Origin: Spirosoma profusum
GTDB lineage: Bacteria; Bacteroidota; Bacteroidia; Cytophagales; Spirosomataceae
DNA: 64,000 nt
Direction: 5' to 3'
Assembly: GCF_014699005.1 (NCBI RefSeq)
Contig: NZ_JACWZY010000011.1
Span: forward strand, 124,001 to 188,000
Shown: positions 1 through 64,000 of the stretch, piece by piece
Numbering within the stretch: the stretch's first letter is position 1
Layout: the number at the start of each line of letters is the position of its first letter
The notes under the pieces: generated by a model
Seen by the model: only the letters and a program-made list of their open reading frames with translations
What the model was told of the DNA's origin: nothing
Databases searched by the model: none
Translations under genes and position numbers: made by a program

Positions 1-433
1 GTTCGGTCCAGTGCAGGCCGAAAAAACGCGCGGGACGCTGAATGAGTTTTTGCAACGTACTGATCGGAATCGCCGACGTATTGCTGGTTATCAGCGCATC
101 CACCGATACCACAGCTTCTATTTTATTGAGTACCGTATCTTTTATCCCGATATTTTCGATGGTACATTCAATCACCAGTTGGCAGGGACGTAAAGAGTTA
201 TACTCTTCTGTAATGGTGAGGTTTTGCGTATAAAATTCGGGCTGTTGTTCAATGAGTCCGTTTGCCAGTGATTGAGCCAGGTGTTCGTCGATACGTTGAC
301 GGGCGTGCAACAAGTCATCCGGAATGGGCGCCAGAGCCACTACTGGATGTCCTGATATAAGCAGACACGTAGCAATACTACAGCCCATCAATCCTAAACC
401 GACTACGCCTATTACAATTTCCTGCGGATTCAT
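1..433 (-). CDS. 3-hydroxyacyl-CoA dehydrogenase, N-terminal part (runs off left edge)
   Basis: The first 144 codons of an NAD-dependent 3-hydroxyacyl-CoA dehydrogenase are present; the rest lies left of base 1. The N-terminus begins MNPQEIVIGVVGLGLMG, with the Rossmann dinucleotide motif G12-x-G14-x-x-G17. Further on are an IECTIEN segment, the SNTSAIPIS strand typical of the family, and RPARFFGLHWTEP-like sequence near the substrate side (usual family members have a G-x-H-F-FNP version). Such enzymes oxidise 3-hydroxyacyl-CoA in beta-oxidation or butanoate metabolism. An in-frame ATG at 442 would add three residues. The neighbour (493-807) is divergent, so this gene is first in a leftward unit. 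Family assignment is firm; exact substrate is not. Confidence 0.85.
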   Translation of the reverse strand, partial: MNPQEIVIGVVGLGLMGCSIATCLLISGHPVVALAPIPDDLLHARQRIDEHLAQSLANGLIEQQPEFYTQNLTITEEYNSLRPCQLVIECTIENIGIKDTVLNKIEAVVSVDALITSNTSAIPISTLQKLIQRPARFFGLHWTE

Positions 434-492
434 AGGTCCCATTTAATTGATGCTTTTTGATAACTTTCCTTTTTACGCTGAACTACGTAGCA

Positions 493-807
493 ATGACGAT
501 ACGCTTTCCTGAACAAGAGATAGAAATGATGAGAAATTACTTTAAAAAAATTGCTTCCGGGGAAACCCAAAAGCAATCAGATGGCTTGCAGCATGATTCG
601 CCTGAATGGACTACTATTTTTCTCTTGCTCCGAAAATTGCTTGCTTACGGTATTCACAACAACGTAGCGACTCTTCAAGGCACAAACTACGTAGCGTTGC
701 AGTCCAAAACTCAGAAATCCAGAGACATGCTGGTGAATGTTCACGCGCACCTGGATGAATTTGAAAATTTATTGGCTACGTATTTAGTTAACCGCAAAGA
801 CCGCTAA
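493..807 (+). CDS. Hypothetical protein, 104 residues
   Basis: I do not recognise this protein. It begins MTIRFPEQEIEMMRNYFKK, is hydrophilic and probably helical, with no signal peptide or membrane segment. A longer frame from a TTG at 457 is possible, but the ATG at 493 is the more natural start. Its last codons (VNRKDR and the stop) are written by the left arm of the inverted repeat at 785-876, so the C-terminus may have been reshaped by that element. It is divergent from the dehydrogenase and convergent with the EcsC-family gene. Coding status is moderate: composition is plausible, but no family is recognised. Confidence 0.5.
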   Translation: MTIRFPEQEIEMMRNYFKKIASGETQKQSDGLQHDSPEWTTIFLLLRKLLAYGIHNNVATLQGTNYVALQSKTQKSRDMLVNVHAHLDEFENLLATYLVNRKDR

Positions 808-876
808 GGTATTCGCAACGTTACGCGAAGCCCTCTGTGGCTCTTTGCGAATACCTTAGCGGTCTTTGCAGTTAAA
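785..876. repeat. Long inverted repeat between convergent genes
   Basis: The left arm at 785-818 and the right arm at 844-876 are nearly perfectly complementary over about 30 bases (one clear mismatch), with a loop of roughly 26 bases. The arm core reads AACCGCAAAGACCGCTAAGG. It covers the stop codon of the upstream gene and ends 3 bases short of the EcsC-family stop codon. It may work as a bidirectional terminator, but there is no clean T-tract and it is longer than a normal terminator. See the hairpin findings. Confidence 0.8.
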
Positions 877-878
877 CT

Positions 879-1619
879 TTACTCCGTCAGAAGTGCTTTT
901 TTCTCGGCGATGAGCCGCATTCGGTAGGCGTTCATGGCCGTTCGACCCAGTTGATTGACCAGCCGATAGTTGACAACGATACCAACGGCGGCACCGATGC
1001 CGGGTATGAGTTGAGCCATTTTTGCCAGATCAATGTAATCGCGGTATTCCTGCTGAAACGTGAGCCAGTCAAACTGGTTGATATCATCGGGAAGCTGGCG
1101 GCTGTGTTCGGGCCAGTTGGCAATATATTGGTACACCGTCTGCCGACGCTCCTGACTCGAAAAAGCCAGCTGAAATACGTAGAGAATATACACCCGTTCG
1201 CGGTAATCCTCAACCGAGTAACCATACAGGCTGGCAATCTCAAAAAGCATTTTCATTTTCAGGGTAAGCAATATCGGAAAGTCGGCCAGACTGAGCCAGA
1301 AACCACCCGCCCCCGTTACACCACCCTCGGCCGCACTGGTCTTTTTGTAAAATTCGATACGTCGGGCAACGGCAGCTTCCCGCTCGATGAACGTCATGGA
1401 TTCGGCAGGTGGTCGGGTCAAAAATTTGGCTCCGAACAGCACGGCTCGGGTCATCTGTTTGATGGTAGCCGTAATGACGTCATGTACGCGTTTAGGAATA
1501 ATGCGGTTGATGCGCCGTTGCAGCGACGAAGAGAGTCGCCCAAAGCCAGAGGGAGGCTTTTGCATGGCCTGCTGCCAGCGAATTAATTCGGCCTGAACGG
1601 ATTTTTCGTATGCACTCAT
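879..1619 (-). CDS. EcsC family protein
   Basis: A 246-residue protein that I assign to the EcsC family (PF12787). Seen in sequence: a hydrophilic helical N-terminus, the GGVTGAGGFWLSLADFPILLTLKMKML segment of the family at about residues 100-125, a YILYVFQLAFSS helix, and a C-terminal LIPGIGAAVGIVVNYRLVNQLG stretch with amphipathic or membrane-associated character. The family is named after Bacillus EcsC, linked to an ABC exporter, but no transporter lies beside this copy and its biochemical role is unknown. The ATG at 1617-1619 gives the expected family length. It is transcribed alone and converges on the 493-807 gene across a long hairpin. Confidence 0.8.
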   Translation of the reverse strand: MSAYEKSVQAELIRWQQAMQKPPSGFGRLSSSLQRRINRIIPKRVHDVITATIKQMTRAVLFGAKFLTRPPAESMTFIEREAAVARRIEFYKKTSAAEGGVTGAGGFWLSLADFPILLTLKMKMLFEIASLYGYSVEDYRERVYILYVFQLAFSSQERRQTVYQYIANWPEHSRQLPDDINQFDWLTFQQEYRDYIDLAKMAQLIPGIGAAVGIVVNYRLVNQLGRTAMNAYRMRLIAEKKALLTE

Positions 1620-1724
1620 GTTAGAAAATGTCGGGAAAAAGTGATACCTTCATCGAATTAAAACGCCTGTAATTCTGTTTCTTTCACATATCCTCATAAA
1701 GCCTTACCGTAGCTTTTTGTCTGT

Positions 1725-2486
1725 ATGAAGAATATTTTTTTGCTTCTGGTGGCTCTTGCCGTAGTTTATTTTGCCACCACCGGATCCAAAAGTACCCGTA
1801 CCGTTGCAAAAGCCGTCCCGGCCACCTCTCTCAAAAAAAATATATCGGTCGGTCATCTCGCCGTATACGATCAACTGAATCTGGAACAGTCTGGTTTACA
1901 GAGAGACGTATTCGAATATGCGCTGCGTGGCTGGCAGAAAATGGACACCAGCAAGGCTATGCTGACTATCGTTGACCTCAGCCAGCCCTCCAACCACAAA
2001 CGTCTGTATGTGGTCGATCTGTTCAATAAAAAATTACTTTTCAATACATACGTATCACACGGACGCAACTCCGGCGACCTGGTTCCGACTCAGTTTTCCA
2101 ACACGCAGTCATCGTTTCAGAGCAGTTTAGGGTTTTATCAGACGCTTAATACGTACATGGGCCGTCATGGTCTGTCGCTGCAATTGAAAGGGCTGGAAAA
2201 AGGCTACAACGATAACGTCTATAACCGCAACATCGTACTGCACGGTGCTGATTACGTGTGTGAGGATTTCATTCGCAAAACGGGCCGTTTGGGTCGTAGC
2301 CAGGGTTGCCCGGCTGTTCCTTACGCCGATTCGAAGGCGATTATTCAGGCCGTAAAAGGCGGCTCCTGCCTGTTTGTTTATTCGCCAAATCCCAATTACC
2401 TGAAAGAATCGGCTTATTTAGCTTCTCCGTACACGTCTTTAAAAAACTTGAGTTTGCCAGCCGCATCAACGTCAGCAACGTTGTAG
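1725..2486 (+). CDS. Murein L,D-transpeptidase catalytic domain protein (YkuD_2 type)
   Basis: A 253-residue exported or membrane-anchored cell-wall enzyme. Residues 1-17 form a hydrophobic signal or anchor. The catalytic region carries H173 in VLHGADYV and the nucleophile C195 in the SQGCPAVP motif, the layout of the YkuD_2 branch of L,D-transpeptidases. Such enzymes form 3-3 peptide cross-links or attach proteins to peptidoglycan, using a Cys-His pair in the periplasm. Its 3' end overlaps the convergent second L,D-transpeptidase gene by 73 bases (2414-2486). Whether it cross-links, hydrolyses or anchors cannot be read from the sequence. Confidence 0.88.
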   Translation: MKNIFLLLVALAVVYFATTGSKSTRTVAKAVPATSLKKNISVGHLAVYDQLNLEQSGLQRDVFEYALRGWQKMDTSKAMLTIVDLSQPSNHKRLYVVDLFNKKLLFNTYVSHGRNSGDLVPTQFSNTQSSFQSSLGFYQTLNTYMGRHGLSLQLKGLEKGYNDNVYNRNIVLHGADYVCEDFIRKTGRLGRSQGCPAVPYADSKAIIQAVKGGSCLFVYSPNPNYLKESAYLASPYTSLKNLSLPAASTSATL

Positions 2487-3658
2487 GTAATAAACACCGG
2501 AAAAGGTTTCGCAATAGGCAGGCTGCGTGGTTTCTGGTCGATCAGGCATTTGTTCATAAACTCATCATCAAAGGTTTCAGCGCCCAGCACCAGGTTGGCT
2601 AGTTCAACCGGTTTCTGCACGCGCACGCAGCCATGACTCCGCCAGCGATCTTTGGTGAGTGTAAACAGGTCGCGGCTGTTGGTATCGTGGAGGTAAATAG
2701 CCAGCGGATTGACCAATTCGAACTTCAATAAACCCAGCGAATTCTCGCAACCCGACGCCTGCCGAATCCGATACGGAAAATTCGTTTCTGAAACTTCATC
2801 CCAGTCAACCTTTTCGGGATCAACTTCGACACCTTTGTCGTTCAAAACCTGAAAGTTCTGGTTGTTCAAATAGGCCAAATCGCGTTTTATGTGGGGCAAA
2901 ATTTCCTCCAGCGCAATATTCTGCGGTACGTTCCAGTATGGATACGCCACAATTGCCCGAATATAGGTAGTCATGCAGGGCGTTTTCCGGTCGGGTTTTC
3001 CCGTTATTACCTGCATCGGTAACAACCGTTTTCCGTTACGGTCAAAAACATTCAATTCACCGGCTGGAATGTTCACCATCACAAACCGGTCGGGGTCGAA
3101 GCGATTAACGTATCGGTAAAAGTTGAGCGTCTGCCGAATCAGACGTAGCGAATCGGCCACCGTCGGGTTGTTACGTCCTTTCTTTCGAAGCCGGTTATAG
3201 TGTCCAACCAGTTGAGTATAAGGCCTGAACGTAGTGAGGCTAATCAGCGGCTGAGTGGAACGTAGCGTTTTGACTTTGTCGGCCCAGGCCGAATCTACAG
3301 CCTCTTGCAAACCACTAAATTCCAGACGCGATGGTTTTTTGCCGTAGCGCGCTTCCAGCAGCAATTGCCGCATTGTTTCTTCGGTTTCCAGAGCCCCACG
3401 TTTCGAAGCGTTAACGTAGCGGCTGGTATCTATTCCGACTGAGTCGGCGTACTGGCAGACCTGATGAAACAGCAGCCGGGTTTGTCTGGCTTCGGCTTCG
3501 GCCTGTTTCTGTTTTTCCTTGCGCACCTGCTCAAGCCGGGCAGCTTCTTTGGTAGCCTCGCGCTTTCGAATCAGCCATTTTCCTAAAAAGATCAGGACAA
3601 ACAGGCCCACCACGATAGCAGCCCCTATCACAATCTTTCGCTTATCAATATTGTCCAT
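2414..3658 (-). CDS. L,D-transpeptidase, YcbB/LdtD-like, membrane-anchored
   Basis: A 414-residue protein with a single N-terminal membrane anchor (about residues 9-28), a charged K/E/R-rich coiled linker (31-60), a helical region, and a C-terminal YkuD catalytic domain (about 190-400). The catalytic residues visible are H324 in IYLHDTNSRD and the SHGC motif with H342 and C344. The strand FVMVNIPAGELNVF before the domain is typical of the YcbB-like branch. It should act on peptidoglycan stem peptides in the periplasm. It converges on, and overlaps, the YkuD_2 gene by 73 bases, so each stop codon lies inside the other's coding sequence. Confidence 0.88.
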   Translation of the reverse strand: MDNIDKRKIVIGAAIVVGLFVLIFLGKWLIRKREATKEAARLEQVRKEKQKQAEAEARQTRLLFHQVCQYADSVGIDTSRYVNASKRGALETEETMRQLLLEARYGKKPSRLEFSGLQEAVDSAWADKVKTLRSTQPLISLTTFRPYTQLVGHYNRLRKKGRNNPTVADSLRLIRQTLNFYRYVNRFDPDRFVMVNIPAGELNVFDRNGKRLLPMQVITGKPDRKTPCMTTYIRAIVAYPYWNVPQNIALEEILPHIKRDLAYLNNQNFQVLNDKGVEVDPEKVDWDEVSETNFPYRIRQASGCENSLGLLKFELVNPLAIYLHDTNSRDLFTLTKDRWRSHGCVRVQKPVELANLVLGAETFDDEFMNKCLIDQKPRSLPIAKPFPVFITYNVADVDAAGKLKFFKDVYGEAK

Positions 3659-3727
3659 TAGTCGTTGTCGTGAATGAATTACTTCATCCGTATAACGTAG
3701 AAATTGAATGATTGGTTAAGCAAGGCC

Positions 3728-3748
3728 CTGACAGTCTCTGACTGTCAG
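3728..3748. terminator. Short hairpin upstream of the YcbB-like gene
   Basis: A perfect 9-bp stem (CTGACAGTC / GACTGTCAG) with a 3-base loop lies in the gap between the 80-residue gene and the L,D-transpeptidase. No T-tract follows, so a terminator role is uncertain; it could also be an operator or a leftover of a larger repeat. Confidence 0.4.
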
Positions 3749-3823
3749 AGTCACTCCAGCGACTAACTACATACCATCCGGCAACTCCGATAGCCATAGA
3801 CTGTCGGGGTCTATATTGGCCAT

Positions 3824-3852
3824 AAAAAAGGGCAACTCGTTGTGAGTCACCC
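3824..3852 (-). terminator. Intrinsic terminator of the 80-residue gene
   Basis: Read on the minus strand, a 9-bp stem GGGTGACTC / GAGTTGCCC (two G-U pairs) with a 5-base loop is followed directly by TTTTTT. It sits 12 bases after the stop codon of the 3864-4106 gene, the position expected for a Rho-independent terminator. Confidence 0.75.
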
Positions 3853-3863
3853 TGATTACGTGC

Positions 3864-4106
3864 TTAGCTATACGCTGGTTTATCAATATCTGGTTTATCC
3901 GGATTGCGGTTCGGATGCGTCATACGCACATTGGCGCTCAGTTCGTCGCCGTCCATATATTCCTCTTCCAGTGCGTCGGGTGCCAGTTCTTCGGGGTCAA
4001 TCTCGCTACCTATGCCACTGGTTCCTTCAACCGACTGATTGGCCAGTCCTGCTGGCGAAATGGCCTGTTTGGCTCTGATGATGTCTTCTTTATCTTGATT
4101 TTCCAT
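3864..4106 (-). CDS. Small acidic hypothetical protein, 80 residues
   Basis: An 80-residue soluble protein, strongly acidic in its middle (IDPEELAPDALEEEYMDGDEL) and ending HPNRNPDKPDIDKPAYS. The composition is low-complexity and it is probably disordered. No signal peptide, cysteine or membrane segment is seen. I do not recognise a named family. Support for it being real comes from a clean intrinsic terminator just downstream (3824-3852) and the absence of a better frame in the gap. It could be a co-transcribed regulator or an adaptor; no function is claimed. Confidence 0.6.
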   Translation of the reverse strand: MENQDKEDIIRAKQAISPAGLANQSVEGTSGIGSEIDPEELAPDALEEEYMDGDELSANVRMTHPNRNPDKPDIDKPAYS

Positions 4107-4207
4107 AACGTTATTGCGCTGTTTTTATACAAACTTTAACCAGCCAGCGAACGTATTGTTTTATGTAAAATCAGTTCAATTAGTTAAAACGACGTAGCAT
4201 AATTACG

Positions 4208-6607
4208 TCAACGAATAACCGTTATCTGGCCTCGATACGTAGTGAAGAGCGGTTCAGCGTTGGTACGTATCTGATACGTATAGACACCCGATGGAACAAA
4301 CTCCTGATGATACGTCCCATCCCAGGCTTTGGCATAGCCTTTTGAGTAGAAAATCAACTCGCCCCAACGGTCGTAAATAAACACTTCGCACTGCGGAAAC
4401 GACGTAGCATTGGGAATAATCCATTCGTCGTTCTGTCCATCGCCGTTGGGCGAAAACGCTGATGGAATATATAGTGGCTCAATCACTTCGACCTCTACCG
4501 CCAGGGTGGCCGAGCAACCTATCGCCGTAATCGCCGTCACTCGATACGGCGTCGTTACTTCCGGGCTGGCTACGGGACTTGCTACGTTGGCCTGACTAAG
4601 GGCAGCAGGCGGGTTCCAGACGTAGCGGCTGACGGGTTCGTTGACCTTCGTAACGAGCTGAACACTACGTCCTTTTACAATCCGATACGTCTCCTGCCCC
4701 GTCAGATTCAGTCCGCCCGACACCTCTACCTGTCTGTTTTTTTCAGCACGGCAGCCTTTGTCGGACGTATAGGTATACGTAATGGTATGATGCCCCGGTC
4801 CAGCCTGACTTGGGTCGAAACTAGCGCCGGAAACACCGGGGCCGGTGTAGACTCCGCCTGCTGGCTGGCCACGTAACGTAACCGTTCGGGTATAGCCAAA
4901 ACAAAAAGACGGAATGGAATCAAGTTGCGCTACAGGTTGGGCATACTGAGTCAATGTCAGCGATTCGGAGCCAGCCGTACAACCCGTTGGCGCCGTCACA
5001 ACCAGTCGATAAACACCCGGCTGATGGGCCACAAACCGGTCGGTCTGATTGGTCTGTCGAGTGTTGTTATACTGCCAGGCGAGGCTGTTTCCGGGAGATT
5101 CCGTGGCGGTAATCAGCACCGAATCGGTTGGGCAGAAAGCCAGTACGGGCGCACTGATTTTCGCTACAGGACGCGGATTAACCGTTATACTCAAGGTATC
5201 CTGACCTTCACAAACGGCTTGTGTCGGTTTGGCAAATACCTCATACTTTCCTGACTGATAAACCCGAAGTCGGGATTGAATTTCACCCGTCATATCTTTC
5301 CCATCGCGTTGCCAGCGATACACATAATTGGGCTGCCCCTGAGCCTGAAGTGTCAACGTATCACCGGTGCAGTACGGTTTTGTAGCCGACAGCGATAGTT
5401 TAACTGCTGGCGCCGTTACGAACGTAATTTTGATGCCCTGCGACGTAGTATCGTTGGCACAGGCATTGGCGCGGCTTTTCACAACGGTATACACACCTGA
5501 GTCACGCACCCGCAACGTATCGGACGTAGCCCCACTGATGTTATCGCCATCTTTCTGCCACTGATACGCCCAGGCCGAATTTTTCTCAACCGACAATACC
5601 AGCGGCTGGCTTCCACACCAGGCCATGTCAATTGCTCTCTTCCCATTAGCCGACACTACGGCCGCCGGTGGCGTATTTTTAGAGCAATCGACCACTGGTA
5701 ACTGAAAATCCCGACGCACCAGGCCAATACGTTCTCCATTCCGGAACTCTTCGACCTGAACTGTAAATAGATACAATCCTTCCGTAGATGCCCTGATCGA
5801 CAGCAAACCGGTATTGGGATTGACACTTAGAGGTGGCTTACCTGGAATGACGTTCGTCAGACTGTAACCCGTTCCCCAATTTATAGCCGGATAACTGGTC
5901 CGGGCTGTCTCTACGCCGAACGGGTTGTTTTTATTAGTATAGCCATTGAGGGGTGTTACGAGCGAATAACGCAACTGGTCGCCATCGGCATCAACGGCAC
6001 TGGCATTGAATGTAAAGGGTTTGTTGATACAGATGTAATCGCCGTTGGGTAGCCGGAAATCGGGGGATGAATTGATGAAATTCCCGCCGTTTTTGACCAT
6101 AGGCGGAAATTCAAGATAAAACGTCATGGCCACTCCATTAACAGTCGATGCCCGGACATTGGTCAGGCCATCGTTTCGGCAGCAACGCTCCCAAACGACA
6201 TAATAACCGCCCGGATCGGTATACTGACTGACGTTGAACTGATACGTTGCGTAGTAGCGGGCTTCGGTGAAGCTAAGCTTACGGAACTCGGCACAGGCGA
6301 GATTATCGAATGTCAGTGGTACCTTTTCCTGTAAACTAATCTCGATACGGTCAATCAGGCGTGGGTTATTTTTCCGGTAAACCAGCATCGTAACGGTTGG
6401 GTCCTGATTTCCCGTACCGATCTGAGTTTCATCCCAATATTGATTCAGTTGTATCCTGAACAGTCCTGGGGTAGCCCCTACCGCCCGCATACTGATGTCG
6501 CCCCCAATGATATGAATAGCCCGTAGGTCGACCGATACCAGCAAACCAATTGCCAGAATCAGGTATACCAGAAATTCCTGGGGCTTGTTAACATCAACCG
6601 CTAGCAT
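4208..6607 (-). CDS. Secreted CHU_C-type (gliding motility-associated C-terminal domain) protein
   Basis: A 799-residue secreted protein. A hydrophobic segment (about residues 12-30) ends before IHIIGGDISM, the start of an extracellular domain common in Cytophagales surface proteins. The middle holds a cadherin-like stretch (VDADGDQLRYSL, residues about 210-330), then several Ig/PKD-like beta modules with paired cysteines and YQWQKDG or YRWQRDG strands. The last 90 residues form the CHU_C domain: YIPSAFSPNGDGQNDEW, then FIYDRWGELIF, then WDGTY and VPSGVYTYQI. That domain is the known T9SS type B sorting signal. The protein is thus expected at the cell surface, perhaps in adhesion; no catalytic motif is visible. 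Confidence 0.88.
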   Translation of the reverse strand: MLAVDVNKPQEFLVYLILAIGLLVSVDLRAIHIIGGDISMRAVGATPGLFRIQLNQYWDETQIGTGNQDPTVTMLVYRKNNPRLIDRIEISLQEKVPLTFDNLACAEFRKLSFTEARYYATYQFNVSQYTDPGGYYVVWERCCRNDGLTNVRASTVNGVAMTFYLEFPPMVKNGGNFINSSPDFRLPNGDYICINKPFTFNASAVDADGDQLRYSLVTPLNGYTNKNNPFGVETARTSYPAINWGTGYSLTNVIPGKPPLSVNPNTGLLSIRASTEGLYLFTVQVEEFRNGERIGLVRRDFQLPVVDCSKNTPPAAVVSANGKRAIDMAWCGSQPLVLSVEKNSAWAYQWQKDGDNISGATSDTLRVRDSGVYTVVKSRANACANDTTSQGIKITFVTAPAVKLSLSATKPYCTGDTLTLQAQGQPNYVYRWQRDGKDMTGEIQSRLRVYQSGKYEVFAKPTQAVCEGQDTLSITVNPRPVAKISAPVLAFCPTDSVLITATESPGNSLAWQYNNTRQTNQTDRFVAHQPGVYRLVVTAPTGCTAGSESLTLTQYAQPVAQLDSIPSFCFGYTRTVTLRGQPAGGVYTGPGVSGASFDPSQAGPGHHTITYTYTSDKGCRAEKNRQVEVSGGLNLTGQETYRIVKGRSVQLVTKVNEPVSRYVWNPPAALSQANVASPVASPEVTTPYRVTAITAIGCSATLAVEVEVIEPLYIPSAFSPNGDGQNDEWIIPNATSFPQCEVFIYDRWGELIFYSKGYAKAWDGTYHQEFVPSGVYTYQIRTNAEPLFTTYRGQITVIR

Positions 6608-6834
6608 ACTACCAAGGATGGATTACCAGACTAGTTCAGTAAGCGTTACAGAATTAAACTCTGAATATACTCAGATTTACAGGATGTATGGGTTGGTTAC
6701 AGCAAATGACTTAGTATTCGGTTACGTAGTAACAGTACGTATGCAGCATGGAAACTGTTGCATTAAAACGAGTTATAAAGTTTTACCGCATGCGAAGCCA
6801 ACTTTACAACCCTACAACTCTATAACTCTTATAG

Positions 6835-6960
6835 TTACTTAGAAAACACCCCGCGGGCAATGAGGTACGGAATCAGAATCCACAACAGGCCCTTGATCAG
6901 AAAAAACAGAAAGCCCACCCAGCCGACGCGCTTGAGCCAATATTTGAACCGCTCATTCAT
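6835..6960 (-). CDS. Small membrane protein, 41 residues
   Basis: A 41-codon frame reads MNERFKYWLKRVGWVGFL, then a strongly hydrophobic helix (FFLIKGLLWILIPYLIA) and ends RGVFSK. The basic N-terminus and single helix fit a small inner-membrane protein with the N-terminus inside. Similar tiny proteins with a GF-LFFLIKGL core occur across Bacteroidota, in my recollection, without known function. No overlapping gene competes here, and base composition matches its neighbours. It lies between two secreted surface protein genes on the same strand. Confidence 0.6.
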   Translation of the reverse strand: MNERFKYWLKRVGWVGFLFFLIKGLLWILIPYLIARGVFSK

Positions 6961-7033
6961 GCGGTAAAGATAACGATTTCTGAAGGTTACCTTTCACTAC
7001 GTTGGCTCGCGTGTTCAGGAACGTAGTGAAATC

Positions 7034-8464
7034 TCAATTAACCGTACCAAAAGCAACTTTACCCCGATTGTTTTGAAAACCGGGTCCGCCGATGATGAAC
7101 GTACCATTGGATAACCCAACTGACGAACCATTAAACGTATCGGATGTGCTATTATCGGTCACGCTTTGCTGCCGAATCCAGCTACTGCCGGAACGCTTGA
7201 ATACGTAGGCAGCTCCCTGATACTGATTACTACCAATGGTTTTACTGGCAGCCCCGATGACTGCATAATCCCCTGATATTGAAACGCTTGTACCGAAGTC
7301 ATCATTGGCCACACCGTCGTTGGCGGTAAGAAGCTGCTGATTCCAGGTACTACCAGTTCGTGCAAACACATAAGCCGCTCCCTGGGCAGAATTGCTATTA
7401 ACAGTTTTATTAGCTGCGCCGACAATAGCATAATCGCCCGAAATGGCTACTGCGTTACCGAAGTGATCGTTAGCCGCCCCATCGTTAGCGACGAATCGCT
7501 GTTGCTGGGTCCAGGTGCCGCCCCCCCGCACAAACATATAGGCGGCTCCCTGATTAGTGTTAGGACTAATAGCTTTGCTGGGAGCCCCGACAATGGCATA
7601 ATCGCCCGAGATGGCTACACAACTACCGAAATAATCCCCCCCTGTTCCATCGCTGGCGGTAAGTCGTTGCTGCTGGGTCCAGGTGATACCACTACGTGTA
7701 AACACATAGGCTACTCCCTGAGAAACGCCGAAAACAAATTTATTTTCGGCTCCGATGATGGCATTATCACCTGAAATAGCTACACTCCAGCCGAAATGGT
7801 CACTAGGGGCGCCGTCGTTGGCGGTAAGGCGCTGCTGTAGGTTCCAATTGTTGCCCGATCGCAGGAAAACGTAAGCGGCTCCCTGCGACGTGCTACTGTT
7901 AATGGTTTTAAAATGGGCCCCGACAATGGCATAATCGCCCGAAATGGCTACACTACGACCAAATAAATCACTGGCGGCTCCATCATTGGCCGTGAGTTGC
8001 TGCAGTTGGTTCCAGCTATTACCACTCCGCACGAATATGTAGGCAGCACCCTGCGAAAGTTTACCGCCAATGGTTTTGCCATTGGCCCCAATAATAGCAT
8101 AATCGCCCGAGATGGCTACGCTTGTACCAAATTGATCATTCGTTGCTCCATCGGCGGCAGTGCGGCTGGCGGGGGCCAATAGATTAGGATCGGTGGTGAG
8201 CAAGGGTAACCAGTTCTGGCCATCGTAGAGATACATGGTGCTTTTATCAGAGTCGTATACAAAAGCGCCCGGTTGCGGGTTGGGTATTGCCTGACGCTGA
8301 GCACTGGTCAGACGAGGTGGGTAAAACGCTTTATTATTGGTCGGTGATTGTAGGTCCAGCACCGCTGAGGAATGTGGAGTGCCACTGATGCCAATCTGAG
8401 CAAATGAAGCAGGATGACTCAGCAGGAGCGATAAGAATAAAAAGATGTAAATAGTACGCGTCAT
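7034..8464 (-). CDS. Secreted FG-GAP repeat beta-propeller protein
   Basis: A 476-residue protein with a signal peptide (MTRTIYIFLFLSLLLSHPASFA, cut before QIGISG). Residues about 25-85 form the ALDLQSPTNNKAFYPPRL / GAFVYDSDK region often found at the start of Bacteroidota surface proteins with tail-fibre-like ends. Then follow about seven FG-GAP units of about 52-55 residues, each with D-x-FG-x-SVAISGDYAIVGA and GAAYVFxRSG-W. This predicts a seven-bladed extracellular propeller. The repeats are also visible at DNA level (the word ATCGCCCGA recurs). No T9SS sorting domain is visible at the C-terminus, so its route to the surface is unclear. It lies next to, and divergent from, the twin S74 genes. 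Confidence 0.85.
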   Translation of the reverse strand: MTRTIYIFLFLSLLLSHPASFAQIGISGTPHSSAVLDLQSPTNNKAFYPPRLTSAQRQAIPNPQPGAFVYDSDKSTMYLYDGQNWLPLLTTDPNLLAPASRTAADGATNDQFGTSVAISGDYAIIGANGKTIGGKLSQGAAYIFVRSGNSWNQLQQLTANDGAASDLFGRSVAISGDYAIVGAHFKTINSSTSQGAAYVFLRSGNNWNLQQRLTANDGAPSDHFGWSVAISGDNAIIGAENKFVFGVSQGVAYVFTRSGITWTQQQRLTASDGTGGDYFGSCVAISGDYAIVGAPSKAISPNTNQGAAYMFVRGGGTWTQQQRFVANDGAANDHFGNAVAISGDYAIVGAANKTVNSNSAQGAAYVFARTGSTWNQQLLTANDGVANDDFGTSVSISGDYAVIGAASKTIGSNQYQGAAYVFKRSGSSWIRQQSVTDNSTSDTFNGSSVGLSNGTFIIGGPGFQNNRGKVAFGTVN

Positions 8465-8669
8465 TAATGTGTTGGTTTTGAGTTAATTACACCTTGAAGA
8501 TACGTTTTCACCCTCTTTGGCTACGTTGGAGTGGTGCTTTTTTTACTGAATGGCAAAGTATACAGTTCAAACGCGTTCCAAATAAGAAAAACCAATACCG
8601 TTAAATAAGACAACTCCCTGATCTCCAGAAGTTATCGATAAATTATCGCCACTTAAACCTCTTCCAGAT

Positions 8670-10376
8670 ATGATGCTACGTCTTCTTACGCTACTGCTGA
8701 GCCTGTGTCTGGCTCCTTTCACTATATTGCTGGCTCAGATGGGTTTTAACCTGCCCACGAGTGTCCAGCCAGTCAATGATTTCGAATTCTATAGCCGCAA
8801 TAATTTTGTGGTGAAGCAGAAATATCAGTTCACAACGGTAAACCCAGCGCTTAGCGTCAATAATCTCAGTTGTGCCACTATGCCAGCCAGTATATCTCCT
8901 CTGGCGGGTATTCTGAAAGACCCATCTGGCGATGGTCCTTACTCAGCCAATCAGAACTGCTTTCAAAATTTATCACTCGACGATGCTGTAATAGGCATTG
9001 AGATTACATTTGAGCAACTGGATACCGAAGCCAACGACGATAAAGTTGTCCTGAACACCGACATTACCAGCCTTACATTTTCCGGTACCAGCCTTCCTCC
9101 CACCACTACGTTCGCAGGAAAATATCTCACCGTAACCTTTTTATCAGATGGGGACGCAACCATCGGACAGGGATTTCGGCTGCGCTGGAGAGCCTTGGTT
9201 GGCGATAATCCACCATTAACACAACCCGTTGAAGTGGGCAATACACTCCGATTTAATACTGTCGACGGTTGGTTTAAGGCGGGCGGGCCCCGCAACGTAG
9301 TGAATGCACAGGCATCGGCTGCAATCGGTGAATACAACACCGTCTTTGGCCCGGTAAGTGCTGCTCTGGGAATCGACAACGTTATCAAAACAGGATCGTC
9401 AGCCGCCATTACGTTGGGCAATAGCAATACAGCGGCATCCGCCAATTCGATGGCAATTGGTTATAAGAACGTAAGTGAAAACCTGACATCGGTTGCCATA
9501 GGCAGCAGCAATTCCGCCCTATCAAATTCCAGCCTTGCGTTGGGGACAAACAATAGGTCTGATGATAGCCGTTCCGTCGCTATTGGATACCGGAACGTAT
9601 CGCAGGGCGTTGAAGCAATAACTATGGGCTCCGCCAACACGGCTACAGCTGACCAGAGTGCCGTTATTGGCTGGAATAGCGCTGCTGGCGGTCAGTATAC
9701 CATGGCAATGGGTCGGCGGGTATCAACCAATTCATTACAGGGTTCCTTTATTCTGGGCGACAATACCAGCACTACGGCAGTGACTACTACTACGAATTCG
9801 AATCAATTTACGGCTCGATTTACGGGAGGCTTCCGTATGATAACAGCCATCAATACGTCAGGCGTACCCACGGCAGGCGTCTCGCTAACGGCGGGTGGTA
9901 CGTCCTGGGCAACCCTTTCCGACTCGTCCCGAAAAGAACTGTTTCTGCCCGTTGATGGCCCCGATTTGCTACGTAAAATTGGAGGAATGAAACTTACTAC
10001 TTGGAATTACAAAGGCCAGCGGGGCATCCGGCATTACGGACCGATGGCGCAGGAGTTTTTCAGTTTGTTTGGGCGTGATGAACACGGTACAATTGGTACA
10101 GACAGATTGATAACTACACAGGATATTGAGGGCCTTACGCTAACGGCGGTACAGGCATTGGTACGTGAAAATGAGCAATTTAAAATCGAAAATGCTGGCT
10201 TAAAAAAACGTACCGAACGCCTTGAGCAACAGATTGTCCAACTCAGGAAAGAGCAGAAAAATCAGGAAGATTTTCTGGAAGCCCGGTTCCAGCGGCTGGA
10301 AAACAATCTCCCTAAATCACGCAAAACAGTTGCTACGTTGCCAATCGACCAGAAACGTAGTACGCTACGTCCGTAA
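8670..10376 (+). CDS. YadA-like head repeat protein with endosialidase-chaperone (S74) domain, copy 1
   Basis: A 568-residue secreted protein. The signal peptide ends at LLAQ (residue about 23). Residues about 210-375 hold YadA/Hep_Hag-type head repeats (SMAIGYKN, SVAIGSSN, SLALGTNN, SVAIGYRN), which build left-handed parallel beta-rolls in trimers. From about residue 415 comes a Peptidase_S74-like domain: the LSDSSRKELF motif with the Ser-Asp pair used for self-cleavage in phage endosialidases, then WNYKGQRGIRHYGPMAQEF. A coiled coil (about 500-553) ends the protein. Inference: a trimeric surface fibre folded by its own C-terminal chaperone. A very similar gene follows 85 bases downstream. 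Confidence 0.85.
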   Translation: MMLRLLTLLLSLCLAPFTILLAQMGFNLPTSVQPVNDFEFYSRNNFVVKQKYQFTTVNPALSVNNLSCATMPASISPLAGILKDPSGDGPYSANQNCFQNLSLDDAVIGIEITFEQLDTEANDDKVVLNTDITSLTFSGTSLPPTTTFAGKYLTVTFLSDGDATIGQGFRLRWRALVGDNPPLTQPVEVGNTLRFNTVDGWFKAGGPRNVVNAQASAAIGEYNTVFGPVSAALGIDNVIKTGSSAAITLGNSNTAASANSMAIGYKNVSENLTSVAIGSSNSALSNSSLALGTNNRSDDSRSVAIGYRNVSQGVEAITMGSANTATADQSAVIGWNSAAGGQYTMAMGRRVSTNSLQGSFILGDNTSTTAVTTTTNSNQFTARFTGGFRMITAINTSGVPTAGVSLTAGGTSWATLSDSSRKELFLPVDGPDLLRKIGGMKLTTWNYKGQRGIRHYGPMAQEFFSLFGRDEHGTIGTDRLITTQDIEGLTLTAVQALVRENEQFKIENAGLKKRTERLEQQIVQLRKEQKNQEDFLEARFQRLENNLPKSRKTVATLPIDQKRSTLRP

Positions 10377-10461
10377 CGCTACGTTCAACTTAGTTTTTTC
10401 TACAAACGTAACGCCTGATTATCAAACGTATCATTCACACAATTCCTAAACGAATCCAGAA

Positions 10462-12204
10462 ATGAATACATTACTACGTTACGCTCTGTTACTGAGTTTA
10501 TTACTGGCTCCATGTACTACGTTGCTGGCTCAGATCGGTATCAATTCGCCAACGGGTGTAAAACCGACCAACGATTTCGAAGTGTATACCCGTGGTAACT
10601 TTTTTGTTCAGCAGAAATATCGTTACGTTACAACCGACCCCAATGCCAGCATTAACAACCTAAGTTGCGTTTCACCGTCAGCGAACCTGACAGCGCTGGC
10701 CGGGATTTTAAAAGATCCCAACGGCGATGCGAACTACACACCCGGACTTAGTTATTCCTGTATTCAGACAGTTTATTTGGGAAGTATCGATTCCCAAACC
10801 CTGGCCGGTGGAGTTATAATAGGCATTGAACTCACCGTCGAAGAATTCGGTACCGATTCTGATGATCGTCTGCTTATCCATAATTCAGATAACAAAAGCG
10901 TTATCTACCCGCTGTCGGGCAGTGACTGGGCTGGATTGAAACTGATTGTTACTGGGACTACTGCCAGGTTTTCGTTCATAACCGACAATGATGCAAATGC
11001 GGGTTCTGGGTTTCGGATAAAGTGGCGGGCGCTTATTCAGGAAAATTCGGATCCTAATGCATTTATTGTCAACGCGTTTGGAAGTGGATTTTCGTTCGAT
11101 ACGTACAGAAGTTCCTTCCGGGCGGGTATGCTTAACCAAAGTCAGACCGGGGAAGGATTTTTCACCTTTGCAGCCGGTTATCAAAATGAGGTTTCAGGGG
11201 CGAGTTCAGCAGCACTGGGGCATCAAAATGACGTAGATGGCACCTCGTCAGTCGCATTAGGCAGAGACAATTTTGTCAATAATTCCGCGTTCGCTGCCAT
11301 CACGGCTGGAAGAAGCAATACGGCCATCGATGATTATTCCCTTTCAATGGGTGACAATAATCGAGCGGCTGGCGATGCTTCTCTGGCCCTGGGCAGGCAG
11401 AATTCTACATCGGCCGTGGGAGCCAGTTCCATTGGCTTGCAAAACCGGGCGCTTGGCGAAGCGGCTCTGGCACTTGGCGAATCTAATACGGCCATCTCGG
11501 CCAATGGTGTCGCCATTGGACTGAGTAACATCAGCCAGGGTATATCTGCGGTCACAATTGGTGAATCTAGCTCCGCGCTTGGGCAACGGTCGGTGGCGAT
11601 GGGGTATAAAGCATCCACCAACAACTTTGCTGGCGCGTTTATTTTAGGCGACAACAGCACCACGACCATCACCAGTACAACAGCCAATCAGTACACAGCA
11701 CGATTCACCGGCGGCTTCCGTATGGTTACTGCCGTCAATGGCTCAGGCGTACCCACGGCAGGCGTCTCGCTAACGGCGGGAGGTACGTCCTGGGCAACCC
11801 TTTCCGACTCGACCCGAAAAGAACTATTTCTCCCTATTGATGGACCCGATCTACTCCGGAAAATTAGTGGTATGAAACTCACTATGTGGAACTACAAAGG
11901 CCAGCGGGGCATCCGGCATTACGGACCGATGGCGCAGGAGTTTTTCAGTTTGTTTGGGCGTGATACGTATGGAACAGTCGGTTCAGATAAGCTGATAACC
12001 ACGCAGGATATTGAGGGCCTTACGCTGACGGCGGTACAGGCATTAGCACGTGAAAATGAGCAACTAAAAGCCGAAATAAAAGCGTTAAAAACCGAACGTA
12101 GCACCCAGGCAAATCGAATTGCACAATCCGAAAAACGACTGGACGCCCTAGAATCGATCTTACTGGCGAAACGGCAACGTAGCGCTTACCGGGTAGCGCG
12201 ATAA
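10462..12204 (+). CDS. YadA-like head repeat protein with endosialidase-chaperone (S74) domain, copy 2
   Basis: A 580-residue paralogue of the gene just upstream, with the same order: signal peptide (ending LLAQ), N-terminal domain (NDFEVYTRGNFFVQQKY), head repeats (SVALGRDN, SLSMGDNN, SLALGRQN, ALALGESN, GVAIGLSN), S74-like domain with LSDSTRKELF and WNYKGQRGIRHYGPMAQEFF, and a final coiled coil. The head has diverged while parts of the S74-coding DNA are identical to copy 1, which suggests gene conversion. The two probably form related or mixed trimeric fibres. Whether the Ser-Asp pair still cleaves is untested. An inverted repeat follows the stop codon. Confidence 0.85.
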   Translation: MNTLLRYALLLSLLLAPCTTLLAQIGINSPTGVKPTNDFEVYTRGNFFVQQKYRYVTTDPNASINNLSCVSPSANLTALAGILKDPNGDANYTPGLSYSCIQTVYLGSIDSQTLAGGVIIGIELTVEEFGTDSDDRLLIHNSDNKSVIYPLSGSDWAGLKLIVTGTTARFSFITDNDANAGSGFRIKWRALIQENSDPNAFIVNAFGSGFSFDTYRSSFRAGMLNQSQTGEGFFTFAAGYQNEVSGASSAALGHQNDVDGTSSVALGRDNFVNNSAFAAITAGRSNTAIDDYSLSMGDNNRAAGDASLALGRQNSTSAVGASSIGLQNRALGEAALALGESNTAISANGVAIGLSNISQGISAVTIGESSSALGQRSVAMGYKASTNNFAGAFILGDNSTTTITSTTANQYTARFTGGFRMVTAVNGSGVPTAGVSLTAGGTSWATLSDSTRKELFLPIDGPDLLRKISGMKLTMWNYKGQRGIRHYGPMAQEFFSLFGRDTYGTVGSDKLITTQDIEGLTLTAVQALARENEQLKAEIKALKTERSTQANRIAQSEKRLDALESILLAKRQRSAYRVAR

Positions 12205-12253
12205 GTCAACATGAATAATGGATTAATTGGCCAGTTAACTAACTCTTTTACAG

Positions 12254-12370
12254 AACGTTGCTGACGCGCGGGACTTCGACAGGCTCAGCCTGACAAACCA
12301 GTTTGAGTCAACAAATTCAAGTATACTGTCAGGCTGAGCCTGTCGAAGCCCCGCGCGTCAGCAATACGTT
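12254..12370. repeat. Long inverted repeat with CGACAGGCTCAGCCTG core, copy 1
   Basis: Left arm 12254-12295 pairs with right arm 12327-12370 over more than 40 positions with only a few bulges, around a 31-base loop. The arms contain the core CGACAGGCTCAGCCTGAC flanked by GCTGACGCGCGGG. The same core occurs in the inverted repeat at 28669-28780, but with different arm ends. It lies between convergent genes (S74 copy 2 and the sigma factor) and may terminate both. Confidence 0.88.
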
Positions 12371-12396
12371 AATTTATAGCCTGGCCAGGCTACAAC

Positions 12397-13653
12397 TCAG
12401 CCGGAAAATCGGTTTAGTTTCTTTTGTAGAAGGTCCTTTTCGGCGGAAGCCGTAGTAAGGTCAATGGCTCGTTTATAATGGTTTTGGGCGAGTTCTATCT
12501 GATAATTCTGTTCGTATAAATCGCCCAAAATTGCGTGGTAATACTGCATGGTATACAACCCTGACAATGCCAAAGCTTCGGTAAGCGCCTGCTGGGGTCC
12601 ATGTACGTTTGCGACCACTACCGTACGGTGCAGGGCAACAACCGGTGTAGCCGTTTGCTTCAACAATAAATCATAATACTGGAGAATGGTCAGCCAATCG
12701 GTGGCTTCATACGTAGCAGCAATGCAGTGCTGCATGGCAATACCAGCTTCGAAATGGTAATCGCTAAACTGCTCTCCTTCAGCCGACCGGTCCAGGTAGT
12801 ATTGCCCTTTTTGAATAAGTTTCTGATTCCATCGACTCCGGTCCTGATCGGGTAGCAGTATAATAGCACCGTCCTTGTCGGTTCGGGCATCGAAACGAGC
12901 AGCCTGAAAACAGAACAACGCCAGCAGTGCATCCACAACTGGGAATTTAGTACGTGGGGTTTGGGTCAACAACAGGCAAAGTCGCATGGCTTCTTCGCAC
13001 AAATCCCGCCGAATAAGTTGGTCGGACTGCGACGAATTGTAGCCTTCGTTGAAAAGTAGATAAATGACTCTCAATACGTTATCCAATCGACCAACGAGCT
13101 GATTTCCGGCGGGCACTTCGAGTTGTATGGCTTCCTGCCTGATTTTTTCTTTTGCCCGATAAATACGTTTAGCGATGGTTTCGTCGGTCGTCAGAAAAGC
13201 GCTGGCAATCTCCCGAACGCTCAGGCCGCACAGAATTTTCAGGCACATCGCCATCTGCGACTCGACCCCAATAGCCGGGTGACAGATGGCAAACAGCATC
13301 TGTAACTGACTGTCGGTGAGATCATCGTCGAAAAACACGGGCTGATTCATGGCTTCTGTGGCTTCCTGCTGAAGCAGGTAGTCAACATCCGGGCTAATTT
13401 GCCGGAATCGATTTTCGCGCCGTACTACGTCCAGTGCCTTGTTTTTGGCGATCCGATACAACCAGGCGCTTGGGTTATCGGGAATTCCCTGAAAGGACCA
13501 GCTACGTAGCGCCTGCATCATGGTATCCTGCACGACGTCCTCCGCCAGATCGACTCGGTCGAAACCCAGCATACAGGTCAGCACAGACACGATACGTCCG
13601 GCCTCGTGACGAAACAGGTGGTCAACCAACTGACTTGAATCGGAAGGCGGCAT
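12397..13653 (-). CDS. ECF-type RNA polymerase sigma factor with C-terminal TPR-like region (ECF42 group)
   Basis: A 418-residue sigma-70 family factor. Sigma region 2 spans about residues 15-85 (AEDVVQDTMMQALRSW and NPSAWLYRIAKNKALDVVRRE). Sigma region 4 spans about 110-172 (CGLSVREIASAFLTTDETIAKRIYRAKEKIR). The long C-terminal part contains LFNEGYNSS (DUF6596-type) and TPR-like helices, which is the architecture of the ECF42 group. Known ECF42 factors lack an anti-sigma factor and lie beside DGPF/YCII-domain genes; one is found here at 14478-14831. The start codon overlaps the stop of the CPBP gene (TAATG), so translation is probably coupled. Confidence 0.9.
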   Translation of the reverse strand: MPPSDSSQLVDHLFRHEAGRIVSVLTCMLGFDRVDLAEDVVQDTMMQALRSWSFQGIPDNPSAWLYRIAKNKALDVVRRENRFRQISPDVDYLLQQEATEAMNQPVFFDDDLTDSQLQMLFAICHPAIGVESQMAMCLKILCGLSVREIASAFLTTDETIAKRIYRAKEKIRQEAIQLEVPAGNQLVGRLDNVLRVIYLLFNEGYNSSQSDQLIRRDLCEEAMRLCLLLTQTPRTKFPVVDALLALFCFQAARFDARTDKDGAIILLPDQDRSRWNQKLIQKGQYYLDRSAEGEQFSDYHFEAGIAMQHCIAATYEATDWLTILQYYDLLLKQTATPVVALHRTVVVANVHGPQQALTEALALSGLYTMQYYHAILGDLYEQNYQIELAQNHYKRAIDLTTASAEKDLLQKKLNRFSG

Positions 13654-14282
13654 TACAGTAAAAAGGCGATGATTGCGTACGACAACGTATTGCCTAAACC
13701 ATGCGCCATCCAGCCTGGAATGATGCTGCCATTGGCGAATTTTTCCTTGATGTAACCAATTAGCCAGCCGGCGAATCCCGAAAAGAGAAAGAAGAAAACC
13801 AGCGTAAACGGCGACGATTTGACAATCAGCCAGAATAAAAGCAGGTGTACTAAGCCAAAGATTACCGCCTGTGCTACGTTACCTACGTTAAATCCAAGAC
13901 TGGCTATCAGCCGTTTGGCAATAAATCCCCGAAAGAAAATCTCTTCCGAAAGCGACGTTTTAATCAGCGCGATTAGTAACAACGTAGTAACCGACTCGAC
14001 CGAAAAACCCATCTGACGAAGTTGCCCCGTAACGCTTTTGGGAGACGTAACGGCCTGTCGGATACCGTCGTCCAAAAAGGCAAAGCCGACGCCAACCGCC
14101 AGAAACAACAGCAACGTAGCAAACGTGTACTGCATGGATTTTCGGGTCGGGTTATAGAAACCAATGTATTGCCCAAAAGTGATTTGTTTGTTACGTCGGA
14201 ATAGAAAAAACAAAAACGGAATCAATGTAAACAATGCTACCTGAAGCACCGCCGAAATGGCTTGATTGATCAATGTCGCCAT
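13653..14282 (-). CDS. CPBP family intramembrane protease-like protein
   Basis: A 209-residue integral membrane protein with about six hydrophobic helices. The CPBP (Abi) signature is visible: a helix with SLSEEIFFRGFIAKRL (the EExxxR-type motif, about residues 110-126), then GLVHLLLFW with its histidine, and a later GFAGWLIGYIKEKFANGSIIPGWMAHGLGN helix. Family members include type II CAAX prenyl endopeptidases and proteins of unknown substrate. The gene ends in a TAATG overlap with the sigma factor start, which places it in the same unit. Substrate is not known; a role in controlling the sigma factor is only a guess from the coupling. Confidence 0.85.
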   Translation of the reverse strand: MATLINQAISAVLQVALFTLIPFLFFLFRRNKQITFGQYIGFYNPTRKSMQYTFATLLLFLAVGVGFAFLDDGIRQAVTSPKSVTGQLRQMGFSVESVTTLLLIALIKTSLSEEIFFRGFIAKRLIASLGFNVGNVAQAVIFGLVHLLLFWLIVKSSPFTLVFFFLFSGFAGWLIGYIKEKFANGSIIPGWMAHGLGNTLSYAIIAFLL

Positions 14283-14411
14283 GCTGCCAACAACGTTTAG
14301 AACTTCCCAACAAACGTACTGTGAATCACAATTTACGGATTATGCACCAAGCACACCAGTAATCCACAAATAGTTAATGAGTGGTTTAAACGTAATTGTC
14401 TTTGTCATGCT

Positions 14412-14471
14412 GAGGCACGTCCGGTTCATAGCAGAACCGTGTCCTCATCCACCATGAATGAGGACACGGTT
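14412..14471. repeat. Three-arm alternative hairpin downstream of the DGPF gene
   Basis: Arm A (14412-14426) pairs imperfectly with arm B (14435-14448), while arm B pairs perfectly over 14 bp with arm C (14458-14471, ATGAGGACACGGTT). The two folds exclude each other. The block starts just after TTTGTCATGCTGAGG, the head sequence shared with the hairpins at 14937 and 20652. It ends 6 bases from the DGPF gene stop codon. Confidence 0.7.
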
Positions 14472-14477
14472 ACCGTT

Positions 14478-14831
14478 TTACTCGAAGTTGATAATAGGCC
14501 GAACCTCAACAGTGCCGTCCATATCGAACATAGGGCATCCTTTTGCCAGTTCAACGGCTTCGTCCAGGCTGGCCGCTGTCAGGAGCATATAGCCGCCAAC
14601 AATCTCTTTTCCCTCGGTAAATGGCCCGTCTGTGACCACCTGCCCTCCTTTCTTCATGACTTTACCGACGGGTGCCAGCGCATCAGTACCTAGCATTTTG
14701 CCTTGTGCCGCCAGTCCGCCAATCCAGTTGTTCCACTTCTGAATTTCGGCCTGAATGGCTTCTGGAGATTGCTCAATATAAGCCAATTCCTGCGAATAAG
14801 GGGAGTAAAAAACGAGCATGAACTTGTCCAT
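14478..14831 (-). CDS. DGPF domain / YCII-related protein
   Basis: A 117-residue soluble protein of the YCII/DGPF family. It opens MDKFMLVFYSPYS and carries the diagnostic VTDGPFTEGKEIVGGY motif at about residues 67-82, then AASLDEAVELAKGCP and a final beta strand VEVRPI. The fold is a dimeric alpha-beta ferredoxin-like barrel. Genes of this type travel with ECF42 sigma factors, as here, and are likely targets or partners in the same regulon. The exact reaction is unknown for this subfamily. An upstream ATG is not needed, since the length matches the family. Confidence 0.9.
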   Translation of the reverse strand: MDKFMLVFYSPYSQELAYIEQSPEAIQAEIQKWNNWIGGLAAQGKMLGTDALAPVGKVMKKGGQVVTDGPFTEGKEIVGGYMLLTAASLDEAVELAKGCPMFDMDGTVEVRPIINFE

Positions 14832-15148
14832 TGTACTTGATTAGTTAGGGTGATTAATTGGTTTTCGTCACTAAGACGAATGAGAATGCCCAAATCGGAC
14901 ACGCATCTGAAAAAAATTCAAAAATTTTCTGAGTCGTTTTTGTCATACTGACGAAGGAAGCATCTTAGGGTACCCTTGACCTCATGTATTGAGACCTTAA
15001 ATGCTTCCTTCGTCAGCATGACAAAAAAAACTTACTCGAAACGTTAAACAACTTCCGAGTAAAAACATCGCTGTACTCGCATTTTGTATTTGAATTGTAC
15101 CATCATTCAGCAGAACAATTCAGGTTTAACCCATACCCGTATGCGACC
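14832..15148. other. Intergenic region between the DGPF gene and the hybrid sensor
   Basis: This 317-base divergent gap carries the promoters of two genes and one long hairpin (14937-15026). Short A/T-rich runs flank the hairpin on both sides. I see no convincing TAnnTTTG box. A 54-base in-frame extension of the sensor gene from a TTG at 15095 is possible but unlikely, because the ATG at 15149 gives a proper signal peptide. Confidence 0.6.
14937..15026. repeat. Long inverted repeat of the TTTTTGTCAT family
   Basis: Left arm from 14937 reads TTTTTGTCATACTGACGAAG and continues to about 14965; the right arm, about 14997-15026, ends CAGCATGACAAAAA. Pairing is close to perfect apart from a two-base internal mismatch. 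The loop contains a second short complementary pair (AGGGT / ACCCT). The head sequence matches the inverted repeat at 20652-20772. Confidence 0.82.
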
Positions 15149-18100
15149 ATGAGCTTTACAAAAACCATCCTTTTTTCCGGTCTGTGGGCGGTTTATAGCT
15201 TTTCTCTACGTCCGGTTGCGGTTTGCCAGTCTGAGCTACAGACCTTTAGTCATCTCTCGGTTGAGGAGGGTTTGTCGCAAAGCAGTGTGTATGCCATTAC
15301 GCAGGACACCAAAGGCTTTATGTGGTTCGGCACCCGCGACGGACTGAATCGATTTGATTCACACCGGGTTGCGGTTTACAATACACAGGGCAGCAAAAAA
15401 AATAGCCTTCCATCCAATACGATCAACGGTTTACTGGTCGATAAGCGGGGTCAGTTATGGGTCGGCACCAGCAGAGGGCTAACCAGATATAGACCGCTAC
15501 AGGATGATTTCGAGCGGATTTCGTTCGCAGACAGCCGAGTTGCTACGTTGCCTGATTCCAATATTACCAGCCTTTTCGAAGATCACCAGCAACAGCTCTG
15601 GGTCGGTACGTTGCACGGACTCTATCGGCTACACCCGAAAAATCCTAATCAGTATCAACCCATCAAAACGCTGACGAAAAACCCGCTTGACCTATCGAAA
15701 GCGTATATCCGAACAATTTATCAGGACCGGGAACATACTCTTTGGGTCGGTACGTCGGCTGGCTTAACCAGACTTCGGCCGATGAAATCCGGCCAGTTTC
15801 AGCTAACTAATTATTTTCTGGCTCCTGCCGATTCGATTTACCACGATGTCTCGAACGGCGTCAATGCCATTGCCGAAGACCAATCCGGACGGTTGTGGGT
15901 CGGTACCGAACGTAAAGGCATTGCTATATTCGATAAGCGGACAGGGCACGTTGTTTCGTGGCATCCTGCGGCTGGACTGGATTTAAGTATGCAGACCGTA
16001 CGGACCATTCAGCCTGACGGAAAAGGGAGTTTTTGGGTCGGTACCATGTCGGGGCTGTACATTATCGCACAGGACGGCAACCGGTTCAAAACGTTGACCA
16101 ATCAGCCCGCTGACCCTGGCTCACTGAGCGACAATTCGATACGTTCACTTTTTCAGGACCGGGACGGTTCCTTCTGGGTCGGTACGTATTATGGTGGGGT
16201 GGATATGTACAGTCCACTGGCCCGGCAGTTTGGTTCGTTTCGCCCGCTTGATCGATTGGGGGGAATGCCCTTTAAAATTGCCAGTTCCATTCTGCCAGCA
16301 CAAAATCCACGTCAATTATGGCTGGGGACGGAGGATAAGGGCCTACTTTTGGTCAACAATAATCAGACGATTGCCCGGCACTTCAAACACGACCCTAAAA
16401 ATGCGCAGTCGCTGTCGAACGATAAGGTGAAATGCCTGCTGGCTGATGGCACAAAAGGCTTGTGGATTGGCACGATTAAGGGGCTAAATTACCTGGATGT
16501 GCGTCGGCAGGTCATTACGCAATTCCTGCACGAACCGACAAACCCGCGCTCACTGCCGAATGACCGTATTTATGATCTCAAACGGGATAAACAGGGAACG
16601 TTATGGGTTGCAATCAATCAGGGCGGCCTTTGCCGATATGATCCGATTACGCGCTCATTTGTGTCGTTGGTTCATCAGGCTTCGCAAAAAACTTCTCTCA
16701 GTGCCAACAGTATTACTACGTTACTGATCGACAGTCAGGGTGCTTTATGGGTGGGGACTATGGGTGGGCTAAACCGAAAAATGGATGGCAAAGACGAATT
16801 TATCCGGTTTATCCACCGTGATGACGATGCTACGTCCATCAGCAGCAATCACATCAGTTGTTTTTTTGAAGATCAGTACCATCGGCTCTGGATTGGTACT
16901 CGGGATAATGGTCTGAACCTGCTGCTTCCCGATGGGCGTACGTTTAAACACATCACCAGCAAACAAGGTCTGCCCAGCAATTCGGTCATGGGTATTCAGG
17001 AAGATAGCCGGGGCTGGTTATGGATCAGTACCGACAAAGGGCTGGTCCAGTTCGATCCACAGCAGGAATCCTTCATTCGGTATAATAAAAATGATGGGTT
17101 GATCTGCAAAGAATTCACCCCAAATTCGACGTATCAGGATACACGTGGGTACCTGTATTTCGGTGGCTATAACGGCATCGTTCGTTTTCACCCGGACAGT
17201 ATTCGCCGGAACAACAAAGCTCCTTTGCTGGCTTTCACGCAGTTACGTTTGTTTAACGAGCAGGTCACGAATCTTCCGTCTGGTCAAAGCCCGGTTGTGT
17301 TCGACGATAAGCAGGGACTCACGTTCACGCACCGCCAGAACGTATTTTCGCTGGATTTTGCTGCGTTTAACTTCATCAACTCGGCCAAAAACCGCTACGC
17401 TTATAAGCTTTTAGGCTTTGATAACGACTGGAATTACGTCAGTGAACCCAGAGCCTTGTACATGAATCTGGAACCCGGAGACTACGTATTGCAGGTAAAG
17501 GGCGCCAATAACGATGAGGTGTGGGCCAGGAAGCCACTGGAACTGGTGATTACGGTGCTGCCCCCCTTCTGGAAAACGTACTGGGCTTACGCTTTGTACG
17601 TAGTAATTTTTGTGATTTTACTACGTCTCTGGTCGGGCTTTAATCGAAGTCGGATGCGGCTTGCTCACGAGTTGGAAGTCGAACATCTGGAGAAAAACAG
17701 GCAACAGGAACTCCATCAGACAAAGCTGAATTTCTTTACGGAGATTGCTCACGAGATTCGTACACCGTTAACACTGGTAATCGGGCCGCTCGAAACCCTG
17801 ACCGAACGCTACGTCGATGAGCCGTTTATTCAGAAGCAGGTCGCCGTGATGCGCAACAGTACCGACCGCCTGCTACGTTTACTGAATCAACTGCTGGATT
17901 TTAGAAAACATGAGACGGGTAATGTTCAGCTACATCGACAGCAGACAGACGTAGTGGTTTTCCTACGTACCATCACCGACTCTTTTCTGGATTATGCCCG
18001 GTCGCGCCAGATTACGCTGACGAATGAATCGGAGGTTGCTACGTTATTCGCCTGGATCGATGCCGGGGAAATGGAGAAAGTGATTTATAATCTCTTGCTG

Positions 18101-19318
18101 AATGCGTTCAAGTTTACTCCGGCTGGCAGCACCATTTCGGTACGTCTGCAACAGGATTTTACTAGCAATGGTATTGAGAAAGCCATTATCATCATTGAAG
18201 ATGCGGGCGTGGGAATTCCAGCCGGTGATTTAGACCACATTTTCAACCGATTTTATCAGGTCAATCAGGCCAAAACACGCGATTCCGGATTTGGGCTTGG
18301 TTTGGCCCTCAGCAAAAGCATCGTTGAGCAACACAATGGGCAAATCACGGTAGAAAGTCAGGAGGCCGAGCGGGATAAATTGGGCTTTACGCGCTTCACC
18401 ATTACACTCCCGCTGCTGAGCAATACTTCTGATTCGATGCCTCCCTCAGCCCAATCGACGGTCCTTACTACGTTGCCGTCTTTGGTAACGGAAACGGCGT
18501 TTGAGTCAACAGATGATACGTTGCTGGAAACACAGGTTAGCACGATCGCGGATAAACCGCTGCTGATGATTGTAGAAGATCAGGCAGATATTCGCGTCTA
18601 CATTCGGGAGTTGTTTTCACGAACGTACCAGATTATTGAGGCTCAAGATGGTCTGGAGGCCTGGGAAAAGGCTTCGCAACTGTTGCCCGATATCATTATT
18701 ACCGATGTGGCGATGCCGTTTATGGATGGGTTAGCCCTGACACAGCGCCTAAAGTCGGATGAACGTACCAGTCATATTCCGGTGATTTTGCTCACGGCCA
18801 AAGATACCGTGGATAACCAGTTAGCAGGTCTGGAAATCAGGGCCGATGACTACGTAGCGAAACCGTTTCACCCTATGCTGCTTCAGGCTCGCGTAAGGAA
18901 TTTGCTTCGGCTACGTCAGCAGTTAAAAGCGAAGTATCACCGAATCGTTTCCCTACAACCTGAAGCCCCAGAACTGGATCACCCCGACGAAAAATTCCTC
19001 CGGCAACTGATGACCTTACTGAATTCACACCTTTCCGACGCTGATTTCAACGTAACGAGCCTGGTTAGCGAAATGGGTATGAGTCGGCCGGTTCTGTTTC
19101 GGAAAGTAAAAATGCTGACGGGTTTATCGGTTATTGATCTGCTACGTACTACGCGGCTCAAGAAGGCGGAACTGTTGTTAAAACAGAAAAAAATGAGCGT
19201 GGCCGAAGTTGCTTTTTCCGTTGGCTATAACGATCCTAAATATTTCAGCCGTGCCTTCCGCGCTCAATTTGGTCAAACGCCTACGGAGTATATTCATCAA
19301 CTGGCAGAGTCGGTTTAA
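15149..19318 (+). CDS. Hybrid two-component system sensor kinase / response regulator with AraC-type output
   Basis: A 1389-residue one-protein two-component system of the Bacteroidota HTCS type. In order: signal peptide; a periplasmic double propeller of Reg_prop repeats with recurring LWVGT or LWIGT-GLN strands (about 15260-17200); a Y_Y_Y domain; one membrane helix (AYALYVVIFVILLRLW); HisKA with the phospho-acceptor in AHEIRTPLTLV (about 17750); HATPase_c with N, G1 and G2 boxes (NLLLNAFKF, DAGVGI, GFGLGLALS); a receiver domain with the acceptor Asp in IIITDVAMPFMDG; and a C-terminal AraC HTH. Such proteins sense oligosaccharides in the periplasm and switch on the adjacent PUL. A TTG at 15095 is an alternative start. 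Confidence 0.95.
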   Translation: MSFTKTILFSGLWAVYSFSLRPVAVCQSELQTFSHLSVEEGLSQSSVYAITQDTKGFMWFGTRDGLNRFDSHRVAVYNTQGSKKNSLPSNTINGLLVDKRGQLWVGTSRGLTRYRPLQDDFERISFADSRVATLPDSNITSLFEDHQQQLWVGTLHGLYRLHPKNPNQYQPIKTLTKNPLDLSKAYIRTIYQDREHTLWVGTSAGLTRLRPMKSGQFQLTNYFLAPADSIYHDVSNGVNAIAEDQSGRLWVGTERKGIAIFDKRTGHVVSWHPAAGLDLSMQTVRTIQPDGKGSFWVGTMSGLYIIAQDGNRFKTLTNQPADPGSLSDNSIRSLFQDRDGSFWVGTYYGGVDMYSPLARQFGSFRPLDRLGGMPFKIASSILPAQNPRQLWLGTEDKGLLLVNNNQTIARHFKHDPKNAQSLSNDKVKCLLADGTKGLWIGTIKGLNYLDVRRQVITQFLHEPTNPRSLPNDRIYDLKRDKQGTLWVAINQGGLCRYDPITRSFVSLVHQASQKTSLSANSITTLLIDSQGALWVGTMGGLNRKMDGKDEFIRFIHRDDDATSISSNHISCFFEDQYHRLWIGTRDNGLNLLLPDGRTFKHITSKQGLPSNSVMGIQEDSRGWLWISTDKGLVQFDPQQESFIRYNKNDGLICKEFTPNSTYQDTRGYLYFGGYNGIVRFHPDSIRRNNKAPLLAFTQLRLFNEQVTNLPSGQSPVVFDDKQGLTFTHRQNVFSLDFAAFNFINSAKNRYAYKLLGFDNDWNYVSEPRALYMNLEPGDYVLQVKGANNDEVWARKPLELVITVLPPFWKTYWAYALYVVIFVILLRLWSGFNRSRMRLAHELEVEHLEKNRQQELHQTKLNFFTEIAHEIRTPLTLVIGPLETLTERYVDEPFIQKQVAVMRNSTDRLLRLLNQLLDFRKHETGNVQLHRQQTDVVVFLRTITDSFLDYARSRQITLTNESEVATLFAWIDAGEMEKVIYNLLLNAFKFTPAGSTISVRLQQDFTSNGIEKAIIIIEDAGVGIPAGDLDHIFNRFYQVNQAKTRDSGFGLGLALSKSIVEQHNGQITVESQEAERDKLGFTRFTITLPLLSNTSDSMPPSAQSTVLTTLPSLVTETAFESTDDTLLETQVSTIADKPLLMIVEDQADIRVYIRELFSRTYQIIEAQDGLEAWEKASQLLPDIIITDVAMPFMDGLALTQRLKSDERTSHIPVILLTAKDTVDNQLAGLEIRADDYVAKPFHPMLLQARVRNLLRLRQQLKAKYHRIVSLQPEAPELDHPDEKFLRQLMTLLNSHLSDADFNVTSLVSEMGMSRPVLFRKVKMLTGLSVIDLLRTTRLKKAELLLKQKKMSVAEVAFSVGYNDPKYFSRAFRAQFGQTPTEYIHQLAESV

Positions 19319-19325
19319 TGGCTGG

Positions 19326-19396
19326 GACGCAGAGATACACAGAGATTTATCTGGAATTTCTCTGTGTATCTCCGTGTGTCTCTGTGCATCTCTGCG
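19326..19396. repeat. Inverted repeat of ACGCAGAGA/TCTCTGTG words between convergent genes
   Basis: The left arm (about 19326-19346, GACGCAGAGATACACAGAGA) can pair with two different right-side segments: TCTCTGTGTATCTCC (about 19359) or TCTCTGTGCATCTCTGCGTT (about 19379-19398). It lies just after the sensor stop codon and just before the GH88 stop codon, so it may act as a terminator for both. No strong T-tract is present. Confidence 0.75.
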
Positions 19397-19405
19397 TTAC
19401 AACAT

Positions 19406-20620
19406 TTAAAACAACTTCTTTTTTTCGTTTAGCTTTTTAGCCCGCAACAGTGCTTCCAGGAAATAATAATCGGCGTAGATAATTGGAACGTCTACTTCGC
19501 TGTTCTGCGGTTTTGACCCTGTGCTGTGCAACAGTAAAAATCCGTGACTCTGCCCTACCGGTGCCAAATAATTCTTAGCCAGATTAGCAATAACCTGATC
19601 AGCCTTCTGACGATAATGAGCGCCATTTGCACTGTATGTACTCAACTCGTATAATCCAGATGCCATAATCGTAGCGGCCGATACGTCGCGCGGCTCGTTG
19701 GGAATGCCTGGCGCATCGAAATCATAATAAGGAACCAGGTCAGCGGGCATGTGCGGATGGTTGAGTAAGAATTTAGCGACGGCTTCCGCATGTTTCAGAA
19801 ATTGCGGGTCACGAGTTTCGCGGTAGCAGAGCGTGTAGCCATACAATCCCCAGGCTTGTCCCCGCGCCCATGCCGACTCGTCATTGTAGCCCTGGTGCGT
19901 ATTTTTCTTCAAAACTTTGCCCGTTAACGTATCGTAATCCACTACGTGAAAGGAGCTATTATCGGGCCGGTAATGGTTTTTCATCGTCGTGCGAGCGTGC
20001 GAAACAGCGATCTTGTAATACGTTGAGTCGCCGGTCAGTTGGGTAGCGGCAAAGAGCAGTTCCAGATTCATCAGATTGTCTATAATAACCGGACATTGCC
20101 ACTGATCTTTATGATGATCCCACGAGCGGATAATGCCCGCAGCCGGTTTGAAACGCTTAATCAGGGTTTTGGCTCCCTGAATGATGACATCCCGATACAT
20201 ATTGTCGCGCGTCAGTCGATAGCCATTGCCATAACTACAATAGAGTTTAAAACCCATGTCGTGGGTAGTGGCATTCATCTTCTCGTTTTCGAGCTTTGCC
20301 ATGGATTGTTTTGCCTGCTCAGCCCAGCTTTTTTGGCCCGTATACTGATAAAGAAACCACAATTCGCCAGCGAAAAAACCGCTTGTCCAGTCGCGGGCGG
20401 ACACTAGTTGGAGCGTTCCATTGGCATTTAACGATCGGGGCGATACCGGCACCGGTTTTTTATCTGATGTCGCCTGACTGGCCGCTGCTACGTCCGTCAG
20501 CAAAAGCTTCGTTTGTTGCTCGGCGCGTTTGAACAGATTTTCAATCAGCGAATTAGGCACAAAGCTTATTGAAAAGACCGAGAGAATCAGTAGTATGAAT
20601 GCAGTTTTAACGATTTGCAT
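19406..20620 (-). CDS. Glycoside hydrolase family 88 (unsaturated glucuronyl hydrolase)
   Basis: A 404-residue secreted or periplasmic enzyme with a signal peptide (MQIVKTAFILLILSVFSISF). Motifs of GH88 are visible: WTSGFFAGELWFLYQYTG, then HDMGFKLYCSYGNGYRLT, then IRSWDH with CPVIIDNLMNLELL (catalytic Asp region), then GYNDESAWARGQAWGLYGYTLCYRETRDP. The (alpha/alpha)6-barrel enzymes remove the 4,5-unsaturated uronic acid left at the non-reducing end by polysaccharide lyases. This fits the two lyases of the same locus. Convergent with the sensor kinase and followed upstream by the lyase at 20790 on the same strand, with a long hairpin between them. Confidence 0.93.
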   Translation of the reverse strand: MQIVKTAFILLILSVFSISFVPNSLIENLFKRAEQQTKLLLTDVAAASQATSDKKPVPVSPRSLNANGTLQLVSARDWTSGFFAGELWFLYQYTGQKSWAEQAKQSMAKLENEKMNATTHDMGFKLYCSYGNGYRLTRDNMYRDVIIQGAKTLIKRFKPAAGIIRSWDHHKDQWQCPVIIDNLMNLELLFAATQLTGDSTYYKIAVSHARTTMKNHYRPDNSSFHVVDYDTLTGKVLKKNTHQGYNDESAWARGQAWGLYGYTLCYRETRDPQFLKHAEAVAKFLLNHPHMPADLVPYYDFDAPGIPNEPRDVSAATIMASGLYELSTYSANGAHYRQKADQVIANLAKNYLAPVGQSHGFLLLHSTGSKPQNSEVDVPIIYADYYFLEALLRAKKLNEKKKLF

Positions 20621-20651
20621 AAGGTAGGTTGATTAGGGATGAAAAACAGGT

Positions 20652-20772
20652 GCTTTTTGTCATACTTTTTTGTCATTCTGAGGAACGAAGAATCTTATAT
20701 CCTCCTAACGCTCAGGTGAGGATACCTTAAGATTCTTCGTTCCTCAGAATGACAAAAGCCAGCATGACAAGA
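20652..20772. repeat. Long inverted repeat of the TTTTTGTCAT family
   Basis: The central stem pairs 20669-20698 (TGTCATTCTGAGGAACGAAG and on) with 20727-20756. A further outer pairing joins GCTTTTTGTCAT (20652-20663) with ATGACAAGAAAGC (20764-20776), around short internal loops. It lies between the GH88 and lyase genes, which point the same way. It shares its head and core with the repeat at 14937-15026. Confidence 0.85.
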
Positions 20773-20789
20773 AAGCGCTTCTGCGTAAA

Positions 20790-21971
20790 TTAATTCAGCC
20801 AGATAACTGGATTGCGAATGGGCAAATTACGTAGCACCTCCTCTACCTGTGGGTCATGATCTAGCCGTTTCCACGTAGTGAACCACTCGTTTTGCCCATA
20901 GGCCAGCGCGCCAAATACCAGGAACGGATGGGCTACCGGCCAATCATTCCAGTACATGATATCAGGCTTCAGTGGCCATTTTGCTTTATTATCAACAAAC
21001 GGATATAGATACGTAACGCCCGTTCGGATGTTACGTCCGTCGGATGTTTGATACGTCCAGAGGTTGTCAGTGGGCGTTGACAGAATCTGACAGATGGTGG
21101 TCATGGCATCGAGGTTGAAGAGCGAATAGCCGTAGGGCTTGGTCCGACGCAGTTCCTGTGGGAAACTCCCGTCGGCGGCCATCTGATCGGGTAACAATAC
21201 GTTCTTGTAGCGATTTCGACAGAACGTCATCAACGTATCATTTCCCGTCAGCCGGGCGAAGGCGGCCACCTGCATGACCCAGCACGTACCGTGGTTATTT
21301 TTGGCATTCATCTCATCGCGCCCGTACGGATGCGTGGTCAGCCAGGTCAGGTAATCGGCAAACCATCGTTTTATAGCAACCACAGCCTTTTTATCAACTG
21401 ATTTGGCACTTTCCATAACCTGAACGGCCTGCGCTGCTTCCATCAGATGAATCGTATCGATAATGCCGATGCCACGTCCTGTAAATCGTCCTTTGATCGC
21501 CTGTGCGTACAGCAGAGATGGATTCATTCGCGTATCGGCGTCTACAAACCAGGCCTTGAGGTGCTGGAACGCCTGCCGAACGTAGCGTTCATCGTGAGTT
21601 AGTACGTATGCCGACGCCAGACTTCCCACAATGCGGCTGAAACGTATCATGGCCTGCCGGTGCGCGACAAAATTATCGGGATTAGTCATGCCATCCCGCT
21701 GGATGTATGGTCCCTGTAGGTTGGTCGAATCGGGCCACCAGTAATCGCCTTCGGAAAAGAAATCGTGTTTGCCACCCGTACTACGTACCGATGTCTGCGC
21801 GGTTACAGTAATGGGTTGCTGCTGCATCGCCCATCGCGCTTCGGCCAGAATATGCGGCTCTAACGTAGTAACTACGGCATCCCGTTTGGGCGATTGACCA
21901 GTTACTTTCATAACTACCAATTGGCAGAGAGCGACGATCAAAAGGTATCGATATAGGGCTAGACGTATCAT
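20790..21971 (-). CDS. Alginate lyase family protein (PF05426 type, possibly PL38-like)
   Basis: A 393-residue secreted enzyme with an N-terminal signal peptide. The alginate_lyase fold is indicated by EGDYWWPDSTNLQGPYIQRDG near residue 80, LASAYVLTHDERYVRQAFQHLKAWF, and the active-site stretch MNAKNNHGTCWVMQ (Asn-Asn-His), then DGSFPQELRRTKPYGYSLFNLDA with its conserved Tyr. These enzymes cut uronic-acid polysaccharides by beta-elimination. The size and motif set resemble PL38-type lyases, which act on glucuronan or alginate, but that split is a guess. Its unsaturated products suit the adjacent GH88. It is divergent from the SusC gene. Confidence 0.82.
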   Translation of the reverse strand: MIRLALYRYLLIVALCQLVVMKVTGQSPKRDAVVTTLEPHILAEARWAMQQQPITVTAQTSVRSTGGKHDFFSEGDYWWPDSTNLQGPYIQRDGMTNPDNFVAHRQAMIRFSRIVGSLASAYVLTHDERYVRQAFQHLKAWFVDADTRMNPSLLYAQAIKGRFTGRGIGIIDTIHLMEAAQAVQVMESAKSVDKKAVVAIKRWFADYLTWLTTHPYGRDEMNAKNNHGTCWVMQVAAFARLTGNDTLMTFCRNRYKNVLLPDQMAADGSFPQELRRTKPYGYSLFNLDAMTTICQILSTPTDNLWTYQTSDGRNIRTGVTYLYPFVDNKAKWPLKPDIMYWNDWPVAHPFLVFGALAYGQNEWFTTWKRLDHDPQVEEVLRNLPIRNPVIWLN

Positions 21972-22285
21972 TAGAGTAAAATGGAGAGAAGAAAAACGAG
22001 CAGTGTGATGAGCAGCATAAGCGACCCAGCTTCAGCCAATGTTAGTGTAAATCTGTCTTTTTTCACCCGTTCCGATCTGTTACTATTTATCAATGCAAGT
22101 TTAGGGACAGGCGATCTCTGCATGGTTATAGCAATTGCTCAAAAAGGAGGACAAACCGTTCAGGCAGGTGAAAGAACGTTCAAAGGGGTGGACGAAGCGT
22201 TCAATTTAGATTATTCCGTTATTTTTTATTCACATGGCAATTAATATTGCTTCATCGGGCAATAGTTAACCAACCCTTTATTGCT
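21972..22285. promoter_or_regulatory. Divergent control region between the lyase and susC-like genes
   Basis: This 314-base gap must hold promoters for both the lyase (left) and the SusC-SusD operon (right), and probably the binding site of the hybrid sensor. The right third is AT-rich (22200-22250). The words GAACGTTCAAAG (about 22175) and AAGCGTTCAATTT (about 22196) form an imperfect direct repeat spaced about two turns apart, a candidate for AraC-type half sites. No TAnnTTTG box is evident. A short open frame exists here but has no recognisable protein. Confidence 0.45.
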
Positions 22286-25200
22286 ATGTGTAAACGTTTA
22301 TTAACCAAATTTCTTAACTGGACACTTTTTGGCTGGCTGGCAATCGTCCTGCTGGCAGGGGGCCATGTGCTGGCTCAGGCGAGTGGACAGGCGCGACCAA
22401 CGTACCGCTTTTCCGGTCGGGTGCTCGACGAAAAAGGCGCTGGTCTCCCCGGCGCGACTGTGGTATTGAAAAACGATGCCAAAACCGGTACTACGTCCGA
22501 CGCCGACGGCAAATTCACAATCAATATCCCAACTGGTGGCGGTACGTTAGTGGTATCGGCAATTGGCTACCTAGGGCAGGAAGTGAATGTAACGAGCGAA
22601 ACCACGCTCGACGTAACGATGGCGCCCGACGTAAAAATTCTGAACGAGGTCGTTGTGGTCGGTTATGGTACACAGAAAAAAGAAAACCTGACCGGAGCTG
22701 TGGCCGCTATCACCATCGACGACAAAATCTCAAGTCGCGCCATTGCCAACGTATCGTCGGGATTATCCGGGCTGGTGCCGGGGCTATCGGTGCAGCAATC
22801 GACTGGTCAGGCGGGGCGCTCCGGGGCCGCGCTGATTATTCGGGGGTTAGGTACGGTGAACAATGCGGGGCCACTGATTGTGGTGGATGGGATGCCCGAC
22901 GTGGACATCAACCGGATCGATATGAACGACGTAGCAAGTATTTCGGTGCTGAAAGATGCGGCTTCGGCATCGGTTTATGGCTCGCGGGCATCCAACGGTG
23001 TGGTGCTGATTACGACCAAAAACGGTTCGCAGAACAAGAAAGCGCAGATTACGTACACTGGTACGTATGGCCTCTCGCAACCGACCAATTTCTACAATTA
23101 TTTCGCCGATTATCCGCGTTCGCTGACGATGCATTTGCGCGCTTCGGGGGCTGGTGCTTCTTCGACAACGTATCGGTATGGCACCATCGAAGAATGGCTT
23201 TCCAAAGGTCTGGTCGATCCAATTAACTACCCAAATACCGACTGGTGGAAAACGATTCTGCGCGATAATGGGCGTATTCAGACGCACAATATATCGGCTG
23301 CGGGTGGCAACGACAAAATGAATTTCTACCTCTCAGCGGGTATTTACGACGAATTGGGCGTGTTGATCGAGCACGATTATAAGCGCTACAACACGCGTTT
23401 CAACCTGGATTACAAAGTTCGCGACAACCTCAAAGTCGGTATTCGGATGGATGGCCAATGGTCGAAGCAGAAGTTCGCCAACTCTGAGGGGTTGATTACG
23501 TACACCGGTACCGCGGGTTATGACATTCGCTACGCTGTTGCGGGCATTCTTCCGCAAAATCCGAATACCGGCCAATATGGCGGCATCATGGCTTATGGCG
23601 AGGATGCATTTGCCCGGAATATGCTCTCGCTGTTCGAGATCAACCACAACTTCCGCGATCGACAGGAAATCAACGCCAACCTGTACAGCGAATGGACGCC
23701 CATCGACGGCCTGACGCTACGTGGTGACTACGGGCTACGTTATTACAACCAGTTTACCAAAAGTTACTCCGACCCAACCGACGAGTGGAATTTCCAGACC
23801 GGCCTGATTTCACGGAACGTAGTGGCCGCCAGCGCTGGTGTTAGTAACAGCACCAATCAGGGCTACAAAACACTGCTTCAGGGCCGTGCTACGTATAACA
23901 AAACCCTGTTTGGCAACCACCAACTCAGTTTATTAGCCGCCTATACCGAAGAATACTGGTTCAACCGGAACCTGTCCGCCAGCCGTCAGGACCGGATTAA
24001 CCCGCTTCTGAGCGAAATCGACGCAGCCTTGACGACGACTCAGGCCGCTGGAGGTAACTCCGATGCGGAAGGTTTGCGGTCGGCAATTGGCCGTATCAAC
24101 TACGTAGTGAACGACAAATACTTGTTTGAAGTCAACGCGCGCTATGATGGGTCTAGTAAGTTCCTGCCGGGTTTCCAGTATGGCTTCTTCCCTTCCGCTT
24201 CGGCGGGCTGGCGATTCTCCGAAGAGTCATTTTTCAAGAAATTCTCTTCAGTTGTATCGTCGGGTAAACTGCGAGCTTCGATTGGGAAACTGGGGAACAA
24301 CTCGGGCGTAGGTCGCTATGAGCAGCGCGATATCTTCAACCTGACAAACTACATTCTCAACGGGAAGATTGTGAAAGGGTTCAGTTCGGCCAAAATCATT
24401 AACGAAGACTTCTCCTGGGAGGAAACCAACGTAACGAACCTCGGGCTGGATCTCGCATTCTTCGGCGGTCGGTTGACAAGCGAACTTGATTTTTACAACA
24501 AGCTGACCACTGGAATGATACGTCCGTCGTCGCTGTCGTCGTTTCTGTCAGGTTACAATGCTCCGCGCGTCAACATCGGCAAACTTCAGAATCGGGGCAT
24601 GGAACTCAATCTGACGTATCGTGCCAAAGTGCGCGACGCCAACGTGGGTGCTACGTTGAACTTCGCTTACAACAAGAACAAATTGCTGGAGTGGAACGAG
24701 TTTCTGGGCAAGGGCTTTACGTACCTGAACCTCCCCTATCACTTCGCCTACAGCCGCGTATCGACGGGAATCGCTCAGAGTTGGGAAGATATTGCCAACG
24801 CACCGTTTCAGGGACAATATTTTTCGCCGGGTGATATTCTCTACAAAGATTTAAATGGAGACGGTCAGATTACCGATGAAGACCGTTTGGCACAACCGCA
24901 ATACAATCGCGACCAACCGCTGGCTACTTACGGCCTGAATCTGTTCGGCAACTGGCGTGGCTTCGACATAAGCATTCTCTGGCAGGCTGCCACTGGACGT
25001 AAAGATTACTGGCTGGAACCGTTCAACCAGGTAAACGTACCATCGACCCGGAATGCCTTCCAGGATTTTCACTGGTACGACACCTGGACGCTGGATAACC
25101 GCACGGCTTCATTACCGCGTTTAAACAGCGGATCGGGAGGCAACAACCAGGGTGAGTCAACTTTCTGGCTGGATGATTTCAGCTACCTGCGGCTCAAAAA

Positions 25201-25414
25201 TATTCAGGCCGGGTATAACATTCCGAGCAAATTCCTGAGCCGCGTGGGAGCGAGTCGGTTACGTATCTATTTCACGGCAGAAAACCTGCTCACATTCACG
25301 AAATATCGGGGCGTCGATCCTGAGAAAAGTACCAGCGTGCAGGATGCCGAGAATAACGACGACCCATTTCCGCTGCTCAAATCGTACTCTTTCGGCCTTA
25401 ACCTAAGCTTTTAA
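22286..25414 (+). CDS. SusC/RagA family TonB-linked outer membrane protein
   Basis: A 1042-residue TonB-dependent transporter. The chosen ATG gives a signal peptide (MCKRLLTKFLNWTLFGW to VLAQA); a TTG at 22247 upstream does not. Next come a carboxypeptidase-D regulatory-like domain (FSGRVLDEKGAGLPGATVVLKN, about residues 40-115), the SusC signature NEVVVVGYGTQKKENLTGAVAAI, a plug domain, and a 22-strand beta-barrel ending in YSFGLNLSF. It imports oligosaccharides across the outer membrane together with SusD. It heads the operon SusC-SusD-lipoprotein-lipoprotein, whose 27-base gap to SusD indicates one transcript. Confidence 0.97.
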   Translation: MCKRLLTKFLNWTLFGWLAIVLLAGGHVLAQASGQARPTYRFSGRVLDEKGAGLPGATVVLKNDAKTGTTSDADGKFTINIPTGGGTLVVSAIGYLGQEVNVTSETTLDVTMAPDVKILNEVVVVGYGTQKKENLTGAVAAITIDDKISSRAIANVSSGLSGLVPGLSVQQSTGQAGRSGAALIIRGLGTVNNAGPLIVVDGMPDVDINRIDMNDVASISVLKDAASASVYGSRASNGVVLITTKNGSQNKKAQITYTGTYGLSQPTNFYNYFADYPRSLTMHLRASGAGASSTTYRYGTIEEWLSKGLVDPINYPNTDWWKTILRDNGRIQTHNISAAGGNDKMNFYLSAGIYDELGVLIEHDYKRYNTRFNLDYKVRDNLKVGIRMDGQWSKQKFANSEGLITYTGTAGYDIRYAVAGILPQNPNTGQYGGIMAYGEDAFARNMLSLFEINHNFRDRQEINANLYSEWTPIDGLTLRGDYGLRYYNQFTKSYSDPTDEWNFQTGLISRNVVAASAGVSNSTNQGYKTLLQGRATYNKTLFGNHQLSLLAAYTEEYWFNRNLSASRQDRINPLLSEIDAALTTTQAAGGNSDAEGLRSAIGRINYVVNDKYLFEVNARYDGSSKFLPGFQYGFFPSASAGWRFSEESFFKKFSSVVSSGKLRASIGKLGNNSGVGRYEQRDIFNLTNYILNGKIVKGFSSAKIINEDFSWEETNVTNLGLDLAFFGGRLTSELDFYNKLTTGMIRPSSLSSFLSGYNAPRVNIGKLQNRGMELNLTYRAKVRDANVGATLNFAYNKNKLLEWNEFLGKGFTYLNLPYHFAYSRVSTGIAQSWEDIANAPFQGQYFSPGDILYKDLNGDGQITDEDRLAQPQYNRDQPLATYGLNLFGNWRGFDISILWQAATGRKDYWLEPFNQVNVPSTRNAFQDFHWYDTWTLDNRTASLPRLNSGSGGNNQGESTFWLDDFSYLRLKNIQAGYNIPSKFLSRVGASRLRIYFTAENLLTFTKYRGVDPEKSTSVQDAENNDDPFPLLKSYSFGLNLSF

Positions 25415-25440
25415 TCCATCCTGATTTTGGGCTTTCACTC

Positions 25441-27210
25441 ATGAAAAAACTCTTTAAACTATATCTGCTGCTGGGTCTAACGATTTTTGCAGCCGCCTGT
25501 ACCGAAGATTTGCTCGATCAGGTACCTACGACGCAGCTTTCGTCGGATTTATTCTGGAAAACGACCGACGATGCCCTTTTTGCCGTCAACGGCGTGTACG
25601 ACGCAAACCGAACTACGTTCGACCGGGATTACTATTTCGATGGGGCTGGCGAATTTGTTCACACACGCGGCACCAGCAACAACCAGGGCACGTTTAACCC
25701 CGGACCGATTGGGTCTGCTACCGGCCCATTCATCGGAGCAAACGGAACACCGGCCAACACCGGCACCTTCAGTTTTCTGTGGGCCGACTGTTTCCGGACC
25801 ATCAACCGGGCCAATTACGTGCTGGAAAACATCGGTACGCTACGTGCCACTGCGAAAGCCCCCGCCGACGTAGCACTGATGAACCGGCTTGTTGGTGAGG
25901 TTCGTTTTTTGCGCGCGCTCAACTACTTCCGACTCATCGACTTATGGGGCGACGTACCGTTTTTCAACAAAAAGCTGGAAGGAAATCCGGAAGCCTACAC
26001 GTTGTCGCGGACACCCCGTGCAGTCGTGAAAGATTCGATTCTGGCTGATTTGAGTTATGCGGCCAACGTATTACCCGAAACCTACACGGGCGACAACCTC
26101 GGTCGGGCTTCGAAACTGGCAGCCTGGGCGTTTAGCGGCAAAGTGAATCTATATTGGGCCTGCTGGATGAAAACGGCCGGTAATGGTGCTGATGCTCAGA
26201 AACATTACACAGCCGCAGCCGCCGATTTCAAGAAGATTATCGACAAAAACATTCCACTTTTCCGTGGTGGCGAACCCGGCCCGGCCGACAACCCGAACTA
26301 CTGGCACCTGTTCCAGTATTTCAACGAATACGACCCCGAAATCCTCTTCTCAGTTCAGTTTGGCGGGCCGTTACTGAGTCAGGGCGAGGAACTCATGCGC
26401 GACTTTGGCACACGTAACACGGGCAACGCGCAATGCTGGGTAGCCCCAACGTATCGCCTGGCAAATCGGTATCAACTGCTGAGCACCGGCGATTTTGCAA
26501 CCCCGCTCGTTTTATCTCGCACCACGACTCTGGTTAACAGTGCTACAAACCCAAGATCCTACGTCGGTCGAGATTACCGGATGCGGGCCACCATGCTTTG
26601 GGATGAGCAAAAAATGCTACGTCTCTCGACTGATGGCCTGACCGTTCAGGATAGCATTCCGTACCGGTTCGGCAGCCGCGATGGTGTTACGTATATCAAT
26701 TACGATGGCGCACCAGCGGGCTATATTTTCCGGAAATGGGTACGGCAAACGGGTGGCATTGGACGTAGCGACGGGCCGCAGGACATTTACATGATGCGCC
26801 TGCCCGACGTCTGGCTGATGTATGCTGAAGCGGTTAACGAAGTGAATGGGGGCCCTACAGCCGAATTATTTACCCTGCTCAACCGCATCCGTCGTCGGGG
26901 TAATTTACCCGCGCTGGTGAACACTAAGTTTTCGACGAAAGCCGATTTTTTCAAAGCCATTGAACAAGAACGGATAGTAGAGCTGGTTGGCGAAGGGCAT
27001 CGTTTCTTCGACATCCGGCGGTGGCACAAAGCGGAAGAAATCTGGCCCGCACCTGGGGGCCAGGTTCTTTACGACTCGCAGGGCACCCGCATCCGCGACG
27101 AATTTGTAAACGCTCCTGATCGGAATTACCAGCGTTATTACATCTTCCAGATTCCAACCAGCGAAATCGAAGTAAACGCGAAAATCGTTCAGAATGAACC
27201 CTGGTTATAA
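25441..27210 (+). CDS. RagB/SusD family nutrient uptake outer membrane lipoprotein
   Basis: A 589-residue outer-membrane lipoprotein. The lipobox is IFAAAC, with the lipidated Cys at about residue 20. The SusD family hallmarks are DLLDQVPTTQLSSDLFWKTTDDALFAVNGVYD at the N-terminus, EVRFLRALNYFRLIDLWGDVPFF, and the C-terminal VELVGEGHRFFDIRRWHKAEEIW. SusD binds glycan at the cell surface and caps the SusC channel. It overlaps the weak upstream start of the next gene by 17 bases, but the better start of that gene is after its stop. Specificity for uronic acids is inferred from neighbours only. Confidence 0.97.
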   Translation: MKKLFKLYLLLGLTIFAAACTEDLLDQVPTTQLSSDLFWKTTDDALFAVNGVYDANRTTFDRDYYFDGAGEFVHTRGTSNNQGTFNPGPIGSATGPFIGANGTPANTGTFSFLWADCFRTINRANYVLENIGTLRATAKAPADVALMNRLVGEVRFLRALNYFRLIDLWGDVPFFNKKLEGNPEAYTLSRTPRAVVKDSILADLSYAANVLPETYTGDNLGRASKLAAWAFSGKVNLYWACWMKTAGNGADAQKHYTAAAADFKKIIDKNIPLFRGGEPGPADNPNYWHLFQYFNEYDPEILFSVQFGGPLLSQGEELMRDFGTRNTGNAQCWVAPTYRLANRYQLLSTGDFATPLVLSRTTTLVNSATNPRSYVGRDYRMRATMLWDEQKMLRLSTDGLTVQDSIPYRFGSRDGVTYINYDGAPAGYIFRKWVRQTGGIGRSDGPQDIYMMRLPDVWLMYAEAVNEVNGGPTAELFTLLNRIRRRGNLPALVNTKFSTKADFFKAIEQERIVELVGEGHRFFDIRRWHKAEEIWPAPGGQVLYDSQGTRIRDEFVNAPDRNYQRYYIFQIPTSEIEVNAKIVQNEPWL

Positions 27211-27229
27211 GCAGGAAATGACTAAAACT

Positions 27230-27625
27230 ATGAAATCCTCAATCCTCCATAAATTTTTCGGGTTACTGACTTTAGTGGCCCTGCTGTCGTGCAGCAAAGA
27301 CCCGATTGACGAAAACGGTTTGCTGATTACGGGCCGGTCGCAATGCTTCATGACGTTTTTCGATCTGCTCGGTTCTGACCACCGCACGGTATTAGTGAGC
27401 GGTCAGACGGTAATCGATACCACCGCCATGACTGTTACGGCTGTAGCCCGGTATGGCACTAATATGCTGCGGCTGAAACCTTATTGCAGTGTCGTAACGG
27501 ATGCAATTGTCGAACCAACTATGGGCATCTGGACGGATTATAGCCAGCCCCAGAAATACACCGTTGTATCGGGAAATCGGCTGGTTCGTAAAACGTACAC
27601 TGTCACCGTAACCGTTCAGAAATAA
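27230..27625 (+). CDS. Lipoprotein with DUF5018-like beta domain
   Basis: A 131-residue lipoprotein directly behind SusD. The ATG at 27230 gives MKSSILHKFFGLLTLVALLSCSKD, with the lipobox LLSC; ATGs at 27194 and 27218 are alternatives. The mature part is a short beta-sandwich ending KYTVVSGNRLVRKTYTVTVTVQK, as in DUF5018-type modules of PUL lipoproteins. It contains two or three further cysteines. Its place (third gene of the SusC operon) and size suggest a surface glycan-binding helper, like SusE/F, but no binding site can be read. Confidence 0.7.
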   Translation: MKSSILHKFFGLLTLVALLSCSKDPIDENGLLITGRSQCFMTFFDLLGSDHRTVLVSGQTVIDTTAMTVTAVARYGTNMLRLKPYCSVVTDAIVEPTMGIWTDYSQPQKYTVVSGNRLVRKTYTVTVTVQK

Positions 27626-27643
27626 TCCCCTAACCTGTTCACT

Positions 27644-28639
27644 ATGAAAACGATAACACGTAGCGTTCTGCCGGTTTTTGGGCTTATTTTTCTGACGCTG
27701 AGCTGCAAAACCAAAGACGTAGCACCTGAAGCACTTCGAAATGATTTGCTAAAGAAAACGACCGGCCCCGCCGTAGTTGGTGACCGAATCGAGTTTGCCT
27801 ATGCCATCGGCACTACCGAAGGTGACCTGAAAAATGTTAAGGCGGAAGCATCCATCGTTGGCGGAACCGGCACCGGATTTACCCGTTTTTCCTGGTTTAC
27901 CAACCGCAACACGGGTGTCGATCAGCCGGTTCAAACGGCCGCCGATACCATCACGAATGGAGCCACGTCAACGGCCAATATTATCGACGTAGCAACCAAC
28001 AAAGCGGTAACGCTACGTTATTATTACTACCCCACTGAGGAAGCTAAAGGTAAAGACGTTACGTTCCGATTCAGCGGAACGTCCTCAACGGGTAAAGAAG
28101 TTAGCTTTCAGTCGCCTGCTTATCGAGTTAGCCGCATGGACATGAAACGGTCGCTGGCGCTGGTCGATGGGGCAAAAGCGTACGTATCGATTGCCGACAT
28201 GGCCGTGTACACGAAAGCGGAGGTCGAGCAGAACAATCTGGCGAACAAAATCGACTTTATTTACATCTACCGGGCTACTCTCGGCACTGGCAATTTCGCT
28301 TTCGGACACGCGCTGGTGGCCCCTTCCAACGCTGATTATCTGAAAGACGTAACACTGCCAACCGGGCTGGCAAAACCGCGCACGCTCATCGACAAGCGCG
28401 TGGATGTGAAAGATGCGCAACTACGTAACACCACCGGTTTCGACGTTTATATTGACGACATCGACCTGCAACAAACCACCTTCCCCAATGCCGCCGATTT
28501 TGCCTACGGACTCACCGCCGATCAGGGCGCGTTTGTCAAAACAGCGGATGGTGCGTATGCGGCTTATGTCTACGTCAATTCAGTGAATAATACAGCTAAA
28601 TCAATGACGATCAGCATTAAGCGATTGAAGTTAAATTGA
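27644..28639 (+). CDS. PUL-associated lipoprotein (DUF4466-like)
   Basis: A 331-residue lipoprotein with lipobox LTLSC at about residues 17-21. The body is a two-part beta protein: AYAIGTTEGDLKNVKAEASIVGGTGTGF near residue 60 and a second half with IDFIYIYRATLGTGNFAFGHALVAPSNADYL and KRVDVKDAQLRN. I think this is the DUF4466 family found in Bacteroidota PULs, based on memory of those motifs. It is 19 bases after the previous gene and closes the SusC operon before a 50-bp perfect inverted repeat. Likely surface-exposed; role in glycan capture is inferred. Confidence 0.65.
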   Translation: MKTITRSVLPVFGLIFLTLSCKTKDVAPEALRNDLLKKTTGPAVVGDRIEFAYAIGTTEGDLKNVKAEASIVGGTGTGFTRFSWFTNRNTGVDQPVQTAADTITNGATSTANIIDVATNKAVTLRYYYYPTEEAKGKDVTFRFSGTSSTGKEVSFQSPAYRVSRMDMKRSLALVDGAKAYVSIADMAVYTKAEVEQNNLANKIDFIYIYRATLGTGNFAFGHALVAPSNADYLKDVTLPTGLAKPRTLIDKRVDVKDAQLRNTTGFDVYIDDIDLQQTTFPNAADFAYGLTADQGAFVKTADGAYAAYVYVNSVNNTAKSMTISIKRLKLN

Positions 28640-28668
28640 TTTTTGACTTACAGAAAAAGTAAGTTAAC

Positions 28669-28780
28669 GTATTGCTGGCGCTTAGGGCTTCGACAGGCTC
28701 AGCCTGACAGGTAACTTGATTTAATGGATTCAAGTTACCTGTCAGGCTGAGCCTGTCGAAGCCCTAAGCGCCAGCAATAC
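28669..28780. repeat. Perfect 50-bp inverted repeat with CGACAGGCTCAGCCTG core, copy 2
   Basis: Left arm 28669-28718 and right arm 28731-28780 are exact reverse complements over all 50 bases, around a 12-base loop. The core CGACAGGCTCAGCCTGACA also occurs in the repeat at 12254-12370. The outer part (GTATTGCTGGCGCTTAGGG) and the inner part (GGTAACTTG) differ from that copy yet pair perfectly here. It separates the SusC operon from the PL8 gene. Confidence 0.95.
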
Positions 28781-28842
28781 ACTGTAGATCAATGAATTAA
28801 TTACTACATAAATATAACTCACGTTAAGCTGAGCAACTTCAA

Positions 28843-31029
28843 ATGAGTAAACAGTCCATTTACAGACTCATAGCATTGCTATTGATTGGTATTAATACGT
28901 TGGCCCAATCGACGAATACCAGTAGTCAAGCCTTGAACGATGTTAAAATCATCAAAGAGCGGATTGTGGCCGACCTAATGGCTACAAAAATCAGTGATAG
29001 TCAGGTGGAAAGTATTCTCGCTAGGATGAATAATGACGGCAGTTTCCAGGGTATAAACTACGAAGACCTCAGCCGAACAGCCGGTTTTCCACACGGTAGG
29101 CATACGCAGGATCTAGTTTATCTGGCCAAAGCGTACAAAAGCAAATCGTCGAAATATTACCAGAACAAACAGCTCAAGGAACGTATCATCAGCGGTCTTG
29201 ACTTTTGGGTGAAGCATGATTTTGTGGGCGACAACTGGCATGATAACCAGATTACAACCCCCACTAATCTGGGAAATCTGATGCTGATCATCGGAGAGGA
29301 ACTTCCCAAAGAACTAGTCACAAAAGCGCAGCCGATGATCGGTCGGGCCAACATGAACGCGTCGGGCGCTCGACCAAGTGGAGACCGGATTGTAATTGCC
29401 GGGATTTTGGCCAAAAACCTGCTTTTTATGGGTGATTATCAAGAGTTTGATAAAATCATCCAAATCATCGAAGGCGAAATGAAATTCGCGACGGGCGAGC
29501 GAGGGTTACAGCACGATTATAGTTTTCACCATCGGGTAGACCGGGTCAATAATACGTCCTCGTATGGCTACGGGAAATTCGCCAATGCTTACGGCGACTG
29601 GTCGTACTACGTAGCAGGTACTACGTATGCATTCTCGAAAGAGAAAATAAATCAACTGGTTGATTATTACCTGGATGGCATCTATAAACAAATGGTTTAT
29701 GGCATTTACGAAGATATTAGTGTCAAGAACCGAAGCATCTCTGGAAAGTCTACGTTTCACCCGCAAAGCACACTTGAAATAGAGCGAGTATTAGTTAGTA
29801 CAGACTATAGAAAAGCAGAACTGGAAGAAATCATCCGGCTACGTAAAGGCGAAAGTAAGCCCTCAGCCTCCTTCGCTAAATTCTTTTGGCAAAGCGAACA
29901 TTTCGTCGTCCAACGACCTCAGTTTTACACAACGGTACGTATGTTTTCGACGCGAAATCGAAACATGGAAGAACCTTATAACGGACCGGGCAAAACCACG
30001 CATCACCGCGCCGACGGCACCAATTACCTAATGCTCAAAGGTGATGAGTATCACAATATCTGGCCTGTATACAACTGGCAAAAAATTTCGGGGACAACCA
30101 TTGTACAGAAGCCCCAGCTACCCGGCCCCAATGAAATCCAGAAAGCTGGATTAACCGATTTTGTGGGAGCAGTTACCGACGGTTTATACGGTGCCGTAGT
30201 CTTTGACTTTAAAAGCCCACACGATCCGCTGGAAGCCAAAAAATCATGGTTTTTTTTCGATAACGAGTACGTTTGTCTGGGCACTGCGATTAAATCAAAT
30301 TCTGATTTACCTGTATTCACGACCGTCAATCAGGTTTTAATGCATGGCGATGTACGCATGATGCAGGATGGTGCGCAGAAAAGCGTTCCAAAAGGCAGCC
30401 GAACCCTCGACAAGGTGAAATGGGTGTACCACGATAGAATAGGCTATATCTTCCCCCAACCAACCACCATCAACGTATCCAATCAGGCCGAAACGGGGCG
30501 CTGGTCGGATATTACAGATCAAAAAAACATTAGTAATGAACTAGTTAGCGAAGACGTCTTCTCGCTGTGGTTCAACCACGGCAACAAACCAAATGGGGCT
30601 TCTTATCAGTGTATTGTCGTACCTGCCGTGACAGAACAGCAAGTGGCTGAGACTGCTGCCACCAACCGTTCCATCGACATTCTTTCCAATACGCCTGACC
30701 TACAGGTAGTCAGGCACAACCAGTTGGGGATTATTCAGTTAGCCTTTTACAAAGCAGGAGCCATAAACGTAGAGAAAGGCATAGCCGTAAGCCTGGACAG
30801 CCCAGGCATGGCCATGCTGAAAATGAACGAAGGGCGACTAAGCGAGTTAACCTTGTCCGATCCCTCCAGAAAGTTGAGCCAAATTTCATTTTCGGTGACT
30901 GGTAAATACAAGGCGAAGGGTGAGAATTACCGTACTGAAGTCGATGAAATTAAAAATAGTACGCTCTGTATTGTTGATCTACCTCAGGGCGTCTATGCCG
31001 GGAAAAGCGTTACTATAAAGGTTGAATAG
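28843..31029 (+). CDS. Polysaccharide lyase family 8 (chondroitin AC / hyaluronate / alginate lyase-like)
   Basis: A 728-residue secreted lyase. The signal peptide is MSKQSIYRLIALLLIGINTLAQ. The N-terminal alpha/alpha toroid (about 30-350) has the PL8 layout: NWHDNQITTPTNLGN (catalytic Asn region, 131-145), HDYSFHHR (catalytic His, 224-231), YGYGKF (catalytic Tyr, 241-246), and NRSISGKS (296-303). The C-terminal beta domains carry NMEEPYNGPGKTTHHRADGTNYL. PL8 enzymes depolymerise hyaluronan, chondroitin, xanthan or alginate. In the chondroitin lyases the last motif usually reads R-x-I-S-R; here the second Arg position is Gly, so specificity may differ. GH88 at 19406 would process its unsaturated products. 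Confidence 0.9.
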   Translation: MSKQSIYRLIALLLIGINTLAQSTNTSSQALNDVKIIKERIVADLMATKISDSQVESILARMNNDGSFQGINYEDLSRTAGFPHGRHTQDLVYLAKAYKSKSSKYYQNKQLKERIISGLDFWVKHDFVGDNWHDNQITTPTNLGNLMLIIGEELPKELVTKAQPMIGRANMNASGARPSGDRIVIAGILAKNLLFMGDYQEFDKIIQIIEGEMKFATGERGLQHDYSFHHRVDRVNNTSSYGYGKFANAYGDWSYYVAGTTYAFSKEKINQLVDYYLDGIYKQMVYGIYEDISVKNRSISGKSTFHPQSTLEIERVLVSTDYRKAELEEIIRLRKGESKPSASFAKFFWQSEHFVVQRPQFYTTVRMFSTRNRNMEEPYNGPGKTTHHRADGTNYLMLKGDEYHNIWPVYNWQKISGTTIVQKPQLPGPNEIQKAGLTDFVGAVTDGLYGAVVFDFKSPHDPLEAKKSWFFFDNEYVCLGTAIKSNSDLPVFTTVNQVLMHGDVRMMQDGAQKSVPKGSRTLDKVKWVYHDRIGYIFPQPTTINVSNQAETGRWSDITDQKNISNELVSEDVFSLWFNHGNKPNGASYQCIVVPAVTEQQVAETAATNRSIDILSNTPDLQVVRHNQLGIIQLAFYKAGAINVEKGIAVSLDSPGMAMLKMNEGRLSELTLSDPSRKLSQISFSVTGKYKAKGENYRTEVDEIKNSTLCIVDLPQGVYAGKSVTIKVE

Positions 31030-31067
31030 ATTACCTGTGTACTATTTCAACATGACAAAAAATGCAC

Positions 31068-31116
31068 TTGCCTAAAACCTTACATAGGTAATGCACCTAT
31101 GTAAAGTTTTAGGCAA
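31068..31116. repeat. Inverted repeat after the PL8 gene
   Basis: A 22-bp stem pairs 31068-31089 (TTGCCTAAAACCTTACATAG and on) with 31095-31116, with one mismatch and a 5-base loop. It lies 39 bases after the PL8 stop codon. No T-tract follows; a proper terminator comes just after it. Confidence 0.8.
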
Positions 31117-31143
31117 TTACAATATTCTACTTTTTCATGAATT

Positions 31144-31192
31144 AAAAAGCCGCCCTAGACACTTTACAGTATCTAGGGCGGCAGTCGTTTTT
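31144..31192. terminator. Bidirectional intrinsic terminator between PL8 and the giant adhesin
   Basis: An 11-bp perfect stem GCCGCCCTAGA (31149-31159) / TCTAGGGCGGC (31172-31182) with a 12-base loop has AAAAA on its left and a T-rich run (CGTTTTTACC) on its right. It can therefore terminate transcripts from both sides, matching the convergent gene arrangement. Confidence 0.85.
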
Positions 31193-31199
31193 ACCAACT

Positions 31200-34100
31200 T
31201 TATCGCCGTAATAGCTTAACTACTTTGTTTTTCTGCGGAGTACTGACCTTCAGGAAATAGATTCCTCCGTCACTCGGTACCGGCATCTGCACCGTCTCTG
31301 TTTCACGAGCCGATTCAACCAACTGTTGTGTCACGGGATTTCCCTGCGTAGTAACCAGTTGGAGCTGCAAACGTTCTCCTGTAGCTCCTCGTATTTCTAC
31401 CTCAATAGTTGGGCCTTCCACTGGGTTGCCCAGCACCCGAACGTCTAAGCTTTTACCCGCTTCTGCTACACCCTGCCGGGTCGGAGCGTTACAGGCGGCC
31501 AGCCAGTTGTAATCGTAACTTGCCTGAGCACCAGCCTGTTGAGCACGTAGTCGGAGCACCGGATTATCCGTGTATATCGTCAGCGAGTAAGGACCTGAAG
31601 CAGTGGTAGGCAACAGTTCATTGACGACCGAGAAACTGATCGGGCTACCATCTACTCCGCTGTATTGTGGAGTGAACGTTACCGCACGCTGACCACCATT
31701 CACACTCACGCAACTCACTGTTTGCACACCGGTGATAGCAAAGCCACTAGGCGTACCGGCCGGGTTCACCGTCAACAGGAACGTAGCACTCACATTCATT
31801 CCGCCGGGATCGGTAGCCGTTACCGTTACCGTACTTACACCAGGTTGAGTAGGCACGCCACCAATCTGATTCGGCTGACTGAAATTCATTCCTGCTGGTA
31901 AGCCGCTTACACTCAGCACCAGGCTCTGGGGCGTCTCGTTATCGGTGAAAGTAAGCTGTGGAATCGTGTAGCCAAAGCCCTGACCTACTACGGCCACCTG
32001 ATTGGTCAAAGGTTGATTGACCCTAGGCGATGTATTGGGCATGGGGTTACCACAGGTCGCCAGCCAGTTGTAGCTATAACTCACTTCACCGGGAGTACCC
32101 TGCTGACTAGCCTTCAGGACAATTACCGGATTGTCATTATAGAGCTGCAAGGAGTACGGTCCCGCATCGGTGGTGGGAGCCAGCTCGTTAACCACCGAGA
32201 AGCTGATCGGCTGCCCGTTGAGTCCGCTGTACTGCGGAGTGAAACTGATCGCGTAGCGGTTAGACGAAATCTGGTTACAGTTTATCGGACTCACCCCTAC
32301 GATAGCGAAGCTAGTCCCACTGGGTACGGGTTGTACCGTCAGGTTGAAGCTGGTGCTGGCATTTAGCCCTCCCGGATCAGTAGCCGTCAGGGTAATCGCC
32401 GTCGTACCCGTTACAGCAGGTGTACCTGAAATCACGCCCCCTGATAAAGTTAATCCCATAGGTAGGACGCTGCTGGTCAGCGCGAGCCCGTTGGGTGTCT
32501 GTGCATCGGTGAACACTTGGCTCACGTTCAAGCTAAAGGGCTGGCCCTGAGTAGCCACCTGATTTGCTACAGGGTTGGCCACCGTAGGAGGTGTATTAAC
32601 CGAAGAAGGCTGCACCACCGTTAGCTGGAAGCTCGTGCTCACTGTCAGTCCGCCTGGGTCGGTAGCCGTCACACTTACGGAGCTAACACCCGTTGCAGTA
32701 GGAACGCCCCCAATCTGGTTAGGCTGAGTAAAGTTTAAGCCCGCCGGTAGCCCAGTCACACTTAATACCAGACTATTCGGTGTCTCATTATCCGTGAAGG
32801 TCAACTGGGGAATGGTGTAGCCAAAAGCCTCACCTACCTTAGCCGTCTGATTGGCCAGCGGTTGGTTCACCCGTGGGGCCGTGTTAGGCTGAGCACCGCT
32901 GCAAGCCGCTAACCAGTTGTAGGTGAAGGATGCTTCGCCAGGTGTTCCTGTCTGCTGCGCTTTCAGGACAATGACCGAATTATCCGTGTAGAGTTGCAGC
33001 GTGTAAGGGCCCGGTGCCGTAGTAGGGAACAACTCGTTGAGTACTGAGAAGCTTACGGGTTGGCCGTTAAGTCCTGCATACTGCGGAGTGAAACTGATGA
33101 CGTAACGGTTGGCCGCTATCTGCTGACAGTTGTTGGTTGTCACCGACGTAATGGCAAAAGGACCAGACGGTGCAATGGTTTGGTCAACCGTAACGGAGGC
33201 AACTCCCTGACAGCTGCCGGTAGTACCCGTCACCGAATATACCCCCGGCGTATTGACTACGATGGTAGGCGTATTAGCGCTGTTGTTCCACAGGTAAGTA
33301 GTGGCTCCACTGGCTGTTAACGTAGCACTCTGCCCTTGAGCAATAGTCAACGAAGGCGTAGCTGTTATGCTAACTGATGGCAGTGAGTTATCCTGATTCA
33401 CCTGAACAGAAGCAACAGCCTTACAGCCATTGGCGGCTGTTGCAGTCACTGAGAAGTTACCTGACGAATTAACAGTAGCGGTGTTTCCCGAAGGCCCTCC
33501 TTGCTGAACAGCACTTGCACTGAAAACGTAGCTGGTAAAGCCCGGTGTAGCTGTGAGTGTGACGCTGGTCTGTGCACAGCTCAACGTACCACTGGAAGTC
33601 AACGTAACCGTTGGCAAAGCCGTATCCGACTGAACCGTAGTGGTCTGAACAACTGAGCAACCGTTAGCACTAGTAGCCGTTACCGAATACGTACCCCCCA
33701 CATTGACCACCGCTTGATTACCTGATTGGCTCACCACACCCGGACCACTGAACACATACGTAGTACCGCCACCGGCCGTCAACGTAACGCTGGACTGGTT
33801 GCAGCTCAACGTACCACTGGAAGTCAGCGTTATGGTGGGAACTGACGTATTCGACTGAACCGTAGTGGTCTGAACCGCTGAACAACTGTTAGCACTGGTA
33901 GCCGTCACCGAATACGTACCACCTGCATTGACCACCGCTTGATTACCTGATTGGCTCACCACACCCGGACCACTGAACACATACGTAGCACCGCCACCGG
34001 CCGTCAACGTAACGCTGGACTGGTTGCAGCTCAACGTACCACTGGAAGTCAAGGTCACCGTGGGCGCCGACGTATTGGACTCCACCAAAGTAGTCTGGGT

Positions 34101-37100
34101 AGCTGTACAGCCGTTGGCACTGGTGGCCGTTACGGAGTAAGTTCCCCCTACACTGACCACGGCCTGATTGCCCGATTGACTGATCGAACCCGGACCGCTA
34201 AATACATACGTAGCGCCACCGCCAGCCGTCAAGGTTACACTCGTCTGGGTGCAGCTTAACGTACCACTGGCGGACAAGGTCACCGTGGGCGCTGACGTAC
34301 TGGATTGAACAGAAGTAGTCTGAACAGCGGAACAGCCGTTAGCACTGGTTGCCGTCACTGAATACGTACCACCCACGTTTACTACCGCTTGATTACCTGA
34401 CTGGCTCACCACACCTGGACCACTGAACACATACGTAGCACCACCCCCGGCCGTCAGCGTGACACTGGTCTGCGCGCAGCCTAACGTACTACTAGCCGTC
34501 AACGTTACGGTGGGAGCTGAAGTATTCGACTGGACAGTGGTGGTCTGAACCGCAGAACAGCCATTGGCGCTGGTAGCCGTCACTGAATACGTACCACCCA
34601 CGTTTACCACCGCTTGATTACCTGATTGGCTCATTACGCCTGGGCCACTGAACACATACGTAGTACCACCACCGGCCGTCAGCGTTACACTGGTCTGTGT
34701 ACAACTTAATGTACCACTCGAAGACAAAGTCACCGTGGGCACTGCCGTTTCGGACTGGACAGTGGTGGTCTGAACCGCAGAACAGCCATTGGCGCTGGTA
34801 GCCGTCACTGAATACGCACCACCTACGTTTACCACCGCCTGATTACCTGACTGGCTCACCACACCTGGACCACCGAAACTATATGTAGCACCACCACCGG
34901 CTGTCAAGGTCACACTCGTCTGGGTGCAGCTCAACGTACCACTGGAAGTTAACGTAACGGTGGGCACTGCCGTCTCGGACTGGACAGTGGTGGTCTGAAC
35001 CGCAGAACAGCCATTGGCGCTGGTAGCCGTCACTGAATACGCACCACCTACGTTTACCACCGCCTGATTACCTGACTGGCTCACCACACCTGGACCACCG
35101 AAACTATATGTAGCACCACCACCGGCTGTCAAGGTCACACTCGTCTGGGTGCAGCTCAACGTACCACTGGAAGTTAACGTAACGGTGGGCACTGCCGTCT
35201 CGGACTGGACAGTGGTGGTCTGAACCGCAGAACAGCCATTGGCGCTGGTAGCCGTCACTGAATACGCACCACCTACGTTTACCACCGCCTGATTACCTGA
35301 CTGGCTCACCACACCTGGACCACCGAAACTATATGTAGCACCACCACCGGCTGTCAAGGTCACACTCGTCTGAGTGCAGCTCAACGTACCACTGGAAGTT
35401 AACGTAACGGTGGGCACTGCCGTCTCGGACTGGACAGTGGTGGTCTGAACCGCAGAACAGCCATTGGCGCTGGTAGCCGTCACCGAATACGTACCACCTA
35501 CGTTTACCACCGCCTGATTACCTGACTGGCTCACCACACCTGGACCACCGAAACTATATGTAGCACCACCACCGGCTGTCAAGGTCACACTCGTCTGGGT
35601 GCAGCTTAACGTACCACTGGAAGTCAACGTAACAGTGGGCACTGCGGTGTTAGATTCCACCAAAGTAGTCTGGGTAGCCGTGCAGCCGTTGGCACTGGTG
35701 GCCGTCACCGTGTAGGTACCCCCCACACTCACTACGGCCTGATTGCCCGATTGACTGATCGAACCCGGACCGCTAAATACATACGTAGCGCCACCACCAG
35801 CCGTTAACGTAACGCTGGTCTGGGTGCAGCTCAATGTACCGCTGGAGGACAAGGTCACCGTGGGAACCGACGTATTAGACTCCACCAAAGTAGTCTGGGT
35901 AGCTGTGCAACCGTTAGCGCTGGTGGCTGTCACCGAGTAGGTTCCCCCTACACTGACCACGGCCTGATTGCCTGTTTGGTTCACCGAGCCGGGACCGCTA
36001 AATACATACGTAGCACCACCACCAGCCGTTAACGTAACGCTGGTCTGGGTGCAGCTCAATGTACCGCTGGAAGTTAACGTAACGGTGGGAACTGAAGTAT
36101 TGGACTCCACCAAAGTAGTCTGGGTAGCCGTGCAGCCGTTGGCACTGGTGGCCGTTACCGAGTAGGTTCCCCCCACACTGACCACGGCCTGATTGCCTGT
36201 TTGGTTCACCGAGCCGGGACCGCTAAATACATACGTAGCACCACCACCGGCCGTTAACGTAACGCTGGTCTGGGTGCAGCTCAACGTACCACTGGAAGTT
36301 AACGTAACGGTGGGAACCGACGTATTAGACTCCACCAAAGTAGTCTGGGTAGCTGTGCAGCCGTTGGCACTGGTGGCCGTTACGGAGTAGGTACCGCCCA
36401 CACTGACCACGGCCTGACTGCCCGACTGAGTGATTGAACCCGGACCACTGAACACATACGTAGCACCACCGCCAGCTGTCAAGGTCACGCTCGTCTGGGT
36501 GCAGCTTAACGTACCACTGGACGACAGGGTCACCGTGGGCACTGCCGTGTTCGACTCCACCAGGGTAGTCTGAGTAGCCGTACAGCCATTGGCGCTGGTG
36601 GCCGTCACTGTGTAGGTACCCCCCACACTCACCACAGCCTGATTGCCCGATTGACTGATCGAACCGGGGCCGCTAAATACATACGTAGCACCACCACCGG
36701 CGGTCAACGTAACACTAGTCTGGGTGCAGCTTAACGTACCACTCGACGACAATGTAACGGTCGGCACTGCGGTATTGGACTCCACCAAAGTGGTCTGGGT
36801 AGCTGTACAGCCGTTGGCACTGGTGGCTGTCACCGAGTAGGTCCCCCCCACACTGACCACGGCCTGATTGTCCGATTGAGTGATCGAACCCGGACCGCTA
36901 AATACATACGTAGCACCACCACCGGCCGTCAACGTAACACTCGTCTGGGTGCAGCTCAACGTACCGCTGGAGGACAAGGTTACCGTAGGAACCGACGTAT
37001 TAGACTCCACCAAAGTAGTCTGGGTAGCTGTACAGCCGTTGGCGCTGGTAGCCGTTACCGAGTAAGTTCCCCCTACACTGACCACGGCCTGACTACCCGA

Positions 37101-39437
37101 CTGAGTGATCGAACCCGGACCGCTAAATACATACGTAGCGCCACCACCAGCCGTCAACGTAACACTGGTTTGTGTGCAGCTCAACGTACCACTCGAAGTC
37201 AACGTAACGGTTGGAACGGACGTATTCGACTCCACCAGCGTGGTCTGGGTCGCCGTGCAGCCGTTAGCACTGGTAGCTGTCACTGAATATGTTCCCCCTA
37301 CACTCACCTCGGCCTGATTACCCGTCTGGCTTACCACACCCGGCCCACTGAACGCATACGTAGCACCACCGCCAGCCGTTAACGTAACACTGGTCTGAGC
37401 ACAGCCCAACGTACCACTGGACGACAGGGTCACCGTGGGCGCAGCCGTGTTCGACTCCACCAGGGTGGTCTGAGTAGCCGAGCAGCTATTGGCGCTGGTG
37501 GCCGTCACCGAATACGTACCGCCTATATTCACCACCGCCTGATTACCCGTCTGGCTCACCACGCCTGGACCACTGAACGCATACGTAGTACCGCCACCAG
37601 CCGTCAACGTAACACTGGTCTGAGCACAACTTAACGTACTACTGGCGGATAATGTAACGGTGGGTGGCGCTTCTACAGTCAATGTAAAGCCATTCGAATC
37701 TGCAGAGCCATTGGTACCCGTAACGCGAACAAAATAAATACCTTCGTCTTCCTCTTGTACGTTCGTCAGTGATAACGTAGCGTTCGTCTCCCCTGCCAAA
37801 GGATTTGACGTATCCCCCGGAGTACCAAAATACCATTGATACGTCAGTGGACCACTACCGGATGCCTGCACAGAAACGCTTACAGTACGACCGTTGCAAA
37901 CGGTGCTGGCCGAGGCAGGCTGCCCCGTTATGACAGTGGGTAAAGGCGGATCAGCAAATGTATAACTGGCCCAAAAAGCATCACGATCTGCTGCTGCTGT
38001 AGTTGTGTTCGTTGGGGAGAACGTAATTGGCACCCCTCCCGTAACGGCTCCAACAACTACCGCTTCCGTAGTACTCTTGGGAACAATACCATTACCATAG
38101 TCGAATCCAGACCCTCCGATCTTAACAACCCCTACAAACGAACCAATTGAGCTTAACTTAAGCGCATAGGCATCGTTAGAAATAGTACCTGCTACTGTAC
38201 CTGCTGCTGATGCAAGAGTGGTTGACGTTGCCGGATCTGGATCAAAATCTACTGTGCCATTAAAACTTCCGGTTAGATAGATATTGCCACTGGCGTCCAA
38301 AGCAATACCTCCTACGTCATCGCCAGTTGCACCGCCAATACGTTTCGCCCAACCGAAATTACCCGAAGATTCCAGCTTCCAGATGAAAATATCAGATTGT
38401 CCCGCAGAGGTTAAAGCTGCCCCTGGGCCTGGGTTAAAATCCATCGTATTCCGGAAAGTTCCTCCAGCATAGACTTCCGTGTTAGTCGCTACTAAAGCAT
38501 TTCCTAAAGGGGCCGATACAAACCCAGTTGTAGTGGCAGCAGCTTTCGCCCATTGGTAAACACCACTGGAATTCAATTTTAAGACAAAACAAACCTGATT
38601 AACAGCCGTATTCGTCAGGCTAGCTACGCCAGAAGTTATATCAAAATCGACGGCCCCAACAAACCCTCCCGTTAGATAAACGGATGAAGCATCAGGTGAC
38701 AAAGCAAGGCCTGTAACAGATTCGCCCCCATTATTACCAATTGTACCTGCCCAGTTTGAACTTCCATCTGCGTTTAACTTGAGTACAAAAATGTCATTAT
38801 TCGAAAAAGGATTTGCAAATTGTTGACCAGTACCGAAATCAATGGTACCCATTCCGTTTGCCAGTCCGGTAAAACTGCCCGTCACGTAAATTTCTGTTCC
38901 TGCGCCATTTACCTGAATTATTTTCCCTTCTTCCCCCGTACGTGTCGCTCCAGTACCATAACCACCACCATACGTCTTTACCCAGCCAAAACCTCCGTTT
39001 GTATCATATTTGAGGACGAAGATGTCATATAGACCACCAGTTGAACTAACATTACCATTACCAAAGTTGGTTGCACCATTATAAGGACCGGTAGCGTAGA
39101 CATTACCATTATTATCTACGGCAATTGAATTAACCCAATTCGTAGATCCACTGGAAAGTCTTCTAGCCCATTGAACCGTACCAGAAGAGTTTAACTTACA
39201 GATAAATCCATTATGATTGGTCGTGACACCTGTCAATGTAATACCAGGTCCAAAATTGACATCACCGCGAATATGACCAGCTACATAGGTATTACCGAAC
39301 TGATCTTTGGCAACACTAAAAGACCGGTCATCCCCACCAGCTCCAAAGAGTTTAGCGTAATTGTAAGTTTGAGCCATTGCCGAAACGCCAATTAGCCAGA
39401 GCAGCAAGAAGGACAAAAGAGTAGATTGTCTTGGCAT
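31200..39437 (-). CDS. Giant repeat-rich surface adhesin with T9SS sorting domain, 2745 residues
   Basis: A very large secreted protein. Signal peptide (LLSFLLLWLIGVSAMA). Residues about 30-480: an SBBP-type propeller with GNTYVAGHIRGDVNFG and NVYATG strands. Then an Ig-like domain (about 500-590). Then 18 nearly identical units and two diverged ones of 75 residues, pattern PTVTLSSSGTLSCTQTSVTL, GGGATYVFSGPG, TYSVTATSANGCTATQTT, each with two Cys that could form a disulfide. The C-terminal third alternates He_PIG/cadherin-like domains (TFTDNETPNSLVLSVTGLPAG) and three ISFTPQYxGLNGQPxSFSV modules. The last 80 residues (NPVEG to KVVKLLRR) fit a T9SS type A signal. It is probably anchored at, or released from, the cell surface, and involved in adhesion. 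Confidence 0.92.
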   Translation of the reverse strand: MPRQSTLLSFLLLWLIGVSAMAQTYNYAKLFGAGGDDRSFSVAKDQFGNTYVAGHIRGDVNFGPGITLTGVTTNHNGFICKLNSSGTVQWARRLSSGSTNWVNSIAVDNNGNVYATGPYNGATNFGNGNVSSTGGLYDIFVLKYDTNGGFGWVKTYGGGYGTGATRTGEEGKIIQVNGAGTEIYVTGSFTGLANGMGTIDFGTGQQFANPFSNNDIFVLKLNADGSSNWAGTIGNNGGESVTGLALSPDASSVYLTGGFVGAVDFDITSGVASLTNTAVNQVCFVLKLNSSGVYQWAKAAATTTGFVSAPLGNALVATNTEVYAGGTFRNTMDFNPGPGAALTSAGQSDIFIWKLESSGNFGWAKRIGGATGDDVGGIALDASGNIYLTGSFNGTVDFDPDPATSTTLASAAGTVAGTISNDAYALKLSSIGSFVGVVKIGGSGFDYGNGIVPKSTTEAVVVGAVTGGVPITFSPTNTTTAAADRDAFWASYTFADPPLPTVITGQPASASTVCNGRTVSVSVQASGSGPLTYQWYFGTPGDTSNPLAGETNATLSLTNVQEEDEGIYFVRVTGTNGSADSNGFTLTVEAPPTVTLSASSTLSCAQTSVTLTAGGGTTYAFSGPGVVSQTGNQAVVNIGGTYSVTATSANSCSATQTTLVESNTAAPTVTLSSSGTLGCAQTSVTLTAGGGATYAFSGPGVVSQTGNQAEVSVGGTYSVTATSANGCTATQTTLVESNTSVPTVTLTSSGTLSCTQTSVTLTAGGGATYVFSGPGSITQSGSQAVVSVGGTYSVTATSANGCTATQTTLVESNTSVPTVTLSSSGTLSCTQTSVTLTAGGGATYVFSGPGSITQSDNQAVVSVGGTYSVTATSANGCTATQTTLVESNTAVPTVTLSSSGTLSCTQTSVTLTAGGGATYVFSGPGSISQSGNQAVVSVGGTYTVTATSANGCTATQTTLVESNTAVPTVTLSSSGTLSCTQTSVTLTAGGGATYVFSGPGSITQSGSQAVVSVGGTYSVTATSANGCTATQTTLVESNTSVPTVTLTSSGTLSCTQTSVTLTAGGGATYVFSGPGSVNQTGNQAVVSVGGTYSVTATSANGCTATQTTLVESNTSVPTVTLTSSGTLSCTQTSVTLTAGGGATYVFSGPGSVNQTGNQAVVSVGGTYSVTATSANGCTATQTTLVESNTSVPTVTLSSSGTLSCTQTSVTLTAGGGATYVFSGPGSISQSGNQAVVSVGGTYTVTATSANGCTATQTTLVESNTAVPTVTLTSSGTLSCTQTSVTLTAGGGATYSFGGPGVVSQSGNQAVVNVGGTYSVTATSANGCSAVQTTTVQSETAVPTVTLTSSGTLSCTQTSVTLTAGGGATYSFGGPGVVSQSGNQAVVNVGGAYSVTATSANGCSAVQTTTVQSETAVPTVTLTSSGTLSCTQTSVTLTAGGGATYSFGGPGVVSQSGNQAVVNVGGAYSVTATSANGCSAVQTTTVQSETAVPTVTLTSSGTLSCTQTSVTLTAGGGATYSFGGPGVVSQSGNQAVVNVGGAYSVTATSANGCSAVQTTTVQSETAVPTVTLSSSGTLSCTQTSVTLTAGGGTTYVFSGPGVMSQSGNQAVVNVGGTYSVTATSANGCSAVQTTTVQSNTSAPTVTLTASSTLGCAQTSVTLTAGGGATYVFSGPGVVSQSGNQAVVNVGGTYSVTATSANGCSAVQTTSVQSSTSAPTVTLSASGTLSCTQTSVTLTAGGGATYVFSGPGSISQSGNQAVVSVGGTYSVTATSANGCTATQTTLVESNTSAPTVTLTSSGTLSCNQSSVTLTAGGGATYVFSGPGVVSQSGNQAVVNAGGTYSVTATSANSCSAVQTTTVQSNTSVPTITLTSSGTLSCNQSSVTLTAGGGTTYVFSGPGVVSQSGNQAVVNVGGTYSVTATSANGCSVVQTTTVQSDTALPTVTLTSSGTLSCAQTSVTLTATPGFTSYVFSASAVQQGGPSGNTATVNSSGNFSVTATAANGCKAVASVQVNQDNSLPSVSITATPSLTIAQGQSATLTASGATTYLWNNSANTPTIVVNTPGVYSVTGTTGSCQGVASVTVDQTIAPSGPFAITSVTTNNCQQIAANRYVISFTPQYAGLNGQPVSFSVLNELFPTTAPGPYTLQLYTDNSVIVLKAQQTGTPGEASFTYNWLAACSGAQPNTAPRVNQPLANQTAKVGEAFGYTIPQLTFTDNETPNSLVLSVTGLPAGLNFTQPNQIGGVPTATGVSSVSVTATDPGGLTVSTSFQLTVVQPSSVNTPPTVANPVANQVATQGQPFSLNVSQVFTDAQTPNGLALTSSVLPMGLTLSGGVISGTPAVTGTTAITLTATDPGGLNASTSFNLTVQPVPSGTSFAIVGVSPINCNQISSNRYAISFTPQYSGLNGQPISFSVVNELAPTTDAGPYSLQLYNDNPVIVLKASQQGTPGEVSYSYNWLATCGNPMPNTSPRVNQPLTNQVAVVGQGFGYTIPQLTFTDNETPQSLVLSVSGLPAGMNFSQPNQIGGVPTQPGVSTVTVTATDPGGMNVSATFLLTVNPAGTPSGFAITGVQTVSCVSVNGGQRAVTFTPQYSGVDGSPISFSVVNELLPTTASGPYSLTIYTDNPVLRLRAQQAGAQASYDYNWLAACNAPTRQGVAEAGKSLDVRVLGNPVEGPTIEVEIRGATGERLQLQLVTTQGNPVTQQLVESARETETVQMPVPSDGGIYFLKVSTPQKNKVVKLLRR
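33650..37670 (-). repeat. Tandem array of 225-bp coding repeats in the giant adhesin
   Basis: About 18 copies of a 225-bp unit encode the 75-residue repeat. Four successive copies between about 34740 and 35640 are almost identical: the word TGGACAGTGGTGGTCTGAAC starts at 34756, 34981 and 35206, exactly 225 apart, and recurs near 35431. Other copies alternate between two repeat types (ending TLVESNT or TTVQSET), which suggests unequal crossing-over. Array boundaries are approximate. The high identity makes assembly collapse or expansion possible. Confidence 0.93.
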
Positions 39438-39910
39438 AATGCATTTAGTTTTTTAAATTGATTTGGTTAAAATATGCGATTATTTGATTATTATATATAA
39501 GTTAAGAAGGAGTTAATCCGATCACATGCATGAACATTTCAACGTTTCAATATTAGAAACAGGTTAACCATTTTCCAAGTATTATATCTAACTTAGTTAA
39601 AATTAGATTTTTAATTTATTTTTTGGATACTATAAGTTTTCTATTTTAGTATTTTGGATACAATCTTTAAATTATCAAAAAAATTTTAAACTGACATAAG
39701 CCTTGTCTAAAGTTTTGTACATTATAAAGAATTCCCTCCCATGAATTCACTTGAATCCATTAGCAGACTACTTCATTAACCGACCCCCAAAAAGAACCAT
39801 CAAACCAGACTACAAGCGAAAATTCTGCCAGAATTCACGCAACTTTGCATCCTCACTTGTTGTAATACGTAAAGGGCTGTCGCGAAAGGCAGTCCTCAAA
39901 CCAATCAATC
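39438..39910. promoter_or_regulatory. AT-rich intergenic region upstream of the giant adhesin and slyD
   Basis: This 473-base gap is the most AT-rich stretch of the window (39440-39740), with runs such as TTATATATAAG and AAAAAAATTTTAAA. No plausible gene lies in it. It must hold the adhesin promoter on the minus strand and the slyD promoter on the plus strand. A box close to the Bacteroidota -7 element, CAACTTTGCA, lies at 39840-39849, about 60 bases before the slyD start. AT-rich upstream DNA may bind nucleoid proteins that silence the large gene. Confidence 0.6.
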
Positions 39911-40381
39911 ATGACAATTTCGAAAGACGCAGTGGCTGCCATCCACTATACCCTTCGCGATAGCAATGGCACCATTCTGGACACCAGTCAGGGCCGCGAT
40001 CCGCTGTATTACCTGCACGGGGCGCAAAACCTGATTCCGGGTATGGAAGAAAGTCTGGAGGGCCGCCAACCCGGCGATCATTTTCAGGTCGAGATATCTC
40101 CTGAAAAGGGCTATGGCAAACGCGACCCGAATTTAACGGAACGGGTACCCCGCAAAGCCTTTGGTGGACAGACAGTTGAAGTGGGGATGCAGTTCCAGGC
40201 CAACGATGGGCAGATAATCTCCGTTGTTGGCCTGGAACCTGAGTTCATAATAGTCGATGGAAATCACCCGCTGGCCGGCGAGTCGCTGCATTTCGACGTA
40301 GAAGTTATCGCCGTTCGCGACGCAACTCCCGATGAACTGGCTCACGGCCATGTGCACGGCCCTGGCGGAGCGCATCATTAA
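39911..40381 (+). CDS. slyD: FKBP-type peptidyl-prolyl cis-trans isomerase, SlyD type
   Basis: A 156-residue cytoplasmic prolyl isomerase/chaperone. It has the split FKBP domain: IHYTLRDSNGTILDTSQGRDPLYYLHGAQNLIPGMEESLEG (residues about 11-51), then the inserted flap or IF domain (about 70-130, with SPEKGYGKRDPNLTERVPRKAF), then the return strand LHFDVEVIAVRDATPDELAHGH. The short C-terminal tail HGHVHGPGGAHH is His-rich and may bind nickel or other metals, as in E. coli SlyD, but lacks the Cys residues of that tail. Transcribed ahead of the Sua5 gene, from which an inverted repeat separates it. Confidence 0.92.
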   Translation: MTISKDAVAAIHYTLRDSNGTILDTSQGRDPLYYLHGAQNLIPGMEESLEGRQPGDHFQVEISPEKGYGKRDPNLTERVPRKAFGGQTVEVGMQFQANDGQIISVVGLEPEFIIVDGNHPLAGESLHFDVEVIAVRDATPDELAHGHVHGPGGAHH

Positions 40382-40384
40382 ATA

Positions 40385-40464
40385 GCATGGGGCAGAGAGC
40401 GTTGGGCAGAGGGTAAACAGGTTAATATTGGTTCACCTTCTGCCCAACACCCTCTGCCCCATGC
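40385..40464. repeat. Inverted repeat with GGGGCAGAG/CTCTGCCCC arms
   Basis: Left arm 40385-40418 (GCATGGGGCAGAG, GTTGGGCAGA) pairs with right arm 40431-40464 with a few mismatches around a 12-base loop. The right-arm word CCCTCTGCCCCATGC and the following TTTACCCCCATG recur, slightly changed, at 47215-47290. It fills the 93-base gap between slyD and the Sua5 gene. Confidence 0.82.
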
Positions 40465-40474
40465 CTTTACCCCC

Positions 40475-41428
40475 ATGGCACAAATTAGTACTGACTGGCA
40501 GGCAGCCAAAGAATTTCTGGAAGCGGGCAACGTAGTGGGTATTCCTACGGAAACTGTTTACGGACTTGCCGGTAATGCGTTGAATCCAGATGCTGTTCTG
40601 ACCATTTTTCGGGTCAAAAACCGCCCTTCGTTCGACCCACTCATCGTTCACACCGACTCCCTCGAAAAACTGGATCAGTTCGTTACGTCGGTTCCTGAAT
40701 CTGCCCGAAAGCTGGCTGATATGTTCTGGCCGGGGCCGCTAACGCTGCTGCTTCCCAAACGCGACCTGATTTCCGATCTTGTTACGTCGGGGTTATCGAG
40801 GGTGGCGGTACGTATCCCGAATCATACACTGACGCTGACGTTGCTACGTTCGCTCGATTTTCCGCTGGCCGCTCCGAGTGCCAATCCGTTCGGCTACATC
40901 AGCCCGACTACGGCACAACACGTAGCTGACCAATTAGGCGATCAGGTACCTTATATTCTGGACGGTGGTTCAGCAGGAATTGGTCTGGAATCAACTATTG
41001 TCGGTTTCGAAGCGAATCAGGCTATTATTTACCGGCTGGGTGGTATGGCGCTGGAGCAGATTGAGCAGGTGATCGGTCCGGTTTCGGTACGTACCCATTC
41101 GACGTCGAACCCGAAAGCACCAGGCATGCTGAGTAGTCACTATGCCCCCCGTAAACCGTTACTTTTACTAGCACCCGGCGAAAGTCCCGAACCGAATGCG
41201 CGGGCCGGAGCGCTTGTTTTTCGGCAGCCATTTGGCGGCATAAACGCTGACTATCAGCGTACACTATCCCCTACCGGCGATTTAAACGAAGCGGCTAAAA
41301 ACCTGTTTGCTCACTTACGTACCTTAGACAGCCTGCCAATCGACATCATCTACGCCGAACCTTTACCTAATCAGGGACTGGGCTGGGCCATAAACGACCG
41401 ACTCCGCCGGGCAAGCGCACAGGAATAA
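40475..41428 (+). CDS. L-threonylcarbamoyladenylate synthase (Sua5/YciO/YrdC type)
   Basis: A 317-residue enzyme making threonylcarbamoyl-AMP from threonine, bicarbonate and ATP, the first step of the t6A37 modification of ANN-decoding tRNAs. The YrdC domain occupies about residues 10-190: VVGIPTETVYGLAGNAL, FRVKNRPSFDPLIVH (K-x-R motif), WPGPLTLLLPK, RVAVRIPNH, PLAAPSANPFGYISPTTAQHV (S-x-N motif) and ESTIVGF. The C-terminal Sua5 domain (about 200-317) follows the linker KAPGMLSSHYAPRKPLLLL, so this is the long Sua5 form, not the short TsaC form. Its stop is next to the convergent CMD-family gene (2-base gap), so it must share termination signals with it. Confidence 0.93.
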   Translation: MAQISTDWQAAKEFLEAGNVVGIPTETVYGLAGNALNPDAVLTIFRVKNRPSFDPLIVHTDSLEKLDQFVTSVPESARKLADMFWPGPLTLLLPKRDLISDLVTSGLSRVAVRIPNHTLTLTLLRSLDFPLAAPSANPFGYISPTTAQHVADQLGDQVPYILDGGSAGIGLESTIVGFEANQAIIYRLGGMALEQIEQVIGPVSVRTHSTSNPKAPGMLSSHYAPRKPLLLLAPGESPEPNARAGALVFRQPFGGINADYQRTLSPTGDLNEAAKNLFAHLRTLDSLPIDIIYAEPLPNQGLGWAINDRLRRASAQE

Positions 41429-41430
41429 GT

Positions 41431-41775
41431 TTAACTTTTTTCTGTGCTCATTTCTTCAAAAAGGCGCATAGCCATAAGACCATTCCCAACGGCCCCACCC
41501 GCACGTAGCGCAGACGCAATGAATACGGTTTCGGCGATTTCTTCGCGAGTAGCCCCGGCCTCAACTGCATTTTGAATATGTGATTCAATGCAATAGGCAC
41601 ATTGAGTTGTCAGCGCAACAGCTACAGACATCAGTTCCCGATACTTTATCGGAATAACCCCATCTTTTCGTTCAGCCGTATATTTGAGGTTCAGGAATGC
41701 CGCAGCCTCTTTAGGAGCAGATTTGATAAGCGTCTCAACGTAGGCGCGATCTTTTGGTGTTTGGTATTCGGTCAT
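41431..41775 (-). CDS. Carboxymuconolactone decarboxylase family protein (AhpD-like)
   Basis: A 114-residue helical protein. The AhpD-type active site is visible: C-A-Y-C followed by I-E-S-H (CAYCIESHIQNAVEAGATREEIAETV), the CxxC plus His arrangement of peroxidase-like members. The start at 41773-41775 (MTEYQTPKDRAYVETL) gives the usual family length; a longer frame from 41850 adds an unlikely N-terminus. AhpD-like proteins are disulfide reductases helping peroxide removal. No peroxiredoxin lies next to it, so its partner is unknown. Convergent with the Sua5 gene. Confidence 0.88.
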   Translation of the reverse strand: MTEYQTPKDRAYVETLIKSAPKEAAAFLNLKYTAERKDGVIPIKYRELMSVAVALTTQCAYCIESHIQNAVEAGATREEIAETVFIASALRAGGAVGNGLMAMRLFEEMSTEKS

Positions 41776-41906
41776 GTGAGAGTAGGAAACAGAAGGTTTA
41801 TAAGCATCACCAACAACTGATAATGACGTGTAGCAAGGTAGAAAAATCAAATGAATCTACCTTCATTCTATTCATGTGAATTCAAGTAGACGGCGTCATT
41901 ACACAG

Positions 41907-42980
41907 TTAAATTTCTCCCCGCTCAATCGAATTAGCCGCTTTATCGGCCAGTTCAATAATCATAGGCAACAGGTGGCCGAATCGTGCGTCCTGGCTGTGG
42001 CCCTGTTTCCAGCGGGCGTAAATCTGCTGGGCAATCACTGCATTTTTATAAAGACCAAAGACGTAGTAAAACAGGATTGATGTTACGTCGCGTCCGCTAC
42101 GTTCGGCATAACGACGCACTACGTCCTGGCGAGTGAGGTTGCCGGGCAGCCAGGTCAGATTGAAGTTGCGATACGCCGGACTGTCGCCCGCTTCCGACCA
42201 GTACGCCAACGTAGCACCCAAATCCATGAGTGGATCACCGACGGTCGCCATTTCCCAATCCAGCACGCCGGTAATAAATGGAGTTGGTTCGCCAGTGGTG
42301 GGATCAGGAGCCAGTACTACGTTGTCGAATTTGTAATCGTTGTGCAGAAAAGCTGGCGATTGTTCGGGCGGATAATTTCCTCGTAACCAGTCACCTACCT
42401 GATTCATGGCCGGAATTGAATCGGTTTCGGCAGTTTGATACCGGCGAATCCAGCCCTCTACCTGCCGTTGAACGTAACCATCAGGTTTTCCCAGCTGAAT
42501 TAATCCCGTCTGCTGAATGTCCAGGGCGTGAATCTCGACCAGATTATCGACTAAAACTTCGGATAACTGGCGCATCAGGGCTTCAGGAAGATTCAGTTTC
42601 GAAGCCATCGGCGCCCGCAGAATTATACCCGAAACCCGCTTCATGATGTAAAACGGGGCGCCCAGTACGTCGGGCGATTCGCAATAGACGACCGGCTCCG
42701 GAATTTTGTCGTAATTTCCTTTCAGCAGCGACAACACCCGAAACTCACGCCCCATATCGTGCCCGCCTTTGATGTTCGCGCCAAACGGCGGCCGACGTAG
42801 CACGTATTCCTGATCCGCCGTTTTCAGGCAATACGTCAGATTCGAGAAACCACCCGGAAACTGCTGTACCGATAGCACTTGTTCTATTTCCGGTACGTGC
42901 TGCCGCAGATACGTATTCAGTACTTCTATATCAATCTCTTCGCCCGGACGAATCGGGCGGGGGGCATCGGGTGAGATCAT
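41907..42980 (-). CDS. Phosphotransferase family protein (APH/ACAD10-11 N-domain-like)
   Basis: A 357-residue kinase-like protein of the aminoglycoside phosphotransferase fold. Seen: an FPGGFSNLTYCL glycine-rich start, YVLRRPP with the ATP-binding Lys region replaced by an Arg-rich form, the catalytic loop FLHNDYKFDNVVL (His-Asn-Asp), and GVLDWEMATVGDPLMDLG (the metal-binding Asp). This is the branch that, as the first domain of human ACAD10/11, or as LvaA in Pseudomonas, phosphorylates 4-hydroxyacyl-CoA. Directly upstream is an acyl-CoA dehydrogenase gene, matching that pathway. The ATG at 42980 was chosen over a TTG at 42989. Confidence 0.87.
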   Translation of the reverse strand: MISPDAPRPIRPGEEIDIEVLNTYLRQHVPEIEQVLSVQQFPGGFSNLTYCLKTADQEYVLRRPPFGANIKGGHDMGREFRVLSLLKGNYDKIPEPVVYCESPDVLGAPFYIMKRVSGIILRAPMASKLNLPEALMRQLSEVLVDNLVEIHALDIQQTGLIQLGKPDGYVQRQVEGWIRRYQTAETDSIPAMNQVGDWLRGNYPPEQSPAFLHNDYKFDNVVLAPDPTTGEPTPFITGVLDWEMATVGDPLMDLGATLAYWSEAGDSPAYRNFNLTWLPGNLTRQDVVRRYAERSGRDVTSILFYYVFGLYKNAVIAQQIYARWKQGHSQDARFGHLLPMIIELADKAANSIERGEI

Positions 42981-43056
42981 AATTAACAATGGATAATGTA
43001 CAATGAGCGATCTGACTTTTCATTCTGCATTATTCATTTCAGCTTATCCATTAATC
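42981..43056. repeat. Imperfect inverted repeat between the dehydrogenase and kinase genes
   Basis: The words ATTAACAATGGATAATG (from 42982) and GCATTATTCATTTC, then TTATCCATTAATC (to about 43059), form a loose inverted repeat that covers the end of the dehydrogenase gene. Short A/T-rich repeats of this ATTCAT/ATGAAT type recur around the four-helix-bundle gene. Pairing is imperfect. Confidence 0.45.
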
Positions 43057-44312
43057 GGTTCAGCGGCCATCATCTGCCGAAACTGCCGCAATTCTTTTGC
43101 TTTCTGTTTTATATCCAGGCCGTATTTTTTCAGAATACTGATGGCCAGATTCTGCTTGTGTACTTCATCAGCACCATCCCAGATGCGAGCCCCACGCTCA
43201 TGCCGGTACATAGCCGCCAGTACGGTATCGTCCGTAACACCCAGCGCACCGTGTACCTGTATTGCACGATCAAGTACGCGCAGGAAGGCGTTGGCAACAT
43301 AGAACTTGATGGCTGAGACTGCTTCCCGCACATTACCCACACCAACTGTATCAATCATGTGCGCCGTGTTAAGCACGTATAAGCGACAAGCATCAATTTC
43401 GGCCCGGCTTTCGGCAATAAAATCCTGAATAAACTGCTTTTCGCCCAGCATTACGTTGTCTTCAATTTCGCGAGTGGCGGCTCGTTTGCACATCAGGTCG
43501 AAGGCTTTTTCGGCGTTGCCAATCCAGCGCATGCAGTGATGTATCCGCCCCGGCCCCAGCCGCTCCTGCGCCAGCCGAAAACCCATTCCTTCGCCTGCAA
43601 TGATGTTCGATATCGGCACCCGGCAATTGGTATACGTTACTTCGGAATGACTGAACCAGCCCTCGCCCGCTTCGCCAAAAACAGGAATGTTACGTTCTAT
43701 GTTGAAGCCTGGCGTATTGGTCGGAACGATAATCATGCTGGCGCGCTGGTGGGGTACCGCATCGGGATTTGTGACCGCCATTACCACCGCAAACGTAGCG
43801 CCATCGGCTGAAGAAGTGAACCATTTTCGACCGTTAATTACATATTCATTTCCTTCCCGAACAGCTAGTGTAGCCATGCGGGTAGGATTTGAACCGGCAA
43901 AATCAGGTTCCGTCATCGAAAAACAGGAGCGGATTTCACCCGCCATGAGTGGTTTCAGATACCGCTCTTTCAACTCATCAGACGCAAATTTGTGCAACAG
44001 TTCAGTGTTGCCAATATCGGGGGCCTGACAGCCAAATACGTAGTGCCCGAAGAAAGGCGCGTGAGCCAGCACTTCGCTAATCTGCCCAAACTCGCAAAGT
44101 GTAAGGCCATGTCCACCTTCCTCCTTCGACAGATGCAACCCCCACAAACCAGCAGCTTTTACCCGTTCGCGTTTCTGGTCGAGCACGGGTATTATCTCGC
44201 CCAGTTTATGATGCGAGAAACCCGTTTCGAGCGGAATCAACTCAGAATGAACAAATTCACGAACCTGCGCCAGTAGTGGTCGCACCCGTTCGGTGGTGAA
44301 AATCGTTTCCAT
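43044..44312 (-). CDS. Acyl-CoA dehydrogenase family protein (ACAD10/11-like)
   Basis: A 422-residue FAD enzyme. Family features: an all-helical N-domain; GLWGLHLSKEEGGHGLTLCEFG; the FAD-binding stretch CFSMTEPDFAGSNPT and YVINGRKWFTSSADGATFAVVMA; and the C-terminal VHGALGVTDDTVLAAMYRHERGARIWDGADEVHK. Position 1 of a two-gene unit with the phosphotransferase-family gene. In ACAD10/11 and in bacterial LvaC-type enzymes the partner kinase phosphorylates a 4-hydroxyacyl-CoA and the dehydrogenase fold catalyses its elimination and rearrangement. That pairing is strong context, but the substrate here is not proven. Confidence 0.88.
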   Translation of the reverse strand: METIFTTERVRPLLAQVREFVHSELIPLETGFSHHKLGEIIPVLDQKRERVKAAGLWGLHLSKEEGGHGLTLCEFGQISEVLAHAPFFGHYVFGCQAPDIGNTELLHKFASDELKERYLKPLMAGEIRSCFSMTEPDFAGSNPTRMATLAVREGNEYVINGRKWFTSSADGATFAVVMAVTNPDAVPHQRASMIIVPTNTPGFNIERNIPVFGEAGEGWFSHSEVTYTNCRVPISNIIAGEGMGFRLAQERLGPGRIHHCMRWIGNAEKAFDLMCKRAATREIEDNVMLGEKQFIQDFIAESRAEIDACRLYVLNTAHMIDTVGVGNVREAVSAIKFYVANAFLRVLDRAIQVHGALGVTDDTVLAAMYRHERGARIWDGADEVHKQNLAISILKKYGLDIKQKAKELRQFRQMMAAEPING

Positions 44313-44347
44313 GTGGGTAAGTTATCGAATTTCTTGAGAGATTGGTT

Positions 44348-45223
44348 TTACGACTTATCTAACTCTGCGCTCCGTCCCTGCAAGCCACCCGTATGTACCG
44401 CCACAACCGTTGCTCCGGCTGAAAAATATCCTTTTCGGGCCAGATCGTAGATGCCGTACAGCATTTTACCGGTATATACCTGGTCGAGTAAAATGCTGGT
44501 ATTTCGCTCAAAAGATCGGATAAATTCAAGCAGTTCGGGTGTAGTTTTGGCGTAACCACTAAAATGGTAATCCCGGATTTGTGTCCAAGTTGATGGTGAG
44601 TCCGAATCAGGAATTTTTAAACTCATAAAGCCCAGAATTTCAGTTGATTCAGATGCAGATTGCGCCAGTCCAGTTACAGTACCGCCCGTACCCACAGGGC
44701 AGCAAACGTAGGGGGGTACGTAGCCCAACTGCGCTATAATTTCAGGTAAAATCTCCGACGTACCACGTATCGCCAGCGCATTGGTGCCGCCTTCGGGTAG
44801 AACGTAGCACGGACCAAACTGTACCTCTAATTTATCCTGAAAATCAGCCGTTTCTTTACGTTGATAATCGGCCCGGCTAACGAAATGCAGCCGCATACCG
44901 AAATGTTCACAGGCAGCCAACATAGCGTTACGTGGTCGCGTGGCCAACTCCTCACCCCGTACAACGCCAATCGTCTGAAAACCAAACTCCTGACCAGCTG
45001 CTCCTGTAGCGTACAGATGATTGGAATAAGCCCCACCGAAGGTTAGCAACGTAGTGAATCCCTGCTCACGAGCCGCCAGCAGGTTGTATTTAAGTTTGCG
45101 CCATTTATTCCCCGAAATCTGCGGATGAATCAGGTCGTCGCGCTTTAGATACAGGCGAATAGTTACCGGCTCAGGAAACGGATTTTCGATGTATTGTAAA
45201 GGTGAGCTGGGTGTCAAATTCAC
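44348..45223 (-). CDS. 1-aminocyclopropane-1-carboxylate deaminase / D-cysteine desulfhydrase family
   Basis: A 291-residue PLP-dependent fold type II enzyme. The Schiff-base lysine lies in ISGNKWRKLKYNLLAA (K41), followed by TFGGAYSNHLYATGAAGQEFG with the phosphate- and substrate-binding Ser-Asn. YVLPEGGTNALAIRGTSEI and CCPVGTGGTVTGLAQ bind cofactor. The family includes ACC deaminase and D-cysteine desulfhydrase; the sequence alone does not separate these. It is divergent from the RluD-family gene and is not in an obvious operon. Its 3' end lies 35 bases from the start of the acyl-CoA dehydrogenase gene, same direction, so co-transcription is possible. Confidence 0.85.
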   Translation of the reverse strand: MNLTPSSPLQYIENPFPEPVTIRLYLKRDDLIHPQISGNKWRKLKYNLLAAREQGFTTLLTFGGAYSNHLYATGAAGQEFGFQTIGVVRGEELATRPRNAMLAACEHFGMRLHFVSRADYQRKETADFQDKLEVQFGPCYVLPEGGTNALAIRGTSEILPEIIAQLGYVPPYVCCPVGTGGTVTGLAQSASESTEILGFMSLKIPDSDSPSTWTQIRDYHFSGYAKTTPELLEFIRSFERNTSILLDQVYTGKMLYGIYDLARKGYFSAGATVVAVHTGGLQGRSAELDKS

Positions 45224-45265
45224 TACGTAGTCGTTTGTAACGGCCCTTCGTTACGTATGTTACCG

Positions 45266-45273
45266 TAAATTTG
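45266..45273 (+). promoter_or_regulatory. Bacteroidota -7 box upstream of the RluD-family gene
   Basis: TAAATTTG matches the TAnnTTTG consensus of the principal Bacteroidota sigma factor and lies 27 bases before the start codon at 45300. A clear -33 TTG partner at proper spacing is not evident. Confidence 0.5.
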
Positions 45274-45299
45274 CCAAACTTATTCAGAACGTAGCGAAT

Positions 45300-46328
45300 A
45301 TGACCGAAGCAGTCGAAGAATTTTCGGAAGACGAAGAATTATACGAACATCACCGCATTGTGGTCGATAAAGGCCAGGGGCTGTTACGTATCGACCGCTT
45401 CCTGATGGACCGGCTGCAAAATGCCACCCGAACCAAAATCCAGGCCGCTATCGACGTAGAGTCGGTTCGGGTGAATGGCAACGTAACGAAGGCCAGCTAC
45501 AAGGTTAAGCCGCTGGATGTCATCACAGTTTCGTTGCCGCACCCGCCCCGCGACACGGACGTAAAACCCGAAAATATTCCACTCAATATCGTTTTTGAGG
45601 ACGATGATTTGCTGGTGCTCAACAAGCCGTCGGGTATGGTGGTTCACCCGGCGCACGGCAACTGGGATGGTACGTTGGTAAATGGACTGGTGTATCATTT
45701 TCAGAACCTGCCCACGTCCCGCAACGGCGACATTCGTCCTGGGCTGGTGCACCGTATTGATAAAGATACATCGGGCCTGATGGTGATTGCCAAAACCGAA
45801 TATGCCATGACGCATCTGGCGCGGCAGTTCTTCGAGCATACTATCGAACGTACCTATAATGCGCTCGTGTGGGGAAATCCAAATCCGCCAGATGGCACCA
45901 TTACGGGCTACATTGGCCGATCAGTACGTGATCGAAAAGTGCAGGCCATTTACGACGAAGAGACTAAAGGCAAATGGGCCGTTACGCACTATAAAACGCT
46001 GGACGATTTACGCTACGTTACGTTGCTTCAATGCAATCTGGAAACGGGTCGTACGCACCAGATTCGGGCACACCTGAAACACATCGGCCACCCGCTGTTC
46101 AACGACGCTACGTATGGTGGCGACCGAATTCTGCGAGGCAATCCGGTGGGGAGTTACAAAGCCTTTGTTGAAAACGCGTTCAAATTGTTACCCCGACAGG
46201 CGCTACACGCCAAATCGCTAGGCTTCATCCATCCGAAAACCAGGCAATGGCTCCAATTCAACTCCGAATTACCCGACGATTTTCAGGCTGCGCTCAATAA
46301 ATGGCGGAAACGAATGAATGATGAATGA
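45300..46328 (+). CDS. RluA-family 23S rRNA pseudouridine synthase (RluD-like)
   Basis: A 342-residue pseudouridine synthase. Residues about 22-85 form an S4 RNA-binding domain (LRIDRFLMDRLQNATRTKIQAAIDVESVRVNGN). The catalytic domain holds LVLNKPSGMVVHPAHGNWDGTLVNGL and the RPGLVHRIDKDTSGLMVIAKTE motif with the catalytic Asp, then GRTHQIRAHLKHIGHPL. RluD-type enzymes modify helix 69 of 23S rRNA. The last four residues (MNDE) and the stop codon are written by the ATGAATGATGAA repeat beginning at 46312, so the original 3' end was probably altered by that element. The substrate positions are not proven. Confidence 0.92.
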   Translation: MTEAVEEFSEDEELYEHHRIVVDKGQGLLRIDRFLMDRLQNATRTKIQAAIDVESVRVNGNVTKASYKVKPLDVITVSLPHPPRDTDVKPENIPLNIVFEDDDLLVLNKPSGMVVHPAHGNWDGTLVNGLVYHFQNLPTSRNGDIRPGLVHRIDKDTSGLMVIAKTEYAMTHLARQFFEHTIERTYNALVWGNPNPPDGTITGYIGRSVRDRKVQAIYDEETKGKWAVTHYKTLDDLRYVTLLQCNLETGRTHQIRAHLKHIGHPLFNDATYGGDRILRGNPVGSYKAFVENAFKLLPRQALHAKSLGFIHPKTRQWLQFNSELPDDFQAALNKWRKRMNDE

Positions 46329-46333
46329 TGAAT
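46312..46333. repeat. Left ATGAATG repeat flank of the four-helix-bundle gene
   Basis: The sequence GAATGAATGATGAATGATGA lies across the RluD-family stop codon. It is the reverse complement of the ATTCATCATTCATC repeat at 46725-46757, so the two flank the four-helix-bundle gene as inverted repeats. Confidence 0.85.
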
Positions 46334-46359
46334 TTTGTCGAAAAAATATGTCTCGTGCA

Positions 46360-46716
46360 ATGAAAAAAGATAATATTGTTCTCGAGAAAAGTTTCCGTTT
46401 CGCAATACGTATTATAAGGCTCTATCAGCGCCTTAAGGAGACCCAACATGAATACACGTTGAGTAAACAAATGTTACGTTCGGGTACCTCAATTGGTGCT
46501 AACGTCCGGGAAGGAAATAACGCTGAAAGTAAAGCTGATTTTATTCACAAAATGGGCGTGGCCCAGAAGGAAGCTGATGAAACCATTTACTGGCTTGAGT
46601 TATTAAAAGAAACAGACTACTTGACAATCAATGAATTTGACAGTATGTATCACGATGCTGATGAATTGTTAAAATTAATCCGTAGTATTATTCCTACAGC
46701 AAAGAATAATCGCTAA
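46360..46716 (+). CDS. Four helix bundle protein (23S rRNA intervening-sequence type)
   Basis: A 118-residue protein of the S23/IVP four-helix-bundle family (TIGR02436 type): KSFRFAIRIIRLYQRLKETQHEYTLSKQMLRSGTSIGANVREGNNAESKADFIHKMGVAQKEADETIYWLELL. The SGTSIGANVREG hinge is the family signature. In Leptospira and others such genes sit in insertions within 23S rRNA; free copies are common in Bacteroidota, and the fold is shared with the Avd protein of diversity-generating retroelements. An upstream in-frame ATG at 46318 exists, inside the repeat. The gene is more AT-rich than its neighbours and is boxed by inverted repeats, both signs of mobility. Function unknown. Confidence 0.9.
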   Translation: MKKDNIVLEKSFRFAIRIIRLYQRLKETQHEYTLSKQMLRSGTSIGANVREGNNAESKADFIHKMGVAQKEADETIYWLELLKETDYLTINEFDSMYHDADELLKLIRSIIPTAKNNR

Positions 46717-46724
46717 TAGGCATT

Positions 46725-46757
<33 letters not shown>

Positions 46758-46762
46758 CCAAA

Positions 46763-47215
46763 ATGATCATCATCCGCCCCGGCACCCTTGAAGATACACC
46801 CGACGCCTTTGAATTAGTTATGGAGTTAGCCATTTATGAAAGGGCGGCCGATCAGGTTTCCAACACGGTTGAGCAAATGGCTTTAGATGGTTTTGGCCCT
46901 AATCCGCTGTATGGTATGATCATGGCCGAAGATTCTGAGACAAAAAGAATTGTTGGCATGGCGCTTTACTTTTTCCGGTATTCGACCTGGAAAGGAAAAC
47001 GCCTGTATCTCGAAGATATCATTGTTACTGAATCCTTTCGCGGATATGGAGTTGGCAAACTGCTATTCGATGCCACCGTTGAGATGGCTCACGAAACCAA
47101 CTGCACGGGCATGATGTGGCAGGTACTCGACTGGAACGAACCCGCCATCGGCTTCTACAAACAGTTTGGCACCCGCTTCGACGACGGCTGGACAAACTGC
47201 CACCTTGATTTTTAG
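46763..47215 (+). CDS. GNAT family N-acetyltransferase (SSAT-like)
   Basis: A 150-residue acetyltransferase. Acetyl-CoA binding motif A is RLYLEDIIVTESFRGYGVGKLLFD, with the R/Q-x-x-G-x-G/A loop RGYGVG at about residues 93-98. FYKQFGTRFDDGWTNCHLDF gives the end of motif B. The ALYFFRYSTWKGKRLYLEDI stretch resembles spermidine/spermine N1-acetyltransferase relatives, which also act on other amines such as thialysine. The substrate is not proven. It follows the four-helix-bundle element on the same strand and precedes an inverted repeat. Confidence 0.88.
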   Translation: MIIIRPGTLEDTPDAFELVMELAIYERAADQVSNTVEQMALDGFGPNPLYGMIMAEDSETKRIVGMALYFFRYSTWKGKRLYLEDIIVTESFRGYGVGKLLFDATVEMAHETNCTGMMWQVLDWNEPAIGFYKQFGTRFDDGWTNCHLDF

Positions 47216-47272
47216 CAGAGGGAAAAGGGGGTTGGGTAACGGGTTACTAACCCTATTCCCTTTGCCCTCTGC
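47215..47272. repeat. Inverted repeat with GCAGAGGG/CCCTCTGC arms
   Basis: Left arm 47215-47240 (GCAGAGGGAAAAGGGGGTTG and on) pairs with right arm 47243-47272, with a few unpaired bases. The end CCCTCTGCCC plus CCCATGC matches the repeat at 40385-40464. It begins at the last base of the acetyltransferase gene. Confidence 0.75.
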
Positions 47273-47304
47273 CCTTACCCCTATGCCCCATGCTCATAAA
47301 ACGT

Positions 47305-47312
47305 TATCTTTG
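47305..47312 (+). promoter_or_regulatory. Bacteroidota -7 box upstream of the GT51 gene
   Basis: TATCTTTG fully matches TAnnTTTG and lies 24 bases before the start codon at 47336. The sequence around it (ACGTTATCTTTGTAGC) is the best promoter-like box in this part of the window. Confidence 0.6.
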
Positions 47313-47335
47313 TAGCTCGCGAATAGTGACAAAGC

Positions 47336-49618
47336 ATGACATATCGTCAACAGAAAGCCTTGCGAATTGCGGGCTGGGTGTTTTTAGGTATCTTTTTAAT
47401 TGCCTGTGTGGGAGCGGGTATCGCCTACTCCAAACGGGAGAAACTTCTTCAGTCTACCCTCGAACGGGCTATCAAAAAGGCCAAGCGCGATTATAAACTC
47501 GACGTACGTATCGGTTCTGCCCGATTTACAGGACTCAGTTCGGTAGCGTTCACAAATATTTCGGTTGTTCCTGAACAACGCGACAGCCTGGCACGGATTG
47601 GGCGGGTTGAAGTGGCCGTTCGCTTCTGGCCGCTTTTGTCGGGAAAGATTGGGTTATCGGGGATGACGCTCGAAAATGGGTTGATTCAGGTAATTAAACG
47701 CGATACGCTGACCAACATCGATTTTTTGCTCCGCAGGCAACGTGACTCAACACAGGTTGAAGAAACGCCACGCGAAAACGGACGACGTGCTGACTTATCG
47801 GAAGTAGCTGAAAATCTGATCGATAATATTCTGTCTAAAATTCCTGACGACCTGAACGTAACAAATCTGGAATTTCGGGCGATGGACAGCAATGATACGT
47901 TGAGCCTGCTGACGCAAACGGCTCTTATTGAAGACGAAGCGGTCACTTCGACCATAAAACTCAACGGCAATCAGGCAACCTGGCACGTAGCAGGTACCGC
48001 CGATCCTCGTAGCCGTGAATACGACCTGGCTTTGTATGCCGATGGAAAGCCGATTGAGATTCCCTATATCCAGAAAAAATACAATCTTAAAGTTCAGGCG
48101 GATACGTTACGGGCACAACTTCGTGATGTAGATCGCTCGGAGGGAGAGTTTCGCCTGGAGGGAGCCGGTTCAGTACAGAATCTACGTATCAATCACCCCG
48201 CCATTGCCCGCACCGACGTACTGGTGAAGCGAGCTGCCATGGACGCCAATTTGTTCGTAGGTGAGAATTATATTGGAATCGATAGTTCATCGACACTGTA
48301 TCTGGGTCAGATTAGTGCCAAGCCATTTTTGAAATACACCCTTTCCGAAAACAACGAGCCACCCCAGGTTAAAGCGGTACGTAACACGTCAGACAAAACG
48401 CCCGTCTCCAACAAAGTATATGAATTACAGCTACATACTGGCTCAATGGACGCGCAGGCGCTGATCAATTCATTCCCACAAGGCCTGTTTGAATCATTGG
48501 AAGGAATGCAGGTTGCAGGTAAACTGAAATATGATATGTCGTTTCAGTTGGATACTGCTCTGCCTGATTCAGTTAAGTTCAATTCGGGTATGACCTCCGA
48601 AGGTTTTAAGATACTACGAATGGGGCAAACCGATTTTTCATCTATAAATCGTCCTTTTATTTATACGCCTTACGAAAAAGGGAAGCCCGTCCGTGACATC
48701 ATTGTTGGGCCTGAAAACCCGAATTATACACCGCTTGAGGAGATTTCGCCCGACCTACGTAACGCCCTGCTCACCTCGGAAGATTACAATTTCTTCACAC
48801 ATAAAGGTTTTAACGAAAAAGCCTTTCGGGTATCTATTGCGACAAACTTTAAAGAGAAGTCGTTCAAACGGGGCGCCAGTACGATTTCGATGCAGTTGGT
48901 GAAGAACGTTTTCCTGAATCGAAACAAGACACTTTCGCGCAAAGTCGAAGAAATTCTCATCGTCTGGCTGATTGAAAATGAGCACATTGTGCCAAAATCC
49001 CGGATGTATGAAGTCTACCTGAACATCATTGAATGGGGACGTAACAAATACGGCATCGGAGAAGCAGCCCGCTATTATTTCGATAAAAGTCCGGCCAATC
49101 TGGACCTGGGCGAAAGTATTTTTCTCGCTTTTGTAGTCCCTCGACCGAAACGGGCGCTCGACTGGTTTTTGCCCGATGGTACGTTGCAGACCAGGAATGT
49201 ACGCGGCTATTTCAGGCTCATCGGACGTATCATGGCCCGACGTGGTCTGACGGCGCCCGATTCAGGAGCCTATGGTTTTTATAATGTCCGGCTTCGGGAA
49301 GGATTACGTCAGCAGGTCACTCCTATCGATTCGATATACCAGCCTGATTTGTTGTTTCCAGATCCGAATACTGAAGAAATTGATGAAGATGAAGGAACTG
49401 GTATTGGCAATTTCTTCCGTCGCCTGTTCAAAGGCAAGAAAAGCGAAGAGAAGCCCGACAACGAACAAGTCACTGAACCACAGCAGAATAATATCCCTTC
49501 GAACGAGCCAGCCCCTACCGATACGGTTAAAACACGGAAACAGCTCCGACAGGAACGACGTGAACAAAAACGAAGAGAACGCGAAGCCAAAGCTCAACAG
49601 GAAAGCTCGAATAATTAG
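47336..49618 (+). CDS. Peptidoglycan glycosyltransferase (GT51) with AsmA-like N-terminal region
   Basis: A 760-residue membrane protein. One N-terminal helix (about residues 10-30), then a long beta-rich AsmA-like region (about 35-400, with IGSARFTGLSSVAFTNISV and FWPLLSGKIGLSGMTLENG). The GT51 domain (about 440-640) carries the catalytic Glu in TSEDYNFFTHKGF and the motifs RGASTISMQLVKNVFLNRNKTLSRKVEEI and EVYLNIIEWGRNKYGIGEAARYYF. No penicillin-binding transpeptidase domain follows; the protein ends with a charged K/R/E tail. It would polymerise lipid II into glycan strands. The AsmA-like fusion is unusual among the classic bifunctional PBPs. Confidence 0.9.
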   Translation: MTYRQQKALRIAGWVFLGIFLIACVGAGIAYSKREKLLQSTLERAIKKAKRDYKLDVRIGSARFTGLSSVAFTNISVVPEQRDSLARIGRVEVAVRFWPLLSGKIGLSGMTLENGLIQVIKRDTLTNIDFLLRRQRDSTQVEETPRENGRRADLSEVAENLIDNILSKIPDDLNVTNLEFRAMDSNDTLSLLTQTALIEDEAVTSTIKLNGNQATWHVAGTADPRSREYDLALYADGKPIEIPYIQKKYNLKVQADTLRAQLRDVDRSEGEFRLEGAGSVQNLRINHPAIARTDVLVKRAAMDANLFVGENYIGIDSSSTLYLGQISAKPFLKYTLSENNEPPQVKAVRNTSDKTPVSNKVYELQLHTGSMDAQALINSFPQGLFESLEGMQVAGKLKYDMSFQLDTALPDSVKFNSGMTSEGFKILRMGQTDFSSINRPFIYTPYEKGKPVRDIIVGPENPNYTPLEEISPDLRNALLTSEDYNFFTHKGFNEKAFRVSIATNFKEKSFKRGASTISMQLVKNVFLNRNKTLSRKVEEILIVWLIENEHIVPKSRMYEVYLNIIEWGRNKYGIGEAARYYFDKSPANLDLGESIFLAFVVPRPKRALDWFLPDGTLQTRNVRGYFRLIGRIMARRGLTAPDSGAYGFYNVRLREGLRQQVTPIDSIYQPDLLFPDPNTEEIDEDEGTGIGNFFRRLFKGKKSEEKPDNEQVTEPQQNNIPSNEPAPTDTVKTRKQLRQERREQKRREREAKAQQESSNN

Positions 49619-49693
49619 AAAGGAAATAGCTTTCTGTGCTACGTATCGTTTAGTATAATCCTGACAATCGCGGATGGATAATCCGCATTACAC

Positions 49694-50062
49694 ATGAAAT
49701 CATTAATTAAACTCTTATTAATACTTGTTGTTGTCGGTGGCGTAATTCTCTACTTTGTTTCACAACGTAACAACACCTCATTTTCACCATCAACCATTGA
49801 TCTAAGTGTTGACTGTTCGGAGGTAGATAACGTATTGGTTACGTCGACGGTGAACGTAGTGGTGAAGAATTTTTCGTCTAGAACGCATTCTGACGTATCG
49901 GTGAAACTTGTCGCCTATGATGATAATGACAAGGTAATTAAGGAGAAATTCACTACGTTCTCGCGCACGCTATCTCCACAAAGCACTTTCGATAAACCCG
50001 TTACGTTACCCGCCGAAACCAAACGCTGCGACTGCAAAATCGTAAGTTCGCATCCGCATTGA
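49694..50062 (+). CDS. Membrane-anchored hypothetical protein (FxLYD-like beta domain)
   Basis: A 122-residue protein with one N-terminal membrane helix (LIKLLLILVVVGGVILYFV, residues about 4-22) and a periplasmic beta domain: VLVTSTVNVVVKNFSSRTHSDVSVKLVAYDDNDKVIKEKFTTF, the arrangement of FxLYD/DUF3426-type folds. It ends with CDCKIVSSHPH; three cysteines in total may form a disulfide. I do not recognise a specific family. It stands between the GT51 gene and the converging trmD gene. Role unknown; the fold is usually a protein-binding module. Confidence 0.65.
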   Translation: MKSLIKLLLILVVVGGVILYFVSQRNNTSFSPSTIDLSVDCSEVDNVLVTSTVNVVVKNFSSRTHSDVSVKLVAYDDNDKVIKEKFTTFSRTLSPQSTFDKPVTLPAETKRCDCKIVSSHPH

Positions 50063-50080
50063 GTACGTTTAATCGTTGGG

Positions 50081-50764
50081 TTATTCCAATAAATCTGGAC
50101 GACGGGCCTGTGTGCGGGCCAATGCCTGTTCGTACCGCCACTCATCAATTTTTGCTTCGTGACCGGACAGTAAAATAGCCGGTACCTGATGGCCTTCAAA
50201 TTCGGCTGGGCGGGTATAGACGGGAGGAGCAAGTAAGTTATCCTGAAACGAGTCGGTCAGCGCTGAGGTTTCGTCGTTCAGGACGCCGGGCAACAGACGA
50301 ATAATAGCATCTGACAGCACACAGGCCGCTAGCTCTCCCCCACTCAATACGTAGTCGCCAATACTGATTTCTTTGGTAATGAACAGTTCACGCGCCCGCT
50401 CATCGACGCCTTTGTAATGACCGCAAAGTATAATCAGATTCTGACCTAGCGAAAGTGTGTTCGCCGTTTTTTGATTCAGCCTTTCGCCGTCGGGTGTCAT
50501 GTAAATGATCTCGTCGTAACTACGTTCGGCCTGCAACGACCGGATACAACGGGCAATTGGTTCAATCTGCATCACCATGCCTGCGCCCCCACCAAAGGCA
50601 TAATCGTCCACGCGCCGGTGTTTGTCGAGCGTATAATCACGCAGGTCGTGTACGGCGACCGTTACGTACCCACCCTGTTGCGCCCGTTGCAGAATCGAAT
50701 GCGCAAAAAAACTGTCCAGTAATTTGGGGAGGCAGGTGATTATATCAATCCTCATCGGTATCAT
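50081..50764 (-). CDS. trmD: tRNA (guanine-N1-)-methyltransferase TrmD
   Basis: A 227-residue SPOUT methyltransferase forming m1G37 in tRNAs, needed to prevent +1 frameshifting. The family motifs are present: [51 protein letters not shown] and the knotted SAM site [30 protein letters not shown]. The C-terminus [40 protein letters not shown] is canonical. Its start overlaps the end of rimM by 20 bases, so the two are translationally coupled. The usual fourth partner rplS is absent. Confidence 0.97.
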
Positions 50765-51335
50765 CTGCTACGTCGCCGTGCGTTTCTGGTTTATCATTAC
50801 TGGTATCGTCCATGTAGATTTCCAGCAAACCGTCGGGTAGTACTACGTTCAATTTCTGATTGGCCCGATCTATCGTCCGAACGATGTCGCTGTTAATCGG
50901 AATCAGGACTTCTTTACCCTGATAATCCATTGCAATCAGGTCCTGCGCATTCATGGCATACACCCCCCGCACAGTACCCAGCTCGCCCGAATTGGCATCA
51001 ACTATCTGATAACCAACGATCTCGTGAAAATAAAATCGACTTTCGTCAGTAATAGGCTCCAGTTCGTCAAGGGGCAGAAATGCTCCGCAGCCAATCAGCC
51101 GCTCAGCCTGTTCGATGGTATCAACGTCTTCAAAAGCAATAATAGCGCGGCTTCCTTTCACGATTGCGATCGACTCCATAAAATACGGAATGAGTTCGCC
51201 TTTTACCTCCAGCAACACCGATTCGAGATCGGCATATTCGTCAGGCTGATCTACATCCAGAAAAAGCACCAGTTCACCATTAACGCCATGCGTTTTGGTG
51301 ATGTGACCCAATTGATAGCAATCGTCTTTTGTCAT
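50745..51335 (-). CDS. rimM: Ribosome maturation factor RimM
   Basis: A 196-residue protein that helps assemble the 30S head and binds S19. The N-terminal RimM barrel (about residues 5-90) starts [39 protein letters not shown]; the C-terminal PRC barrel (about 100-175) has [47 protein letters not shown]. An acidic tail ([21 protein letters not shown]) follows, longer than in E. coli RimM. The gene overlaps trmD by 20 bases and lies behind rpsP, with a terminator-like hairpin between them. Confidence 0.95.
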
Positions 51336-51390
51336 ATTCTTAATTACGAGTTACTACGTTAATAGAAGAACGTAGTGCGTAAATAAAATA

Positions 51391-51426
51391 AGCCCGTTCA
51401 AATGCGAACGGGCTCGTTGTTTTTTT
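51391..51426. terminator. Hairpin between rpsP and rimM
   Basis: A 9-bp stem AGCCCGTTC (51391-51399) / GAACGGGCT (51406-51414) with a 6-base loop has a run of seven T on its plus-strand 3' side and a T-rich segment (TATTTTATTT) on the minus-strand 3' side. For the leftward rpsP-rimM-trmD transcript it could be a partial terminator that lowers rimM-trmD relative to the ribosomal protein, as known attenuators do elsewhere. Confidence 0.75.
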
Positions 51427-51450
51427 GCCGGGTCGCCGGTACGTCAGAAC

Positions 51451-52200
51451 CTATTCGGCAGCTGGTTTTTCTTCAGCTTTAGGCGCTTCTTCAGCAGGTG
51501 CTTCGGCTACTGGTGCAGTTTCCGCTGCGACTTCCTCAGCAGCGGGGGCAGTTTCCACAGCGGCCTCTTCAGCAGCGGGGGCTTCGGCTACAGGAGTAGC
51601 AGTTTCTTCAGCAGCAGGTGCTTCCGTTACTACTGGTGTTTCTTCAACAACAGGTGCAGTTTCCACGGCGGCTTCCTCAACGGCTGGAGCTTCTTCAGCT
51701 ACTGGCGCTTCTACTACAGCAGTTTCCACTACAGGCTCCTCAACTTTGTTTTTCTTGGCAATTGCTTCAGCACGAGCGTCGTTCACCTTTTTCTCAGCTT
51801 CCAGACGAGCAGCACGAGCTTGTTCTTTGGTTTGTGCTTTGGTGTCGGCAGCGCCAGCTTTGCGATTTTCCTTGTCGCCTTTCCAGGTTTCGAATTTTTC
51901 ATCGGCCTGATCCTGCGAGATAGCTCCCTTGTTTACACCTACTTGCAGATGTTTACGGTACATGATGCCTTCATGCGACAATACCGAACGAGCGGTATCG
52001 GTCGGCTGAGCACCTACCATGAGCCAGTACAGAGCCCGTTCCGACTTCAATACGACCGTCGAAGGGTCGGTGTTGGGGTTGTACGTACCGATTTTTTCGA
52101 TAAACCGGCCATCTCGTGGAGAAACTGATTCAGCCACTACGATGTCGTACATCGCCATTTTCTTGCGTCCGCGACGCGCTAAACGAATTTTAACAGCCAT
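51451..52200 (-). CDS. rpsP: 30S ribosomal protein S16 with long Ala/Glu/Val-rich tail
   Basis: A 249-residue S16. The conserved core is residues 1-85 ([72 protein letters not shown]). A linker (about 90-150, [30 protein letters not shown]) leads to an acidic tail (about 165-249) built of repeats such as [22 protein letters not shown] and [13 protein letters not shown]. coli S16 has 82 residues, so this tail is extreme, even though extended S16 proteins are normal in Bacteroidota. The start at 52198-52200 was chosen; an upstream extension to 52305 contains no conserved sequence. First gene of the rpsP-rimM-trmD unit. Confidence 0.96.
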
Positions 52201-52253
52201 TTGTGCTTGTTTGGTTTTGATGGAGGACGCATCCCCCCTGTAAAACGTGGCCG

Positions 52254-52261
52254 CAAAGGTA
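52254..52261 (-). promoter_or_regulatory. Bacteroidota -7 box of the rpsP operon
   Basis: On the minus strand the sequence TACCTTTG matches the TAnnTTTG consensus exactly. It is 54 bases upstream of the rpsP start codon, leaving a leader of about 45 nt. It suits a strong housekeeping promoter for rpsP-rimM-trmD. Confidence 0.65.
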
Positions 52262-52321
52262 CGGAAAAAATCGTTACGTCCTAACCGAAGCTTATAATCC
52301 CACAAGGCTTTTTTATAAATA

Positions 52322-52415
52322 AACGTAACGGTTTATAAGCCGATAAGACGGGCTTTTTTACCGTTACGTTCCTTACCAACGTATTGATGACGATCCAATC
52401 GTCATCAATACGTTG
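52322..52415. repeat. Two adjacent hairpins upstream of rpsP
   Basis: Hairpin 1 pairs AACGTAACGGT (52322-52332) with ACCGTTACGTT (52360-52370); inside it AAGCC pairs with GGCTT, so a nearly continuous stem with internal loops is possible. Hairpin 2 is an 18-bp perfect stem, CAACGTATTGATGACGAT (52377-52394) against 52398-52415, with a 3-base loop. They lie between the hydrolase gene (leftward) and the rpsP promoter. The first may terminate the hydrolase transcript; the second has no T-tract. Confidence 0.8.
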
Positions 52416-52461
52416 AAAATCAGACATATACTTGATTATTCAATCCATAATTCACGTTACC

Positions 52462-53292
52462 TTAAGGTACTACGTTAATGCCTTTTCCAATTTTGAGCAA
52501 TAGGTCCGATACGGCACGTGGTTGAGCCAGGAAGGGCGAGTGGCTCGTATTAACCTGATAAATCGTTTTGATGCCTGCCCCGGCGATCATTCGGTCCTGA
52601 AGACTTGGTGAAATCACTACGTCCTGGAGGGTTTTGATATACACCTTTTCTACAGCACCGAAATTTTCTTTGGTCAGCGTTACCTTATTGGTAAATGGAA
52701 TGGCCGGTTCAGCCCGATAATTGGCAATCACCCGGTCTTTTTCAGCTTGTGATCCATCGTTAATAAAGAGCGCGGTCAGTTCCTCACGTTTCACATCAAG
52801 CATCAATTGATCGGCCGAGGGAACTAATGCAGGACCTAATTTTGAATCAGGGTCAGAAAAGGCCAGATCCGTAAGTGCCTGCCCTGATGCCGGAAGGAAA
52901 GCACCGATATAAACCAGTCTGCTGATTTTGGTGGGGACTTTCTCGGCCACATTTGTAATAACCATGCCGCCCATGCTGTGTCCTACCAGCACAACTTTAC
53001 CATCGACTTTTGACATTGCTTCGATAACCTTATCCCGGTACGTATCCAGGGTCAAAGTATGCGGTGGCGTTTTATCAGCGCCATGACCCGGGAGTTCTAC
53101 GACAAGTACCTTTTGACCACTAATGATCAAATCGGAACGTACCGCATCCCAAACGTAGGGGGCTTGCCATGCACCATGAACCAGAACATAAGTGGCTGAC
53201 GTAGCGGCTGGAATTTCATCCTCTTTAGCACATGAGGACAACGACGAAAGGGCAACTGCTGCTGATAACAGCAACGAAACTGAAGTTTTCAT
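52462..53292 (-). CDS. Alpha/beta hydrolase lipoprotein
   Basis: A 276-residue alpha/beta hydrolase exported as a lipoprotein (lipobox SSLSSC at residues about 16-21). HGAWQAPYVWDAV carries the oxyanion HG, and GHSMGGMVITNV holds the nucleophile Ser. A late His follows in NTSHSPFLAQP, and a family Asp lies between. It resembles small plant-methylesterase-like or salicylate-esterase-like hydrolases, but the substrate cannot be inferred. It is followed by two hairpins (52322-52415). Its upstream neighbour on the same strand is the flavoprotein gene, 96 bases away. Confidence 0.83.
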   Translation of the reverse strand: MKTSVSLLLSAAVALSSLSSCAKEDEIPAATSATYVLVHGAWQAPYVWDAVRSDLIISGQKVLVVELPGHGADKTPPHTLTLDTYRDKVIEAMSKVDGKVVLVGHSMGGMVITNVAEKVPTKISRLVYIGAFLPASGQALTDLAFSDPDSKLGPALVPSADQLMLDVKREELTALFINDGSQAEKDRVIANYRAEPAIPFTNKVTLTKENFGAVEKVYIKTLQDVVISPSLQDRMIAGAGIKTIYQVNTSHSPFLAQPRAVSDLLLKIGKGINVVP

Positions 53293-53388
53293 TTTGTTTG
53301 AACTATTTGATTGTTAGATAATTAATGTTAAAAACTTGTAGGTAATCGAGTGGAAAGCTGTGGCTATCAACTGGCTGACAAAAGGGGG

Positions 53389-53976
53389 TTATCGGGCCTG
53401 TTCACCTAATTCTTCGACTTTTTGCAGCCAGTTGCTACGTTGCCTGTCGGTTGATTTTCGGATGAATCCAAAGGTGGAGAACCGGATGGGATCGAAGCCC
53501 ACATACCCGAACACGATACGTTTAAGTATCTGGTACTGCGATGCTCTGTAAATCAGGTAGAACCACCACGTTGGCGTATCCATCGTGACCAGTAGTCGGA
53601 TGCTTTTTCCCGTTAAAAGTTTTTCAGGAAAGATTTTCCCGGAGTGATGTTTGAAGGCAAAACCGGGCAGAAAGAGTCTGTCTATGAACCCTTTAGCAAT
53701 GGCAGGCATAAAACCCCACCAATTGGGATAAGCCATCACTACGTGGTCGGCCCATTGGATGAGTTGCTGAGAAGCGACCAGATCCTCTTCAAGCTCCAAT
53801 GCGTTTCCGGTTTTATAGCCGTCCGACAGATTTACATCAAATTTCAGTTTGGATAGGTACAGTGTTCGGCAGGTCGCTCCTGCCCGTTCTGCACCGTTTT
53901 GGTAGGCTTCCAGGAGCGCTTTGCAGAAAGAATTTTCTGAAGGATGCCCGAGTATGAGTAGTATGTTCCTTGCCAT
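53389..53976 (-). CDS. NAD(P)H-dependent oxidoreductase, flavodoxin-like fold (NQO/KefF-like)
   Basis: A 195-residue FMN/FAD-binding quinone or nitro-reductase-like protein. The N-terminal LLILGHPSENSFCKALLEAYQNGAERAG is the FMN phosphate-binding region of the NQO/MdaB branch, and VVMAYPNWWGFMPAIAKGFIDRLFLPGFAF is the isoalloxazine-binding stretch. The DTPTWWFYLIY segment fits the family. The next gene upstream is a Crp/Fnr-type regulator on the same strand, 75 bases away, with a weak promoter box between them. It may be a regulator-target pair, an inference from position. Confidence 0.85.
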   Translation of the reverse strand: MARNILLILGHPSENSFCKALLEAYQNGAERAGATCRTLYLSKLKFDVNLSDGYKTGNALELEEDLVASQQLIQWADHVVMAYPNWWGFMPAIAKGFIDRLFLPGFAFKHHSGKIFPEKLLTGKSIRLLVTMDTPTWWFYLIYRASQYQILKRIVFGYVGFDPIRFSTFGFIRKSTDRQRSNWLQKVEELGEQAR

Positions 53977-54001
53977 TGCAGTTTCTAGTTAATTGACACT
54001 G

Positions 54002-54009
54002 CAAAGGTG
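54002..54009 (-). promoter_or_regulatory. Near-consensus -7 box upstream of the flavoprotein gene
   Basis: On the minus strand CACCTTTGCA differs from TAnnTTTG at the first base. It lies 26 bases before the start codon of the flavoprotein gene and after the stop of the Crp/Fnr-type regulator. Confidence 0.4.
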
Positions 54010-54051
54010 GACTATAGAGGAGAGGGGTTACTGACACAAATGTGTCAAAAA

Positions 54052-54642
54052 CTATTTATGCGCTAATTTCTGGCGAATTCGGGTAAGTGATTGACGTTCA
54101 ACACCCAGATAGCTGCAAAGGTGAGACAGAGAGATTCTGTTAAACAGGCCTGGTTGTTGTTTGATAAATTCGAGGTAGCGCTCTTCGGCTGTTTCAAATA
54201 TGAAGCTTTCAATACGTTCCTGTTGCCGCTTCAAAACCTCTTCTGCGATGATTCGCCCGTATTTTTCAAAGTTTGGCGACTGTTGGTAAATCCATTGCAT
54301 GTCGTCAAACGAAAGACAAACGAAGGTCGTTGGTTCTAAACATTGGATGGAGTAGCGACTGGGTTTCTGCGTAATAAAAGCGGGGTAATGCGTGGCATAA
54401 TCGCCCTCAGCATAAAAGCCTACCGTTCGTTCATTGCCTTCCTGGTCAATAAAAAAAGCGCGGATCAATCCTTTCGTTATAAACCCAATCACTTTCTGGA
54501 TTTTACCTGACTGGATAAAAAAATCTTTCTTATTTAATTCGTTAACAGTGAGTTTAGCCGCAAACTGAGCTAGTTCAGAATCAGTCAGGTTAGGGCAATT
54601 TTCCCGAACCGATTTTAGATAGATTTCTGTTTGTGCTTCCAT
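54052..54642 (-). CDS. Crp/Fnr family transcriptional regulator
   Basis: A 196-residue regulator. The N-terminal cyclic-nucleotide-binding-like domain (about residues 15-130) has LTVNELNKKDFFIQSGKIQKVIGFITKGLIRAFFIDQEGNERTVGFYAEGDY, without the conserved Arg-Ser pair for cAMP, as is common in Bacteroidota members. The C-terminal HTH (about 165-190, ISLSHLCSYLGVERQSLTRIRQKLA) is short. Ligand unknown. It precedes the flavoprotein gene on the same strand, which it may control. A short inverted repeat AGTAAACG / CATTTACT lies just upstream (54681-54707). Confidence 0.87.
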   Translation of the reverse strand: MEAQTEIYLKSVRENCPNLTDSELAQFAAKLTVNELNKKDFFIQSGKIQKVIGFITKGLIRAFFIDQEGNERTVGFYAEGDYATHYPAFITQKPSRYSIQCLEPTTFVCLSFDDMQWIYQQSPNFEKYGRIIAEEVLKRQQERIESFIFETAEERYLEFIKQQPGLFNRISLSHLCSYLGVERQSLTRIRQKLAHK

Positions 54643-54680
54643 TTTCGGTCTATCGGTTGCTCATAGTATATCCCGGATTA

Positions 54681-54707
54681 GTAAACGTTTATGAGAAACA
54701 TTTACTA
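54681..54707. promoter_or_regulatory. Short palindrome upstream of the Crp/Fnr-type gene
   Basis: AGTAAACG and, after a 12-base gap, ACATTTACT form an imperfect palindrome of about 8 bp per arm. It lies about 40 bases upstream of the regulator start, the distance for an operator or autoregulation site. No proof that the regulator binds it. Confidence 0.35.
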
Positions 54708-54723
54708 ACGATTCACCGATTCT

Positions 54724-55677
54724 TTATTTGCTTAAGAATTCACGTATCAGTTCGAATGTTTTAGCTGGTTCTTCAACGAACGTATTATGACCACTACGTT
54801 CAAACATCACAAATTGCGCCTGAGGGCAATATTCTTTATACTTCACCATCATCCAGGGAACAGCAACCCGATCATACCGGCCCGCCATAATCAGGATTGG
54901 CATAGGCAGTTTTTTCAAGTCTTTCCTATAATCGAAGCTTCCGATATCACTGCCAACGGTAAAATCTCCATCTTTTCCCACCATTTGATAATACAATTTA
55001 GTGTTGTATCTATTTGGGTAGGGAGCGCTTCTGGTACCCGTAAAAAGTGTGGGGTTGTAGGTATAGAAAAACTCATACGGTACGCGTCCATAGATCGCCT
55101 GATGCAGCGAATCACTGGACTTGTAACCTTGTTTGCGGATCACCATCAGCGTATCCCAAACCTCCGGGTAATTGGTCTTTATTTCTCTATTATAATTATC
55201 GTCATTTTCCTGCCACATCGCATTACTGTGAAACGGTGCGGAAAGGAGCAAATGGCTAACATTTTGTGGATATTGAATGGCGTATCCCTGCGCGACAACA
55301 GTACCGTACGAATGACCCAGAACGTTTATTTTGGTAAAACCCATTGCCTTTCGCAATCCTTCAAGGTCTTCAATGTCTCGTTTCAGGCTATATTCTTTCA
55401 CCTGTTTAGCCGTATCCGACTTTCCTCGTCCGAAACCATCAAAGTAAACGAGGGTGCAGCTCGTGTGCAACGAATCAAACCGTCTTAAACCTGGATGCGC
55501 ACCACCCGGACCTCCCGGAATGATAAATAAGGGCTCCCCTTTCCCAAAGCTGACTGTCCAGATTTTAGCTCCGTTGACGGTGTAATATTTGCCATCGGTT
55601 CGGCTATCAGGAAACGTTTGCGCTAGCAGACAATGCATGCTCGTTAAAAAGGCAAAAACAGCAACGATAACTCGCAT
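54724..55677 (-). CDS. Alpha/beta fold hydrolase, prolyl aminopeptidase-like (S33)
   Basis: A 317-residue secreted hydrolase with a signal peptide (VIVAVFAFLTSMHCLLAQ). GGPGGAHPGLRRF is the GGPG oxyanion motif, DGFGRGKSD follows, and GHSYGTVVAQGYA carries the catalytic Ser. AGRYDRV gives the catalytic Asp and SGHNTFVEEP the catalytic His, completing a full triad. This is the layout of the proline iminopeptidase family, which removes N-terminal Pro or other residues from peptides, but relatives act on diverse small esters or amides. Monocistronic, with a short hairpin upstream at 55749. Confidence 0.86.
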   Translation of the reverse strand: MRVIVAVFAFLTSMHCLLAQTFPDSRTDGKYYTVNGAKIWTVSFGKGEPLFIIPGGPGGAHPGLRRFDSLHTSCTLVYFDGFGRGKSDTAKQVKEYSLKRDIEDLEGLRKAMGFTKINVLGHSYGTVVAQGYAIQYPQNVSHLLLSAPFHSNAMWQENDDNYNREIKTNYPEVWDTLMVIRKQGYKSSDSLHQAIYGRVPYEFFYTYNPTLFTGTRSAPYPNRYNTKLYYQMVGKDGDFTVGSDIGSFDYRKDLKKLPMPILIMAGRYDRVAVPWMMVKYKEYCPQAQFVMFERSGHNTFVEEPAKTFELIREFLSK

Positions 55678-55748
55678 AACAGCTTGGTTGATTGTTCAAT
55701 AATAGGAAGCAAAGTAAACGTTAGCTTTTAGATTAGAACCCGGCAATT

Positions 55749-55796
55749 TTTGTCATTCCCCGTAGAATAAGCGTTGCTTTTTTCTACGGGGGAATA
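55749..55796. repeat. Hairpin with TTTTTGTCAT head
   Basis: After TTTTTGTCATTCCCC a stem pairs ATTCCCCGTAGAA (55755-55767) with TTCTACGGGGGAAT (about 55782-55795), one base bulged, around a 14-base loop. The head matches the first ten bases of the inverted repeats at 14937 and 20652. Confidence 0.7.
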
Positions 55797-55920
55797 GTCT
55801 GATCTCAAGTTACCCAAAAGTAATTCCTACCAATACAAAGGTTGGCTGATTTATCGCTCAGAACCAGCCTGAATGAATAACTGGTGGGTTTAAAGGAATT
55901 CCTGGTGATTATTGTCTTTC

Positions 55921-57234
55921 CTACGCCATACTACGTGCCTGTTCGTGCTTATCCAGTACGTCCATCAGGTGATTTTCGCAGAGGACTAACGTATCATACT
56001 GGGTGAATTCCGTAGCCAGGTTTACTACGTTATCGCGGTACTGTGAACTGCTCAACACCTCTTCAACACTCCGGCGAATGCTGCCTGCTTTGGGGGTTTC
56101 CGTATTCAATCGCAATCCTAACCCAAAATGACTCAGGCGAGCTGCAATTTCGTTTTTCCCTTCATAAACGCCTGCAACGACCATGGGTAAGCCATTTTTG
56201 ATACTTAGCAGAACTCCGCCGTAACCACCGTTGGTGACAAAAACACTCGCATACGGCATCACGGCGTTGAAGTCGATAAAGTCTTCAATAATAATATTGG
56301 ATTGAGGGTATTTGCTACGTAGTTCAGCCGTCTGAGAACCGCCTGTGGTGGCAATTACTAACGTATCATTCTCGTTTTTAAAGGCTTCGAGCGTCGGGAT
56401 GATAATTTTACCGGGATCGCGTTCGACGGTTCCCTGCGTTACCAGCACCACTCGCCGGTACGTACAAGCCAGTTGCGCATGCCGGAACGGACGCTTATTA
56501 CCCGATTTATGCGGCAATAGCGGGCCAACAAAATGAACATTTTCGCTTATGTCGGAACGCTTGTACTCGAAACCGGGCGTACCACTTTGCAGGTATCGAT
56601 CAGCTTTCGTCACGGCAATATCGAAAAGCAATCCTTTTTCGGGCGGCAGTCCAAATGGACGTATCACTTCGTTGTAAACATCGGTGCATTGGCGCATCAT
56701 TCGACCCACGACCATACGTAGCAAACTTTGTACGTGTCGGCCCATCCATGATTTTGCTGGCGTCATGCCGATGCCGTTAGGAGGCAAGTCGCGGGAACTC
56801 TGTGGCAACGGCACAATACCCATAACCACAACCGGTACGTCGAAGACGTGCTGCATAACCGAAATAGCCGAAAATCCGATATCGCACACCACCAGATCGA
56901 AAGAGAATAGCTGATGAATTTGTCGCAAATCGACCATATAGTCCTGAATAGGACGAACGAATACGTTATTGATATCGAACCGGATACGGTTGATAGCTCC
57001 TTTAATCTGTGTTCGTTCCGGGAATAATTTGTCCAGATTGTCCTGATTAATGACTCGGGCTTTTTGAAATGGGTAGACCGGAATTCCCAGCCGATCTGCC
57101 CGGTCGGCATACGAACCGCCTGTGTACCAGCGAACATCATGACCTTGTTGTTTGAGGTGAACGGCCAGGCCGGTAAGCGGATTAAAATGCCCGTCCATGG
57201 GCATGGTTGCAAAGAGGATTTTTCGGGGTGTCAT
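55921..57234 (-). CDS. Glycosyltransferase family 1 protein (MGT/UGT-like)
   Basis: A 437-residue GT-B enzyme. The start at 57232-57234 gives MTPRKILFATMPMDGHFNPLTGLAVHLKQQGHDVRWYTGG, the typical N-terminus of macrolide-type and UDP-sugar glycosyltransferases; an extension to 57303 adds nothing conserved. The C-terminal donor site holds VVLVTQGTVERDP, IIIEDFIDFNAVMPYASVFVTNGGYGGVLLSIKNGLPMVVAGVYEGKNEIAARLSHFGLGLRL, with the N-G-G-x-G-G in place of H-G-G-x-G. Donor and acceptor are unknown. It could glycosylate a lipid, a pigment or a xenobiotic. Single gene. Confidence 0.87.
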   Translation of the reverse strand: MTPRKILFATMPMDGHFNPLTGLAVHLKQQGHDVRWYTGGSYADRADRLGIPVYPFQKARVINQDNLDKLFPERTQIKGAINRIRFDINNVFVRPIQDYMVDLRQIHQLFSFDLVVCDIGFSAISVMQHVFDVPVVVMGIVPLPQSSRDLPPNGIGMTPAKSWMGRHVQSLLRMVVGRMMRQCTDVYNEVIRPFGLPPEKGLLFDIAVTKADRYLQSGTPGFEYKRSDISENVHFVGPLLPHKSGNKRPFRHAQLACTYRRVVLVTQGTVERDPGKIIIPTLEAFKNENDTLVIATTGGSQTAELRSKYPQSNIIIEDFIDFNAVMPYASVFVTNGGYGGVLLSIKNGLPMVVAGVYEGKNEIAARLSHFGLGLRLNTETPKAGSIRRSVEEVLSSSQYRDNVVNLATEFTQYDTLVLCENHLMDVLDKHEQARSMA

Positions 57235-57590
57235 CGTAAGTTGTTGTTTAGTTGTTCCAGAAAGGTCTCGGCAAAGGTGAGGCTTTCTGATACAGCCAAT
57301 CAATCACGGATACGACGAAGCGACACTTCTACACGCTGAACTGCCTGAAGCCCCGCCTAAACCGGCGCTTTTAGCCATTTGAGCCATTATTAAGGCTGGA
57401 ATCAACTATTTCTCCGAGTCGAAAGAGAGTACATACACTTGATAGTTCGTTTTCTACACTTCGCCCATAACTTCTTACGGTTCGTCAGCCATCGCCTTTC
57501 TGAACGGGCACTAACCCACCAATTTTGAATCGGCAACGCACTAAAGCACTGCCTGAACCATCCTCTTTTTCTAAAAACAACAACTACGAC
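57235..57590. other. Intergenic region upstream of glycosyltransferase and lipocalin-like genes
   Basis: This 356-base divergent gap must carry both promoters. A near-consensus -7 box (CACCTTTG on the minus strand) lies at 57272-57279, in front of the glycosyltransferase gene. In-frame extensions of both genes exist here but show no conserved protein. No long hairpin is visible. Confidence 0.5.
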
Positions 57591-58109
57591 ATGAACACGT
57601 ATTCTATCTCAACCCGCTTATTTGGCCTTTGCCTGCTCGGTCTTGTATTGACAATGACTGCCTGCAAAAAAGAAACGGAAATCGTTAATCCTATCGATGG
57701 CGGCAGCGCACCTGCTTTCGTCGATAAAAACCTACGTATCACGGCTGTTACGTCCGATCCGCTTATCGATATTGATGGCGACGGCAAACTGGACAAAGAC
57801 CTGCTGCCTTACCTGCGTCCCTGCGACCTGGACAACACCATTCGTTTCGAGAAAAGCGGTCGATTGTCGGGCAACAGCGGTTCGAACAACTGCAACGACG
57901 GTTCCGAACAGGCTAGCGATAGCAAACCCGGTACGTGGACGTATGACGGCAAATCGCATATTCTTCGCCTGATCACGACGGTTGATTCCAAACAGAACGT
58001 AGCAGAATGGGAAATTCTGGAAGAATCGGCCAGTGGTTTAAAAGCAAAAGTAAGCGCTCAGGGAAGCACGGATGACTTCCGGCTCGTTATGACCTGGCGG
58101 GCGCAGTAG
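57591..58109 (+). CDS. Lipocalin-like lipoprotein
   Basis: A 172-residue lipoprotein. The signal (MNTYSISTRLFGLCLLGLVLTMTAC) ends in the lipobox LTMTAC with Cys at residue 25. The mature part is rich in beta strands. It has DPLIDIDGDGKLDKDLLPYLRPCDLDNTIRFEKSGRL, a calcium-binding-like DxDGDG loop, and a CDLDN-x-N-CNDG cysteine pair, then GTWTYDGKSHILRLI, which fit the lipocalin/DUF4923-like family of Bacteroidota. Ligand unknown. It is followed after 6 bases by a perfect 36-bp inverted repeat. Confidence 0.75.
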   Translation: MNTYSISTRLFGLCLLGLVLTMTACKKETEIVNPIDGGSAPAFVDKNLRITAVTSDPLIDIDGDGKLDKDLLPYLRPCDLDNTIRFEKSGRLSGNSGSNNCNDGSEQASDSKPGTWTYDGKSHILRLITTVDSKQNVAEWEILEESASGLKAKVSAQGSTDDFRLVMTWRAQ

Positions 58110-58115
58110 TGGGGA

Positions 58116-58197
58116 TGTAAAGAGTGAAAGCGCGAAAGAATGAAAGAGCGTGTAGAACGGGACGCTCTTTCATTCTTTCGCGCTTTCACTCTTTACA
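58116..58197. repeat. Perfect 36-bp inverted repeat before the dCMP deaminase gene
   Basis: Left arm 58116-58151 and right arm 58162-58197 are exact reverse complements over 36 bases, around a 10-base loop. The arms are built from AAGAGTGAAAG and GAAAGAATGAAAGAG words. It lies 6 bases after the lipocalin-like stop and 17 bases before the chosen start of the deaminase gene, so the leader of that mRNA would be occluded if read through. Confidence 0.95.
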
Positions 58198-58214
58198 CCT
58201 ACTTTTACGGCAAG

Positions 58215-58712
58215 ATGCTCCCAACCCCGACAACCAAGCCTCGTTTCGATGATATTTTCATGGATCTGGCCACTAATCTGGCCCGCCGATCACATTGCAT
58301 CAAAGCGCAGGTAGGTGCAGTACTCACCCGCGATACCCGAATTATTTCCATCGGTTATAACGGCCCGCCAGCGGGTACGCACAACTGCGACGAGGAATTT
58401 CCGGAAGTGGGCTGCCCACGCGATTCCAAAGGCTCCTGTTCGCTGGCCCTTCACGCCGAACAGAATGCCATTCTGTATGCCGCCAAAAACGGTTCGGAAG
58501 TGGAAGGAGCGACGATCTACGTAACGCTTTCGCCCTGTATTGCCTGCGCCCGCATCATCTACAGCATGAAGATCGCCCGCGTGGTTTACCTGAATTCTTA
58601 CGCCGAATATAAAGGCATTGCGTCCGACGAAGGCGTTGATTTTCTACGTCGGTTTGGCGTTACTGTTGAACGCTACGTGCCAATCCAACACCATGAACAT
58701 ACTGGCACATAG
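58215..58712 (+). CDS. Deoxycytidylate (dCMP) deaminase
   Basis: A 165-residue zinc deaminase that turns dCMP into dUMP for dTTP synthesis. The zinc and proton-shuttle motif is LHAEQNAI (His-Ala-Glu) and the second zinc site is LSPCIACARIIYSM (Pro-Cys-x-x-Cys). CIKAQVGAVLTRDTRIISIGYNGPPAGTHNCDE is the substrate-binding part. The ATG at 58215 puts the protein start in line with the family (KPRFDDIFMDLA); a longer frame from 58140 is encoded by the hairpin and is unlikely. Its last 20 bases overlap the next gene. Confidence 0.94.
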   Translation: MLPTPTTKPRFDDIFMDLATNLARRSHCIKAQVGAVLTRDTRIISIGYNGPPAGTHNCDEEFPEVGCPRDSKGSCSLALHAEQNAILYAAKNGSEVEGATIYVTLSPCIACARIIYSMKIARVVYLNSYAEYKGIASDEGVDFLRRFGVTVERYVPIQHHEHTGT

Positions 58713-59289
58713 CTACTTATCAGGGAAAGACACAGGTCTTATTATTGGGAATTTTATCGGCGATTTCATAAAGGGCGATCCGACTCATCCGCGCCATCAA
58801 CTTAATTCCGGCGAAATACTGGGCGTGCGGCTACATCGTGCTATTGATTCGTTTACCGATAATCATCCGGCCGTCGACGTAGTACGGGATTTACTTCACC
58901 CGCGCTGCCACAAGTATGCAGGGGCGGGCGTCGATATTTTTTTCGATCATTTTCTGGCTCTCCATTTCGAAACACTGACTGGTCAAAAACTCACTACGTT
59001 TGTTCAGGCGTTTTATCAGACGTTACAGCTCAATCAGTCCCGGCTACCAGCAGCAGCTGTCCGTATGACCGACTACATGATACGTCAGGACTGGCTCACC
59101 AATTACCAGTTTGCCGAAGGCATCGACCGTTCGCTTAAAGGACTCTCGCGCCGAACAGCCTACCCATCCGGCCTGGATACGGCCATCGAAGATTTCACTA
59201 CGTATTACGACCTGATTGGCAGCCAGTTCGCCCGATTTTGGCCCGATTTGGTAGCCCATACCGAACCGCTACGTTCGGGCGTGGTTTAA
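58693..59289 (+). CDS. Acyl carrier protein phosphodiesterase family protein (AcpH/DUF479-like)
   Basis: A 198-residue helical HD-like protein: MNILAHSYLSGKDTGLIIGNFIGDFIKGDP at the start, then LHRAIDSFTDNHPAV and AGVDIFFDHFLALHF, the metal-binding His/Asp set of the family, and a final YDLIGSQFARFWPDL. E. coli AcpH removes 4-phosphopantetheine from acyl carrier protein; that role is inferred from family only. The gene overlaps the dCMP deaminase gene by 20 bases, so they are co-translated. Confidence 0.85.
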   Translation: MNILAHSYLSGKDTGLIIGNFIGDFIKGDPTHPRHQLNSGEILGVRLHRAIDSFTDNHPAVDVVRDLLHPRCHKYAGAGVDIFFDHFLALHFETLTGQKLTTFVQAFYQTLQLNQSRLPAAAVRMTDYMIRQDWLTNYQFAEGIDRSLKGLSRRTAYPSGLDTAIEDFTTYYDLIGSQFARFWPDLVAHTEPLRSGVV

Positions 59290-59392
59290 TTTCGTAATTT
59301 CTGGCCCAGAACTAACGTAACGTTTTGGCTGCTACGTCGATAAGCAGTAGACCGATTGTGATTAATAATGATTCGTATTCCTTCGCCAGACT

Positions 59393-60832
59393 ATGCGCTC
59401 AATAAAAATAATTACGCTACTTATCAGCTTAATTAGCTGGGAAACAGGGACTTCTCAGGATAAAAAAAGTAAGTTATCCGAACTGATGAAGGCGTATCAC
59501 AGCTATAATATGTTTGACGGGGCCGTCTTAGTCGCCGAAAATGGAAAAGTAATTTATAAAGACGCCTTTGGTTTAGCCAACAGAGAATGGAACATTCCAA
59601 ACACGACTGATACAAAGTTCATGATTGGCTCTGTTTCAAAGCCATTAACAGCCGTGTTAATGCTATTACAAGTGCAAAAAGGATTAATTAAATTAGACAA
59701 AACTATCGAAGATTATTTGCCAGAATTTAAAAATAAACCGGCAGCAAAAGTCACAATAAGTCAATTACTAAATCATACGTCCGGCATTCCAAATTATGAT
59801 ATTATCAACGATTTCTTTCCCAGAATAAGCCGTCAACATTATACCCGAGAAGATTATTTAAAAACATTTATTGATTCGTCACTTGCCTTTAAACCCGGCA
59901 CTCAATACGCTTATAGTAGCTGGGGCTATTTTACACTGGGCTATATTATGGAACGAGTAACAAAAAAATCGTACGCTCAACTTATGTCCGATGATATTTT
60001 TAATAAAATAGGCATGCGTAATTCAGGGTCGTATTATCATACCCAAATTATACCTAAACGAGCTACAGGCTATGATTATAGTTTTGGTGGATATACATCA
60101 TCAGATTTCCGAGACCAGTCGAATACAATGGGAACGGGCGACATTTATTCAACAGTGGACGACCTTTTCAAATTTCACATGGCCTTGACCGATAATACGT
60201 TGCTTAATAAGGAGTTAACCACCGAAATGTTTACATCTGGAATTGCTCCTGCTAATTATGGGTACGGCTGGTTTAACAAACAATTTAAGTATACAGCTAC
60301 CGATAGTGTTGCGTCAAATTTTCACCTGGGCATGACGGATGGGTTTATTTCGTTTATTCGTCGGATTCCGTCAACAAAAAGTCTGGTCGTCATTCTTTGC
60401 AACAGTTCACCAACTGATTTTTTTGGGATAACAACTAATTTATATAAAATACTGTATAATAAACCTGTTTCGTTGAAAGAGCCTGCACATAAAAAAATGG
60501 AAGTATTTATAGAAAAACTAGGCACCGAAAAAGCAGTTGTTGAATACAAAAAGATGAAGATAGATACGGCACATTATTATATTGACTGGATTTCTATGAA
60601 TTTCATAGCCCAGCAATTACTAGCTTTAAAACGATATGAAGATGCAAAAGTAATTGCGGAAAATAATGTGAATGAATTTCCAAATAAAGATTTAATGCTG
60701 GTTACGATGGGCAATGTTTATCTCGCCTTAAATAAAAAGGAAGACGCTGTCCGATTTTATAAAAAAGCGCTTCAAATTACACCTACGTTCGAGGAAGCAA
60801 AAAATAGGCTAAAGGGGTTGGGAAGTCAATAG
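59393..60832 (+). CDS. Serine hydrolase (beta-lactamase class C family) with TPR-like tail, AT-rich
   Basis: A 479-residue secreted protein. The signal peptide covers about residues 1-21 (IITLLISLISWETGTS). The S-x-x-K motif is S80-V-S-K83 (MIGSVSKPLTAVL), the Y-x-N-like motif is YAYSSWGYF, and LLNHTSGIPNY and HLGMTDGFISFIRR are present, so it is a penicillin-binding-like or esterase-type hydrolase. Residues about 380-479 form TPR-like helices (FYKKALQITPTFEEAKNRL). The DNA is clearly more AT-rich than its neighbours (runs such as AATAAAATAGG) and poor in the TACGT word, so it may be a recent arrival. Substrate not known. Confidence 0.88.
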   Translation: MRSIKIITLLISLISWETGTSQDKKSKLSELMKAYHSYNMFDGAVLVAENGKVIYKDAFGLANREWNIPNTTDTKFMIGSVSKPLTAVLMLLQVQKGLIKLDKTIEDYLPEFKNKPAAKVTISQLLNHTSGIPNYDIINDFFPRISRQHYTREDYLKTFIDSSLAFKPGTQYAYSSWGYFTLGYIMERVTKKSYAQLMSDDIFNKIGMRNSGSYYHTQIIPKRATGYDYSFGGYTSSDFRDQSNTMGTGDIYSTVDDLFKFHMALTDNTLLNKELTTEMFTSGIAPANYGYGWFNKQFKYTATDSVASNFHLGMTDGFISFIRRIPSTKSLVVILCNSSPTDFFGITTNLYKILYNKPVSLKEPAHKKMEVFIEKLGTEKAVVEYKKMKIDTAHYYIDWISMNFIAQQLLALKRYEDAKVIAENNVNEFPNKDLMLVTMGNVYLALNKKEDAVRFYKKALQITPTFEEAKNRLKGLGSQ

Positions 60833-60861
60833 ACAATCCATTACGTATCAATACGCTACGT

Positions 60862-62301
60862 TTAAGCCAGAATACCTTTCACGAGTTTGCCTTCTACGTC
60901 GGTCAGCCGGAAACGGCGACCCTGAAATTCGTAGGTTAGTTTTTCGTGATCGATGCCAAGCAAGTGCAACAATGTAGCCTGAAAATCATGCACATGAACT
61001 GGGTTATGGGCAATGTTGTAGCCGAATTCGTCCGTTTCACCGTACGTAATACCTGATTTTACGCCACCACCAGTCATCCACATTGTAAAACATCGCGGGT
61101 GATGGTCGCGACCGTAGTTGTCTTTCGTCAGTTTTCCCTGTGAATAATTCGTCCGGCCAAACTCCCCCCCCCACACAACAATAGTGTCATCGAGTAAACC
61201 TCGTTGCTTCAGGTCAATCACCAGTGCTGCCGACGCCTGGTCAGTAGCTTTGCATTGTTTAGCTAATCCTTTGGGCAGGTTACCGTGCTGATCCCAGCCC
61301 TGATGATAAAGCTGTACGAATCGAACATCGCGTTCGATCAACCGACGGGCCATGAGACAGTTAGCTGCATACGTACCGGGTTTTCGGGCGTCGGGTCCGT
61401 AGAGATCAAATACCCAGTCAGGCTCTTTCGACAGATCGGTTACGTCGGGAACGGATGTCTGCATTCGGTACGCCATCTCATATTGTGCAATCCGATTGAC
61501 GATTTCAGGATCACCGAAACGGTCGGCCTGTACCTGATTGAGTTGTTTCAGCGCATCCAGCATGGCTCGTCGGTCGTTACCCGCATAACCAGTAGGATTG
61601 TTCAGGTATAGAACCGGGTCATTTCCCGACCGAAACTGTACACCCTGATGCCTTGACGGCAGAAACCCATTTCCCCACAATCGGGCATATAACGGCTGAT
61701 CCTGTGGCGCGTTATTCGACACAAGTACTATGAACGCCGGTAAATTCTGGTTGATCGAACCAAGTCCATAACTCACCCACGAACCGATACTTGGGCGGCC
61801 CGCCAGTTGGTTACCCGTCTGAAAAAACGTCAGCGCCGGGTCATGGTTTATCTGCTCCGTATACATGGATTTGACAAAGCAGAGATCATCGGTAATTCGA
61901 CTCGTATAGGGTAACAATTCACTGACCCAGGCCCCACTTTTTCCGTGCTGACGAAACGCATAAGGTGAACGTACCAACGGCAGGGCTGACTGTTGCGCAC
62001 TCATGCTCGTGAGCCGCTGTCCTTTTCGCACCGAAGCGGGTAAATCCTGCCCATGCATTTTAGCCAGCATCGGCTTATAATCAAACATTTCCAGTTGCGA
62101 CGGCCCTCCACTCTGAAACAGGTAAACCACCCGTTTCGCCTTCGGTGCGCGGTGCGGACGGTCATCAGATAGCGAGGCCGAACGTAACGTTTCCGGCAAC
62201 AATGAACCCAGCGCAAGGGTGCCAAGCCCTAACGATGTTTTCCGCAGAAAAGCCCGTCGGTTGAACGTATCGGCAATGAGTTGGTCCAGTTGGTGGTTCA
62301 T
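60862..62301 (-). CDS. DUF1501 domain-containing protein with Tat signal
   Basis: A 479-residue exported protein with a twin-arginine signal (FNRRAFLRKTSLGLGTLALGSLLP). The DUF1501 domain (about 55-470) shows KRVVYLFQSGGPSQLEMFDYKP at its start, YTEQINHDPALTFFQTGNQ, RPSIGSWVSYGLG, DNYGRDHHPRCFTMWMTGGGVKSG and the end HVHDFQATLLHLLGIDHEKLTYEFQGRRFRLT. The fold is related to sulfatases/alkaline phosphatases, but catalysis is unproven. In Planctomycetes and Bacteroidota such genes are coupled with DUF1549/DUF1553 genes, as here (19-base gap). Confidence 0.93.
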   Translation of the reverse strand: MNHQLDQLIADTFNRRAFLRKTSLGLGTLALGSLLPETLRSASLSDDRPHRAPKAKRVVYLFQSGGPSQLEMFDYKPMLAKMHGQDLPASVRKGQRLTSMSAQQSALPLVRSPYAFRQHGKSGAWVSELLPYTSRITDDLCFVKSMYTEQINHDPALTFFQTGNQLAGRPSIGSWVSYGLGSINQNLPAFIVLVSNNAPQDQPLYARLWGNGFLPSRHQGVQFRSGNDPVLYLNNPTGYAGNDRRAMLDALKQLNQVQADRFGDPEIVNRIAQYEMAYRMQTSVPDVTDLSKEPDWVFDLYGPDARKPGTYAANCLMARRLIERDVRFVQLYHQGWDQHGNLPKGLAKQCKATDQASAALVIDLKQRGLLDDTIVVWGGEFGRTNYSQGKLTKDNYGRDHHPRCFTMWMTGGGVKSGITYGETDEFGYNIAHNPVHVHDFQATLLHLLGIDHEKLTYEFQGRRFRLTDVEGKLVKGILA

Positions 62302-62320
62302 AGTTGTTTCGAATCAGCTG

Positions 62321-64000
62321 TTAACGCCGGGTAATGAACGCATCCGAATTCATGATCGCGCTGGTCACCACTGTGCGGGCAGCCAGTACTGATAAATCAT
62401 TTTTTCGGCCAGCGCGATACGTTCCAGAATTGAGCCAGCCCGCCATTTTGGCCGGATTTCGCTTAAACTTCTCGTATTCAGATTGATACAAACGTAGCAA
62501 TACGTCCATTTCCCGCGCTATTGGACGCTGCCCTGTTAAAAGACGATAGCAGTACAGGATTTGCTCTTTAGGAGATTCATTCCGCACTGCCACCCGTTCA
62601 GCCACCACGCGAGCTGCTTCTACAAACTGAGGGTCGTTGAGCAAAATCAGCGCCTGTAAGGGTGTGCTGGTTTTCTGTCGCTGAACGACGCAGTAACTTC
62701 GGGATGGCCCATCGAAGGTGTTCATGGATGGTGGCGGATTCGTACGTCGCCAGAAGGTGTATAAACTTCGTCGGTACAAACCTGTACCCGTATCTGGTTT
62801 ATAGACAGCATTATTTACTGCCCACAAACCCTCTGGTTGATAGGGTTTCACGCTTGGCCCACCAAGTTTACGGACTAACAAACCACTGGCCGCCAACGCA
62901 TTGTCACGTACCATTTCGGCCGTAAGCCGGAACGATGGACCACGAGCCAGCAACGTATTATCGGGATCTTTACGCAGTAATTCGGGCGTAGCCTGCGACG
63001 ACTGGCGATACGTTAGCGACATAACAATCAGTTTTTGCAAAGCTTTCACATTCCAACCGCGAGGCAGTTCCGAAGGCGACATAGCAGTTGGCTTCCGGAA
63101 CGTAACGGCCAGCCAGTCGAGCAATTCCGGGTGGCTGGGTATTCCGCCCTGATTACCGAAGTTATTCGCATTCTTTTGAAGACCCGCCCCAAAATAGTTC
63201 TGCCAGTATCGGTTCACGATGACCCGCGCCGTGAGCGGGTTATTGGGATGCAAAAGCCACTGCGCCAATCCTAGCCGGTTCTTCGGAAAGTTTTGAAAGG
63301 ATAATACACTGGCCGGAGCATCTGGGTGGACTTCGGGGCCGTGTGCATCATATACTCCTCGCTTGAGCAGGTACGTTGGCCGGCGCGTTTTCATTTCGTC
63401 CATCACCATAATTTCCGGAATAGTATCTACGTAACGGTTCCGTTTGGAACGTAGCGCTTGCAACGTAGCGGCTTGCTCCTGATACGTTTTCGAGTAATTT
63501 GCTACGTAGTATTTCGCCAGGTCAGGTATAGAAGACGAAGGTAACAAATTTGTACCGCCCTGATTTTGCACGAGTTGTGCTATTTCGGGCGCTGTCAATT
63601 CGCGGGTGTAGATGACCAGTTCATCCATTTGCCCGTTTTTGAAACCGGCCCCGCGCATGTCGGCTCCCAGTTGCAGACCGGGCTGCTCGCTACCGATCAG
63701 GTTTTCCTTGCTGAGCAGAATGTCTTTGTAGAGATTATCTTTTTCAGTAAGCATTCCCGCTTCCCTCCCATCAACGTAGAGCCGCAGGCCATTGGCTTTG
63801 CTAGAGCCATCATACGTCATCATCAGATGCACCCATTTCTCCTTTGGGAGTGTCTGCTGACTCACCCGAACAATGCTGTTATAGGGCCAGGTGTGCGCCA
63901 TCAGCAGCTCGGCCCGACCGTCGCGCAGGTTCAGGAAATAGCCCCGGAAATTATAGAGTATATCGCCCATTCCTTTGTGAAAAATCACCCCTTTATTCAG
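62321..64000 (-). CDS. DUF1549/DUF1553 (PSCyt2/PSD1) protein with LamG-like domain, C-terminal part (runs off right edge)
   Basis: At least 560 residues; the N-terminus is right of the window (the frame is open to base 64000). A LamG/concanavalin-type domain is seen first (LNLRDGRAELLMAHTWPYNSIV to AGFKNGQMDELVIYTRELTAPEIAQL), then a DUF1553 (PSD1) region: VFDAHGPEVHPD-like YDAHGPEVHPDAPASVLSF, GLAQWLLHPNNPLTARVIVNRYWQNYFGAGL, WNVKALQKLIVMSLTYRQSS, and LQALILLNDPQFVEAARVVAERV near the end. The usual full form begins with a cytochrome-c-like PSCyt1 and DUF1549. Operon with the DUF1501 gene (19-base gap). Function unknown; often in polysaccharide or oligosaccharide loci. Confidence 0.92.
   Translation of the reverse strand: MNKGVIFHKGMGDILYNFRGYFLNLRDGRAELLMAHTWPYNSIVRVSQQTLPKEKWVHLMMTYDGSSKANGLRLYVDGREAGMLTEKDNLYKDILLSKENLIGSEQPGLQLGADMRGAGFKNGQMDELVIYTRELTAPEIAQLVQNQGGTNLLPSSSIPDLAKYYVANYSKTYQEQAATLQALRSKRNRYVDTIPEIMVMDEMKTRRPTYLLKRGVYDAHGPEVHPDAPASVLSFQNFPKNRLGLAQWLLHPNNPLTARVIVNRYWQNYFGAGLQKNANNFGNQGGIPSHPELLDWLAVTFRKPTAMSPSELPRGWNVKALQKLIVMSLTYRQSSQATPELLRKDPDNTLLARGPSFRLTAEMVRDNALAASGLLVRKLGGPSVKPYQPEGLWAVNNAVYKPDTGTGLYRRSLYTFWRRTNPPPSMNTFDGPSRSYCVVQRQKTSTPLQALILLNDPQFVEAARVVAERVAVRNESPKEQILYCYRLLTGQRPIAREMDVLLRLYQSEYEKFKRNPAKMAGWLNSGTYRAGRKNDLSVLAARTVVTSAIMNSDAFITRR

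Follow-up and report, generated by a model that had tools for sequence, protein, structure and literature searches.

The window examined here is the whole stretch of 64,000 nt of Spirosoma profusum that was analysed (GCF_014699005.1, contig NZ_JACWZY010000011.1, positions 124,001-188,000 of the forward strand). It contains a PUL operon on the + strand, encoding a TonB-dependent receptor (22247-25414), a SusD protein (25441-27210) and a DUF4466 protein (27644-28639), and, on the same strand, a family-8 polysaccharide lyase gene (28843-31029). A long hairpin lies at 28669-28780, and the gene order confirms an earlier note on this DNA, which had placed it between the PUL operon and its lyase gene. 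That note described exactly complementary arms of 50 bases around a 12-base loop; the complementarity and the 112-base span hold, but the lengths do not, as the arms are 51 nt long, 100% complementary, and separated by 10 nt. The features of the locus are as follows:

28645..28825, no strand: MITE copy, probable extent, left end inferred
28669..28719, + strand: left arm of the perfect inverted repeat, from arm comparison
28682..28684, + strand: variable triplet of the left arm, TTA
28688..28709, + strand: REP-like unit, the conserved 22-nt core in the left arm
28720..28729, no strand: 10-nt loop remaining after the extended pairing of this copy
28730..28780, - strand: right arm of the perfect inverted repeat, from arm comparison
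28740..28761, - strand: REP-like unit, the conserved 22-nt core in the right arm
28765..28767, - strand: variable triplet of the right arm, TTA on this strand

Folded as DNA, positions 28645-28825 give -74 kcal/mol, against a mean of -16.6 (sd 2.83) for 200 shuffles, and the perfect stem of 51 is the longest among the 41 copies compared, the second longest being 46. The right terminal repeat of the MITE is recognisable with 5 mismatches, while the left end has decayed and is positioned solely from the 43-nt spacing seen in the family. Matches of the hairpin to Rfam microRNA families (mir-999, with a score of 60.4 against a cut-off of 58, and mir-580) are judged false, since several unrelated families of this kind match, on both strands, as with any long hairpin; an animal microRNA precursor is not what lies here.

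The window harbors a second copy and a related remnant:

12208..12391, no strand: second MITE copy, probable extent, right end inferred
12258..12295, + strand: left arm of the second copy, from arm comparison
12327..12364, - strand: right arm of the second copy, from arm comparison
52377..52458, - strand: related remnant, with terminal repeat and hairpin

The second copy, sited between convergent genes with ends at 12204 and 12397, has a recognisable left terminal repeat at 12208-12225 (3 mismatches to the TIR pattern) and a decayed right end placed by spacing. Its arms are 38 nt long and 97% complementary. Its loop, at 12296-12326, is asymmetric, and that of the 28669 copy is almost a palindrome. 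The recurrence of the core here, reported earlier at 12254-12370, is real, and so is the difference between the two sites in their outer and inner arm segments, both of which pair perfectly at 28669; at 12258 the outer segment pairs with one mismatch and the inner segment is unpaired. The 22-nt core occurs four times in the window and not once in any of 100 shuffles. The remnant combines an IS982-type terminal repeat (52441-52458, 2 mismatches) with a perfect 18-bp hairpin (52377-52415) that is similar to the outer arm and has no core; both of its hairpin arms are altered alike (TTGATGACGAT). Several other hairpins are also present in the window. Two, at 14932-15032 and 20668-20757, are of a TGTCATnCTGA type, and no IS982-type ends were found next to them at 4 mismatches. 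Those at 788-875 and 19308-19416 have AACCGCAAAGACCGCTAAG- and CGCAGAGATACACAGAGA-like arms and represent other repeat types beside genes, and at 58116-58197 purine-rich arms of 36 bp, perfectly inverted around a 10-nt loop, form a repeat unrelated in sequence to the 28669 hairpin family.

Throughout the genome the core pattern matches 92 times at up to 3 mismatches, 45 forward and 47 reverse. We examined 47 places with this core, together with four of another core (L078-L081) that are not counted among them. The set compared consists of 41 two-armed hairpins, the places set aside being L041, L053, L064 and L067, which lack a second arm at 5 mismatches, L069 (a collapsed palindrome) and L054 (another core type); L042 was also excluded from the analysis of flank and loop similarity and from the G.U test. 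All 41 hairpins are mutually different. Among the 36 genomes of the genus, an extended pattern (up to 3 mismatches) matches S. profusum alone and none of the 35 congeners, and an exact two-armed pattern with the GGGTGACA core was found in 0 of 36. In an even sample of 390 genomes across the order, a wider pattern (up to 1 mismatch) matches seven, from 3 of 130 genera and all from one and the same family. The exact two-armed core pattern matches only 2 loci of one other assembly in a species-representative collection searched for exact matches, and nothing among viral contigs. A Cytophagales MAG, RDXN01, also carries these hairpins and appears, from its identical contig coordinates, to be genome G410 of sister genus g6. 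No mention of four 14-nt core strings was found in a literature text search. The earlier note had named one sign of the simple insertion of a fixed unit, the recurrence of the same 112 bases at unrelated places in other genomes; no such recurrence was found, the 41 hairpins here all being different and the exact core pattern turning up elsewhere only at those 2 loci. In genome G036, a segment GACCGCACCGGCGGACCGGC lengthens the outer arm on both sides of two hairpins (L128 and L139), and in two more (L125 and L131) the arms reach into flank sequence seen at that site alone (ATTTGAAGAAAA in L131), a hint that copying between arms can take in the flanks as well.

The flanks of the hairpin are asymmetric, with one short and one long side, each terminated by AACGTGAATTATGGATAA-like repeats, and AACGTGAATTATGGATAA also forms the ends of resident insertion sequences (IS). 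Such ends are found on both sides, at up to 5 mismatches, at 21 of the 47 places; the other 26 have one or both ends unrecognisable, and among these is the 28669 copy, with one recognisable end and no visible target duplication. The elements so bounded are 161-203 bp long, mostly 170-186 and typically about 183, which leaves no room for a gene. Exact 4-6-bp target duplications accompany 10 of the 21 two-ended places, against a chance mean of 1.12 and a maximum of 5, and none of 2000 partner shuffles reaches 10. The same ends flank a 1008-bp IS (contig C22) and a 1025-bp IS (C9). The former encodes a 296-aa IS982 transposase (NF033520, 198 bits, cut-off 130), and the genome holds four IS982 transposase matches above the cut-off. 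With shared terminal repeats and target duplications both present, the copies belong to an IS982-type MITE. Two elements, L206 and L214, have both such ends and ACGT duplications and carry another hairpin type inside, which the window hairpins at 14932-15032 and 20668-20757 resemble. In the sister genomes, IS982 has no match in G134, which has about fifty copies, or in G410, and is matched only below the cut-off in G262; where a G134 element is missing from G262, the site is not cleanly empty, as about 34 other bases occupy it. The earlier note had held that the arms reflect more than the insertion of a fixed element. Their change is borne out, but the hairpin has been inserted too, within an IS982-type MITE of about forty copies, and insertion does not exclude arm copying.

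Each arm has the layout TTGCTG-n-CGC-NNN-GGG-core, and pairing between the arms stops at -16. There is in addition a pairing within the arm, of the two bases before the core with two near its end. It holds in 155 of the 156 unique arms, with the combinations GC/GC (68), GG/CC (51) or CC/GG (36); the L119 hairpin joins arms of two types, each of them self-consistent. The covariation within arms is well established, but what it means for structure is less certain: a single arm folds weakly as DNA, at -1.6 to -4.4 kcal/mol, and the arm hairpin predicted for GG/CC arms is built from bases other than the covarying pair. Judged from these patterns, each arm is a REP-like unit with its own small covarying stem, and the whole a REPIN-like inverted pair within an IS982 MITE. 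As in REPINs, two conserved palindromic units are inverted to form a long hairpin. The reverse strand of the core carries TGTC, and the published stem features of CGTC families are not matched. No RAYT transposase was found in the S. profusum genome. There are five Y1 matches (PF01797), the best two being IS200 (158 and 147 bits), with REP-transposase scores of 29 and 28 against a cut-off of 80, and the DNA adjacent to the Y1 genes L082-L085 shows no core at up to 6 mismatches; a Y1/RAYT origin of the repeats was rejected on these two grounds. Mean pairwise identity is only 0.665 in the loop and 0.586 in the flanks, and the conservation of the core against this background points to constraint.

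The variable triplet at -6 to -4 is the same in both arms in 39 of the 41 S. profusum copies, whereas re-dealing the right arms gives a mean of 4.4 and a maximum of 12. In two sister species, for which 75 places less 7 without a second arm leave 68 hairpins (12 of them without an assignable TIR side), the triplets agree in 49 and are unequal in 19, the shuffles giving a mean of 7.4 and a maximum of 19. The triplet generally consists of any base, a base other than G, and a purine; among 156 arms, the second position is G in 2 and the third a pyrimidine in 5. Elsewhere in the outer arm (TTGCTG, -10, CGC and GGG), the S. profusum copies show 20 one-arm and 33 both-arm deviations. The 22-nt core has 42 one-arm changes against 4 in both arms, so that copying in the core is either rare or its products are removed; as only 0.56 both-arm changes are expected by chance, copying has marked the core too, though in few places.

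Inheritance of the triplet by kinship was considered and rejected, as in S. profusum it has no significant correlation with the similarity of flanks (Mantel r 0.006, p 0.46) or loop (r 0.115, p 0.08). Among 43 close sibling pairs drawn from 28 elements, and selected on flanks and loop rather than on arms, differences per site amount to 0.298 in the triplet, 0.024 in other arm bases, 0.050 in the loop, and 0.032 and 0.094 in the flanks. Both triplets differ in 15 of 17 pairs with an inverted loop and in 9 of 26 with the same orientation, the pairs being non-independent, with L294 and L303 in 13 of the 17. Relative to the flanks, loops in S. profusum are oriented 21 to 19 with 1 undecided (n=41, weak assignments included), or 15 to 7 in the 22 clearest copies, and in the sister species 26 to 17, with 25 of 68 unassigned. 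The triplet is a hot spot within the arm, and our guess is that, in a branched fold, it would mark the point where the arm hairpins join the outer stem.

The sister species G134 and G262, from another genus, share eight sites by flank BLAST (from 20 and 55 loci), five of which are comparable. L321/L271 was set aside with an arm deleted in one species, and L322/L299 and L314/L261 with different hairpin subtypes at the orthologous sites; the ends are shared in L322/L299, and both pairs look like the outcome of conversion by another copy, or of two insertions into a single target. The five hairpins include two with an inverted loop, one both-arm switch, one with unequal arms retained and one that has hardly changed. 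In L327/L308 the site, target duplication, flanks and loop are common, with one loop difference, and one hairpin carries the triplet TTG twice, once per arm, where its counterpart carries AAG twice. The loop is reversed in L330/L282, with equal arms in one species and unequal arms in the other, and also in L324/L279, where the G/A at -10 has swapped sides too; as this base moved with the loop, the exchange lay outside -10. L319/L273 retains its triplet and has one arm different at -15, and L316/L275 has the same orientation and arms that are unequal in both species. Homogenisation of arms and inversion of the spacer, which mark template-switch hot spots, are therefore both found at orthologous sites. 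Copying appears not to be continuous, as indicated by L316/L275, by the 19 unequal triplets in the sister species and by the balance of changes in the core. Arm copying in place, as first proposed from the 28669 hairpin, is supported as a process of the family, by the sister species and the shared triplets here. For locus 28669 itself this stops short of a direct test, the best flank match in the genus being 79% and no relative close enough to compare having been found, and the complementarity of locus-specific sequence was insufficient by itself to imply such copying, the comparison of sister species being needed.

We regard it as probable that the hairpin makes up the interior of a non-autonomous IS982-type MITE with a REPIN-like dimer, spread by the IS982 transposase, whose arms are kept alike by arm-to-arm copying with loop flips. 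Matching ends and target duplications suggest that the transposase would act on the terminal repeats. The arms could meet by strand fold-back at the replication fork, or by exchange between them. One arm would serve as template for the other, erasing differences and passing a new base or triplet to both at once, and an exchange that crosses over would flip the loop. The sequences of the sister species bear footprints of such copying and flipping, and the enzymes are a matter of deduction; fork template switching and RecA-type recombination cannot be told apart. Some further constraint would hold the core sequence. The main competing explanation, which we consider unlikely, is compensatory evolution of a transcribed hairpin under selection (as terminator, mRNA end or protein site), each arm change being matched in the other arm. 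It draws support from the conserved core and from gene context, since gene 3' ends are where most copies are found: 19 are between convergent genes, 19 in tandem and 3 divergent, against 4, 18 and 6 for the only 28 window gaps of at least 60 bases (Fisher p 0.009 for convergent, 0.14 for divergent). Such a distribution is compatible with a function as terminator or mRNA end, and also with nothing more than promoters being avoided. Compensation would not flip a loop, however, and loops have flipped in place in the sister species. Nor is there G.U enrichment on the sense strand of the 19 tandem copies, which have 6 G.U, 10 A.C and 7 other mismatches, albeit small numbers, and the two-base switch in both arms of L327/L308 would need four changes where the hairpins differ at one other place. 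As loop inversion is unexplained by selection on pairing, it argues for strand exchange between arms, as published for template switching (PMC8604942).

That arms were never altered in place, and that source elements with different triplets were inserted whole, is quite improbable. The element is mobile, some sibling groups have a common triplet (AAG in L300, L302, L306 and L308), and the differing subtypes at L322/L299 and L314/L261 fit replacement, but the triplet is not linked to flank or loop similarity, and L327 and L308 have site, target duplication, flanks and loop in common but not the triplet, which is different in either arm. A site-specific recombinase inverting the loop as a switch can hardly be credited: loops do invert, but arm sequences vary among copies, and the loop is 19-31 nt in most of them with no promoter or gene identified in it. 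Highly speculative, too, is a further reading built on the position of the triplet, which lies at the 5' foot of each REP-like stem, the place of the tag in REPs. The triplet would be an address that template switching can rewrite in the two arms simultaneously and that sets the partner or target of the dimer, with IS982 ends as a general vehicle for REP dimers lacking their own transposase; two dimer types are found within the same IS982 ends.

A literature search pairing IS982 with 'repetitive extragenic palindromic' found nothing. Cardinium also belongs to the Cytophagales. Its MITECca01, an IS982-derived MITE of about 240 bp, is likewise short and non-autonomous with the ends of a resident IS982, although the passages describing it mention no REP dimer or hairpin (PMC9769881). 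REPINs, as outlined in PMC3116915, are inverted REP doublets with a less conserved spacer that form a long hairpin in which compensatory changes are common. The present family is alike in its two conserved inverted units, spacer and long hairpin, and differs in that no RAYT gene was found, the units lie within IS982-type ends and copies number about forty. Of the GTAG/CGTC-tagged REPs, PMC3733652 reports Bacteroidetes to have CGTC repeats, for which it knows of no dedicated transposase. The other strand of the arm starts with TGTC, given there as a variant of the CGTC tag, and dimers and placement between convergent and same-direction genes are common to both, whereas the stem and loop sizes and the A-T stem start do not fit the four CGTC families it describes.

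Template switching at short inverted repeats, with arm homogenisation, spacer inversion and multi-base compensatory changes, is already known, the cases reported in the accounts cited being yeast genes and RNA genes (PMC8604942, PMC8794818). The same three signs are present here, in a dispersed bacterial MITE with dozens of parallel sites and a triplet hot spot. What is new is the composite of IS982 and REP dimer and the many-locus record of arm copying. Perfect covariation is usually taken as selection on RNA structure, and because the loop flips as well, this family provides many parallel loci at which arm copying by DNA exchange is separable from selection. It also offers, in the IS982 ends, a carrier for REP-like dimers, of interest for the CGTC-tagged REPs described as having no known dedicated transposase (PMC3733652).
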